From assembly GCA_026874595.1 (NCBI GenBank), contig CM049310.1:43343558-43407557 (forward strand): a DNA stretch of 64,000 nt. The letters run 5' to 3'. The position numbers were made by a program, and so were the translations under genes. This document shows positions 1 to 64,000 of the stretch, in pieces. The notes under the pieces are model-generated. The model was not told the origin of the DNA and made no database searches. It worked only from the letters and a program-made list of their open reading frames with translations. Positions within the stretch are counted from its first letter, which is position 1. Each line of letters starts with the position of its first letter. The stretch comes from Sipunculus nudus. Lineage: Eukaryota; Annelida; Sipuncula; Golfingiida; Sipunculidae.

Positions 1-2470
1 TACAATCAAGTTTACGCTGCAGACATCCAAGCTCATATCTAGGGAACCGTTTGACCGATTGGGCCAAAATTTTGCATGTGTATAAATCTCACATAGCTCT
101 TTATCATATGCAAAACTGGTGGCGCCACCTGCAGCCATGTTTGCACAGCTCCCATCTGTTTGTCTGCCATGGGATAAAATCACTCATATCTCGGCAGTGG
201 TTTGACATATCTGCCTAAAATTTTGCAAGTTTATACATCCCCGACAGCTCTCGTGAATTTATGACAGGTGGCGCCACCTGCATTCTAGTTTATGCAGCAG
301 ATATCCAAGCTCATATCTTTGGAACCGTTTGACCGATTGGGCCAAAGTTTTGCATGTGTATAGAGCTTTCTGGATTTTTTCGTAGGTAGCGCAACCTACA
401 TACACAATTTGGCTGCAGACATCCATGCTAATATGCAACACTTCACCCGTTCCACTCTGATTTAGGCGGATACAAGTAGTCGCTTGTCGACTACCCGTAT
501 TCTAGTTGTTCGTTTTTTTTTACGAAATTTTTCTGTATTTTTGAGACCTTTAAAGATATGACCATCTGTTAACAGGGCACAAATCATAAAAACTGGACCA
601 AGAATCTTCATTCTTGACTCACAGGGAGACCCATGAAAAGTCTCCATGGAAACTTGAAATTAGGTCTCTGTTACCCATATTCTTTAAGCTGTATGGGTCC
701 AAAATCCCCCCCCCCCCCCAGAATAATGGAAAATTTTATACAAAAACTGCAGTATTTCAATAACTACAACACTGATTGTCATGATTTTCGGCATACATAT
801 TGATCATGAGCTGTTCCATCAGTTTCTGCAGACTGGGTGTGCCACCTCTATTTTTTTTTCAAATTTTTACGAATTTTTTTTTTTTTTGAGACCTTTAAAG
901 ATGTGGTTATCTGTCAACAGGGTACAAATCGCAACAACTGGACCTAGAATCTTCATTCTTGTCATGCAAGGAGGCCCATGAAAGGTGCCTGTGGAAACTT
1001 GAAATTAGGTCTCTGTTACCCATATCCTTCAAGCTATAGGACTCCGAAGTATCCCTCAGAATAATGGACAATTTGATACAAAAACTGAAGTATCTGAACA
1101 ACTAATGCAGAGATCACCATGATTTTTTGCATGGATATTGACCATTAAGTGTTTTTATTAGTTTCTGCAGACTGGTGGAGCCACCTGTATTTTTGTATCC
1201 GCCAAAATGAAGTTTTGCGGATACTATGTTTTTGACAGGCGCCACCTGTCATAAAATCAAGAAAGCTGTCCACGATGTATAAACCTGCAAAATTTTAGGC
1301 AGTTATGTCGAACCACTACAGAGAAATGAGTGATTTTAGGCCACGGCAGACTAACAGACAGACCCTGTGCAAACATTGTTACAGGTGGCGCCACCATTTT
1401 TTGTGTATGTTACAGAGCTATCAAAGGGCTACATTTGTATAAATTTTATTTCCTGATCGGTCAAACGGTTCCCGAGATATAAGCTTGGATGTCTGCAGCG
1501 TAAACTTGATTGTAGGTGGCGCCACCTGTCATAAAATCAAGAAAGCTATCCTGGATGTATACACATGACGAATTTCAGGTGAATTAGTCAATTAACTGCA
1601 GAGATATGAGTGATTTTAACCCAAGGCAGATGAACAGATGGACACTGTGCAAACATGGTTACAGGTGGCGCCACCATTTTTTGTGTATGTTATAAGCAAT
1701 CCAAGGGCTACATTTGTATCAATTTGATTTCCTGATCGGTCAAACAGTTCCCGAGATATGAGGGTTTATGAGTGGAAACAGACCCACAAATGGACACTGG
1801 ATAGAGAGAAAAGGTCAGAGGTCAATGCAAATTGGTTAGGCACCAGTTCACATGTGACCCGATAATAGGTGTAAGTTTGGGAAAAATCGGTCCATTAGTC
1901 TCCGAGGAGCTCTCTGGAAACGAACGCTGTCAAAAAAATTGTGCATGTGTTTAGATCTCACATAGGTCTTTATCATACACAAAACTGGAGGGGTTACCTG
2001 CAAAGATTTTTGCACAGTGTTTGTCTGTTTGTCTGCCATGGGCAAAAATCGCTTATATACATGTAGTGGTTTGACTTTTCTGCCTAAAATTTTGCAGGTG
2101 TATACAACTTGGACAGCTTTCTGGATTTGTGGTAGGTGGCACAACCTACATACACATTTAGGCTGAAGACATCCATGCTAATATGCAACATACCTCACTC
2201 TATTTCCCCTTGCCACTCAATCCATGCTTCACTATCCGATTTTGGCAGATACATGTAGTCACTTGTCGGTTACCTGTATTCTATTTTTAAAATTTAACAC
2301 ATTTTTCTCTATTTTGAGATATATAAATACAGACTAAATCTTGGCCTGTTGGTTAATCTGTTTGATGCTTCAGTTGAATGGGTATATACTACCATTCTGA
2401 TGATAAAATTTCCTTTTGCGAATCTCTTCCCAGTCAGCTGAGCGTCATGACCCATGGGTCACTTGTTGTA
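1..2470. repeat. Fold-back dispersed repeat with GGTGGCGCCACC palindromes
   Basis: Units containing 'ccaagctcatatct...aaccgtttgaccgattgg' and the palindrome GGTGGCGCCACC at about 1-460 reappear in reverse complement at about 1240-1770 (ggtcaaacggttcccgagatat), and again in the first orientation at about 1840-2160. Between them a second unit (gacctttaaagat, aacagggcacaaatc, aactggacc) occurs twice as direct repeats (about 541-830 and 888-1180). The block ends with ctgagcgtcatgacccatgg near 2440-2463, the same end motif as repeats at 39347 and 61718. No intact transposase frame is seen; the short frames here are repeat-derived. Confidence 0.75.
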
Positions 2471-4283
2471 CTCTGGCCCCTGTTGATTGTTACATTGTAA
2501 TTTCACATAAAAGACACTGGCGCCACCTGGTTGTTATTACAGTTATGATAACCCTTGCATGCCTTCCTTCATCCAAATGAATGTTCAAATAAGCCAGGGA
2601 TATCTGTAAACAGAAATTGAATGATTTTTCTTACACATTTTTCCTTACATATTTATTGATCTACCATAGCTATATGGTTCATTGTCATTTAGCTCTTGTC
2701 ATTTTAATCAAGAATTAAACATTTATTTAATTTTTTTTATTGTAAGACAGTTGATTTGAAATGTCTTTTTGTCGGGACACACAACAAACACCTCTCTGTT
2801 GTTAATTTAAATAAATTTTACATTTGCAGATTTCTATTTGAAAGCATGTGGAAATGTTTATAGCAAAAAAAACATTTCCCTTCTCTTTCTGAAATTAAAA
2901 AAAATCTGTATACATCACATTATTAAAGATATCAAACTTGTGTTATAATCATTTTTAAAAGAACTTGAACAAATGTGTTTTAATACATGATTATTGTTTA
3001 ATGATAAATTGGTTTCATTGTCATATACTGCAGAAACTATGAAATAATGAAAACCAATATTTGATCTTCATATAACCAAACAAATCTGACTTATACGATA
3101 AGGTATAGTAGCAAACAAAAATAACAATGAAAATAAAAAGGGAAAAAGAGTATTATTATGCAGATAAATGGGAATTTATATGATACATTAGTGCTTTCTT
3201 GGTGCATGTTTCCCATATATTAAAAAACATGGCATATGTATTTATTATATGCATGAGGAACCAATGAAGTACCCCTAAAGAGACATTAATGTCAAATTTT
3301 ATAACTGACTGATTTAACAAGTAGGATGCCGATTAAATGTGAAATGAGATTGGGGGGGGGGGAAATAAAGTGAAGTTCTGGTTAGGATGCGAGTGAACAT
3401 AATCTTATTATATTTACCAGAATGTCTTTTGTGGGTTCTGTAAACTGCAACCTTTAAAAAAAATGTTTTCCATTCAAATGAACCTGTTTTAGCATGGTTC
3501 TTATCCTTTGTCCCTTTGGTTATCTATTTCATAGGTTTATTTGATAAGATCTTAAAACATTTCCATACCCAGGCATGGCTTCATTTTTGTCACTTTTACA
3601 AACATTTCATCCTCCTGATCCCAGACTGTAACTGTTTTTATCTGTACAGCATGTGATATAATTAATCTAGTCTTCCATAATGACTTTTGAACAGCAGTCC
3701 TGATTGAAAAAAATCCTTTCCCACACAGTCAGAAACGGGGTCACATCCAGTGGCATTACAATAACATACCTTATGGTTTCACTTTATTGTCAGTCCAACA
3801 TTTTCTTAAAAGGCTATTTCTTATGTAGGTTTATTTTAAGTCACACATCCAATAGCAGACCATGTTTTATGGCTCTTGGAAGATGATTCCAGTTAGAAAA
3901 TTGATATGTATGATATAATTCCCAGAAAAAGATACACATAGCATTGGAAGGATCTTGATCATGGTATATTCACCAACCAAATTATGACTCGTGACTTTGT
4001 TATTGATCACTTTGCAAGAGGTTACATGTGGAGAAAATTGCTAAAAGTAAAAATTAATCTACAAAAGTGAATAAGATTTTTTTTTTTAATTTTCAAAGGT
4101 TTAAATAATATATGCTTTTCCACAAGTAATAGGTTGAAGATATAAAATTGTCATTTGAATATTAATTGAATATGAAGAAGGAAAGAATGTATTTATAGAT
4201 ATCCCTGTCCTTAGGTTGCACTAGGTTAGAAAATGCACCATGTAACTAACCTTTCACCCTTGACCTCTGCACTTTGGCAACAG
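2471..4283. other. Intron, AT-rich, no features seen
   Basis: 3' part of the intron preceding the IIS3-S4 exons. Contains a short G run near 3351-3361 and homopolymer tracts only. Confidence 0.7.
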
Positions 4284-4396
4284 GTTATAGTGGGCAGCAT
4301 CTTTGAAGTGATATGGGGGGTTTTCCGGACGAAGGACTCCTTTGGTGTCAGTGTTCTTAGGGCCCTGCGCTTGCTGCGAATATTCAAGGTTACAAG
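4284..4396 (+). CDS. Cav2: Cav2 exon, IIS3-S4, alternative version a
   Basis: 113 nt, entering in phase 0 and leaving with two bases of a split Arg codon. It encodes 37 residues: the end of IIS3 ([11 protein letters not shown]), a short S3-S4 loop GVFRTKD, and the voltage sensor S4 ([14 protein letters not shown] plus R). The acceptor is ttggcaacag and the donor is aag|gtgaga. It has the same length, phase and S4 charges as the exon at 7618, so the two are alternatives for one position; either fits the next exon at 9017. The loop here is net positive, whereas the other version is net negative. Joining both would shift the frame and hit a stop within the second copy. Confidence 0.93.
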
Positions 4397-7300
4397 GTGA
4401 GATGTGGCAGCTGCACATCGTGTTGGCTGATTGGTTGGTGTCGCTTTGTGTTGTCTTGGTGACAATCGTGTCTTGTTCTTTCATGTATTGTATCGTGTAG
4501 ATCTTGTGCCTTTGTACTGCTTTAAACTTGCTGGGTCTGGCGCTGTCTGCAGGAATGAGAACAAAATCTCTGGAGAAAAAAAAAATGATGATGATTTTGG
4601 TGTGAGATGGTTCTGGCTGTGGTTAAACCTATAGGTTTGTGTGACTTTAGTGATGGTTTTGTTCAGGTTGACAGTTTACTGTGATATCTTGGGTGATGTT
4701 TGGTGTGGCTATCATAGTTGTCTTGTCATCTGTTGCCATGGTTACCGAGTCCCTGATACTGCTGAGAAAATACACTTAAAAAAAAACTGCTAGACACTCA
4801 GTCAACTAATGTGGTACTCTCACCCAGGGAGCGGTGTGGTATGTCATGATAAAGCTATTCCCCTGAAAGCAGCTTAATGTATGCAGAGTGGTATGGCTGA
4901 AAATACTGAATTATTCAAGGCAATAAGTCCCACTCTCCACTTGATTATGTAGTTATGGCCATGGAGCAGCTGAAAGAAGCAACAATTCCTCAATATGAGG
5001 ACTGGCTTATGACAGATAAGTGCTTATTTACAATACTGATACCCCTGGAACAATATGGCGTCTTCAGCGTTGAGTCCATCATTTTACTGGATACAGTTCA
5101 GGATTTAATAATGATTCTTCTTCCAAAACTGGAGTTGTGTTTCCAACCACGTGGCTCTTTATATTGAATTTCCTCTCCTCTGTCTCCAGAATTTGTTAAT
5201 TTTGGGAAGAAAATTATGAACACAGTCCCATTTAATTTTGAAAAAAAAGACATTGTTTTTTGTAGCAGATTGTATTTGTAGCAATTTCTAGATTGTTCAT
5301 ACCATTAGATGGTTCAGTTATTTACAAGTTTCTTCCAATTCTTACAAGGAGAATCTTCTTCTGAGAACAGAGTTATGTTTAGAAAAATCCTGTGGTTTTG
5401 TTTCATTTAAATCTGAACAGCCATTGACTGTTGAAACAGACTGCTGTTAAAGAAGGTGATCATTTTGAACAGATCAAATTCTGTACTTGTGTTCAAGATA
5501 GGAATGTTGATGTACCAATATGGTATCAGTGTAAAATCATTTATGTGAAACATTACTGTTTTGGGAACAAGATTCTCAAAGTGGCCGTATGATTCTTCTA
5601 GTGTTTGGTCATTTCTAGTATGATTCATAAGGAAATTAAGAAAAATGCTGTCGTCCCCCCTTAAAGTTCATGGTTGGTCAAAGAAAAAAATCTTCTTTTT
5701 CTGATTGGATCAGATCTGAGCAGTTCCTCATCTGCTTGTACTTGTTTAATTGGGATTTTTGTAAAAATGTACTCAGTCAAGATTGGAAAAACAAAGAAAT
5801 TGAATATTCTAAAATGTGCACCTGTTGCAGAGGTTCTGTATTTATTTGTACTGCCACTGCAGTAAGGACAAGAATAGCAGACCTCAGAGCCCTTTCACTT
5901 TCTTCTAGGGTGGATCAGCTTACATCCATCTAGTTCTGATAAACAGGCAGGTTTATTTCATATCTTAGATGACTGTGTATTCTTCATTACATGATAAGTC
6001 CACTGCTGGGATTTATATAAAACACCATATGGAAACACAAACACATGCATATATACATAGATATATCCAATAATAATTTCATGTTGGTCCCATAAATTTT
6101 GGTCATCAGATGCAAGATAAGTTGAGATGAATAATTAATATAAAGAACCATGTAATACAGTCAGATTTCACTACTATCTAACTGTTGTATATCCATTACA
6201 TCCAATAAATCTAATCAAGAAAGACATGAAAAGGTCATAATAATCTTGACAATCAATTTTGACAGGTTTCACACAATTTTCTGTTACATTGCTCAATTTA
6301 GTTCTATATGGCATGCCATTTTGATCATTATTTTTCAAAAGAAATTAAAAAAGGTGTAAAACCTCAACCATAAATTGATTCTTCCATATAGATATACCTT
6401 TCAATTTTGTATGGAAGTGAAGGACAATATTACTCTTTACTAATGTTATCAACGATGTAAAATGAAGCAATGTTAATTAACATCTCTTGCAGTCCTCTAT
6501 ATATTCCCCCCCCCCCCGCATGTGGCGCAGATAAGAAAATCTCCATTCAGAGTATGATTGCCTCCCCCATTTCCACCCTTCAGCATGACATAATTATCGC
6601 TCATGTAACTCGCTGAAACAGAATTGTGCATATAAATCTTAATTTGCTAGGTAAAAGTAAAGAAATGCTAGCATGGATAAAGGGAAATACTTGAAATAGC
6701 TTTCTCTTCCAATCATACATATTTCGCTTTACTTTTTGTATTCCTTCAAATTTCCTACCCTTTACTTCAGTTTTAGATTAGACAGAATGTAGGTCGACTT
6801 TATTTGATATTTTACTCTCTCTTTTGATCTCTTACCTCCTTACCTATATCCAACACGACTCCTGTTATTTATATCTTTATATATCTCTGTTTTCACCTGG
6901 AGTTTTCTCAACCTAGAATGTGATTCAATGCAGAGCCTTGAAGAATGCACCAAGTTTCACCTACAATAAAAAACTTATTCCTGATTCCATCCAGCGTACC
7001 AAGCATCAGAACACGACCCATACCTCCCTTATTTACAGTTGTGTATGTGTTATATTAGCATGTGCATGCTTGTACCAGTTTAGATGTTGTACACTTCCCC
7101 GCCCCCTTCAGGGAAACCACTGGATGTGTAAAGTCTACTTCCATGGTAACTTATCTTATGAAGAGAGTAAACAAAATTTTTTACCCAAGCATTGTGGCTA
7201 TGTGGCACAGATGCAGCACCCCCTGATGTGGAGACCTTTTGATTTACTGGTATATCTTGTAATTATACTATGCAGGAAATTTAAGAATATGTAGATGCGT

Positions 7301-10300
7301 TCTGCTCATCTTCAAAAATATTATAACTCCTATCATTGATGGAAAATGGACTATGTACAGTATGAATCAGATATTTATGACAAGGCAGCTTTACATCCCA
7401 GACCAGCATTTTAAGATCCAAATTTTGTTATATTCATGGATCAGACAATATTTTTGTCCTGTGTTTTTACAACTCTGCTTCCACCATGGGTAAGGTACTC
7501 GGGACACAAACCAGTGGCTTTTGTTATGACCAGTGCTTATTTCAAGGTCTGCATCCTTGTGGTTCTCGTTGTCAGTGTGTTTGCTTTGCATTGTGGGTCG
7601 ATCTCTGTACTATGCAGGTTATTGTGGGAAGTGCCTTTGAAATCATCTGGGTGGAAACTATGAAAGACACAGACTTTGGTATTAGTGTCTTACGTGCCCT
7701 TCGTCTACTCAGAATATTTAAGGTCACAAGGTGAGGTGCATACAGTTAATTTTGTCTTGTTTGTAATAGTTTGAACTTAAACAAAAAATTTTAATTTTGC
7801 ACTATACCATACTTTCGGAACTGTTTGAAGTTAAAAATAAAACTGAGTAATGTTTATTTCCAACATTATTCAGGATGAGCCATCAGTGTTTTGTTTCACA
7901 AATGAGCATAGACTAATATTAATGATATGTTCAGTTTATTATATGAAGTTTATTAACGTATGAACTATTACAGACAATACTGTATTAATTCTTTATTTGC
8001 TTCCTGTTTGTGACAGCTTTTTCTTTCAGGTAATAACAATCATAAGAAACATCTAAATATATCCCTTTGTTTTAGATCTTATGGAATCCTTTTAGATTTT
8101 TGCTCAGTAATGTATTTTGAATGTATATATATATATTTGCAAATTAGAATGCCATAATTAAATCTTTAGTGTCTTTGATGTTTCTGTAATAATTCACATT
8201 TATAAAGTATAAGAAAGGAATATAATACACAACAAACAATTGTTTTCTCACCATTGTTTTAACAATTGATTCGCGGACTATGTCATCCAATGAATATATG
8301 AGGTGAGAAATTTGTGATGTCATATTGGAGGTTCATATTCATACCTTCTTGAAAGTTTGATTTATTTTGATTGACTATACTGACATTGTCAGTTTAGTCT
8401 TATCTGTTAATTTTGATTTAAAATTATATTTGTTAGCGGTTCATATATTATTTATGAAATGAAATGTTTTGAATATACAGGTCAAGTTCATGAATCTAGA
8501 GACATTTTTTCCAGAGTGGGGGAAGGATCCTTAACCTACATTGTATAACTGGCTCAGTTTTTTCAGAACCTACAAATCTGAGAATTATTAATAAATACAC
8601 CAAGCTTTAGTTTGGTGCATTTGCTGTTAAAAATTATTTAAGATTAACATATAAACTATTTCTTTTTCAAATAAGTTTTGCTGGCATTTTCTAAGTGGGA
8701 TTTTCAGTCATATGTGCATATGACCTGTTGTTCTGTAAAATTTCAGATTCCAATACCTATCTCACTTTAAACACTAAAAATAATTTATGATTATGAAAAA
8801 TATGCACGAGTTACTCTACTATCCCATGATTCAAATGCAACACTATGATGGAACTTTACTGACATATATAGCACACAGCAAACAAAAAACAAAACAAAAT
8901 ATGTGATCTTTGTAATATATGCATTATATCAATATCTACACCAAGGAGATAAATTTGTGAGCTAGGTCTGCATATTCACATATTCTCTGTGCTGATGATG
9001 TTCTTCTGATAATCAGGTACTGGTCATCGCTACGGAACTTGGTGGTGTCCTTACTCAACAGTGTGCGGTCCATCGTCAGCTTGTTGTTCCTGCTCTTCCT
9101 CTTCATCCTCATCTTTGCGTTGCTCGGGATGCAGCTGTTTGGAGGACAGTAAGTTACAGTCAACAGTTTTACTTTCAGGATGCTTAACCAATTTTGTGAA
9201 TCACCTCCAGTTTGTCATGACTGCTTCTTTGGTAGTATCTTAGTGCAGTACCATATTTTCCCACTAGATGTCAGCATCAGTGCATGTGGATTCTGATTGA
9301 CAAATTAAAGAAGATGTACAAACATTTAATACTTTCTTTTTCATATTTCATTTTCCAGTTTGGCACTTATGTGCTCTTTAATATTATTTAATTTCTGGAA
9401 AAAAATTATTTGTTTAATTAAATGGATTTTTTAAAATGGTAAACTCCATTTTCTAGACCTTTTTGGGCATAGACAAAATGTAAATGTTAGCAACTGTTTC
9501 TAATGCCACCCAGGTCATGAGCTAATTTCAGTCCTCTTGAGTTTGCCCAGTCTTATAAATTATCTCAAAGAGCAGTATACCCATAATTTTGAAATGGGAC
9601 CTGTGACATTGAGGTTTTTGTGTGTGCACAAATTTGAGGCACCCCTCCCCTACCCCCTTTCCCATATGAGCGTTTTTGAGAAACTGGGAGAAATTTAATA
9701 GAAATAAACCCTTCATGTGCAAAAAGGGCATGAGGATGCGGCACGAGAGTTCTCATTCTGGACAGCTTCCAGGCAGGAATCTTACCTGTGGAGAGAATTT
9801 GGTGGAAAGGGGACATGTATTGCCAAAGTTTAAAGAGGAATAACACTTTTTTTTACCACGCCCTGATCCTTAAATGATTGTAGGATGAATGTTAATACGA
9901 AACTTTATTGATATTTACATGATTTTGAAATGAGAATAACTCTTGACTAAATTATTACCCTTCTAAAAACTCAAGTTGTTGCGTTGAAAGTAACTGTTAT
10001 TTGACATCTTTCACCACTGAAAAAAACAGCCCTTGTAACTGAAGAAAAACAACATTAACACGTGGCTGCAGACACTCAGGTGAAAGTGAAAGCATTAACC
10101 TTGAGTAGATAGAGCGATGTAACTGATTGTGTTTCTTTGTGACACAGGTGGAACTTTGATGATGGCCGTCCCAGCAGTAACTTCGATTCCATATCCACAG
10201 CTCTACTCACAGTGTTTCAGGTGAGTCTGACAAGCTCTTCTCGCTGACATCGAGGATGAATGCAAACTGTCTTGTACAGTGTGTCATCACCATGGAAACA

Positions 10301-13300
10301 AACTCTTCTTCAGCAGTTTATTAATTTTTTTCTCATTTTCATTCAAATAAGAATATTAAGAAGTCAGCTTGAAATATGGCGTAAAGTTTTTTTATTGTCT
10401 TTATTGTTGTGTCATCTTTTAAGAATCATTTCCCCCTGCGGTGCTAAGATATGGTAAATGACAGTCAGCAGCAGGAGATTTAACATTAAGTGCTTTTTTA
10501 ACTGGAAATTTTAATCATCTGCCTTACAAGATACTTTAATCTTAAATCTTCACTCTTTTTATTTTTTTTCAAGATAATATAAATATATTAATAAAAATAT
10601 ATAATTATTAATGTTTTGACAAAAAAATAAGACTTTGCCATGAGGTATATATACCAGTAGATTTTATTTCATTTTGCTTTGAAACTGAATCATAATTGAG
10701 TCTATGTTTGTGTGATATGTACAGTTCCACCTTAGAAGTTCTGGTGCTCTTATTTAATACATTTTTGGGGTTGGGGGTGGGGGGTAGGTGGGGGAGGCAA
10801 TCAGTACAGTACACATTATAATGGTATTATTATTATAAATGGTATTATTACAGTGGCCTTTAAATTATTTTGTTTTTGGTCATGTTATATAGTTACTGGT
10901 ATAGGAAGAATAAAATGATTCAGTTTCAGTTTAAAAATAAAATAGTGTATTTTGTTTGTGTCATTAATTGTAAATTTATTTGATAAGAATTAAATATTAT
11001 ACATTTCTTTCATATTTTTTTTTTTTTTGGGGGGGGGGGGGAGGGCAATTCAGGTTTTTATTGTTAATACAAATATATTCCTATTCTTGAGGAAAAACCC
11101 TTGTAGGTGAAAAATACTACTTACACAAGCATAAAATAAGAAATGAACAATACATGCACCTTTGTTCAGTACAAGTTATTTTAATTTACATTATATTTAT
11201 CAATGGGAATTAATATCTTTCAGGATGTGGGGCATTTCTAGGGATGGGGGGTATTTCCTTATTGTAAAATAGGTGAAGGGGGTATTTGATAGAATGGGGA
11301 ATTCCATCTTAAGAGCACAAATGTTCAGAAAGGAACTGGCACAAATATTTTGAATATTAAGTGGGGATAAATTTCAAATGTTACAAGAGTATATGGGTCC
11401 AAAATAAGGAAGAACGTATATTTGGTTTCAAGGTTGTGTTTATATTTGAATTTTTCTGGTGGTCATTGTGGCAGTTGCTTGATTGGTGACAAAAGGCCAA
11501 TTAAGCAGGGTGGTGGCTGTTTTAAAAAATAATTAACGTTTCTGAAGATATTGAGATTATTTAGGGAATTTCCAGAAAATAAGAATCAAAGAGTTCACAT
11601 GATTTTGTTTAGTGGAATGTGGGGTTTTGGTAATTTTAGTGGCACCCATTTTAATTAAAACTAAACAATAGACAGTATATATTTTTCTTCACAGTAAAAA
11701 TTATTATGCCATTTTTTTGGTGTGTCTGAATACAGAACTCCTTATAGATATAAAAATGTTAATTGCATGGTATGGTTTTGGGGTTGTATGGTTTTGGGTT
11801 GTGTGGTTTTGGGGGTTGTGTGTGGTTTTTGGTGATGTGGTTTTGTGGTAATTTTGGGTGGTGTTTACTACGACTGGCTTCTCTGCTTTTTAAGATCCTT
11901 ACTGGTGAGGACTGGAATGAGGTTATGTATAACGGCATACGGTCACATGGTGGCATCGGTGGCGGCGGCATGTTCTACTCGCTTTATTTTATAATTCTTG
12001 TTTTATTTGGGAATTGTATCCTTTCATTGTGGGTAAATGGGGATAGAAACATGATTTTTTTTGGTAGAAGAAATAAAAGTCTTTTTTTGTCCTAATGACA
12101 ACCTGGTTTTCTTGATTTTCATATGTCATAGCCAGGTCAAAACCTCAGTAATAAAGTATAACATATATTTACTGTTGGCACATTCTTTTTTTTTTAAATT
12201 AACCATGTTTCATCATTTATACCTTCAGACACAGAAAGTTAATCTTATCATTAATTAAAATAATTATGAATATTTTGGCTTCCTTCATTACACAGGAACA
12301 TCCAATTTTCATGCCTTGGCAACATTTTCTTGCTCCTGCTAGTATAAAATTTTCATTTTTGAAATTATGCAAAAGTGTAAGTCAAGAAATCATTGAAAGC
12401 AGCTCAAAATCATTGAAAGCAGCTCAAAAATTTTCTTTGATATTATTAATTTATTATCTAATATTTTTAACATTAAACAGTTATGTTGTAGTTTTCTTAT
12501 GACAAGAAAGTCATTAGCAATATTTTGGTACTATTTCCTCAACATAAGCACATTTACACATGATAGTCATCAATAATTTTCTAAATACACTACGTGCAGT
12601 TGTGGTATAATATAATCCATGTTGTGTTGCGATTGATGTTGTGTTGTTTGAATTGTGTTCAGATTCTAACCGGAGAAGATTGGAATGAAGTCATGTATAA
12701 TGGCGTTCGCTCACAGGGCGGTGTCCCCAACGGCATGCCATACGCTATCTACTTTGTTGTGCTTGTGTTGTTTGGTAACTGTATCCTTGTGCAACTATTT
12801 TCTTTCGACGACACACAAGTATCACTTGGCTTAAGTACTTTTTGAACATGTATCTGATCATTTTGTCACCAAATCACATGTATTTGCATATTATGGTATT
12901 TTCCTCTTTACCTTTCTGCATGTCCAGAAATATTTGCTTTTATTAAACCACCAGGGGTGCTCATTGAAAATTGTGATGTTTTTTAAATGTAAAAAATATT
13001 GGAATTAAAGCAGGGAGTAACTATTTGACTTGGCTGTAACCCAAAACGGTTAATAAGTAAATTATTCAGTTTAATGTTTGAGAAAAAAAATCTTTTTTTT
13101 TATCACATCTATGCCTAGTTGCATAGTGGTCTCATAAATATTCCATATAAACATGAGAATTGAGCATAAGATTGGCTTACAAATCTATCACTGGTTCAAA
13201 AGTCCATTGAGTATCTCATGGGTGCTTTGACTCTTAAGTTTGCAAAACACTATCATCCCTTTCTAGAGTTAAATGCAATATTGTTGAAAAATGAAAAAAA

Positions 13301-13883
13301 AATATATTCATTTTTTACAGAATTATTGACAAATTTGAATGGTCACCCCTTGTTGACTGGAATGGACTATATTGATCATTGGGATATGCTTGAAATCTAA
13401 TAGAATGTTTGGTGTATTGAATATTAATCTGAATGCTTTAATTAAGTCTGATGCTGCATGGTAATGATAATCACTGGCATGGGCTTTCTTATTCTGGCAT
13501 GCATTTCTATTTTCGACAGGTTTTATGAAGGCACGCATGACAGATGGATGTATTTATTTCAGTGTAACTCTATTGTGCTTTGTTGCTTGAAATAAACATT
13601 TAAAGATATATATATAAAACTAATTTATTATACAACGAGAAGTTCAAATGATAGATAAAACTCAAAGCAGCTGCAAGGTTTTGTAATGTAAGTGTAAGCA
13701 TTCTTTTAAAATATTAAAAAAAAATAATCACAAGTTATTAACAACAAACAAATTTTAAATGAACAAATGCAAAGTCAATTTTGTTATGTATTCGAAATTT
13801 ATCATATCCAAAAATTGTTAATTTATGGTATGTAACCAGATATACTAAAGTAATTTATGAAAATAAACAACAGGAAAAATTAC

Positions 13884-13936
<53 letters not shown>

Positions 13937-16900
13937 TAAAAATTTTGCATGTAGCTGCATTACAATTTTTTTTATCTCAAATTAATTCTTAATTTTGTTC
14001 ATTAGTATTCTCTTAGAAAATCTTATACAGTATAACACAAAAAAAAAGGTCTTGATCCCTTAGACTGGTACTCTGTGCTTTTTACTGAGTCTGTTAAGGA
14101 TCGAAGCGGTACCCTCATCCAGTACTGCTGACCGGCCAACTCTTGCCGTGATTTCATCAGTGAGAGTCACAGCTCGTGGTCCTCCTGTACACTTGCTTCA
14201 TCATTGATGCTGCAGGTGGCAGTTGTCTTTGGGCTTTTGTTATAATAGTTGAGTTGAGAGTATAACTTATAAGGATGGAACCAGCCTATTGCAAAATCAA
14301 AACAGATGACAACTAGGCCAGTCTGTAGCATACACATGAGTACCAAGTTCCACAGTGAAATTTTCTGGTCTTTGCAGGTTTACAAGAACAGTAGAACCAA
14401 ACTAGCACAGGGTACCAATCTATTGATAACATATCTTTCAAGCATGCTGATTGGTCAGGATGCCTCATGCATGATGCATGACAATAGGAGAGGACCCAAC
14501 TTTTGAATTAAGGATGTAGAAAAAAGGAACAAATGTCAACCTTAATGTTATGGAAATATTTTTACCTTGAATGCTAAAAATCCAATAAATATTGCCTGAA
14601 ATTGCAAGATTTATGCCTGGCTATATGATTTGAATATATATTATTCTGGCTGATGTTTTGCCTGTATTTTACTACAGATTTGTAGATAAAATATGCTTTA
14701 TACTTTTTTGTTGATGAGATATAATTTTGAAAAAAAAAATGATGGATCTATGTATTATAAGCCCATAAAATGGATAGAAGTTCTTGCTGCATTATAAAGA
14801 TATACAAGAAAAGTATTAATTTCACATGAATGGTGATCTTTATAACTTAATAGTAGGCAGTTTCCTTTACATAATTAAATAATCTTTAACTTACCAAACT
14901 TTTTATTCATTGCTGCCATTTCTGTTTGTTGAGGAAGCTACCAAATAGGCTTAATTCAAGTAATGTTTTAACAAGAAGTAACCTGTGAAATAAGGAGAGT
15001 CAGCTCACAAAGATAACTGAGCAGAATCTATTTGATGAACCTATCTAGGGTGCATGTAACCAAGTCAGTAGAGGGTGATTATAAGAGTACTAAAATAATA
15101 TTATATATACTGTTAAAACTTATGTATAAGTTGAAAATTTGTTCCTCATAATAGTTTGGAAAGCAGGGGTTCATTTAAGTAAGGTTTCAGGTTTTAAATG
15201 ATGAAATTGGTGTTAGAAGTTTTATTTGGAGTATAAGTGTGGATATTCAGGCTTTCCATCTTGCTTTAATATTCATGATAAAATTTTAAGTATTTTGTAG
15301 GCCTTCAAAGCACTTGAATTGAGCTGGTATTGAAAATATTAAGGAAAATGTCTCAAATATTATCCTAATTATGGCTGAATATGGTAAAACAAAAGGAGCA
15401 GGCATGCATTGATCTCTTAACTATTAAATACCACTTTTATTTTTATCATTGTAACATTCTAGACTTGTGTATGAAAATAGTGAATTTAAGAAAGAAGGGA
15501 AATAGGGGAGACAGCTGAAGTGGTAAATCATGCAGAGGAGGTGAGCACTGCTAGAACTTCCAAATATTTGTCCTGAAAAACACATTGAAAAGACCTTTAA
15601 CTTGAAACTTATAAAAGATAATTGGAACCCTGGTATTCTAGAACTAGCACCAAAGAAAGGAATATACTAGTGTATAACCAGGCAATTGTTCAAATTAATA
15701 ATTTGTAAACTAGATTAGAAATTACTGTATCTGATTTATATAAGAAAAAACTATTGGAGAAATCATAGTGGTACCCTGGCTTTAATATTTCAAAAGTATA
15801 AAAATAATTAAAATCTAATTGTATGCTTCAGTGGGTGGAATCTTGGTAAAAATTATTATTATTAAGATATATTAATAATAATAATATCACTGCATTGTTT
15901 GGGAAGTCTGGTGAATATTTCATCACAGCGATTTGTTATTAAATTACTATTTGGTCATTCATGCACTAGTGCAAAAGCATGCATTTAGATAATTTCTACA
16001 AATGTTGCATCTTTAATTTAAATATACCATGAATATCTTGAATTTAAGGTGCTAACAAATTTGAACAAGAATGCATGTTATTAAAACAGGTTGTATTTGG
16101 CAGATTTTTCAATACCTTGCCTCTTTATTTGATTTTAATTGTGCCAGCAGTTATTCCATTCGAATATTACATTTTCTAATAAAAAAAATGAAGATTTGCA
16201 GTCGTTTTACCCTAGTGAAAAGTCCTGTGAAGTTTAAGATCTTCAAAGGACCTGATTTTTTCCAGAATTTGCAAACACTTTTGAAATTTTATTTGTTGAC
16301 TTTTTAGCCCTCAGCCCCTAGGCTGATGGGCTATTGTCGTCACCCAAGCTGTCCGTCCGTCCGTCCGTCCGGCGTCCGTTAACTTTTACCTTGTGAGCGG
16401 GATATCTTGAAAAGGATTCACCATCAGAATTTTATTTCCTCGGTAAAGATGTATATCGACAAAATCTCGGTCAAGTTCGAAGATGGGTGACCTTGACCTA
16501 TTTTTCTACATTTTAGAGCTGATTATAGAAAAACACTTAGATGCTTATTACTCAGGAACCATTTGGTGGATTTTCACAAAACTTACTATGATTATTAGGA
16601 CTGATGGTTTGTACCTGCTTCACAAGTTTGGTGGCGCCACCTACAATTTCTGATTTTTAATGAATTTTTATCGGATTTTTCAACTTTGGGCTTGTGAGCG
16701 GGATATCTCTAAAAGGATTCACTGTAGGAATTTTATTTTTTCGGTGAAGATGTATATTGACAAAATCTCGGTCAAGTTCGAAGATGGGTGACCTTGACCT
16801 ATTTTCTACGTTTTAGAGCTGATTATAGAAAAAACATTTAGAAGCTTATATCTCAGAAAAAAACATTGGGTGGATTTTCACAATTTTTACTATGATCATA

Positions 16901-19900
16901 GGGACTGATGGTCTGTAACTGCTGCACAAGTTTGGGGGCGCCACCTGCAATTTCTGATTTATAATGAATTTTCGTTGGATTTTTCAACTTTGGCCTTGTG
17001 AGCGGGATATCTCCAAAAGGATTCACAAGAGGAATTTTATTTCTTTGGTGAAGACGTATATCTACAAAATCTCGGTCAAGTTCGAAGATGGGTGACCTTG
17101 ACCTACTTTTCAAGGTCACAGAGCTTATAATAGAATAAAACTTAGAAGCTTATTTTTCAGGAAGCATTTGGTGGATTGTTATGAATCATGGTACATACCT
17201 CTGCATTTTAAATTTATAACTGAGACATGTACAGATATACATCCATGTGAGAACAGATATTTAGTACTTGTTACTGTTACCACCTCTAAACACTGTTGTT
17301 TTGGCTGAGGGCTTTTGTCAGCTTCTGCTGATATTCTAGTTTTTAATTCCTTAATTATTGTTTTCCTTCATAATCAAATCAGATATAAATTGAAAATGGA
17401 AATATTTATGCAATACAGCTTTATGATTTGAGTTCAGGACCGAACACACCATCAAGAAATAGATATTTAAGATGAGCTACTTATTATTTACTTAATTGCA
17501 AGTTTTGATGATGAAAGATAAGTCCATTACTGCCTAGACACCTACCCAGGTAAGCACTTTATCAAATAATATGTAGTGAGTTCCTTAACTTTAAATAAGG
17601 TCTTAAAAGGTATTTTAATCTTTTGGAATTGTATGAACCTTATTAGAACTAACTGTATTTCATTTTGATATGGGTCATTGTAGGTTAGCATGATCCCAAG
17701 ACCAATGGAGCTTTAATTTGCAAAAAAGTATCAATTACTTGTTTAAGTGTCCGAAAAATCTGCCAGATACTTAACCGGGTATACAGTAATTATGACCACA
17801 TGAAATAAGGATATAATCAAGACCAAATCAAAAAAGGATGAAATAGATTTTATGTATTTATGCATATAAGAAGGTAGTGATATAAGGCACTTGAGTGGGA
17901 AGTACTTGTTTTGTGAGGTGCAGATCCATTTAAGGAAGGAAACGTTTTCAACTTTTAATCTTTTACAGCTTAACATCATCTGCTGGTTTGCCCTCTCTTA
18001 GAGGTACTTCCATTGCTGTTTATAGGTGACACTTAAATGTGTATAGTTAAAATGAAATACAATGTGAGATACTATATACTATAACCCAGGGGTTACTGTT
18101 TGAACCAAATCAACCAAACCCTTAACTAAGATCAGACACTCTGCTGAATGTGTTCTTGGCTATCGCTGTTGACAACTTGGCAAACGCACAAGAACTTACT
18201 GCAGCTGAAGAAGAGGCAGAAGAAGAAGATGAAAAGGTGATTAAATTTAAACACTTGATTGTATGTAAATTAATAACTGAGTGATGAGCAAAATGTGTCC
18301 CATGAAGTTGTATGGGTTGCTATTGTAACTACCAGCCTGTCATTTATTTTATTTATATAAAGTATCATGTCATGTTTGTGTTTTTGTGTTTCCTGTCATG
18401 CGTATTTGCAGTGTCCATAATTAGTACTGGTTTAAATGGTTTTGCAAGAGAAATGCTGAAATCAATAATGAAAACAGCCATAGTGAAAACATTGTTCTTC
18501 TCAGTGTAAATATTTAACTCTATTATGTTTTCACATTTCACTGCTGTAGAAAACCAAGTGTACTAAATTTTAGCTCATGACCTTGACCTGTTGGGTTTGA
18601 CCTTGACCTTGTAGTAGAATGTGAAATAAGACCATCTTACCTGTACAATTGGAGTATAATCATGACCTTGAATTTGTCACGATTAGAACTAGCTGTGCTG
18701 TGTGACATTTGGTCTACCTGTAGTTCATTAGTTGTGTGTTAATGGTACTCTTTTTGTTCATATTCCCCGCATGCTTCCTGATTGGTTGGTTAATTCTCAG
18801 CGCAAGGAAGAATTGAAGAGTGAGGCAGGCCACCAGTTTGGCGATCAGGTCAAATTTTAAGTTAAAAAAGCTAAAGTTTTTATGTCATATACTCTGAGAA
18901 GACACAACTTGGTTCATTCAGTATTTTTCTCACAGTTCTAAAACAGTGTTCATCTGTTTCACTATTCATATTCCTGCTGTTTCAGAGAACTGATGGCTGA
19001 CTGGATTCTCCACCACACATCTGTTCTGCTCTCTGAATACTTCTGTTACTGTCTGGCAGGTTGTTCTTAAGTAATACAAGCTGGACAGGCTTGACTTGCA
19101 CTGTAGAAAAAAAAAACAACAAAATTATGTCCTTTTTTATCAAGTGCTCTAACCAGCAATAAGTTATTGATGGTAGGTGAGACTGACTGGTAATGATAGG
19201 AACCTGTATGGGAAAATTTCTGTTGAGGACAAATACTGGGGATATAACTTAATGCAGTGCATAATTATAATAATGGATAGTGATGGGTATTGGTAAATTG
19301 TGATAAATTCAAGAGACACATCTAGACAACACAACTCATGGAGAAATTTGCAAATGATTCATGTTAAATAAGGTAAACAGAGCTTTAAAACTTCTGCAAT
19401 ATTTGCTGAAAGGCTAAAATAGGCAAATGGTCTATATACTGTTTATTTAATAAAACAAAAACTGCATTTTCTTTGAGCAATCATGTATAAGCACTAGAAC
19501 TATCCTTCAAGACCACGTGAGCAAGGGTTTGGAAATATGGACCATTATGGCAGAAGTTATATGAATGATGTCCTTTTGTTTCTTGATAGACTAAGGGGTG
19601 TGAAGCCAGTGACCTGCTATTAATTGAAAAGTCATCCACCTGTATGAATATAAGAAGTACAGTGAAAGTACATTGGAAATTGGAATAGATCAAAATTTAT
19701 ATTTAAACATCCAAGGTGTGACTGAGTGTGATGACTCAAATCAGACACTGAGATTGTGATGACTTATTACACCTTTTACTCATATTTTAAATTCCAGCCG
19801 TAAATGATAGGAAAATAAATTATATAAAAAGCTTTTGTATACCTCAAGCAATCATCTGAAGTGTCAGAGGACATGAGAGTTAATTGTGCAATTTCTTTGA

Positions 19901-22900
19901 AAATTTGTTAAATTTTTTAGTTTTAAATAAGAATCATGGCAGCACTCGTAGATGCTCTTTCCTTTACACTTTTACATTACTTTACAGCTCTAATCCAAGT
20001 TCTTCTTTTATTTGTACTCCTTAACTTTACTTGTTGGTTTGATCTTGTGTCCTCTGTATGTTTGTGGCTGTTAGGTGACAACATAAGATACTTTGGTGTT
20101 GAAACTTAAATAAATTTTTAAATTATTCATTTATGACTTAATGAATTTTTTTTCATCTTCAATTCTTTTAAATCATTTAATTCTTTTAGTTAATGTTTGC
20201 ATGCTTTTACTCTTTGTATATTCAATTCATATTTCATGCAATTGATGTGTTATTTCGAGTTCAGCATATTTAGTCTGCATTACTTAATCATTTCAATCAA
20301 AGAGGCTAATATTTGTTAGATTTGCAGTTTAGAATGAAAATATCCCTTACCTCTTTAAAGTAGACATTATCTCAGCCATATTTTCATATGTCACAAGGTA
20401 GACAGAGCCACTCATATTTCCCGAAAAACAATGTGTACAGGGCTGTTGAAATAGTGAATGGCTTGTCCATTGTCTCTTGTAGATGGTTCAAAATGAAGCG
20501 TGACCTGTCATTTGCATCACATAAACCATTTCTTAGTCTTAGTGAGTAGGTTCACTTTTGCACCTCCAGTAGCTTTTTGTTCGCTGCAGACACTGAAAAA
20601 TTTTTTATAAGATGCCAATAAAACAAAAGTATAAACAAATGTTCACCTTTGTAGGTGAGGTATCAAACTCATGGAGGTTTCATTTTCAGGATGATTTTCC
20701 TGTTGCAAAAATCACAAATTTGAAACCCCAAAAAGTAAAAAGCTGACCACAGTACTTCTTCACCAAAGAATTCCTGTTTAGTAATACTTTTTCCCCTCTT
20801 CTTGCATAACTTTCCCTCTGGTGACACATTGATTTCATATCACCTGACTGTTTGCATACTTTGTCTTTGATTATCCCCAAATTAGATATTACTTACCATG
20901 CCTTTTCCTTTAAAATTGGCAGCTTAGTTTTTGTTGTTGTTGTAGGTCATAAGTGACAGTCCAGTTGTGTATCTAACTTTTATCATTGTTTTATGTATTT
21001 AATTTATTATAATTATTTATAGCAGAAAGAGGAATTGCAGAAAGAATTGGAATATGGTCTGTCATCAGGTGGCATCGATCCTCCACAAGTCAACATATGT
21101 CCACCATCACCGCAGAACAATGAGGACACAAAAACAGGCAACTTTGCATTGTAAGTGTTGTTAATAATGCATATATGTTGTAGGTATCAAAAGAGAAATT
21201 AGATAAGATATTATTTGTATTTTAAACTGATAACACAAAACATTCATTTCCTGAACATTTTTCTAAAGTTGTTCAGCTTTCATTTTAATGTACTTCCTTT
21301 TACTGTTTATACTGATAGTTTCCTAACACTCTTTTTCTGAAAGATCAAATATGTTTGTTGTCTTCAAGGATGTTTATATAGATAATTTAGAATCTATGGC
21401 ATACTTTACTTTCTTGATTTAATTTATTGAGAAACTACAACATACTTTAATTTGTGGATTTCATTTATTTAGAATCTACAGCATACTTTAATTTGTGGAT
21501 TTCATTTATTTAGAAACTACAGCATACTTTAATCTTTGATTTCATTGTTGTACTAAGAGTAAAAAAAGTAAGATTAAAAATGAATGCTTAAGAAATCAAG
21601 AAGAATTTTTTATTTAGCAGAGTATATCATAAACTAATCAGGAATTGTTGTAGGTCTTTCTAGGGGCTTTATTTCTGCCTCTTCCCCTTGAAAATTTGGT
21701 GTGTGTGTGTTTTTTTTTTGCATTTTCTTTCTGCTGTGAAACAGTACAGAAATAACCCCTAACCCCCTTTTAAGAAAAAAAAGGCTGAAATTCTTGAAAG
21801 ATGGAATAATCCCTGCTGATAGTTTTTGTTAAATGTAGCTTCTCAAGCAGCCAGTCAACATTGCATTTTAATATAAACAGCATGTTTTGCTATATCTTGT
21901 TGTGTGTATGATTTTTATGTGTCATCAAAATATACCTAAATATGAAATGTATCCAATTTCATGCTACCTCACATTCCATGAAATATATTCATCTGATTGC
22001 TGTCTCATAAAAAATATTATAATGCTCATAATAATTCATATGAATATGAGTGTCTGCTCTAGTCTGTATTAAATACTTGTTACTCATTTAATATTCAAAT
22101 GCAGACTGTTTTAAAAACAGTTTAATAAAGGTTTGCATGCATGTTCATGTAGCAAAGATAATCATATGTATGTCATTAAATGAAAATCAAGGGAGTAGTT
22201 TTTAAATAGTTTCTATTCAGGCCCCATAATCTCAGCTATCCAATGGTCAGACCACATTGGCATCCTACTGTAATTGTAAAATTTATGAGTGGTTCACAAA
22301 AAGCATTATTCCACCTTAAACGTTGCCCATACACGTCCCCTTGCCACTAATATGTCTCTGCAGATTGGTTTTTTGCCTGGACGTTGTCCCGAGTACTTTT
22401 TGTGTTGCATCCCTGTGCCCTTATTGAACCCTGATGGTTTATTTCTCCCAGTTTCTCGAAACTGTTCATAAGTGCTGCCATTTTACATACACACTAAAAC
22501 CCAGATGTCACAGGTCATATGTCTAATGGGTAAACGGCTGGTACATCTTATAAGCACCACTGCCATTGAGAAGGGGACTTTCTTTGTCTTTCCACATGTG
22601 AAATATATGTTTTGTCTTGGCACTACACATATCATGATTGGCTATCATGAGGCACAAGCTCCCACACTGTGTGAATGATAGAAATGTTTGATACTGTTAT
22701 GATAAATTGCATAGTCTAAAATAAAACCAGTTTGTTTGTGAAAAAGGACTTTTACACACATGCATAGTTATTTCTGAATTGAAATTGTGATGAGTTCATG
22801 TGTGCATTCATGTCTTTCTGTTCCTTTGGCGGTCTGTCTGTCTGTCTGTCTTACTGTTTGTTGGCAGGTTATTTGCCAGATTGTAGATTGATTTTCAACT

Positions 22901-25900
22901 GTCAATTTGTGTAGAGATTCTGATATCTGATATCTGTAAACTACAGATAATCCCTTTTTAGGAAAACATTTATCCTGCCATGCACAGAAAGGTATGTTTG
23001 TTTATATCCACATGTTTATAACATGTGGGGAGCCTGCCAAAATATCCAAAAACTTCAACAGGGACATCTGGTGGCAAGTCAGACAAACCTGAGTTTAATT
23101 TGCAAAGGAAATTTTGCAACTTGTGACCTTTAACTTCAACTCTTCTGCAGCCAACCAGCCTTGATTATACAGTCTTTCTGTTGGACAGCATTGGTGCATG
23201 CACAGTGTTTTCTCACAACTTGTAGATGAACAAACACATAGCCTCATATACATCCATTACAGAGAGGTTATAAGAACTTTTCTTAACAGGAATTAATTAC
23301 TGTTCATTAAAGTGTACACAATTGATAAATTCTATGGAAAAGTAGATGGATAGCTTGCTTTGAAAGATAGGTCAGTTGATTGCCTTTTATAGGAAAATCA
23401 AAGATAACCATTTAATAAGAATGATGTGTAATCATTTGACCTAGAACTTTGTGTCATGTTTCAAATGCATCGGGCTGGGAAGTTAGATATTATAAGGAAT
23501 GTATTAATTTGGCTCTTTGAATTTCACAAAGTTTGCCATCTAGTAGTTTTGGCAAGGATTGAAGCAGGGTGTCTCCAGCTCCAAAGTCCAACAACTGAAC
23601 ACCAAGGCTACATTGTGATATTGATGAGCAAACAAAACAAAAAAACAAACTTCAAATAAATACTAAAAACAGGTACTTAGAAATAGTCATTCACAAGACA
23701 GTTTTGTCTGGGTCAGAATCAAACACTCAGAGCTAGGTTATCAGCTACCTATAGCTCTAGAATAGATTTAACCAAGGCAGGAAGCTGGGACATAGTTATA
23801 TATTTTGCTAGAACTACAGTAAAACCACAGTGAAAAAAAGCATTCAAGGAACATTTCCTGATGTCACAAGGTGAACAGATGTGTTATTTGGCTAGAGTTA
23901 TCACTTGGGCCATGAAAGTCTTGTATGTGACCACAGCCTGTAGTTGACACTCACTAATAAGCTGGGATCCAGGATGATGAGGAATCAGACTTTAATGAAT
24001 GTTTGACTTTTGCTAAGATGGCCCTGAGAGGGTTTGTACTTGGACCATCAAGTGATACGAGTCAGCACTTTCATCATTACCAGAGAGTTCCTGCAGTTTC
24101 TACATTTATTTATGTGTGCCTGCCTTTCTTTGGTTTCCATTGTAATTAAATGTTGGATCTGTGTTTCCATGACATCAAGATGTACTATGTCTAAGGATTG
24201 GGTCTGTTTCCATATCATCATGTTGTATTTTAAAGCTTGATTCTGTGGTATCATACAGGATTCAAAAGCTTGATTGCTCTTTTACCATTACATCAAGCTT
24301 TGTTCTCTGTTTCCATTGTGTCATGCTGTATCCAAATATAAACCTGATTTTTACGTATGCATGGCTATAATACTCTTCAATTTGTTTGTTTCATGTCCAT
24401 TGCATCATTCTGTATTATAAAGTTTGTCTTATTTCTGTGGTATCATGCTGCATTGTATAGCTTGTTTGTTTGTTTCTGTGCTGTCTTGAGGCTTGTCAGT
24501 TCTGGAGCCTGTCTGCTCTTTGGTTCCATGACATTCATGTGATATTCTAAAACTTGTTTTGTTTCCATGGTGTCATGCTGCATTCTAAAGCTTGGATGTT
24601 CTGTGTTTCCATGGTGTCATGCTGTATTCTAAAGCTTGGATGTTCTATGTTTCCATGGTGTCATGCTGTATTCTAAAGCTTGGTTTCACTTGACAGCATC
24701 TCTTTCAGTGAGGGGACTCGAGGTGGCGTGATCGAGAAGAGCAACCTCCACAAGCAGGGCCAGAAACCCGTTGTTGTCAACATGGAGGGCAAGACGGTTA
24801 CCCGTGGCAATGGGGACGGCAATGACAGCATGGACATCTCAGACACAGGTTGTTAAACAAAACTGTTTGTATAAAAAATTAAACATTTAGTGAATAATTA
24901 AATATTATTTTGACATATTTCCTGCCATAAATCCTGACAGGGGGAGCATTGAAGGAGTGATATGTTATATAAACAGACAGCTGACTGAGGTAATGACCAT
25001 GGCTTGGTGTATTCTTGTTATCACATATAGCTATCACAAGCTGCATGAAGTAGACCTACTAGGCTATTCACAATTTTATCATTAAAACTATCTTTAAAAA
25101 AACAATATTAAGCCTCAAAATGACTCACTGATGAATGACCTTTTCAGGAGAGTGATAAATCCTTGAAGTTAGTGTACCAGAGGTTCCTTAAATTTGTATA
25201 GCACTAGATCTTGACTGAACCTATGGCAGACTGCTTGGAACAAGTGATATTGGTGGTGAAACATCCTTAGTTAAAATAGACAAAGACAGATGGCAGTTGA
25301 TTTTCTTTCTCACTGTCTGATAGTTGATGCAGTTTGTTTGGTCTGACTGGAGGCCTTTCATGCATATTTGCTGCCACGTAGCAGTAAATTTTATGACTAA
25401 CTTTTTGAGCCATAAGACACAGATGAAATTATGCCTATTGTGAGCTGAAGCTTAGCAAGAATAAGAAAACCTGCCAAAATGTCATTTTGAAAAGATCACC
25501 TTAATTATATTTGCATTATGGCAGATTTGGGCTCAAATGTTATATTGACCGAACTTGCACTTAATTGCCTGTTACCTCAGTGACACAATACACAGCTATA
25601 TTTCATGAGGTAAAAATATGCACAGAGGGATATAAGATGACATCTCTGGTACGAAATATGGTATGCCCTGTTTTATTAAGGGAAATAACTGGCTTGAGCA
25701 GTAAATGGATTTACAGGCCCAAGAAATAGCTACATAATCTCTGACCATATAGCCTGATGATAGTATTACATAACTCCAGACTATATAGTCTTATGATAAT
25801 ATTACATAATTCCTGACCATATGGTCTGCTGATAGTATTACATAACCCAATACTATAAAGTCATATGATAATATTACATAACCCCAGACCATATAGTCTT

Positions 25901-28900
25901 ATGATCATATTACATAACCCCTGACCATATGGTCTTGCTGATAGTATTACATAACCCCAGACTAAATAGTCTGATGATAGTATTACATAACTGCAGACTA
26001 TATAGTCTTATGATCATATTACATAACCCCTGACCATATGGTCTTGCTGATAGTATTACATAACCCCAGACTAAAGTCTTATGATAATATTACAAAACCC
26101 CTGACAATATGGTCTGCTGATAGTATTACATAACCCAAGACTATATAGACATATGATAATATTACGTAACCCCTGACCATATTGTCTGATGATAGTATTA
26201 CATAACCCTGGACTATATAGTCTTATGATAATATTACATAACCCCTGACCATACAGTCTGATGATAGTATTACATAACCCGTGACTATATAGTCTTATTA
26301 TAATATTACATAAACCAAGACCATATAGTCTGATGATAGATTTACATAGCCCCAGACCATATAGTCTTATGATCATATTACATAACCCCTGACCATATGG
26401 TCTTGCTGATAGTATTACATAACCCCAGACTAAATAATCTGATGATAGTATTACATAACTGCAGACTATATAGTCTTATGATCATATTACATAACCCCTG
26501 ACCATATGGTCTTGCTGATAGTATTACATAACCCCAGACTAAATAGTCTGATGATAGTATTACATAACTGCAGACTATATAGGCTTATGATAATATTACA
26601 TAACCCCTGACCATATGGTCTGCTGATAGAATAATATAACCCTAGACTATATAGTTTTATGATAATATTTGTGACCCCTCACCATATAATCCGATAATAG
26701 TATTACATTACCCATGACCATGTAGCCTGATGATACTTTTACATAATACCTGACCATATGTAAAACTGATAATAGACCTATGATAATTATTAAATATCCC
26801 CTCAATATATGGTATAATGATAATATGAAATAACTCTTCACCATATAGTCTGATGATAATATTTCATTACCCTTGACAAGTTAGTGTGATGATAGGGTTA
26901 CATAACCCTTGACCATATAGTGTGATGATAGTATTGCATAACCCCATACCATATAGTCTGATGATAGTATTACACAACCCCTGACCATATAGTCTGATGA
27001 TAGTTTTAGTAACTATTACATAATCCCTCACTGTATAGTCTTATGACACTGTTTTACATAATATCTTAATTTTAACCTACAGGTGGAGCTACCTGAGATA
27101 ACAACTTTTTTGGATGAAAAATTCATTACATGCACTTTGTAAAAATTGCATTATTTTATGTTGCGGGGTGCGGGATGAACACTATGTCAATGATGTTCTG
27201 GTTGTTTGTACCATTTTTGTCTTTGTCATTTTTGTCTGTGCCAATTTTGTCTGTGCCATTTTGTACCACACCCGGCAGCAGTATATCACAATATGTGAAA
27301 GCTGTCTCCAAAGACACATTTGAACTTCAGCAGAGGATATGATCAGAAAAAGCTTGGCAGGTCTTTCCGCAACTGAGATATGTGCCTTTTTGAAGTATTA
27401 CTCAAGCTATATGGCTAAGGAACTTTAAATGTAATGATTTCAAAATTTTGATTTCACTAAGTTTGTGCTTCACGGAAAAATAATATACTATATTGATAAA
27501 TGTTTTGATGTATTAATTCTGATCTTGTTGCAGAGAGTGTGACCAGCAGTGGTGCTGACAGTGATAAAAAAGATAATGAAGAAGAGACCTTTGGTGGACC
27601 AAAACCAATGTTGCCCTACAGTTCTATGTTTATCTTTGGTCCCACTAACCCGTAAGTCAAAATAGTACAGTACATGAACCTCTCAATTACAAATCCTGGT
27701 AGGTTCTGTAATTATGTCCATAATAGGAAGTGCCTATGGATACTTGAGGTTGCAAACTTCCAAATTATCATTTAATGAGACTATGAAGTGTCTGTAATAA
27801 AGAGGTGTCTGTGATTAAACACTGCCCACAAGATGTTTCTGTACTCATTTGTTTTCAAATACACAGGGGTACTTGTTGATTCCTACTCTGTACATTTTAG
27901 GTTATCCCATGAAAATTCACAGGACTTACAGTTAAAGCTAGTAAAAGCTCTGTTTTTTTGCGAACCTGTGTTCCTCCAGTGTCAGTAACTAGGAATTCCA
28001 GCTTTGTTGTCTTATAACATAAAATAAATTTTAAGCCTGACTATTCCATATCTATCTTTAGCCTGACTTAACCTTTTGTACATAGATAATTTTAACAGAA
28101 GTGAAAAAACACTTAAGACCATATAGTGTAATTATGTCAGTCTATAATTATGTCAGTCTATATCAGTATACAAAACGTCATGATCAGTCTGTTAAAAAAA
28201 TTAACAAACCTCCCTTTGGAACTGGAGGTTTCTTCAGTTTTCTACCAAGAGGACCTGTATGCTAGCATATCCGCCTTATGGCAAGTTGTTTTTATTATCA
28301 ATAGTATTTGAAACTATATGGCAGTTGTTTTAGGGGAAATTGACAGTTTCAAGAGAAAAATTTAAGTGAAAAATTTCAAATTAAGACTTAAAACCTATGA
28401 TTCACCAAGAAATTTACTTGCAAGGATTAGATCTGTGGGTTTGTGTTTCTTGCAGGGTGCGGCGTTTCTGTCACTTTGTGGTGAACCTCCGCTACTTCGA
28501 TTTGTTCATCATGATCGTTATCTGTGCCAGCAGTATAGCATTAGCAGCTGAAGATCCAGTGGTTGAGAATTCCAACAGGAATACCATCCTCAACTATTTT
28601 GATTACATATTTACAGGAGTATTTACAGTGGAGATGATTCTAAAGGTAAGTTTTTTTTATTAAATCTTACATTTAATTAATTTTCACAGGGACAGGGCTG
28701 TATTTATAAGCTATTACGAACTGTCAGCATTAGAAGGTCTGATCACTGATCCAGCTGGAACTGATGTATTAATTATTTGACCTTTGTTTGCAGGTGATTG
28801 ACTATGGAGTTATTATTTTATATTATTTGTATAACCTCTGTTTACATATGATTGACCTTGGCATTATTTCTGTATATTATTTATTTGGCCGCTGTTTACA

Positions 28901-31900
28901 GGTGATTGACCTTGGAGTTATTTCTGTATATTAACTATATCACCTCTGTTTACAGGTGATTGACCTTGGAGTTATTTTCCATCCCGGAGCTTACTGCCGA
29001 GACCTGTGGAACATTCTAGATGCCACAGTAGTTATATGTGCCCTGATAGCCTTTATCTTCCAGTAAGTAGCTTTCTTACATTTATTTGTAAAATGGATGT
29101 ATGATGTACACATTATATACTGAAATATCCACTGTGCTAATAGTTTTTCATATATTATGCTGGAGAGGTAATGTTTAGTCAATTGTGAAACTCTATGATA
29201 TTGTATAGTTTAAAGTATTGTAACTTCCAAAAAAATGAATAATATATATTCCTATGCATAAAGCACCAGCTTATATGAAGGTTGTATATGTTGACTGATA
29301 TTTACATTATAACAACTGCCCATATATAAAAATTGAATAAGACATTGGTCATGATGGAAATTGATTTATGTCAACAGTGACCACAGGACAAACTGACAGT
29401 AGGAACGGAAAATCTGAACACCTTCATTATTCAGCTGTGAATCATTTGATTAAGTGACAATTTTAAATTTTAGAATACACTGAATATACAGAAAAAAATT
29501 GGTGAATGTAAAAGACAAATAATATTTTGCATTATAGATGTTGAGAATGACTATGCAAGTACTGTATATATCTGTTTCTGGTGACACTCTGCTATACAAT
29601 TTCTCCTACAGAGAAGATCAAGAGACAAGCCAGAATCTGAACACAATTAAATCCCTCCGAGTTCTGCGTGTGTTACGACCACTCAAAACAATCAATCGTG
29701 TTCCAAAGTTAAAGGTATGTGATGAAGAACATGAATCCTACTAAAGTTTGATTATTTGGATGTGATCCAAAGAAGTGTTCATCCAGTCTAAACGTTGCAG
29801 CTGTATAACATCCCCTCGCCCCCATATTCTCTCTGTAGAAAGATTCTCTCTTTTATGCTATCCTCAGAGTGCTTTCATGTTGCATGCAAGCCTGACAGGT
29901 TTAAAACCACCAGTTTCTCAAAAACACTCATGCAGCTGCCAGTTTGCTTACAAACTAAATCCTGTATGCCACATATAGATATTATCGGGATACTGCTAGT
30001 ATTTATTGTATGAAAAAAATGCAGCCTAGTGTAGTAAATGTGATCAGACTGATTTTTGTCAGGAATTTTAAATAAAGTAATGTTTCTTGTCTGTGTATTT
30101 ATTTATATAAATATATATAAATTTGCATCCACATCAATTTTCTATGCACCCAGGTATTTGACAATAGGAGTGGGTTGAAATTATCTTTTCAGTATGGTTT
30201 TCAGTTTTTCTGATAATTGAATGAGGTTCAGTTGATAAGTTGATAATCAGCTACACCTAGTGTTCATTTTCCTAAGTATCACTGAAGTGTTAAATATCCA
30301 AAGTCAGTGGGCAGACCAAAACTTGGTGGTGTCATGGTGTTAAAAAGTTTAATTCATAAATGAATGTATTGTCAGTTCATTGGTCTTGATCCTTAAAACT
30401 AACTAGAGTTCAAAATTGTCTCTTCCATGATTCACTAAAGATTCATAAAAGTAAAGGAGTGTTTCCATGTAAGCGTATATGAATGAAAAATCGCTTCTTT
30501 GTTTTTGTAACTGGGGTGTTTCCATGTGTCCATTAGTGTTTATGCGTAATACGTATAGATGCTGAAATATCAGCACCTTGAAATAAAAGAATTTTACTTA
30601 AACAGTGATTAGTTACCTGAATCTTGATAAAAATTACAATTATTATGTTGCAGGCGGTGTTTGACTGCGTGGTGAACTCTCTCAAAAATGTCATCAACAT
30701 CATGATTGTCTACATGTTGTTTCACTTCATCTTCGCTGTGATAGCCGTGCAGTTATTCAAGGGACGTTTCTATCATTGTACGGATTACTCGCAACGCACT
30801 GAAGAAGAGTGCCAGTAAGTCAAATGTTTAAATATAGCCCAGTCACCAAAGAAATCCTCTGTTTTAGCCAATGAACATTCTGCCCTCTGTTGTTCATAAC
30901 ACATGTACAACAGAGCATTTTACATTCCAGCTTAATCTGTATCTGAAAATCATATTTTTTTAACGTTCAGATATTTTTTTTTTGAGCCATCAGATCATGA
31001 TACATGTATGCTCATGATACTAACAACCATGCAAGTGTAATAAATTTTGACATATATAAGAAAAATGACTAGAGAAGGAACAATACTCATATATGATTAA
31101 AGGTTAATGTTTTCTATGTTCTTTGAGCACATAGATCAGTTATCACTAATGTCATATCTTCATATTTTTAGTGTTATTTGATAGATTCCCTCTGATGAGA
31201 TCGCCTTATTATTTTATTACATCATTATGTATTATTAAGTTTAATCACCATTATCTTGTCTTACATTCTTTTTACCACTGTGTTTTCATATATTAATTTC
31301 ATAACTGGGTACCTTAAATATATATGTTATCAGTCTGATCATATATTCTCATTATATCACTGATTAACTTGTTTTCTTTTATCACTGTGTTGTCTTGCAT
31401 TCATTTTATATTGTGTTGTCTTTCCACAGAGGAGAATACTTCAAATACAAAGATGATAATCCGTCAGTCCCAGAGGTTGAGCAACGAGAATGGGAGACGT
31501 GGGAATTTAATTATGACAATGTGATGCAGGCAATTCTTACTCTGTTCACCGTCCAGACTGGAGAAGGTTGGCCTGCGTAAGTATGATTTCTAGAATTTTT
31601 TAGGCAAAATTGTCCAATGTGCCCATGTTGACAAACATAAAACCCATATAACTGAGGGTGGTTGGTTGCATATGTGCTGAGGATGAAAGGTCACTAGTTG
31701 CAAAAAGCCATTTGCAAAAATCATGTGAATCACCTCTAGATGTCCTTGTTGAATGTTTTTGGATTATTTTGGTAGGGTCCCCACATTATAAACACATGCA
31801 TATAAACAAAACAAACAGCATGTTAACCATAGGATTAGTGTTGTCTGGCTTATTTTTATAAAAAGGGTTTATCGTAATAGTTAATAGACATCATATATCA

Positions 31901-34900
31901 GAACTGGCCCCTTTATCACTAAAAATTGGTCTTTGTCAGCAAGAACTAGTCATAATGACTAGGCAAAGACCAACAGGATGGAGCTATATTATTCTTAACA
32001 ATTTTACTTGTATCACTATATTGGGGACCTTGTCTGTCTTGGGGACTGGTCTACTGCTCATGCTGTGCATAATGAAACAAAAAAATCCAAACAAAGTTAT
32101 TATTAAGAACACCTGAAATAGTTCATTTTCATAAAAATACAGTATTCATTAGGTGTGTATACTTAGGGATCCTTTTCTGTTATATAACAACTGATACTAA
32201 ATAGTATACTAAAACATTACTTTTACTTTCTGTGCTGCAGAGTGTTGAGACATTCAATGGATGCAACATATGAGAATGAAGGTCCTCTCCCTGGCTTCCG
32301 CATGGAGATGGCTATCTTTTACGTTGTATACTTCATCGTGTTTCCCTTCTTCTTTATCAACATCTTCGTGGCCTTGATCATCATCACCTTCCAGGAGCAG
32401 GGTGAGAACGAACTTGTCGACCATGACCTCGACAAAAACCAGGTACGTCACATCAGGGTTTGTCTGTTTATAGAGCTGGCATTATACAATAGACCTTTTG
32501 TACACTGCGTGTGTTTGAGCAGGGTTTGGATCTGCAGGGTTCGGGTCATCTGACCTCCACATGTAAACAAAAAGGCGAGACGATGGTATCAAGAATTCAG
32601 GTGTCTAATATTAGTAAACACTAGGTAGAATGTAACTTGAAAATCTCAAAACATATGATCAAAAACAATCATATTGAAACATGCCATGTCCCTTGTTGAG
32701 GGGCATGCTGTTTTGTCTGACTGGCTTCCATGCGAGAAAATAATGTTGTTTCATGTTGAATCTATTCCTAGTGTTACCAGGGCCTTCCAGGACTGTGTTT
32801 GTATTAGAGGCTTTTGCTGCTTTATAGGAGGACCATGATAATAATATGTTCAGTTACATATGTTAACCTGAACAATCAACACTTGGTCTATATCTTCTGC
32901 ATCCTTTTCTTACAGAAACAGTGCATTGACTTTTCCATCAACGCACGCCCACTGTGTCGCTATATGCCCAAAAACAAGGACTCTATCAAGTACAGGATAT
33001 GGAGTCTGGTGGTGTCCACGCCCTTTGAATACTTCATTATGGTGATGATAGCATTAAACACCATTATACTTATGATGAAGGTAAGCTTGGTTATGATAGC
33101 CCTAAGTACCATTATACGTTTTAAGTTTAAGGTACGCTGGTATTGCACCAGTTATATAAACTTATGTATAATTACAGCTTCAATGCCTTGTATCCATATT
33201 TAAGATTAACATATAAACATTTACATGTGTAGTCTGCTGTGTGCAATCCACTGATAAAATCTAGTCCCAAATTACAGAATCAACATGTCTCGCCAAAAAT
33301 TGTGTATAATTTGACCCAAAGCACCAAATCAGGCAGTGCTTTATCTTAAGGATGTTTCAGATATCTGCAAAACTTACTGTAAAGTTCCTAACTGAATACG
33401 TGTATAATATTACCATTATATCATTAAGAAATTGTGGAAATGTATGCACCTGTGTTTATATTTGGGGCATCACCGTGAATAAAATCTGGAGCGTCATGAA
33501 AAGTAACCGTGAGTGAGCAATAATAGGGACATTTAAAGGAAGTTGTTTGTTTTCTGAAATTTACAGGATTTTCTTACAAATTCCAATCTGATTTGTATAT
33601 AAAAGGCTAAAATTATTTTTTTAACTACTTAAGCAGTGTGTTAGTGGAAAAGTTGTAAAATTTATGATTAAAGACATCCTCACATAGTTCATCATCACTG
33701 ACCATTAACATATTGCTTGGCATATGTCCTCTGATTTGCTTGGCATATCAGCGTTAGTCTTTTATACAGACACAAGGTGGCTCTACCCGAGCAGTTACAT
33801 TCACTACTTTCTGTAGCAAATTTTGGTCATCAGCATTAAGTTTACTAAATACCGCACATTGTGAAAGAATATCTTTTATTAAATATTCATTTTAAGCCCC
33901 ACCGGATGTCCTCTAGCTTGGCACATAGACACTTCAGATATATCTGATAGGGGTCATGAATAGTGATACAAGTAAAATAATTGTGAGTTATACGTATATG
34001 CATGCATTTTTTCATGGTTTAAAAAAAATTGCTGCTGACATTGACGCTTTCCAGTCATGTGAAGGGTGGCAGGAAAAACTGCCGGGCGCACCCGCTTGCA
34101 GCTCTCAGGTGTGACCACATCCCTGTCTATTGTACCATCACATCATTCATCAGTATGCTGAATGTTTTGTAAAATGAATAAAAAATTACGAGTATTTATT
34201 GTTTGTTAATGTGAAAACATGGTGATCTAATATTTTTTATGAATTCTATCATATAAGGTAGGAGTTGGGGGGAGGATTTGACTTTAATTTGGGTGCGTAT
34301 TATGTTAGGGACTTTAGGGGAAGTGATATGTGTGGATGGAAGAGTGAATATTCTGAGCAAAACGAAGGTGAGTATTCTAATGAGGCAGCATATTCTGTTA
34401 GGATTTTTACGGTACTTCTGACTATACAGTGTGTGTATTAAAAATCTGACTCACTCAAGAAACTGTAAAGCAGTAGTCTGTTTCTCGACAGTGGTTTCAT
34501 TATGTATGTAATCATGGACATAGTTCATTCAACAAAGAAATTTTTTCTGTGCACAGCAGATTACTAATATGTAGTTTAAATATGGGTACATGAAAACACA
34601 TTTAAAAAGTTTTCAAAGGCATTTTTGTGTAACTTGTAATACTGTTATCATCATTAAACAAGAAATTGACTTATTTTTCAAAATATGAATTTTATCTTTA
34701 TATATGTTGCCTATTATTTGGATTTAATATATTGCAGAAAATAAAACATCATATAAAGTCTATTAAAGTTACTCCTGAAAAATATTTATATGTGCATACA
34801 CAAATGGATTAAATTATTATCGAGACACTCTAGATTGAAATATCACCAAATGCTTTTATGATAAATGATATCACTGGACTAAACTCTTTCTGAGCCATTA

Positions 34901-37900
34901 CAACAATGCATTTTATGTGTTTATTGAATTACTTTCTCTGTTAGAATCCTGAGCTATTAGGAGTGGATTGATATTTTTTATGCTGCCACCTACATGTTTG
35001 TATGTTGTGAACTTTATATGCTGTTAATATTTTTTAACTAAACTCACTTTCAGCCAGGCTGACTTTCAGCCACAATGAGCAGTGATTGGTCTTTGTCTGT
35101 TAACCTTCAATTAGTCTATTCAGATTATCAGCTTCTGAAGGGAATTTTTTAAACGGTGCAGGGGGCAGAATTCTGTAGGTTAATATCTGGATATACCTTG
35201 GTGTGGTAGCTCCATTGTAAAATCGAAATAAGTTCATAAATGCCTTAATTTTCTCAATCATTCACAAACATTTTCAAGTAATACTTTTAAGATGGTCTGG
35301 GAAAGAACATTTTGTGATCAAAATGATCACAAGGTTCAGATTTACAGTGACTGCACAGATTAGCCTAAAAGTAATGGCTACGTTTAGCCCTTAATAAAAA
35401 AAAGGCCTATGTTTAAAGCAGTGGGCTGTGAATTTCCATTTTACTTAAACTTACAAAATATTTTCGCTGAGTGTCATGACCCATGGGCCAGTTTTTAATT
35501 ACTTGCTAAATATTCTTTTGGTCATTTTTGGTTTACATTTAGTAAAACTTATATAGTTGTTTTTAATATATAAACAGGATTTACCCAATACAATGGATAT
35601 TTTGTTTGTTTATGTGATTCTCCATGTCATATTTTTATTGGAATTTTTTTTAATTGGATATTAAAATTATCGAGCTATCAAATTTATAAAGTTTTTTGTA
35701 TCAATTTTGTGAAGAACTTATTTATTAACAGAAGAAAATTACAGTAAAGTACTACAGTAAATATTCATTTGGACTGATATTTTTCTTTGAATGATGAAAC
35801 ACTTAAATCTCCTTTGTTAATTCAGTCTAATAGTCTCCAGTGCTAGTCTATAATATTAAATTTGACACCTTTTGCCAGTCATGAACGGGTGTTTTTTTTT
35901 TGCTTTTATTAATGAGAATCTGGTTTGATTACTATAGCAGTTTCCTTAAGATGATGGTATGTTATCTGATCGTCACTCATATTGTGACAATCACTATGAT
36001 GGGCTGTTCCAATTTTTATACCACCAGTGTAAAGGCTCACTACATGTTTCTCTGTGCAATTTTGAACATGCTGGAATGAGGAACGTGTTGTCTATATACA
36101 TATGTATATATTTTTAGATTTGTCAAAGTATACATGCATATATTGCTTCACAGTTTTTTTAGCCTTAAAGTGTTAGCATCAATTTTCTTCAGTAACCTTC
36201 ACACATTTTTTTTCAGCTGGTAGATATTTTTGTTCAAATTTTTTTTGCCAAAATACCTAAAATTGAGTGCTTCAAAAATTTTCTCTCTCTGTTTGAATGC
36301 AATCTTCTGGGAACATTTTGAACATTCTGAAGGAATAAAAAAAACCCTTTTCTTACACACTAAAAGTTATCTTCATTCTGAGAGAAGATTGTTCTCTATA
36401 TTGGATTAAAAACTGCAATTGAAGTATCTATATGAATATGTAAATTATATACACCGTATACAAAATATTTGAACTAAATTTTATCATTTAGATGAGAAGA
36501 GAGACCATTTGATGCAACATGTCAATCATTTATATGTATGATGTGATTGTTTTGGTTGATCTTAAAGAAACCACTATTTTTGGCTTTTCCTGATGTTACA
36601 GTATCACGGTATGGAAGATCCATTCATAGCTGTGCTGGGAAACTTAAACACTGCCTTCACTATACTCTTTACGATAGAATGTATTCTCAAGTTAATGGCT
36701 TTTGGCATCCGGGTAAGCAACCTTGAACTCGGATGGTAGAGTATTTTGGTTACAGGCTTTCACTTTGAAACACTTTTTTACTATTATTATTATCATCATT
36801 ATTATAATTTTTTTTACCCTCTGCTTATTCAATGGAGCCGGTCGGCACCCGTGTATTGTGTCCAGTCTAAATGCCAGAGATTTCTGTTAGTTTCACGGAA
36901 TGTTATTGGCACCATCTTTCCGACCCAAGTTTTGCATGGATTAATGTGCTTGCTGGAACACATGATTTTAGTAAATAAAAATTGAGAAACTGTTATGATG
37001 CGGTTCCAGCCATGTTATTGTGCATGCTACAAGCACAGAGAAACATACAAAATGTGGTCAGTCTGGCATTGATTAGAGCCAAGCCCTGTCTTGACCCATT
37101 GAATAACAGAGACACCCTCGGTTCAAAAGAGTGTAGATGGCTTGATTCTAGCTCTTTGGAACTAGGTTGTTGGTTGTTTTTTAGGCTACAAACTGATCTG
37201 ATTATATTGATTTACATTGACACATGTGGGGAAATGTTTGGAGGTTAGCTTGTACTTGTGGCTCCATTGAGTGCTTGACTGTGCACATCTGAGAATGATC
37301 AGACCAACCCAGTTCTCATCAGAATTCTCAACTCTAGCAATCTGACATCAGTGTAGCTACTGATTGTCAGAGACTCTCATCACTGAAAACATAAAACATT
37401 ACAATAAAGAATCAAAAGAAACATTACAATAAGTATCAGTAATATATCGTCTTTGTGACAGTTTTATTTTAATGCATTATGTATAAAAACAGCATAAAAG
37501 ATTGCTACTGTAGACCTAGATTAGATTAAATATTCAGTCAAATATAATTATTGTATTTTACCAATAAATATTCAAGAATTTATATTCATTGGAAAGCAAA
37601 GTGGAAGCAGAATTTTGAATTGACACTTGTGGCATCAAGTTTTCATACATTTTAAATGTCAAATTTAATGGTCTAAGTGGTTCACAAAGATTTAAGTACC
37701 AATAATAACAACTTCCCATAATTAGCTCAGCTGACTATAAGTCAACTGAGCTATAGAGATGGTCCTTTGTCGTCCGTTAAACTGGCACTTTTTGAAACTG
37801 TTTGACATACAAATCTGAAATTTGGCATACAGTTAGATGTCCCAAAAATCTCCTACCATTTTGAAAATTGGGTCAATATGACATCATTCCTTTGAGATAT

Positions 37901-40900
37901 TAAGGAAAAACCTCAATTATCTATTAAAAAAACATTTTCACACTTCAAGACTGCCTAATATCAAAACCACTTATCTGTTTTTAATTATATATTTAATATA
38001 AATGTTCCTCTATATAATTCCTATTAACATACCTGAAATTAGGTCAGTATTATGTAATTTCATGAAGTTACGGGCCCCAACATAATGCACTTTGCAGGGC
38101 ATTCTTGGCAGGCAGCAACCTCTTGGCTGGTTACAACTGGCTCAAGGTGTCAAATTCCTCCCCTTTAGTAGTTGTTTTTTGGCCAAAAATATTGAATAAA
38201 CAATAATTGAATAAATAAGTATTGGTTTATAAAAAGAACTTTAAGAAAAATCATTGGAAAAGGAATTTGCTAGTTAACGAACAAAATTACTGATGTTGTG
38301 TGGATCTTGTATTGATGGTCCCAGATGTATTCTAAATGACACCATGTATTCACCTTTGTGTATATTTCATTTCAATTTTAATATAAAATAAAAAATTAAA
38401 TAAAATTGTTCGTTACTGTTTGTGATTATATGAAGCAAAAATAATGATAAATAAGGATGTCATTGATTTTAGTAAATTAATCTAAATTTCCAGGTCTTTT
38501 CTAAGTGTTTCAGTTAGTTAATTTATATTTATTGATAAAACTTTATAAATAATAAAATTAAATATGTCAAAAATTAAAATATGACTCCAGCAAGTACTCA
38601 TTAAAGAAGTCAATATATTTGACTACTGACATTAAGACTCATGGCTGAATCACTTGTTACATGATACTATGTAAATAATCAGATTTTTATGACTGATTCC
38701 TTTATTTCAGTAAAAAAATTAAACATGCCCAGCTTCAGATTGCTCCTTGTAAAATTTATTGGGTTATTTTTACACATGTATTAGTTTCATAGCTGAAATT
38801 ACTTTTCATTTTTCATCTGACACAAATGTGATAAAAAAAAATCAGATCCTAGACAAGTTCTTATTATGATGTCTATAATGTTAATAATTGTTATCAGACT
38901 CTTACTGCGTTAAGTATGTTGATTGATGTGAAAGTATTCAAAAGTAAATACAATATTTTTATATATTTAATATAAATTAATGCCATAAATCCAGGGACTT
39001 ACGATCTTTATTTAAATTTGTGAAATTTGTATATCCTGGATTCCCAACCATTTTTGTTTGACTTCAACTGAATATATACTCATGAGATAAAATTTACATG
39101 ATAAAACTGACAAAATTGTGTAAACTTGCAGGATCAGGCCAAGTCAAAACTTGTGTGACAATAGCACTCCATTTAAAAATGTAAATATTATAAATGACAT
39201 CAGTACTCTTCCCTATATTCCAGGATTTTATCCAAATCTTTCATAACTTCAGTTCATCACCATCTCAGAATACTGCTTATTTTACCACACAAAACTAGCA
39301 TTTGCCTACCCCCTCTTCCAAATCATATTTTGTGATCATATATAACAGCTGAGCTCCATGACCCATGGGTCCCTTATTTATACATTTGTAAATGCAATTT
39401 ATTTTAATGGTGGAATAAGTAAATCTTTGCATTATAAAAAAGTTTGAATTATTTAAGGTGTGTGAATTTACAATAGTTTTTGATCTAATGAAGATACTAC
39501 TGTAATACATTTTGCAATTCTAGTTTTTGAAGAATATGTTCAAACTGCTTAATAAAATGATTCCGGCTGGGGGTGTTTCACTTTAAACATAGTGGGGGCA
39601 TAAGCTTATCATCAAGAATGTGTGGATTGATGGTTACTTGCATTTTAAATATATATATAAATATATCGAAAGAAATAAATTTTGTTCTTTAACTTTTACT
39701 GGGTCATGAAAAAGTCAGAAAATTGTTTTACTCAGTGAGGGGATGAAAATTGTTTATTTCAATCTGTGGTCTGGTCATTCTTGGATTGCCTCATTCCCAC
39801 TCTTCCCCCGGTGGTCGGGTCCTGCGGTATCCTTGATCTCATTGCAGGGTTTTTGTCTGTTTTTGTTTCTAGTATTACACCCCTGAAAAAACCGACGGCT
39901 ACAGATTGTACTGCATTACATTAAGCTACCTGAACGTGGCTTTCACAGTCCTCTTCTCCATAGAGTGTGTCCTCAAGATTCTCGCTTTTGGACCAAAGGT
40001 TTGCATACACCAGTCCTAGACTTTCTCTGTTTTGCGAATCTGTTTTGCGTGTGTGCTTGTGGGTGTGTACATACTTGAGATTGTGTGCTCGGTGTCTGTT
40101 ATGTACAGAGTTCTCTTGTGGCCAGTTGTCTGACTGATATATTAATTGTACAGATTAATACCCATCTGTTTTTGTTGATGGTTTTACAAATCTTTTTTTA
40201 AGATTGTGTGAATCAAAATTAATATTGAAAATGTTTAAAATATATAAAATGGCCAGTGATGATTAAATTTAATTCTGAATTTAGTATATATCACAGAAAG
40301 TATTGATATTGCCTGCAAGAATGTCTTTATGTGCAAAATTTCTGGATCTTTGCCTGCCGAAATTTCACTGTGTGCAAAATTTCTGGATCTGTGCCTTCCA
40401 GAATATCTTTGTGTGCAAAATTTCTGGATCTGTACCTGCCAAAATATCTTTGTGTGCAAAATTTCTGGATCTGTGCCTGTCAGAATGCCTTTGTGTGCAA
40501 AATTTCTGGATCTGTGCCTGCCAGAATATTTTTGGGTGCAAAATTTCTGGATCTGTGCCTGTCTGAATGTCTTTGTGTGAAAAATGTGTGGATCTTTGCC
40601 TGCAGGAATGTCTTAGTGTGTAAAATGTCTGGATCTTTGCCTGCCAGAAAATCTTTGTGTGCAAAATTTCTGGATCTGTGCCTGCCAGAATATCTGTGTG
40701 TGCAAAATTTCTGGATCAATGCCTCTCAAAATGTCTTTGTGTGTAAAATTTCAGGATCATTGCCTGTCAGAATGTCTGTTGATGCAAAATATGTGGATCT
40801 GTGCCTGCCAGAATGTCATTGTGGGCAAAACTTCTGGATCATCTTTGCCTGCCAGAATGTTTTTGTGTGCAAAATTTATGGATCTTTGCCTGCCAGAATG

Positions 40901-43900
40901 TCTTTATCGCAATAATTTTGGATCTTTGCCTGACAGAATATCTTTATTAAATGTTTGTGGACCTGTGCCAGCCAAAATGTTGTGTGCAAAATTTCTGAAT
41001 CATCATTGCTGCCAGAATGCCTATTAGTGCAAAATTAGTGGATCTGTCAGACCAGAATGTCAGTGTGTGCAAACGTTCAGGATCTGTGCCTGCCAGAATT
41101 TCATTGTGTGCAAAATTTCAGGATCTGTCAGACCAGAATGTCTTTTTGTGTCAAATGTGTGGTTCTGTGCCTGCCAGAATGTATTTGTGTTCAAAATAAC
41201 TGGATTTTCCAAATTATAATTTATATTGAAAATGTTTTAAGTATTTTAAATGGCCTGTGATAATTAAATTTAATTCAAGATTTAGAATATATCACAAGAA
41301 GTATTGATCTTTGCCTGCCAAATGTTTTTGTGTACATAATTTATTGATCTTTTCCTACCAGAATTAGGGCTGAAACGGGTACAAATTTTTGGACTCGAGT
41401 ACCCGATAGGCATTACCCGACTCGGACGTGAGTACTCATTACCATGGCCACGCTGTAAAGATAAAACGGACATCTGTTTACCGATGCAAAATATGCATAT
41501 ATTTGACTTCGTGACGATTTAACTTTATCCAAATGAAGAAACAGATATATGTCATAACAAGACCTTTGTTAATTTGACTAGCATATATTTAGAGCCATAT
41601 GCCAGGCTGCGATGATGAATAAATAGACCTACAGACTGCCCGCAAATTTGCAGTATATTTAAATGTGCATGTAAATACACGGGTACTCGAGTCCAAATTT
41701 TGGACTTGAGTACTCGGTAAGTATTACCCGGACTCGAGTACTCCTTTCAGCCCTAACCAGAATGCAACATTTGTGGATCTGTGCGTGCCAGAATGTATTT
41801 TTGTGCAAAATTTGTGGATCTGTGCCTGTCAGAATAACTTTTGTATTGAAACATCTGGATCTGTACCAGTTTCAGAGATATCTGGGTATGTTAACATCTA
41901 GATCTGTACCTGTCACAGAATTCTTTGTATGTTTACATCTTGATCTGTTCCTGTCAGGGAATTCTTGGTATGTTAAAGTCTGGATTTCGCCTGTGAGAGA
42001 GTACTAGGTATATGAAAAGTGTGGATTGGTATTTGAATCTGTAAAAATGACTGGATTAGTGCCTGTCAGAAGATATCTTGGAGTAAATGTGTGGATCAGA
42101 GCTTGTCAGACATGACTTTTGTTTAAAAATATCTGGCTAAGTCTCTGCCAGAGTGTGTCTTCTTGCCTGTGTAAAAATGCCTGTCAGAGGATGCCTTATG
42201 CGTATATTATAAAAAGTCTGGATGAGTGTATGTCAGATTGTGTCTTCATGTGTGAATTAGTCTGGATCAACGGGGATCACACTGAATTAAGGTAGTATGG
42301 ATGAACTGATCACTTGTAAATGAAATCTTGAATATTTGCATATTTGTTCATGATAATGGGTGTGTTTTGTGGAGGTTGACTGTGTCTAACTGTGATGTCC
42401 CAGGATATGCTTAATTGTACATTGGCATTCCACACAACATTATATAAGAACTAGCATAACAGTATCTATAAGAGCAAACCAGCTGAATATTTTATTCCCA
42501 TCCATAATCACTCATATTATACTATTTATAAAACTATACAGGCTTGGTGTTTGTGGATTCTGCTTGCTTCAGTCTTACTCAAAACTTGTGATCTATCAAA
42601 TCATTTACTGTATATTTTTGTATTTTTTTCATTCATTGCATCTCAGCAACTGTTTTTGGCCTTCTTTTTTCTTGCTTATGTGCAGTATAGTTTGTAGTAC
42701 AGTGTCACCAATCTCTCCTCTTCTAGAGTCTTACTTTCCCTCTGCACATTGTTTATCTATGTATATTTAACCTTTTTTATCAATTGTATAACATGTATGG
42801 CACCTTATCTCATCTCTTGGTCATGACTTGCATGTATGTATAAATGTTGATTTATACGATAATTTTAAAAAGTATTATCTTATGCATGCTGTACAAATCT
42901 AGTTCCCTCCAGTACTGGTTACGAAAGAAAAATCTGTTATGTTTGTAAATACTCCTGGTAACATCTGTTTAATATTTTTAAAGGCTTCATAAAGTTTGCA
43001 TATCTTTACACTTTAGTCACGTAGTTAGAAAATTAACAAATTTAATTATTTTCAAAATTGGGACTGGGAAATGTTTTATGGGAATGAGGAACAAATATCA
43101 GCATTACTGCCACATTTGCTGCATTTTAAAGCAGGCTTGCTCTGATAAGTTGTGTTTATTTATCTTTAAAAGAGTAAAAATCTCATTTAAAATATCGCTG
43201 TTAAATCAAAGAAAACTTGTACTGCTGTTAATAAAGAAAAATTTATGCTCCATATAAAATTGGTTTAAATGTAATTTTTACTGTAGAAAATATATATTCT
43301 GAGTAAGATATATGATGTATTCTGTCAAAGAAAAAAGACTTTATTGTGCTTGTAGATATGAAAGAATATCCCCTCATGGAATTTATTTTTGTGGTCCGCT
43401 AATTTAGGATGATTTACTGTTAATGCTGACTTGCTTTGCATGATATTGACGTTGATATGTCAATGTTTTTGTTTCACAATGTTAAGGTCTTACACTGATG
43501 TTCTGGCTTAATCTCAGTAATTCTTAAATATCACAATCATCAATATAATTTCAACACTTGACACATGTTTTCTTTAATCAATCATCTTGTGGTACATATC
43601 CACAGACTTAGCATACAGCTGCATACTAAATGTAAACAGAGGTACCACTTTGAGTGGTCTTGCGGCATTAAAATTGGGTCTTTTAACAAGGGGTCTTGAA
43701 GACATCCATGCAGAGCCAAGAAACTGCAACAGTGATCTGTAATTATTTGGCTAAAAGTAGTTGGTATTTGGCTAAAAGTAGTTGGTAATGTTAATTTTAG
43801 ATTATGAGAAATTATGCCCCACCAAGCTGACCTCTTCTGGACAGGATTTTAGTTTATATGCAGGGCCTGGACAGTCCAGGGGTAAAATGTATGGCTCTCT

Positions 43901-46900
43901 CTGCAGTTCGATTCCCAGCATGTGTATAAGACTGGATTGTATCGGTCTGTCCATTGCCTGTAGTTTTCTCCAGATTTTTTTTTTTTTTGGTGGAGGTAAC
44001 CGCCTCAATTTATTTAATGCTGACTTATCTAATTCTTAAGCTAAGTATTTACAACTGCAGAGTTCCATTTCAGTTTTGGACTGCGTGACAGGGCAGTTAG
44101 CACTCACTTCTTGTCATTTTATTTTATATCCTGGTGTCACCTAGGCCCAGTGTCTACTGCACCTGTAGGTCCTGGGTGTGTAATCAACCCCATTGATCGG
44201 TCATAACACCAAGGTACCTCCAAAAGGCATGCTTTTTTGTGAGTGATACATGGCTGTGGGCTACAACCTTCCCATTAAGCCTGCAGAGTGCTCACCCTGG
44301 GTAGGGGCTGACCCTGAAAATATCATTGCTACTCACAACCGCCCGGCTTTGAGTCCTGTGCTCTACCCCTCAGCCCCAGAAGCCAGTCCAGTGTCTCCAG
44401 TTGCTCCACCTCTAGGCACCACGGAAAGCCACCATTTGAACCATGGGCAGTACCTCAATTAGTTATGATAACTCTTTGTACACTCCATGTAAAGTAAATA
44501 TATTTAGTCGATGTTAAATGAGTCATTTTCAAAATCCCAAGGAGACACCAACGCTTATGGATAATATTTCAACAAACATGCAGGGAGTATTACCAGTCGT
44601 TGGCATACATTGTTGATGCTATCAGAGTGTTTTAACATTTTGTCTAATTAATTCTTGAAACCATGATACATGAGAGGAAATATAAAGCAAAGATTGAATT
44701 TCTCATTCATATTTTTTTTGCCGTAGTTCTCATGGCTTCCTCTGCCTGTCCAGTCCTGTGTCTCTCAACACTATTCAAAGCATGACTGAGACAAGATATA
44801 CAGTGGAACCTGTCTGAAAGACTACCTGTCTAATAAGACCACCTGACTATTAAGACCACCCTTCAGTAAACCCAAAGCATTCACATTGGTTAACTGACCT
44901 GTGTAGTATAAGACCATGTGTGATTTTAAGGCCACTTTTGGCCAGTCCCCTGGGTGGTCTTATTACACAGGTTTCACTATCGTTTAAAAAGTCATAACAT
45001 AAATATATTCTGTTAATAGAAACAAGTGTCTTTATTAAAATGGGTATCGCTGACAGTGCTGATGAATCATATCCCAGCTGCAAGTAATTCTCATTAATGT
45101 ATTTGATTAGGACAGCCCTCCCAGAGGTGTGGACTTAGGTGCTGATTTCCTCACAATACCTGATATTTAAGAACAGGGGTGACATTGTCTCCCTACCATA
45201 CTAGATCTTAACCCAAGGCAGCCAACATTGACGGACCTCCAGTTTATCTTGGTATAGTAAATAAACAAGTCAAATAGACCGTCTCGATCTTCAGCGTCCT
45301 GGGTGACATTGCCACCAGTATCCTGGATCTAAGTGCTGACCAAAGCCCAATACAGAAAGCCTAACTTTATTTGTATCTCCCAAGATGTGTGTGGCATTCC
45401 ATATGTGCATATGCAGTACGTATGCTTTACATATGATGCATTTGTGGCTGGGAATCAAACACATTATATTCTCTCAAAGTGATTGCATACATGTGTTTGC
45501 AATATGTATGCATATATATGTATGCCTGTATGCTACACATTTCGATTGCTCAGGGCAGTGACGCATACGCAGTTATACACATGTATGTTATCAGAAGTTG
45601 AAATTCCACACTTTAACATCAGCGATAGTGAATTCCTCTGGCAGATGACTTTTCTACTCTCGCAGCTCTATACTATAGGCCTGATTTTGCTGCATATGTA
45701 ATGCATACTTATTAATGGAATCAAAGGCGTCCATTTTCTAGCTGCATTATTGGATATGTACTGCATACACATACGTACCGCACACACATAAATGGGGATG
45801 CTAGATTTAGTCATAGGCTACAGGTGTAGGTTCAGAATAGGTGGAGATTTGCATTAACAGATTTGAATGAGCATCTCCCTTACAGTCCAGCAAATCTGAC
45901 AGAAACCAGACAGACAGACTGCTAAATTGCAGGAACAGAGAAAAGCCAACTGTAAGAAAAGAAAATGTCAAGTGAATTTAGTGAGAAACATTGTGATATT
46001 TAAGAAGAACTGATGTTTGTCAAAACAATACTGTGCAAAAAGAAGTGCTTCTATTGTATCTAAATTCTCCTTCATTAAAGGCAGAGAAGTGCTTCTCCTA
46101 TATCCAAACTCCTCTTTCTAAAGACAAATTTTAACAGTGGCTGGTGATCATGTACATTTTATCAGTAAATAATTAAATTTAGGTTTAATAGTAATGCATG
46201 TTGAATACTAAAATTTTTCGTGTTATCTGTAGCATTTATAAAAGGCATTAGTATATTAAATATATCTTACTAATGAAATCAAATTAACATAGCTAATTTT
46301 GTGAACAGTATATTTCTCATTTTAATTCACTTGATGGGGCTAATGTTGACTGTTTTCTTTTTCAGAATTACTTCCGTGACCGTTGGAATATATTTGACTT
46401 CATCACAGTAATCGGAAGCATAGTCGATGTCTTGGTGACAGAATTTAAGGTAGGCCTCCCTGACCTCTGACATTTGACCTTTGAACTCTTAAATATGACC
46501 CCAGTTGACTTTGACCTCATCCTTGACATAAGGTGATCCAGATACCTATCTTTGTGAAGAGTGTATCTATCAAAATACAGTTTCTAATTTGGTCGGTCGT
46601 CTGATTACACAGTTCTGTCATATTTTCACTCTATAGACAACTCTTAGTTACCTGCTGTTGTACACAATTCTCTTAAACAGTGTTGCATTCATATATTTAT
46701 ATATACATATAGGGATATTACTTTGATTCTTGACAAGACTGTTGTGGTTTTCACTCACCTATAAATGCAAGATTTGATCAATCACTGCAAATTTAGCAAC
46801 TTAACTGATGGTATAAATAAGAACACATTAAATATTTACTTTCCGGATCACCAAATTCCAGAGCTTCACACTAATCACAGATGGTCACATCGATTAGCAA

Positions 46901-47579
46901 ACACATTATTCACACTACTGTACAGAACACATCCCTGGGATTTTTAGAAACACAGTATCTAGGAGGCTAAGCCATACAGTGAAAAGGCTTGTTTTCCACT
47001 GCAATAATGCTGTTAGCGGTAAAGTTTACTATTCAATGAATATATATCAGGGTAAACCAGTTTAAATTGTCAGAGCAGTAGATTTTACTCCAGCTTAGAT
47101 GATTGAATAATAGCCACTGTAACATTTGTTAATACAGTATAACCCCATTCAAATACCAGATCCACCTACCACCAGTCATTGATGATGTCTTGTATATGTT
47201 GTATGCTGTTTTAATAGGTCATATACCAAGCTCACTATTTCCCAACAACCGGAGCATCATTGACCTTCATTTTTCACATTGTCAGGCCATAGTGTACATG
47301 TTGGCATATTGGCATACTGGCATATTGTTTCTCTGCAGTAAACTCTTTTCAAATTAGTATCCTCAGTAATCTGCCAGTCTCATGTGCTGTTAATATTTCT
47401 TGTGGACCTGGTTTTGGTGGGAGGAAGAGGTTATACTGTATTCTGTCATGCTGGATCCAAACATGATGAGGAGGCATGAGATTGTTCAACAACAAAATAA
47501 TGGAAATTTCAAACAGGTTTAATAAATGACAGTTTAGACTAGTCATCTTATATTTGATATCAGGCAACAGCAGATGTGA

Positions 47580-47649
<70 letters not shown>

Positions 47650-50600
47650 CTTCCAAAGCAGAATCATCACCAAGCATTCATGAATGTGCAGATATGCAGA
47701 TTTAGATCATGATGATATAATATTGTTTTGGCAAATATACAAATGTGTAAATTTCAGTCATGTAATTAAACACTGAATGTAAGCAGTTAATGAAAATTCA
47801 TGTCTTCCCCATCAGTGCATTCCTGTTAAGAATTTGATGGTAACGTTAGCTTTTTGACATCTTAATTGTATTTAATAAAATTTTTATATGTTAATTCAAT
47901 TTAGTGATAGTCTCCTGGTTGTATAGGCATATATTCTCTCATTTTGGATATATTGTTTATGGCAGCTATGTTTTAGAAAGCTTACATCAAGGTTTAATGA
48001 TGTTTTGTTCATTAAACGAAGCTTTAGGAAATGCTATCACAGTCAGCTGGTAAACCAGCTTTCTGCTGACAAAGTGCTGACAAAGTACTATAACTCAATT
48101 GATAAAATTGATCAAGATTAATAAGATTTAAAAGTGACTGGATTAGATTTCCATCAGGACCTGTGCCTGTCTATGTCTACAGCGGAAGAACATTTAAACT
48201 GACAATTTTTTCCAATTTTTACTCGCAGAAAGAAAAGGTTGAATAAGCATTTAAATACTTGTAAAATAATACAAATGGGTCCGTCATTCCAATTTGGACC
48301 ATGTGTATCACACCAGTTGGGACTAGCCATGTGATTTATGCATCAAATAGAAGCTGAAATTATAATTTCATATCTGTTTCCTCAGGGCTTTTTACCTTTG
48401 GTGCAAAGTAAGATCTTTAAAAAAAAGTTTTTTTTTCCTAAATAAATTGTACACTGGATAACTACAAGAAAACCAAATATTGCAGTACAATTCACTCTCA
48501 GGCAGTGAGGGTTAAGGTTGTGCAAGGTTGAATCTGAGAAATCACTATAGTCTACCAAGTTGAGAGTGCTACAAGGATTTTTGTTTTTGTGTAGTTTTAG
48601 TTGATATGTAGATATGTTTTATGTCAGAAGATCATGGAACGAAGATATTCACTGCAGATATAAGACAAATCCCAGAAAGACACAGAAGGTTTAGAAAAGG
48701 AATTAAGAAATTTCTTTGTAAATATTAGATGTAAGAAATTATATTTAGTGCCCGATGTTGACAAAAGTCAAGTTGCAATGGTCAAAGTGATTAGAAAAGC
48801 CAAAAATTTTGTAATCTATGGAGTAACCAAATAGTCTGTATATCTGTTTAAAATTGCCCTTTTTAAGTACACCAGTGCTCTAATATTATGAAATCAGTTC
48901 ATTATGTAATTAAATAATTTACAAGAACGGTAAAATAATGTCAAAATTTTGCAAATATAATGTTAATTACATGTTTTCTGGTTGCAACAAATTCTTTGTA
49001 CACCCTTAAAAGTCATGGAAAAATAAGGATTGGATTGATTTAAAGACATTGTAAATGAAAGTTTTGGAAAAGTTGAGAAATCTGGTTTCCTAAAACCCCT
49101 TCAAAAGTCATGAAATTTTGATCCTCTTGAAGGTTATAAAGCATGTCTGTATATACTTTGTTTAAACTAGAGCAAGTTAGAATAATTTAATCAAGTGAAA
49201 TAGGATATTTTATATGCCAGTGTTTTTAGTAAATGTGTGGTACAAAGTATTGATCACTACCCAGAACATGCTAGGCAGATTGTTTTTTCAGGATATTGAG
49301 AGTATATTAAATATATCCATGTGATGTAAATTGTAAATGGACTTAATTTTAGAGAGAGTTTTCTTCTTTATGTAAACTGAATCAGGGACATAAATTTATC
49401 AAAATTGCAGTTTGCATGATTGAAACATTTTTAGGCTATTGCTATCCACTCCAATGAATTTATGACCAAACTACAGAGGTATGTCTTACTCAGAAAACTT
49501 GAATGTTATAGTCTGAGCTTTTTTCGAAGATGTATTAAAGTGATCAGACGGGTTGTTTATAAATTAGATGTGTTTAAAACTATTTCTTTAACCAGTTACT
49601 TTTGAACAACTATTTACATAGTTTCACAAAAATACATGGTTGTTTCTAGCATAATCCAATTGCTGGGGATTATCCTGCAGTACAGAGCAGGGTATGATTG
49701 CAAAATGGAAGTATAAAATCAAGTGTTTTTATGGTTTACAGCTGCAGACAGAAGAATAGGCCTTTCATAAATCAAATTATCTAAAGAAGAATTTATGGCT
49801 TTTCATAATTCCAACTAGGTTACCAAGTGACTTCAGATTTTTAGATTGTCTCCTGCAAGATACCAAGTGAGAAGAATTTGGATATTGTGTATTCAGTTAC
49901 AGAAGAGGAATCAAACTTTGTGTTATTTTTTTATTATTAGATATCTAGAAGTGAGACTTTGTTATGTCTCACACAAGATATCTTGAAGAACGAACATGTC
50001 TATTTTATGTTTTATTACAAAAGTTATGAGAGGGGATAAAGATTATACTTTTAAAATTTCTTGTTCATGGCATTTAAAAGTAGAATTAAGACCTGTAACC
50101 TCTTTAGTATTGCATCACTAAGTCAAAATAAAGCTTTTTTTAATGTCATATAATGGAAATGTTTCTATTTTATCTGAAAGAAAAACTAAAATTTTCATAT
50201 CCTCCCTGAGGAAACTCAGAGGAGAAATCAGATTTTTATAGATTTAAGATGTTTTTGTCAGTTCTGAGGAGCCATTGGACCTTTCAGTTTCTCCAATTGG
50301 AATATGGGATCAGCCAATCTTATTTTCCCAATATGAAGAAACAAATTTTATTTAAAAAATACTACCCTTTTTATGTTATTTAGAAGAGAAAAAAATTGAT
50401 ATTTTTAATTTCCACTTGGGGAAACTTTAACAAGCAGTTAGATATTTGTGTAGATTGTTTTGTAGAGGTACTTCATCCCACATTTACTAATGATTATTGC
50501 TGTAGCAACAGGAAAAGAGAACATCAGCTAAGGTATTGGTCTTGATCTGTCAGATTGTGATTATGACCACAGGTGTTGGGTATGACCCTTAACTCATGTT

Positions 50601-53600
50601 GGGTCCGCTTGTCATTTCAGCCAGGGGTGTGTATCTGAGGCTGAGTAACACATCATAGCTCATTTGATTTTCCAGAATCTCTCTCTCTCACTCTCTCTGT
50701 TTCTTTTTTTCGCATGACTCTGCATGGTGTCCAGAGAGCTATCTCAGGCTCTAGTAGGAGTACTTAGGGTCCGTTATGATGGACAATATGTGTGTTTCAG
50801 CCACACTGATACATTAGAATGAACACAGTTTCACTTATTTTTGTTATGAATACCAGATGTTTTTGTGCACCTTGAGTTTCTTCTTGCACCAATGGAAACA
50901 GCTGGTGACGACGGGGCCCACACAAAAACCAAAACAAAAAACAAAAAGAAAAAATACCCTCCTAGCAGATGGATCTTTCAGGTGTAATTGTGCCCTGTCT
51001 TTATACCAGACGCGGAGCTCTAACGGAATTGACAACCCCTGCAACCTTCACAACGATTACAAGAAGAAAGGGGTAGGACCTCCATGTTCACCTCATCCGC
51101 TATAGATGCGCTTCCTAGTGTGTGCTTCCACCATTTCATTTCAAATGACTTTGGAACCATGATTTTGCCTCATAGCTGTATGCCATCACAGACCAGTTGG
51201 TGCCAGCTGCACCTTCCCGTGACCTTGACCTTGCCCAGGTTACTGTGCACCCTACTTCTGAAATAAAAGAAATTTGGGTCAAGGACCTGCATTTTTTTTT
51301 TACTGCATGAAAAAACCCAGTTTCTTACATTTCAGAAGTCTTATGAAAGTGATAGAGGTTTACATAGCAATTGTATCTTCAAGTGCAGGTTATTTTTTTT
51401 ATATTTACACAATAGCTGTAGCTCTTATGTAAAATTTGTCCTGTGACAGTAAATTAATTCCTGCCATGTTTCCCTAGGTCATTTGAAATGAAATAGGCAA
51501 GCATGCCTAGGATTAGAAGATTCGACAAATCTGTCCGATGTTGTATAATCCATATTCCGCTTATCGTAAAATTAATGTATGGGTTAGCTATGAAGACCTG
51601 TATGTTTGATCCTCTAATCATATAAGTATTTTTTGTTCACAGGAACTGGGCAAGTCATAATCAATTTTGACTCAAGCTTTGTTTGAAGATGTTCTGCTGA
51701 ATGACAATTTTATGTTCTTAAATATTGTGTGATACTTATCAATAATGGATGATTATACTGTCCTGTCATAGAAGGTGTAGGAGTTGTTGCATTCACAAAG
51801 GCCTGTAGTGCTACCATTGAAACTCATATCACTTTGAAACAGTGTAACGATGATTGTTACCTGTAAAAGATGGTGTTCTGTTAGAGAGTCACAATACCTG
51901 AGTGTCAACAAAGATGAATCAGTTTATTTAAATAAAGCACAGTGGTTTAAAAACAGGTCAATTCTCAACATACTATACTGGAAGAATTTTTCTTAGAATT
52001 TGCAAAAAAAAAGTGTGGTTTAAAATGCAATACAAGTACATAACTGTCCTGTCTTGGTCTATCTTCCACTGTTAAGTCCAGAGAAATGAGACACTTTGTC
52101 ATTAACAACTGTGCATGTATCACAGACAGTCGTGGGTGCATGTAGTTTCTCCAGTGCTGACCACTGTTAACACCTTGGATGAAACATGTCTGTCTTGTAA
52201 ATCGTTACAAATGCACACTGGAGGTATGAAAAAATTGCTCTAACATGTGGAGTGATAGTAACCTAGTTGGAATTTGAACATTGTTTACCTGTTTCCACCA
52301 AGCAGAGAAAATGATGCTTTGAGTCATGGGATATATTTTGGAAAGAATATTAATATAGTAGTTGATATTAGCCTCAGAATATTTTTGGTCCTCTAGCGAT
52401 TGCAAAGCTGCATCAATTTTTTATTCCATTGTGTTTATCATTAAACCTGAAGATATTCTGAATCTTGTTCAGGTATAAATCACATTTCTGAGCATGAATG
52501 AGGTCTCATGAAAAAGAAATGAAAGAGAAAAGACCAAGTCATAAATTTTCCCCATTTATAAATACATTTACCATAAATTGTCTAATGACACATTTGCCTA
52601 GCTTGTATCTTCAATAACAAACAGAAAACTCACATAACTGGCTTTGGTATATGATTATAAACTTTACCATTTTTTCTATTGTTTGACAAATTAATGCAAA
52701 ACTGAAAGTATCATGGATTTTTACCCAAAAAGTTGAAAGTCATGACCATATATATTCCAGTGCCATAAAGTTAATTAAAATTGCACAATACATGTATTTT
52801 ATTTTCACATTCTATTTTTCTAACCTCTTGTGTCTCTAGAAATACCAATTTAAAGTGTAGACTAAATAAAGATATAATTCAATCTCTGTAATTATGTACA
52901 TTTGGAATTCTGTTGATATTTTCCTTGACATTGGCATTCCTTGGAGTTGAGAATAGTTATCAGTGCTTTGGGTTGAAAGACCCATTTCTTCCATGATCTT
53001 GAAATTCCTCATTTTTCTTTTTCCAACTGTCGAGTCTTGATAAGAAATAAAAATCCTTTTGTTTCTCAAAAATTTAAAAGAAAATATCATTTGATAACAG
53101 CTTGTGATATTGCACAGTTGTTGCACATATGTTAATATTCTAAAACTGCTCTGTTTGAACTGATACAATTCTTGATTTTCTTTTCACTGTATTCACTTAA
53201 AGGCCTCTACTTCCCAAAAAGAAATATCTGAATTTCATTGGCAGTTTCATTGGCCAATGGCATGGTCATGTGACCTCTGAAGCAGCCAATTACATTGCCC
53301 AATATAATAAATATCTGTTTGAAATTGTGTGGTCATTTAAGCAGCCAGTACATTTTCCCATATGATGCAAAGATATTGTGAGTGCTAATTGATTAGCCTA
53401 GGTAACTCGATGGTAAAAGGTCAAGTTCTGCACAATGTCCTTCGGGTCCAAATAGTCTATACCATCCATTGGGTCAAGTATCACAGTGAATACACGTTTT
53501 GTTCTTTGTAGTGACTTGTTGATTAATGTGTACTGATTAGATACAAGTCCAAAATGTGTGTAAATTGGAATAAGTAAAGAGTTTTTTTTGTTAACCACCT

Positions 53601-56600
53601 CAAGATGTAAAATTTAAATTGCTACAGCAGAACTACTTTCAGTACATACTTGTTACAGCTTTGATAAGGTATTAGTGAGTAAACTTTGTTAATATTAATT
53701 ATGATTCTTTTACTGATAATAATGGTACAATAAAGAGTCTTATCTAAGATTTTTTCTCATAAATTTCAAAGATAATTTTTAAAGTTACATTGACATATTA
53801 CTATATCATACATGTTTGAGATATTCTATAATGTTAAATGTCTGTCAGTGAAGCCATGCAACTTTTGTCATAATATTAAGTGAATAATAGTGTTTATGCT
53901 GTTAAATATATGTGGAAATAGAAAACCTAATGCTGATCTTAATGGAAATTTTGTATTACATGGGCATGTTTGTTTCATATGCATGGTAGATAAACAGTTT
54001 CTGTCTTGCCAAGCTGATCTTTAATATAATGAAGTAATTCAAATCAAATGATATAATTGTTATGCTTGCCCTATTACAAAGCCGGAATGTGCAAATAGAT
54101 AATATATGTAGGCAAATGCTTTTAGTGTTTTTTTTGCTTTTAAATGATGTTCCATCTCTGCATAGATGATCTCTATTTTATAAAAGATTTTTTTATACCA
54201 CAAACAAATACTTTTTGGAAATTTAGATTTCACTTAATAATTTAATAGTTTTTAACATTTTGATGATGTGTGAAACACTTTGGAACATTCCTGTAATATA
54301 TACTGCAAGGTCAGGATATAAAATAAAAATACCAAGATTTATCTGTTTTATATAAAAGCCAAAGCTGAACAGGCTTTCCTTGAAATGAAAATATTGGCAT
54401 AGGCAAAATGTAATATCGGCATCGGCAGAAACATATTATGACACAAGGTGCAAAATTAAGTGTGCTTCAGTGATGGTATAATTTTGTGTGTGACCTGTGC
54501 TGCCCCCTGTCTCAACATGCGAGTCTTGTCTTGTACAGAGTAAGTTCATCAGCTTGGGTTTCCTGAGGCTGTTTCGGGCAGCACGTCTGATCAAGCTGCT
54601 ACGTCAGGGATATACCATCCGTATTCTTCTCTGGACGTTCATCCAGTCCTTCAAGGTAAGTCCTTTGTTGTCCTTCAAGGACCATGGCTTGTACCCTCAA
54701 AAGTAGGCTGAGTATTTATGCTATGCTTATTTGATCATTCCACTCAGCATTATCTCCATACTATCAGTATCAAGCCTCTATAGCTAGCTGGTTCGACTTC
54801 AGGGAACTTGATTCAGCAAGCCACTCTGGCATCCTTTCATTAAGAATGAACAAGACTGCAAGTGTTCAGGCTGAAATCATGACTTCCAATCAAATCCAAT
54901 GAACCAAATGTAATCAATACACCGTTCACACGCCATCTGAACAAGAACATGTATACCAGAAACAGGACGTGAACATGCTTTGTGTGATAGGTCAGATTCT
55001 ATTTGCCCTCCTGGAAATGATAAAATGGTCTAAAATTAGTACCAGATGTGCTGCAGCAGAAGCGTAGAGTGAGTTGGTTAGTTGTTTGATTAGTTTTATT
55101 GCCTTGTTCATTGTTCATGAAATGGACTCCAGAGTGGCTCCCTGAATCAAGGTCTCTGAAAGTCTAGCTGCCATAGGATGCACAGCACTACTGATTTTCC
55201 TGAAGAGGTCTATTGTGTCTGATCATTAAGTGGAGGGCTGCCTGGAAAGATCTCTGGGTAAACATTAAACCAGTCATATTTAATATATGTGAAGTTCATC
55301 CATGTTGATTTTAATCCTTTGTTGGCAATAACTTGTCAGATCATTCAATTGGCATCTAGGTAATTGTTGTTGGAGGGTGTTTTCTAAAAATCAACCCAGT
55401 GTTCCAAATTCATGCATGATTCTGGCTTACTTTACTCAGTGAATGGTTGGCCATCTTGTTCAGAACTGTGACAGCTTAATAATTAAGTCAAAGCTCTGTA
55501 ATTTAATTCCATTGCTTGCAGCTGTGTTGTATTAAAGAAAGAGATGGCTAAATGACATGATTTTCTTATGAATTTCCTTCCTTCAAGATGTACCTTCCAT
55601 GTACATTGAACATCCAAGTTAACACAGAGATAATATAAAGATGTAAGCAGGATCTTTGAAAATGGTTAAAAACTTTGAAAAAAAGGTGACGTTCCACATA
55701 TATGACCTAACCGATATGCACATGTGTACAAATAATCAAGTGGTCATAGACGTCATATACGGTTTTGAGTGAATCTCTCATAGTGCTGCCACTCAATACT
55801 TTTGAGCAAACCTGTAAGCTTATGTGATTGTGTGGCATCAGCTGTTTGTTAACCCATTCTGTCTCAAAAACAGCAGTAAGCCTATTTTAATCTGAGGGCT
55901 GCAGTAGTCTTTTTCAGCAAAACTGTTGTTCTAACTTCTGTAACATTGCACAAAAATGATTCATGGGTGGCCTTTGTTCAGGTTTACTTAAATGATTTTT
56001 TTGCAGAATTATTGGACCTTAAACAATGAAAGGACTGCATCTTTTATTATTCAAAACATTTTGATTAAAAAAAATTGATGAATATGTCAGCTTGAAAACA
56101 AAAGCATTGTAGCCAAAGTATTTCAGTATGGTAAAACAGATTTACCAACAGGCCAAGATTGTCTGTTTCTATATTCTATCAATAGCTTGGCAGACTGCCA
56201 ACTGTATCAGATTAGGCAACAGGTCAAGAGTTCACTCAGTGCAGTAGCTGCAGCTAGCATTTGTTCTGGTTCACTCTGGGCAACTGCCTGCCTCTTCTGA
56301 GCCTGGTTAGCCCAGTGCACCTGACTTACTAGAAGTTTGATGTAATGGCCTGATATTTTGACTTATTCATTCATCTTTGATGGCTTTCTTGTACACAAGA
56401 CTGGTGTTGCCACATGCAATGTTTTTTGCATAGTGTATGTCCCTGCTTATTTTTCAGAAGGGATTTAATATTTCATCCTAAAATTGTTCATATCTCTACA
56501 TCTGGGATAGCTTTGTCATATGCAAGACTTGTGGAACCACCTACAATTGTTTTGGGTTTCATACGTGTGCATACAGCTCAAGAGTGGTTTGAAGTATTTG

Positions 56601-59600
56601 CCTGGAATTTTACATGTCCATACATCTTCAGTGACTTTCTCATACACAAGACTGATGGCGGCACCTATAATAATTTTTCTGTTGTGTACATCCAAGACCA
56701 TGCGAGCATTCCAGGAGTAACATTTGTGTAATTGGTACTTGAACTTGAGTTTAAAATGTTTAGTACTTACATTGTACATGTGCATGTCACTCTCGTAAAT
56801 GAAAATTAATCAAGTACTTTTCAAATATTGGTCAATCATGGTAGCATTATACCTGATGTATATCCCATTGCACAGGTTTGCATTAGTAACATACTTTATC
56901 TCAGATAAGGCTTCTATTTATACTTTTTTCATACTTTTTCAAGGGTTAATACTTTTTTATACTTTTGTTGTATCATCTTTAGGTGGTAATTATAGGCTGT
57001 TCACCTGATTCAGTTAAATGCAGTAGTGATGCTATGTCAATATTTCATAAAAGTGTCATTTTATTAGCATTTATATTTTTCTTTGATCTTGCCAGTGTTT
57101 AACAGTATCACTGGATATATGGAATACTGGAAAATAAATACAGACTTTCATGCCTGAAGTTTGTTTAAAATAATTGCATGCTGTAAAATTGTACAAAATT
57201 TGCACTATATGGCATTGATTTTTACTTTGTTATACTTTTATCAGACAATTTTGTACTTTTTTTCTGGTAAGATTTTATACTTTTTTCTTATAAGATTTTA
57301 TACTTTTTTCTTATAAGATTTGATAATTTTTCTTGTAAGATTTTATACTTTTTTTCTTGTAAGATTTTAAACTTTTTCTTGTAAGATTTTATACTTTTTT
57401 TCTTGTAAGATTTTAAACTTTTTCTTGTAAGATTTTATACTTTTTCTTGTAAGATTTTATACTTTTTTCTTGTAAGATTTTATACTTTTTTCATGTAAGA
57501 TTTTATACTTTTTTTTAATCCAGAGGGGCAGCACTGATGAAGTTCAGTTGAGTTTTTCACCCTTAAACAAATGTTTTCACCATTCGGCCACCTCAGGACT
57601 TCACACAGGGTACTTTAAGTGTTGAATCCAGTGTCAAAGCAAGTGAAATGTATATTACTGCTGATTTTTTAAAGCAGTAAAGTTAATGCCAGAAAAAGAC
57701 CAGAAGTGTATAGTCCATCCCAAAACCCTTGTCTGCATTTTTTTCGCAATAACTGTTTTAAGAATATTCTTTACAAATAACGTTGGGCCCAAAATATATA
57801 TATATGCAGATGTTTTGCTGATTATGTGTAAAGGGATATTATTTCAAGTAAAGTTTGTTTACTTATAATATAGTGACCCTGTTGCATTTTTAGCTCAGCT
57901 GACTATAAGTCATCTTGCGACTTTGTTCCTTTGAGACATTAAGGAAAAACCTCAATTTTTTATTAAAATCCTATTTTCACACTTCAGGACTGCATAACAT
58001 CAAAAACACTCATCTATTTTTTCCTCATATTCACCATAAATATTCCTCTATATAGTTCCTATGTACATGCCAGAAATTAGGTCTGTATTATATAATTTTA
58101 AAAAGTTATGGGCTCGAACATAATGTATTTTGTAAAAAAATCAGGAATGATATTTGACCACTAATTAAAAGATATAATGTTAAAGCTGAGGACTTTTTTT
58201 CCAGTAATATAACTTTAAATAATCAAAATTAAATTGTATACCCAAAATTAGATCAAAATCTTTTAAAAATTTTAAATATTAGCAAAAATAAAAAATTGGT
58301 ACCTTAAATTTTGCCAAACTTTGGCCACGCCCCTTTTTTTCCTGTAAGTACTGTCGATTTAATTTTCACAGCATGTACACATAAAGATTTAATCTGTTAA
58401 AATCTGAAATTTGAAAATAAAAACTGCAAAATTAGGCTAGTTATTGATTTTTTTTTGCAGGCTCTTGTTGTATTCCCATACATTGTCAAGCAGTCCTCTT
58501 TGGTCACTGTAGGTCATTCAGTGCAGCTCTCTATGCTCCCAAGCCTGTTGTTATGTAATCCCATCACTAGGGCAAGCCCTCTCTCCACTGAGTTGAGCTT
58601 GATCAGGCTGTCTGCAGTTAATACCACAGGGAGCCTTTTTCTCTCCACCCCATACTGTTGACAGACCTGTTCTATGAACTAGAGAAATCTTATAATTAAC
58701 ATGTTTTTCAGCAACGAACAGTAACAACAGAGACCCCTCCCCCACCCACCCTTTCAATACACAGGACAAATAAACAAGATGAATCTTGTCATTTTAATGT
58801 TAAATAAATTCTTTTTGTTGAGACTTTGACAATTTTGATTTTTTTTAAAGAAAAATAATGTTAAGGAATTTAATCCTAATATTCAAATGTGATAAAATAT
58901 TAGGATCTAATGTTAGTGCTAACTGACAAGATTTTAGCAGATATAAATACTTTGTAGCATTTCATTCATATCTCTTAAAGTTGGCGGGGCCTAGGTGTGA
59001 ATAACACTGTTAACTTAGTATTAAAATTGGGAATATTGGTCAAACTTTGTGGGATTAAACTTTAACTCATATGGACATATATTTAACTTTTGAAAACTTA
59101 ATTACCTTCTCACATTATTTGTTTATGAAATGTTGCTTTCATATATCACTTACCGTAGGCCCATTTTTAGCTCAGCTGACTATAAGTCATCTGAGCTATA
59201 GTCGTGGTCCATTGTCCGTCGTCCGTCCGTCTGTCCGTCCGTCCGTCCGTCCGTAGATGTGGCACGTTTTGAAACCGTAAGACCTAGGAATCCAAAATTC
59301 AGCATAATCTTAGATGTCCCCAAGATCTCCTACCAAGCCAAAAACTGGGTCTTTGCGACTTCATTTCTTTCAGAAATTAAGGGAAAACCTCAATTTTTTA
59401 TTATAAACCTATTTTCACACTTCAGGACTGCCTAATATCAAAACCACTCATCTGTTTTTCCTCATATTTCCTATAAATAATCCTCTATATAATTCCTATG
59501 TACATGCCAGAAATTAGGTCTGTATTATATAATTTAAAAAAGTTATGGGCCCAAACATAATGCATTTTGTAAATAATCAGGAAAGACATTTTATCACTTA

Positions 59601-62600
59601 ACACAAAACTTGTTAAAGCTAAGCACTTTTTTTCCAGTAATATTACTTTTATTAATCAAAATTAAATTGTATACCCAAAATTAGATCAAAATCTTTTAAA
59701 TTTTTTAAAATATTAGCAAAAATATTTGCCCAACTTTGACCATTTGCTGTAATTGCTGTGGATTTAATTTTCACAGCATGTTTTTGTTAGCATTTCAACT
59801 GTTAACACCAAAAAATTTGAAACCAGTTGATCAAAAACTGTAGATTTTATTCAAGTTTTCAAGCACCATGTCACATATTGCTAGTGTTATGCAGTTTGCT
59901 AGAGCTCAGCTCCAGAGCTTCAGCTCTAAGTTCCTTAAATTTGGCACACAGTTAGATTTCTCCAAAATCCCCTACCATTCCAAGAATTTGGTCACTAGGA
60001 CTTAATTCCTTCGAGATATCAATGAAAAACTTCATTTTTCCATTAAAAACCCATTGTTACTTTTTAAGACTGCCTAATATCAAAACCACTGATCTGACTT
60101 TGATCATATATAATATACATATTTTTCTATACATTCGCTATGCACATGCCAGAAATGATGTCAGTATTGTGTATTTTTATTAAGTTATGGGCCCAAACAT
60201 AATGCACTTTGTAAAAAATCAAGAAATATATTTACTCCCTTAACAAGGGCATTGCTGAAGCTAGAGATTTTATTGTCAGGGATGTAACATTATTTAATCA
60301 AGATTCAATTGAATACCCAAAATTAGTTCTGAATTTTTCAAATTTTATAAGTTATTAGTATAAATATAAAATTAATACCTTAAATTTTGCCCAACTGTGA
60401 CCATGGCATGTTTGTTTCCTGAGAGCACTGTTGATATAATTTTCATATCATGCACACATAAGGATTTCAGCTTTTTAGTTTAGAAAGCTGAAAGAAATTG
60501 GCCAAATATTGTAGCTTTTATTAATGTTTTTTATGAGACCCTGTCAGACTTTGGCTCTCTCCAGCCCCTCTTGAGTCACCTGTATGTTGACCTTGTTGAC
60601 CTTTCATCAAATTATGCACGCTTGAGGCGAGAATCCAGGCAGCTTATGGCCAGCCACAGTTGATCTAGGTGTCCAACCCAACTCATCTAGTAGTTTTAAC
60701 CAACAACATAACAATAAACAGTAAATTAATAAATTTTTCTTGGTTTTTAATAACAAATTAAAGAAAAATAGAAAAGGAATTTGTTAGTTTATAATAACAG
60801 GAAATTTACTTGCAGTTACTGATGATATAAGAATCTTGTATCGATGGGTAGAATGTCACATATTCCAAATAACACCATGCAGTCACCTATGGCATTTTTC
60901 AGTTCATTTTTAATGATAAAGAAGTAAATCATATTATTCATTACTAATCATTAGGGATTATATGAAGGAAATTAATGATAGACAAAGATGCAGTTGATAA
61001 TATTAATCTAGATTCCTACTGTGTCTAGTGTGTACATTGATGTGAAATTTGTCCAAAATGAATTTTTTACAGTTATTTTTTAATATAAATAAAAGCCATA
61101 AAACCAGGTACTTATGATCATTATTTAAATGTGTGAATTTTGTGTATTCTGGATTCTCAAAATCATTGTTTGGTGAAAACTGAATAAATACCAGACATGG
61201 TGCAAATACATTGTAATTGTATTTAAATACGAATATGATTATGTACCCCATTATAAAATTTCTTGCATAAAGAATGGGAATTCAGGTAAAAATGAAAGTA
61301 TATGAATACTTGTGCAAATACTTTCAAAATGTATTCATGAATGCATTCATGAATATATTCTTTAATATTATTTTAATAATCATATCAGTTATATTTCATT
61401 TAAAAAAATCATTTGATTCTCTTATTATTTTTAATAAAAATTATATTTGGGACAATATTTGTAAATTTTTTAATAAATAGTTAAACTCTTATATTATATG
61501 TTCTGCTTATAAGTTATATGGCCAAGTCAAAATCTGTCTGACAATAGCATTCCATTTGTTAATAAAATAAATGAAATCAATCCTCTTCCCTGTCTCCAAA
61601 GATACTATCAAAATCATACATAAGCTAAACACCCACAACTCATAATACAGCTTATATTTATTACCACACAAAACCAGCATGTGCCTCATTTCTAAAAAAT
61701 ATTTTTTTATCATATATAACAGCTGAGCGTCGTGACCCATAGGTCCCTTGTTTCCCTTGGTGCATCACTAAATGGTTTAGCTCATGTCCATTATTCTATA
61801 ATTTACAGAGTTTCATTTTAGCAGGGCCATTTCTCATAGCTTTTCCAATGAAAATACACATGAAAAACCAAAAGAAATAAAAATATTTTGCAGTTACTTA
61901 TATTTTCCAAAATTCCGCTGAGCAATGTGACCCATGGGTCCCTTTTTTATTGTGTCAGTGGACTGAGGATGGAGTCTTTCCAGTAAAGCTGGACAATTTG
62001 TTCCTTCATGAAAGATTTTCTGTGTTAGTGTTGCCGAGAGCTGTTTATAAGACAAAAGCAGCATCACACAGATGACACAAAGGTTGGTCATGTATGACAT
62101 TGCGTTATCTGACGTCAACTACCTGTTTATTTCTCAGTTTACTGGTGATGAACATGTAGAATACATCACAGCTATTCTGTAATATTGTGGATAATTTGTC
62201 TCATAGAAATTCGGTACAAGGTAAGACAATACTTTTTACTAAGGCTGTCAGCGGAATAGCTCTTGCAACCAAAATTGTTTGCAGTGTTTCTCATCATGTG
62301 TATGAAAATAATGATGGAAAAACATGCAGACACGGATAATGGGACTGACTATAGTGTATTATCTATGTTAATCCATAAAAGATGAGTTAATCTTTTGTTC
62401 ATATTCACCTGTTTTTTTTTCAGGCCTTGCCCTATGTGTGCCTGCTTCTTGCTATGCTGTTCTTCATCTGGGCGATTATTGGCATGCAGGTAAGTATGTA
62501 ATCTACCTGGTCAACTGCTTACATGTCAGGTATTAGAATAAATTCTGACCTGTAGGCATAACAGTTTTACCTCTTCAGCTGGAGGGCAATGCTGAAAACA

Positions 62601-63398
62601 AAGAATGCAGGCATTGCTGTGTACAATGACCCTGTTACAAGATACTAGATCCAAACTGTTCTGGAGCGTTCACATAGCAATTAAGCAGAGGACATAATTG
62701 GATTCGCATTCAAAATGGTTTAAAACCATTCAAAATGTTTTGCAAAATGTTTTTGAAAAATAGATTGAAAATGCTTTGGATAACCACGTGTGAATGCTCA
62801 ATAATATACGCATTCAAAATGGTTTGAAACCGATTTGCATGTGTCGCCAAATGAAGGGGGCATAATTTGTAAGTCCTAAAATTGCACACTGTAAACCCCC
62901 CAACACAGTTAAATGGTGGAACTGGGCCTTTTTAATTTTAATTTAAATCTTTTTTATGAGGTTGTCAGTAAAATGTAAGATAAGCAAATGTCACATTGCA
63001 ACATCACATATCTTTTTTCGAGGCCAAACAATATTGGACTTGCCATTCAGTGTCACATCTAGTTCCTCTGTTTATACTCAACAATAGTTAGAGTGAATGC
63101 TGGACCCACCACTATCATCTCTCTTTCGTTGAGGCAGCTTCTAGGACATCACTCTGTCCTAGATCCAGCCAGAGCCATGAGACCCCATTCTCTTCTTCTT
63201 CAGATCAGTTACAGAAACATTCAATTAATACTACCTTTATTAAAAGTATTTGTAGTCACTAAGAAGCATTTGTTTTAGTATATTAACCTCTCTCTTTTCT
63301 TTTCAGGTGTTTGGTAATATAGCATTGAAGTCAAGCACTGATATCAACAGACACAATAACTTTAGAACCTTCTTTATGGCCCTGCTGGTTTTGTTCAG
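4284..63398 (+). CDS. Cav2: Cav2-type voltage-gated calcium channel alpha-1 subunit, partial, spliced over the whole window
   Basis: The exons listed separately below join in one consistent reading frame. They give a protein running from IIS3 to the IVS5-pore loop of a four-domain calcium channel in the plasma membrane. Cav2 channels open on depolarisation and admit calcium that triggers transmitter release. Sequence seen: selectivity-filter motifs TGEDW (domain II) and TGEGW (domain III), each giving one glutamate of the expected EEEE ring; S4 helices with regularly spaced Arg/Lys in II, III and IV; IIIS6 ending in [11 protein letters not shown]. The II-III linker is short and acidic, as in invertebrate Cav2, with no vertebrate-type synprint region visible. 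Three exon positions are duplicated as alternatives. The gene starts before and ends after the window. Subtype assignment rests on remembered Cav2 family features, not a search. Confidence 0.95.
4397..7617. other. Intron between alternative IIS3-S4 exons
   Basis: 3.2 kb separates versions a and b, so the two are not kept apart by an intron that is too short. AT-rich with a C run near 6507-6518. I saw no further exon copy or repeat family. Confidence 0.7.
7618..7730 (+). CDS. Cav2: Cav2 exon, IIS3-S4, alternative version b
   Basis: 113 nt, phase 0 in and phase 2 out, identical in length to the exon at 4284. It encodes [11 protein letters not shown], loop VETMKDTD, then S4 [14 protein letters not shown] plus a split Arg. 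Splice sites: acceptor tactatgcag, donor aag|gtgagg. The S4 helix is unchanged from version a; only the end of S3 and the extracellular S3-S4 loop differ, by about three charge units (-2 here, +1 there). In voltage-gated channels this loop tunes activation voltage and kinetics and is a binding site for gating-modifier peptides. Expression of both versions is inferred from intact frames and splice sites. Confidence 0.93.
7731..9016. other. Intron, nothing recognised
   Basis: AT-rich, simple sequence only. Confidence 0.7.
9017..9148 (+). CDS. Cav2: Cav2 exon, II S4-S5 linker and IIS5
   Basis: 132 nt. The first base completes the Arg codon split from either S3-S4 exon, and 43 codons follow. Residues 1-17 ([17 protein letters not shown]) form the S4-S5 linker. 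Residues 18-40 are the hydrophobic IIS5 helix ending [10 protein letters not shown]. The acceptor is gataatcag. The donor is gtaagt at 9149, which leaves 'ca' of a Gln codon completed at 10148. Strong Cav2-like sequence with no frame breaks. Confidence 0.95.
9149..10147. other. Intron with one dispersed repeat copy
   Basis: Holds the minus-oriented dispersed repeat at about 9520-9855; otherwise no structure seen. Confidence 0.7.
9520..9855 (-). repeat. Unclassified dispersed repeat, copy 1
   Basis: Its reverse complement reads tttaaactttggcaatacat, gtccccttt, ctctccacagg, ggtttatttct, tctcccagtttctcaaaaac and aatgtcacaggtcc. The same blocks in the same order occur in forward orientation at about 22300-22530 and partly at 29795-29950. 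Class not recognised. Confidence 0.6.
10148..10220 (+). CDS. Cav2: Cav2 exon, domain II outer pore loop (turret)
   Basis: 73 nt: one base completing Gln, then 24 codons, [16 protein letters not shown] followed by TALLTVFQ. This is the extracellular segment between IIS5 and the pore helix, and the start of the pore helix. The acceptor is gtgacacag; the donor gtgagt is of the major (U2) class. It ends in phase 0, just before the residues ILTGEDW supplied by either alternative pore exon (11895 or 12663). Confidence 0.94.
10221..11894. other. Intron with homopolymer tracts
   Basis: Contains a G-rich stretch near 10766-10797, a T run joined to a G run near 11018-11042, and a run of short ggttttggggttgtgt-like repeats at about 11763-11870 just before the pore exon a acceptor. 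Confidence 0.7.
11895..12015 (+). CDS. Cav2: Cav2 exon, domain II selectivity filter and start of IIS6, alternative a
   Basis: 121 nt, phase 0 in and phase 1 out, 40 codons. It begins [14 protein letters not shown], carrying the filter glutamate of domain II, continues [12 protein letters not shown] in the filter-S6 loop, and enters IIS6 ([14 protein letters not shown]). The acceptor ttctctgctttttaag is a normal U2-type pyrimidine-rich site. The donor is GTATCCTTTC, a full match to the U12-type consensus RTATCCTTT. The leftover 't' joins 'ac' at 18136 to give Tyr of GNYTLLN, which fixes this boundary. It is one codon longer than the alternative at 12663. Splicing into that exon would put a stop (tga) nine codons in. 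Confidence 0.92.
12016..12025 (+). promoter_or_regulatory. U12-type 5' splice site of pore exon a
   Basis: GTATCCTTTC directly follows the coding end of the exon at 11895. It fits the minor-spliceosome 5' consensus (GTATCCTTT), not the major GTRAGT consensus. The boundary is fixed by the reading frame into 18136. Confidence 0.88.
12016..12662. other. Intron between the two pore exons
   Basis: 647 nt. Begins with a U12 donor and ends with a U2-like acceptor, so it should not be excisable as a unit. Contains a 20-bp tandem duplication (atcattgaaagcagctcaaa) at about 12389-12428. Confidence 0.75.
12663..12780 (+). CDS. Cav2: Cav2 exon, domain II selectivity filter and start of IIS6, alternative b
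   Basis: 118 nt, phase 0 in and phase 1 out, 39 codons. The filter segment [14 protein letters not shown] is identical to version a; then [11 protein letters not shown], and IIS6 starts [14 protein letters not shown]. The acceptor is gaattgtgttcag (U2-like). The donor is GTATCCTTGT, again U12-type. Both versions keep the calcium-selective glutamate, so they should differ in the outer-vestibule loop and the top of S6, not in basic ion selectivity. This version looks more like the standard Cav2 loop; version a has an unusual glycine run. Confidence 0.93.
12781..12790 (+). promoter_or_regulatory. U12-type 5' splice site of pore exon b
   Basis: GTATCCTTGT follows the coding end of the exon at 12663. 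It shares the GTATCCTT core with the site at 12016, showing that the minor-class donor was duplicated together with the exon. Confidence 0.87.
13883..13934. repeat. TA microsatellite
   Basis: Nearly pure alternating TA run. Confidence 0.95.
16308..17340. mobile_element. Inverted-repeat element with internal 300-bp tandem triplication
   Basis: Starts agccctcagcccctaggctg and ends near ggctgagggcttttgtcagc, giving perfect 10-bp inverted ends GCCCTCAGCC/GGCTGAGGGC. A (GTCC)n run lies near 16352-16370. Inside, the block starting cttgtgagcgggatatct occurs at 16390, 16691 and 16995, about 300 bp apart, each with 'aaatctcggtcaagttcgaa' and 'ggtgaccttgacct'. No coding capacity; non-autonomous. Confidence 0.7.
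18118..18135 (+). promoter_or_regulatory. U12-type branch site and 3' splice site before IIS6 exon
   Basis: ACCCTTAACT followed by aagatcag: the CCTTAAC core matches the U12 branch consensus TTCCTTRAC. The likely branch adenosine (18124-18125) lies 10-11 nt before the acceptor AG at 18135, within the narrow spacing typical of minor introns. There is no pyrimidine tract between branch and AG, as expected for U12 introns. Confidence 0.88.
18136..18236 (+). CDS. Cav2: Cav2 exon, rest of IIS6 and start of II-III linker
   Basis: 101 nt: 'ac' completes Tyr, then 33 codons [20 protein letters not shown] followed by [13 protein letters not shown]. The first part is the inner half of IIS6, which lines the gate. 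[11 protein letters not shown] is highly characteristic of high-voltage-activated calcium channels. The acidic tail starts the cytoplasmic II-III linker. It ends in phase 0 with donor gtgatt. Confidence 0.95.
18237..18800. other. Intron with nuclear-receptor-like half sites
   Basis: tgaccttgacctg at 18578 and ttgaccttgacctt at 18597 read TCAAGGTCA on the other strand. Otherwise unremarkable. Confidence 0.6.
18801..18848 (+). CDS. Cav2: Cav2 candidate 48-nt cassette exon in II-III linker
   Basis: A pyrimidine-rich acceptor ending ttaattctcag is followed by 16 codons [16 protein letters not shown] and a weak donor (cag|gtcaaa). It is phase 0 at both ends, so it can be included or skipped without harm. 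Its start (KEEL) resembles the start of the next exon (QKEELQKE), suggesting local duplication or shared linker character. The weak donor suggests optional use. The alternative is that it is a chance open stretch between plausible sites. Confidence 0.6.
18849..21022. other. Intron, AT-rich, nothing recognised
   Basis: No exon-like or repeat structure beyond homopolymer tracts. Confidence 0.65.
21023..21150 (+). CDS. Cav2: Cav2 exon, II-III linker
   Basis: 128 nt, 42 codons plus two bases. It encodes [20 protein letters not shown], then [22 protein letters not shown]: a charged, possibly helical start and a proline-rich CPPSP patch. The acceptor is a tandem tatAGCAG, so splicing can start at 21023 or 21026 and include or omit one Gln. 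The donor is gtaagt at 21151. The linker is cytoplasmic and poorly conserved in the family, so this call rests on frame, splice sites and position. Confidence 0.85.
21385..21550. repeat. 41-bp tandem repeat, four copies
   Basis: catacttta recurs at 21400, 21441, 21482 and 21523, exactly 41 bp apart, with 'ttgtggatttcatttattta' between. Confidence 0.85.
22300..22530 (+). repeat. Unclassified dispersed repeat, copy 2
   Basis: Same ordered blocks as the minus-strand copy at 9520-9855 (ccaccttaaacgttgccc, cacgtcccctt, tttatttctcccagtttctc, gatgtcacaggtca). Confidence 0.6.
24165..24690. repeat. 44-bp minisatellite ending at an exon acceptor
   Basis: gtttccatggtgtcatgctg recurs at 24561, 24605 and 24649, 44 bp apart, with 'attctaaagcttgga'; more degenerate units extend back to about 24165. 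The last unit runs straight into the acceptor of the exon at 24697. Confidence 0.8.
24697..24848 (+). CDS. Cav2: Cav2 exon, II-III linker, with two possible acceptors
   Basis: From 24697 the first base completes Phe, then [20 protein letters not shown] and [21 protein letters not shown] follow, ending in DSMDISDT plus one base. Two acceptors lie 12 nt apart, cttgacag (24697) and tctttcag (24709). Both keep the frame, the second removing four residues (ISFS). The donor is gttgtt, weak. The [12 protein letters not shown] segment has the look of a conserved linear motif, but I do not recognise it. A 44-bp repeat array ends just before the acceptor. Confidence 0.85.
24849..27533. other. Intron dominated by a 36-bp minisatellite
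   Basis: The array occupies about 25735-27065; the rest is AT-rich without recognised features. Confidence 0.7.
25735..27065. repeat. 36-bp minisatellite with palindromic cores
   Basis: About 36-37 units of the form 'gaccatatggtctgctgata' plus 'gtattacataacccc'. The core is often one of two perfect 12-bp palindromes, GACCATATGGTC or GACTATATAGTC, and adjacent units tend to alternate. Since 36 is a multiple of three and the unit lacks stops on the minus strand, a 12-residue repeat frame appears there; this is not a gene. Confidence 0.92.
27534..27651 (+). CDS. Cav2: Cav2 exon, end of II-III linker
   Basis: 118 nt: 'ag' completes Glu, then 38 codons and two bases of Pro. The first half is Ser/Asp/Glu-rich ([17 protein letters not shown]). 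The second half, [18 protein letters not shown], is the strongly conserved Cav2 segment leading into domain III. The acceptor is cttgttgcag, the donor gtaagt. The total visible linker is short, with no recognisable synprint-like block. Confidence 0.93.
27652..28455. other. Intron, nothing recognised
   Basis: Only a short duplication (ataattatgtcagtctat) near 28129-28163. Confidence 0.65.
28456..28645 (+). CDS. Cav2: Cav2 exon, IIIS1 and IIIS2
   Basis: 190 nt: one base completing Pro, then 63 codons. It opens with [19 protein letters not shown]1 follows at about residues 12-34 ([19 protein letters not shown]), then a short external loop, and most of IIIS2 at about residues 46-63 ([17 protein letters not shown]). 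The glutamate of VEMILK is the conserved S2 countercharge for S4. The acceptor is tttcttgcag, the donor gtaagt. A very clear Cav2 match. Confidence 0.96.
28741..28979 (+). repeat. 54-bp tandem array of acceptor plus exon start (decoy splice sites)
   Basis: The junction tttacag|gtgattgaccttgga occurs at 28794, 28848 (AG lost: acatatg), 28902 and 28956, exactly 54 bp apart. Only the last copy is the true exon. Because 54 is a multiple of three, use of the earlier acceptors stays in frame but reaches a taa in the third copy ([10 protein letters not shown] then stop). Confidence 0.85.
28956..29062 (+). CDS. Cav2: Cav2 exon, IIIS3
   Basis: 107 nt, phase 0 in and phase 2 out. It encodes [19 protein letters not shown], then [16 protein letters not shown], which gives the S2-S3 turn and the IIIS3 helix with the conserved Asp (LDA) of the voltage sensor. 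The acceptor is ctgtttacag, the donor gtaagt. The true start is chosen because only this copy continues into [11 protein letters not shown]; three imperfect upstream copies of the acceptor and the first codons precede it at 54-bp spacing. Confidence 0.95.
29063..29611. other. Intron, nothing recognised
   Basis: AT-rich, no repeat or exon copy seen. Confidence 0.65.
29612..29714 (+). CDS. Cav2: Cav2 exon, IIIS4 voltage sensor
   Basis: 103 nt: one base completing Gln, then 34 codons. After a short loop ([10 protein letters not shown]) comes [20 protein letters not shown], an S4 helix with Lys/Arg every third position, then PKLK. The acceptor is ttctcctacag, the donor gtatgt. The external S3-S4 loop is short. 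Confidence 0.95.
29715..30653. other. Intron with a dispersed repeat fragment
   Basis: Carries copy 3 of the dispersed repeat at about 29795-29950. Confidence 0.65.
29795..29950 (+). repeat. Unclassified dispersed repeat, copy 3 (partial)
   Basis: Shares aacgttgc, catcccct, attctctctgtagaaagatt and ccagtttctcaaaaacactcat with the copies at 9520 and 22300, in the same order. Confidence 0.55.
30654..30814 (+). CDS. Cav2: Cav2 exon, III S4-S5 linker, IIIS5 and start of pore turret
   Basis: 161 nt, phase 0 in and phase 2 out. It encodes [37 protein letters not shown] and [16 protein letters not shown]. Residues 1-13 are the S4-S5 linker and about 14-36 are IIIS5. The rest starts the extracellular turret with paired cysteines typical of this loop. 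The acceptor is attatgttgcag, the donor gtaagt. Confidence 0.95.
30815..31429. other. Intron, nothing recognised
   Basis: AT-rich. Confidence 0.65.
31430..31576 (+). CDS. Cav2: Cav2 exon, domain III turret and selectivity filter
   Basis: 147 nt: one base completing Gln, 48 codons and two bases of Ala. The acidic/aromatic turret [17 protein letters not shown] is followed by [20 protein letters not shown] (pore helix) and GEGWP, which supplies the domain III filter glutamate. The acceptor is ctttccacag, the donor gtaagt. Confidence 0.95.
31577..32240. other. Intron, nothing recognised
   Basis: AT-rich. Confidence 0.65.
32241..32442 (+). CDS. Cav2: Cav2 exon, IIIS6 and start of III-IV linker
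   Basis: 202 nt: one base completing Ala, then 67 codons. The post-filter loop [20 protein letters not shown] is followed by IIIS6 ([19 protein letters not shown]), then [20 protein letters not shown] and KNQ, the start of the cytoplasmic III-IV linker. The acceptor is ctgtgctgcag, the donor gtacgt, phase 0 out. An internal GTGAGA at 32402 could act as a second donor, but use is unsupported. Confidence 0.95.
32443..32915. other. Intron, nothing recognised
   Basis: No repeat or exon copy seen. Confidence 0.65.
32916..33080 (+). CDS. Cav2: Cav2 exon, III-IV linker and IVS1
   Basis: 165 nt, 55 codons, phase 0 at both ends. The linker [20 protein letters not shown] is followed by [20 protein letters not shown] and IVS1 ([15 protein letters not shown]). 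The acceptor is tttcttacag, the donor gtaagc. It joins either IVS2 exon (36602 or 39873). A duplicated copy of its 3' end with another donor follows directly. Confidence 0.95.
33041..33137 (+). repeat. 48-bp tandem duplication of the IVS1 exon 3' end with a second donor
   Basis: The last ~40 nt of the exon plus its donor (33041-33086) is repeated at 33089-33137. The copy keeps an open frame continuous with the exon and a donor-like aag|gtacgc at 33132. Using that donor would add 17 codons, [17 protein letters not shown], a near copy of the preceding [13 protein letters not shown]. Confidence 0.8.
33081..36601. other. Intron after IVS1 exon
   Basis: Starts with the duplicated exon edge (33089-33137). 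A solo repeat end (cgctgagtgtcatgacccat) lies at about 35466-35485. No third IVS2 exon copy was found. Confidence 0.65.
36602..36712 (+). CDS. Cav2: Cav2 exon, IVS1-S2 loop and IVS2, alternative a
   Basis: 111 nt, 37 codons, phase 0 at both ends: [16 protein letters not shown], then [20 protein letters not shown] and R. The first part is the external loop; the second is IVS2 with the conserved countercharge Glu of IEC. The acceptor is gatgttacag, the donor gtaagc. Same position as the exon at 39873, with which it shares the pattern YLN/NLN-x-AFT-x-LF-x-IEC-x-LK. The loop is five residues shorter than in version b. Confidence 0.9.
36713..39872. other. Intron between alternative IVS2 exons
   Basis: 3.2 kb, half of it one dispersed repeat (37722-39375). 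ORFs at 36746-37248 have no recognisable content. Confidence 0.65.
37722..39375 (+). repeat. Dispersed repeat, TTAGCTCAGCTGACTATAAG family, near-complete copy
   Basis: Begins ttagctcagctgactataag, with 'gagctatagagatggtcctt', and ends cagctgagctccatgaccca. The ends are partly inverted (CTCAGCTG/CAGCTGAG). Shared internal blocks (cacttcaagactgcctaata, gggccc.aacataatgca) occur in the copies at 57890-61752. No protein frame. The family seems non-coding and multi-copy. Confidence 0.75.
39873..39998 (+). CDS. Cav2: Cav2 exon, IVS1-S2 loop and IVS2, alternative b
   Basis: 126 nt, 42 codons, phase 0 at both ends: [20 protein letters not shown], then [20 protein letters not shown] and PK. The acceptor is tttgtttctag. 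The donor is gtttgc, clearly weaker than that of version a, which suggests regulated use. The S1-S2 loop is longer, has a cysteine and is near neutral, against a net negative loop in version a. Because both exons are multiples of three, neither double inclusion nor double skipping would break the frame. Confidence 0.9.
40209..42270. repeat. 42-bp minisatellite with about 1-kb higher-order duplication
   Basis: Units of the form 'gtgtgcaaaatttctggatc', 'tgtgcctgccagaatatctt' repeat from about 40313 to 41215 and, more degenerate, from 41764 to 42270. The flank at 40209-40320 (aatattgaaaatgttt, atggccagtgatgattaaat) reappears at about 41222-41325, so a roughly 1-kb block was duplicated. The unit lacks stops in several frames on both strands, producing overlapping repetitive ORFs that are not genes. 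Confidence 0.9.
41365..41755. mobile_element. hAT-like MITE inserted in the minisatellite
   Basis: 391 bp with inverted ends TAGGGCTGAAA.../...TTTCAGCCCTA and an exact 8-bp target duplication, ACCAGAAT, at 41357-41364 and 41756-41763. Subterminal 'ggactcgagtac' motifs are also inverted. Ends and 8-bp duplication fit the hAT superfamily. No transposase, so non-autonomous. Confidence 0.88.
43855..44220 (+). repeat. Possible tRNA-derived SINE
   Basis: gcagttcgattcccagcatg contains GTTCGATTC, which fits a pol III B box. An A box is not clear upstream (ccaggggtaaaatgtatggc). The downstream segment has a bookkeeping of CCTGG-rich inverted pieces. Weak call. Confidence 0.3.
44801..44978. mobile_element. 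Small TA-flanked inverted-repeat element (MITE)
   Basis: Left end CAGTGGAACCTGT, right end ACAGGTTTCACTA, inverted with one mismatch; internal 'aagaccacc' and 'ggtggtctta' are also inverted. Flanked by TA on both sides, as in Tc1/mariner-type insertions. Confidence 0.65.
46366..46449 (+). CDS. Cav2: Cav2 exon, IVS3
   Basis: 84 nt, 28 codons, phase 0 at both ends: [20 protein letters not shown], then DVLVTEFK. This is the S2-S3 turn and IVS3, with the conserved Asp of FDF. The acceptor is ttctttttcag, the donor gtaggc. It follows either IVS2 exon and leads to the IVS3-S4 loop. Confidence 0.95.
47582..47647. repeat. TA microsatellite
   Basis: More than 30 TA units. Confidence 0.97.
51010..51072 (+). 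CDS. Cav2: Candidate 63-nt cassette exon in the IVS3-S4 external loop
   Basis: A good acceptor (ccctgtctttataccag) precedes 21 open codons, [20 protein letters not shown] and a final Gly, followed by gtagga. Phase 0 at both ends fits exactly between TEFK (46449) and SKFISLGF (54539). It is hydrophilic, as expected for an external loop, and less AT-rich than its surroundings. In vertebrate Cav2 genes the same loop carries an optional tiny exon (the NP insert), so the position is a known site of regulated insertion. I cannot confirm it from homology. Confidence 0.5.
54539..54655 (+). CDS. Cav2: Cav2 exon, IVS4 voltage sensor and S4-S5 linker
   Basis: 117 nt, 39 codons, phase 0 at both ends: [20 protein letters not shown], then [19 protein letters not shown]. 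This is the signature Cav2 IVS4 with six or more basic residues, plus the S4-S5 linker. The acceptor is tcttgtacag and the donor gtaagt. The exon start agtaag itself resembles a donor, but the frame fixes the boundary at 54539. Confidence 0.96.
56340..56720. repeat. Degraded relic of the 5' fold-back repeat family
   Basis: gtggtttgaagtatttgcct, gaattttacatgtccataca and cacaagactgatggcggcacct parallel the units at 195-280 (gtggtttgacatatctgcct, aaaattttgcaagtttatac, ggtggcgccacct) with many changes. Confidence 0.55.
57236..57515 (+). repeat. T-rich 23-25-bp tandem array
   Basis: About 12 units of 'cttgtaagattttatacttt' plus a T run. Each unit has a GTAAGA preceded by TT. Confidence 0.88.
57890..61752 (+). 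repeat. Nested or tandem copies of the TTAGCTCAGCTGACTATAAG family
   Basis: Starts at 57890 and again at 59168 (tagctcagctgactataagt), the second with a long CCGT run (59216-59254). Internal blocks cacttcaggactgcctaata, tgggcccaaacataatgca and tttttccagtaatatt repeat in both. A third partial start appears near 59935. Ends cagctgagcgtcgtgaccca near 61737, and a second end motif follows at 61918-61945. Confidence 0.75.
62424..62489 (+). CDS. Cav2: Cav2 exon, IVS5
   Basis: 66 nt, 22 codons, phase 0 at both ends: [20 protein letters not shown] then MQ. This is the IVS5 helix. The acceptor has a long T run (gttttttttttcag), the donor is gtaagt. The Trp of FFIWAIIG sits where the family usually has Tyr. 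Confidence 0.95.
62490..63306. other. Intron with a possible small inverted-repeat element
   Basis: gagcgttcacat near 62663 and tgtgaatgctc near 62790 are inverted and bracket about 135 bp containing repeated 'ttcaaaatggttt'. Perhaps a MITE; no clear target duplication. Confidence 0.4.
63307..63398 (+). CDS. Cav2: Cav2 exon, domain IV turret and start of pore helix
   Basis: 92 nt, 30 codons plus two bases of Arg or Ser: [20 protein letters not shown], then [10 protein letters not shown]. It stops just before the domain IV filter (expected ATGEAW), which must lie beyond the window. The acceptor is tctcttttcttttcag, the donor gtaagt. Last exon seen. Confidence 0.94.
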
Positions 63399-64000
63399 GT
63401 AAGTCACACCTCTGTGATGGCATTGGTAATTGTGACTCAGCACCAGTCAATCATCAGTCCGCTTGTCCATAAACTTTCATGATTAACGCGGTTTTGAAAA
63501 AACATAAATCCACTTAATATTGACATGATTGATCTGTGTATTTTAAGGTAAGTATATATCAGAAAAAAATTCATATTCACTAAATATAAAATTGAATAAC
63601 ATCATCTTATAGGTCATGAAGCAATGTGATTTTTAAACTTTTTAAATTTTTAAAAATTTTCTTCAAAAAGTATGTAAATATGGCCTTTAAATTAAGGTTT
63701 ACCTTACCTTATGTGTTTTGGTCAAATGAGTGATTTTCTGGTTGTCAGGTGAAAATTTTTTTTTTATTTTTAGCTCAGCTGACTAAAAGTCCAACCATCC
63801 ATCCAGTTGTCTATTAACAGGGCACAAATCATAACCACTGGACTTAGAAACTTTTAACTGAACGTCAGAGGTCAATTGAAAATCTCCTGGGACACTTATT
63901 AAGTCACTGTGACCTCTATTCTCTGAGTTTTAAGGCCTGTTTGTGCACCCCAGAATAATTAAAAAATTGACACAAAAGCTCCAGTATGTCATTAACTCAA
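63399..64000. other. Start of next intron, with a repeat copy
   Basis: From 63771 a TTAGCTCAGCTGACTAAAAG-type copy begins and runs off the window; 'aacagggcacaaatcataac' links it to the block at 570-600. Confidence 0.7.

What the first reader, a model, noticed from the sequence alone, without database searches (positions are those of the whole stretch)
11895..18236. Alternative domain II pore exons kept exclusive by U12/U2 splice-site incompatibility
Both pore exons (11895-12015, 12663-12780) have U2-like acceptors but U12-type donors (GTATCCTTTC, GTATCCTTGT), and the shared next exon has a U12 branch site CCTTAAC 10-11 nt before its AG. A U12 donor cannot pair with a U2 acceptor, so the two exons cannot be joined; as backup, joining would give a stop after nine codons. 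Minor-class introns at conserved positions in sodium and calcium channel genes, and U2/U12 incompatibility as an exclusivity device in JNK-type kinase genes, are known. I do not recall this arrangement described for a Cav2 selectivity-filter exon.
Basis: partly seen in the sequence, partly recalled or inferred. Interest (0 to 1): 0.9.

Follow-up and report, generated by a model that had tools for sequence, protein, structure and literature searches.

The report
Calcium-channel pore exons split between spliceosomes
An invertebrate calcium-channel gene carries two alternative versions of one pore exon, and their splice signals belong to two different splicing machines in such a way that a finished message should hold exactly one of them; the trick is known from another gene family but appears here at the pore of a nerve-type calcium channel.

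Summary
The window holds part of a Cav2 gene from a lophotrochozoan, probably an annelid. Exons A (11895-12015) and B (12663-12780) are homologous versions of domain II pore/upper S6. Both have U2-type acceptors and U12-type donors; the shared next exon (18136) follows a U12 branch core, CCTTAAC. On this strand 5 of 3803 GT sites match the U12 donor at 8 of 9 or better, and two are these exon ends; 8 of 3323 AGs have a branch core so placed. Neither exon ends in AG, as expected of true U12 donors. Silent codon changes indicate selection on both exons. The logic is stronger than reported: the upstream U2 donor cannot use the U12 acceptor either, so skipping both is barred too; both errors give early stops. 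But incompatibility does not choose the exon: P-A plus B-C would be a dead end, so a selector must exist. The topology is that described for JNK genes, hence a new member of a known kind, at a position that I did not find in print. Both exons encode the same selectivity filter. No RNA and no second genome was available.

The parts
10148..10220 (+). Exon P: domain II S5-P loop ([24 protein letters not shown]), U2-type donor CAG|GTGAGTCTG
   Evidence: in frame; donor matches U2 consensus 9 of 9, U12 3 of 9
11895..12015 (+). Alternative pore exon A, 121 nt: [41 protein letters not shown]2-type acceptor (pyrimidine 0.92 at -15..-4, no CCTTRAC)
   Evidence: with exon C it matches Cav2.2 (7mix) residues 659-728
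12016..12025 (+). U12-type donor of exon A, GTATCCTTTC, preceded by TT, not AG
   Evidence: 9 of 9 to RTATCCTTT; U2 match 4 of 9
12663..12780 (+). Alternative pore exon B, 118 nt: [40 protein letters not shown]2-type acceptor (pyrimidine 0.58 at -15..-4, no CCTTRAC)
   Evidence: with exon C its best solved relative is Cav2.3 (7xlq) residues 653-721
12781..12790 (+). U12-type donor of exon B, GTATCCTTGT, preceded by CT, not AG
   Evidence: 8 of 9 to RTATCCTTT; U2 match 4 of 9
12016..12662 (+). Hybrid interval between A and B: U12 donor, U2 acceptor, predicted unspliceable
   Evidence: inference from the two site classes
18120..18126 (+). U12-type branch site core CCTTAAC, branch A at 18125, 11 nt before the exon
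   Evidence: 8 of 3323 AGs of the window have CCTTRAC at 9-15 nt
18136..18236 (+). Shared exon C: rest of IIS6 and start of the II-III loop, U12-type acceptor, U2-type donor AAG|GTGATTAAA (8 of 9)
36602..36712 (+). Comparison pair in the same gene: alternative IVS2 exon a (111 nt), U2-type sites throughout
   Evidence: TM2 of repeat IV is an either/or choice in Aplysia too (exon 33a/33b, PMC10657410)
39873..39998 (+). Comparison pair: alternative IVS2 exon b (126 nt), U2-type sites throughout
4284..4396 (+). Comparison pair: alternative IIS3-S4 exon a (113 nt), U2-type donor; its upstream partner lies outside the window and CCTTGAC stands 21 nt before its acceptor
7618..7730 (+). Comparison pair: alternative IIS3-S4 exon b (113 nt), U2-type donor

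Best explanation
This is a tandem-duplicated, mutually exclusive pore exon of a Cav2 calcium-channel gene, lying at the border between a U2-type intron (upstream) and a U12-type intron (downstream). Each copy is entered by the major spliceosome and left by the minor one. Allowed joints are P-A, P-B, A-C and B-C; A-B (U12 donor to U2 acceptor) and P-C (U2 donor to U12 acceptor) mix classes and are barred, so a finished message should carry exactly one copy. If either wrong joint is made, a stop follows within nine codons. Which copy is used must be decided by something else, most simply at the two competing U2 acceptors, helped or hindered by U11/U12 binding at each exon's donor (exon definition). 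Exon A has the stronger signals on both sides and is predicted to be the default, exon B the regulated one. The two proteins share the selectivity filter and differ in the P2-S6 outer loop and upper IIS6. Shown here: exons, sites, frames, signs of selection on both copies. Inferred: U12 dependence, exclusivity in RNA, the default, the effect on the channel.
For: Both exons splice in frame between P and C. Donors 9 of 9 and 8 of 9 to the U12 consensus, 4 of 9 to U2; 2 of the 5 such sites among 3803 GT. Exon ends TT and CT; no validated GT-AG U12 intron in PMC10853781 was preceded by AG (passages). Branch core 11 nt upstream of exon C, 8 of 3323 AGs. No U2-like donor of 7 of 9 or better from 20 nt into either exon to 300 nt past its end. 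A and B: 29 of 39 aligned residues identical, 17 of those 29 with another codon, 24 of 36 changes at third positions; the first 14 codons have 9 changes, all silent, against 0 of 400000 neutral simulations that kept the protein. 9 of 13 fourfold sites differ, and corresponding flanks have no match better than E 0.025, not in register, while GTATCCTT follows both exons. A-B gives YSNRRRLE-stop, P-C gives TLC-stop. [quoted passage not shown]
Against: No RNA. No second genome with both copies: in the 304 proteins fetched (302 with a readable pore segment) none has more than 20 of 26 residues of B's variable part. The full branch consensus is met at 7 of 9 only, and the poor pyrimidine tract is not unique. 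Another alternative pair of the same gene, IVS2, has U2-type sites throughout and lengths divisible by three, so this gene can handle such a pair without the device. Minor-spliceosome genes of this organism could not be looked for (genome search gave no answer).
Confidence: 0.78

Rival explanations
1. Exclusivity is enforced mainly by trans-acting splicing regulators and nonsense-mediated decay, as for ordinary exclusive exons; the U12 intron is an inherited feature on which the exon happened to duplicate, and incompatibility is a by-product.
For: Minor introns are general in human Cav alpha-1 genes (PMC6865273, PMC8767276, passages). The IVS2 pair of this gene has U2-type sites and lengths divisible by three, so if it is exclusive some regulator must act there. 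The dead-end P-A plus B-C shows that incompatibility alone cannot coordinate the choice.
Against: Whatever its origin, the class mismatch would still bar both wrong joints. This reading overlaps with the best explanation rather than excluding it.
Confidence: 0.3
2. The downstream intron is spliced by the U2 spliceosome, or by both; the GTATCCTT donors are U12-like by chance.
For: Some U12-type introns are spliced by both machines (PMC10853781, passages); the branch match is 7 of 9.
Against: U2 match of both donors is 4 of 9 against 6-9 of 9 for the other 17; exon ends lack AG; both copies have GTATCCTT although 9 of 13 fourfold sites differ.
Confidence: 0.06
3. One of the two exons is unused or dying.
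For: B was not seen in the 304 related proteins fetched, and its acceptor and donor are the weaker ones.
Against: B is open, its splice sites are intact, and the silent bias of the A-B changes shows constraint.
Confidence: 0.07
4. Competing RNA structures (docking and selector sites) make the exons exclusive.
For: Known for other exclusive exons (recalled; PMC5740500 discusses a potential docker/selector case, passage).
Against: Duplex energies between about 300-nt flanks of A or B and regions after P or before C do not beat shuffles (8 comparisons, 40 shuffles each, z from -0.8 to 1.5). One genome only, so covariation is untested.
Confidence: 0.03

Closest known systems
JNK-family alternative exons with a hybrid U12-donor/U2-acceptor intron (PMC3584512, passages)
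   Same: Same order: upstream U2-type intron, hybrid interval with U12 donor and U2 acceptor between the two exons, downstream U12-type intron; mutually exclusive use.
   Different: Vertebrate kinase genes there, Cav2 pore here; JNK isoforms are observed in RNA, this is sequence only.
Human exclusive-exon clusters with U2/U12 incompatibility, 5 of 629 (PMC5740500, passages)
   Same: Class mismatch as exclusivity device, found by donor consensus.
   Different: Which five genes was not seen (appendix not held), so a human Cav case is not excluded by what I read.
NALCN exons 15a/15b (PMC3557258, passages)
   Same: Tandem exclusive exons over the same stretch, pore helices to the start of S6 of domain II, in lophotrochozoans among others.
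   Different: 15a/15b change the filter residue E to K; here the filter is identical. U12 sites of exon 15 are not mentioned in the passages I saw.
Aplysia CaV2 exons 33a/33b (PMC10657410, passages)
   Same: Same channel gene; 33a/33b code for TM2 of repeat IV, where this window has its own IVS2 pair.
   Different: Of eight splice choices one is a plain either/or pair, which I take to be 33a/33b; no domain II pore pair is named in the passages seen.
LCav3 exons 12a/12b of Lymnaea (PMC9694082, abstract in listing; PMC10120453, passages)
   Same: Alternative exons in the domain II pore module of an invertebrate Cav channel.
   Different: They cover S5-P1, upstream of the filter, and change ion selectivity.

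Membership tests
U12-type (minor) intron | 5' splice site RTATCCTTT | tested here: met
   9 of 9 and 8 of 9
U12-type (minor) intron | Branch site TTCCTTRAC shortly before the 3' site | tested here: met
   core CCTTAAC exact, A 11 nt before the exon; full motif 7 of 9
U12-type (minor) intron | No AG at -2/-1 of a GT-AG donor (PMC10853781) | tested here: met
   TT and CT
U12-type (minor) intron | No strong polypyrimidine tract at the 3' site | tested here: inconclusive
   0.50 at -15..-4, tied lowest of 19; at -25..-4 one acceptor is lower
U12-type (minor) intron | Splicing depends on U11/U12/U6atac | not testable with these tools
   needs RNA from the organism
U2/U12-incompatible exclusive exon pair (JNK type) | Two alternative exons, each with U2 acceptor and U12 donor | tested here: met
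U2/U12-incompatible exclusive exon pair (JNK type) | Upstream exon with U2 donor, downstream exon with U12 acceptor | tested here: met
   donor at 10220 9 of 9 to U2; acceptor at 18136 with CCTTAAC
U2/U12-incompatible exclusive exon pair (JNK type) | Messages with one exon only | not testable with these tools
   no RNA data
Cav2 calcium-channel alpha-1 gene | Translated exons match Cav2 better than Cav1, Cav3 or NALCN, with glutamate at the domain II filter | tested here: met
   7mix, 8x90, 7xlq are the three best of 54 and of 56 solved sequences; TGEDW in both exons
NALCN-type selectivity switch by alternative pore exon | The two exons differ at the filter residue | tested here: not met
   first 14 residues [14 protein letters not shown] identical

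The most novel reading that the evidence does not exclude
A presynaptic-type calcium channel whose pore isoform is gated by an obligatory 'exactly one' splice logic: the fast major spliceosome commits to exon A or B, and the slow minor intron then acts as checkpoint, so that the isoform ratio follows U11/U12 activity at two donors of unequal strength. If both copies exist in related phyla, this would be a standing use of the minor spliceosome to switch a channel pore.
Probability: 0.25. Interest if true: 0.8.

Novelty: new member of a known kind. Interest (0 to 1): 0.62.

Why it matters
Alternative splicing at U12 introns is described as almost entirely absent, with at least three observed cases of exclusive use of U12 and U2 sites (PMC3584512, passages). 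Here it sits on the pore of the channel type that drives transmitter release, with a U2/U2 pair (IVS2) in the same gene as built-in control. Exclusive exons in Cav genes do leak: a Cav1.2 message with both exons 21 and 22 was found in rodents (PMC5059693, abstract in the listing; the site class of those exons I did not check). The pair here should not leak, so it makes a direct test of how far site incompatibility, rather than regulators, keeps exons exclusive.

Tried and rejected
Considered and rejected: (a) a pair with different selectivity, because the filter is identical; (b) exclusivity by short distance, because 647 nt separate A and B; (c) a nearby U2 donor used instead, none of 7 of 9 or better in the stretch scanned; (d) docking/selector structures, no signal; (e) Rfam families in the window, none at gathering score. 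Left open: a JNK-like device at the IIS3-S4 pair, suggested by CCTTGAC 21 nt before exon a; both donors of that pair are U2-type, exon b has no such core, and the upstream donor lies outside the window. Also left open: where the second minor intron of mammalian Cav genes (Cacna1c intron 13, PMC8767276) falls in the protein; two searches gave no exon-to-domain data, so I cannot say whether this U12 intron is ancestral. In one search, 229 of 304 segments score closer to B than to A and 74 closer to A; two of the three searches that built the set were run with isoform B and exon lengths differ, so I draw from that split only that B looks like an ordinary Cav2 pore. Flank comparison also shows a 553-base perfect match, which is the overlap of the two windows taken between A and B, not a repeat.
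Full report
What the locus is. The + strand of the window encodes a Cav2 channel from IIS3-S4 (4284) to IVS5 (about 62424). Nineteen exons were delimited by splice sites and reading frame; five of domain II and ten of domains III-IV were joined for each isoform and read without a stop. The II-III loop exons were not fully modelled, and the IVS5 stretch [23 protein letters not shown] was only seen in passing. With exon C, A and B match Cav2.1, Cav2.2 and Cav2.3 structures ahead of Cav1 and Cav3. In a tree of the constant domain III-IV part with 26 relatives the window groups with three Helobdella sequences (support 85/84, not a starred fork); its highest identity is 80%, to the annelid Owenia. 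I take it as lophotrochozoan, probably annelid.

The observation. Exons A (11895-12015) and B (12663-12780) are homologous, in the same phase, and end with ATT|GTATCCTTTC and ACT|GTATCCTTGT. Exon C begins at 18136 after CCTTAAC (18120-18126). Among 19 donors these two are the only U12-like ones (9 of 9 and 8 of 9; the other 17 at most 6), and they fit U2 worst (4 of 9; others 6-9). Chance expectations: 5 of 3803 GT sites on this strand reach 8 of 9, two of which are these; 8 of 3323 AGs have CCTTRAC 9-15 nt upstream. Less decisive: the nine-base branch consensus is met at 7 of 9, a level that 7.4% of AGs reach within 8-30 nt, and a perfect [AG]TATCCTTT is expected 1.2 times per 64 kb on one strand. 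In PMC10853781 (passages) no validated GT-AG U12 intron was preceded by AG; here the exons end in TT and CT.

Both exons look real. A and B share 29 of 39 aligned residues; 17 of the 29 use another codon; changes fall 9, 3 and 24 on codon positions 1, 2 and 3. The first 14 codons differ 9 times, always silently; 0 of 400000 neutral simulations kept the protein. Fourfold sites differ at 9 of 13, and corresponding flanks show nothing better than E 0.025, out of register, while GTATCCTT follows both. The duplication is therefore probably old, and both copies with both U12 donors have been kept.

Logic. With P for 10148-10220, U2-to-U2 joints are P-A and P-B, U12-to-U12 joints A-C and B-C. A-B and P-C mix classes. 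The finding named the first; the second means that skipping is barred as well, so the layout enforces exactly one exon. Both errors would also be dead: A-B reads YSNRRRLE-stop, P-C reads TLC-stop. The weakness is coordination: if P joins A while B joins C, the interval 12016-12662 has a U12 donor and a U2 acceptor, stays in, and ends translation 26 codons on. The incompatibility is thus a fail-safe, and a selector has to act. Exon A has the better acceptor (pyrimidine 0.92 against 0.58) and the better donor (9 against 8 of 9), so I predict A as default. Exon definition between U12-type and U2-type sites is described in PMC3584512 (passages), which offers a route by which U11/U12 at a donor could influence the choice of the U2 acceptor. 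This part is inference.

What the exons change. The first 14 residues ([14 protein letters not shown]) are identical; differences lie in the outer P2-S6 loop ([10 protein letters not shown] against RSQGGVPNG) and upper IIS6. So this is not the calcium/sodium switch of NALCN exons 15a/15b, although it covers the same stretch (PMC3557258, passages). An effect on outer-pore ligands or gating is a guess from position.

Comparison pairs in the same gene. The IVS2 pair (36602-36712, 39873-39998; 111 and 126 nt) has U2-type sites throughout, and joining both would keep the frame. The IIS3-S4 pair (4284-4396, 7618-7730; 113 nt each) has U2-type donors; its upstream donor is outside the window and exon a has CCTTGAC 21 nt before its acceptor, so its class is not settled. 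That either pair is spliced exclusively is assumed from homology of the copies. An alternative choice at IVS2 is known from Aplysia (33a/33b; PMC10657410, passages), and short and long IVS2 forms occur among other lophotrochozoan proteins.

Relation to what is known. The site order equals that described for JNK genes (PMC3584512). In human, 5 of 629 exclusive clusters were called U2/U12-incompatible (PMC5740500); the list was not seen. Minor introns are general in human Cav alpha-1 genes (PMC6865273, PMC8767276), and one in IS1 is shared by Cav and Nav genes (PMC6259924). The Aplysia passages name no pore pair. For Drosophila cacophony PMC12370356 names two pairs, IS4 and I-II, while PMC9741552 counts three tandem events in that gene and ten in fly and human Cav genes together, all in different exons, without naming them all in the passages I saw; so I cannot exclude that one of them is this exon. 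Ten searches of the paper library were allowed; nine bore on the question and one on minor introns in lophotrochozoans. I saw no report of a U12-bounded pore pair in Cav2, but the library lacks most subscription journals, I saw passages of 14 papers (a fifteenth, PMC5748662, held none of my terms), and three papers and 59 could not be opened. Three protein searches listed the best 120 each of 5011, 7987 and 1724 matches, 304 different proteins in all; none carries B's variable part at more than 20 of 26 residues, A's at most 23 of 27. Records are clustered at 90% identity, so isoforms of one species may be hidden.

Verdict. A confirmed example of U2/U12 incompatibility at a new place, stronger in logic than reported (exactly one), weaker in what it explains (it does not choose). 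RNA is the missing proof.

Noticed in passing
4284-4396 and 7618-7730: A second tandem pair in the same Cav2 gene: two IIS3-S4 exons with nearly the same S4 ([14 protein letters not shown] in both) but different S3-S4 linkers. Not named among the splice choices of Aplysia Cav2 in the passages I saw.
   Followed up: partly
36602-36712 and 39873-39998: A third pair, two IVS2 exons of 111 and 126 nt; joining both would keep the frame. By short local matches exon a is nearest to the nemertean Tubulanus, exon b to the nemertean Lineus and to flatworms, so the pair may be older than these phyla.
   Followed up: partly
P0206 (Timema bartmani, predicted protein): Four near-identical copies of the domain II pore stretch in a row in one predicted protein; perhaps a gene-model or assembly artefact, perhaps tandem pore exons in an insect.
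   Followed up: no
16381-17177: Three tandem copies, about 300 nt apart and 74-85% like the first over 192 nt, inside the U12 intron; CCTTGAC at 16491, 16792 and 17096 lies in them.
   Followed up: no
4258-4264: CCTTGAC 21 nt before the acceptor of IIS3-S4 exon a, a possible U12 branch site whose donor would lie outside the window.
   Followed up: partly
40263-41257: A long repetitive stretch that reads as repeats such as [11 protein letters not shown] in several frames.
   Followed up: no
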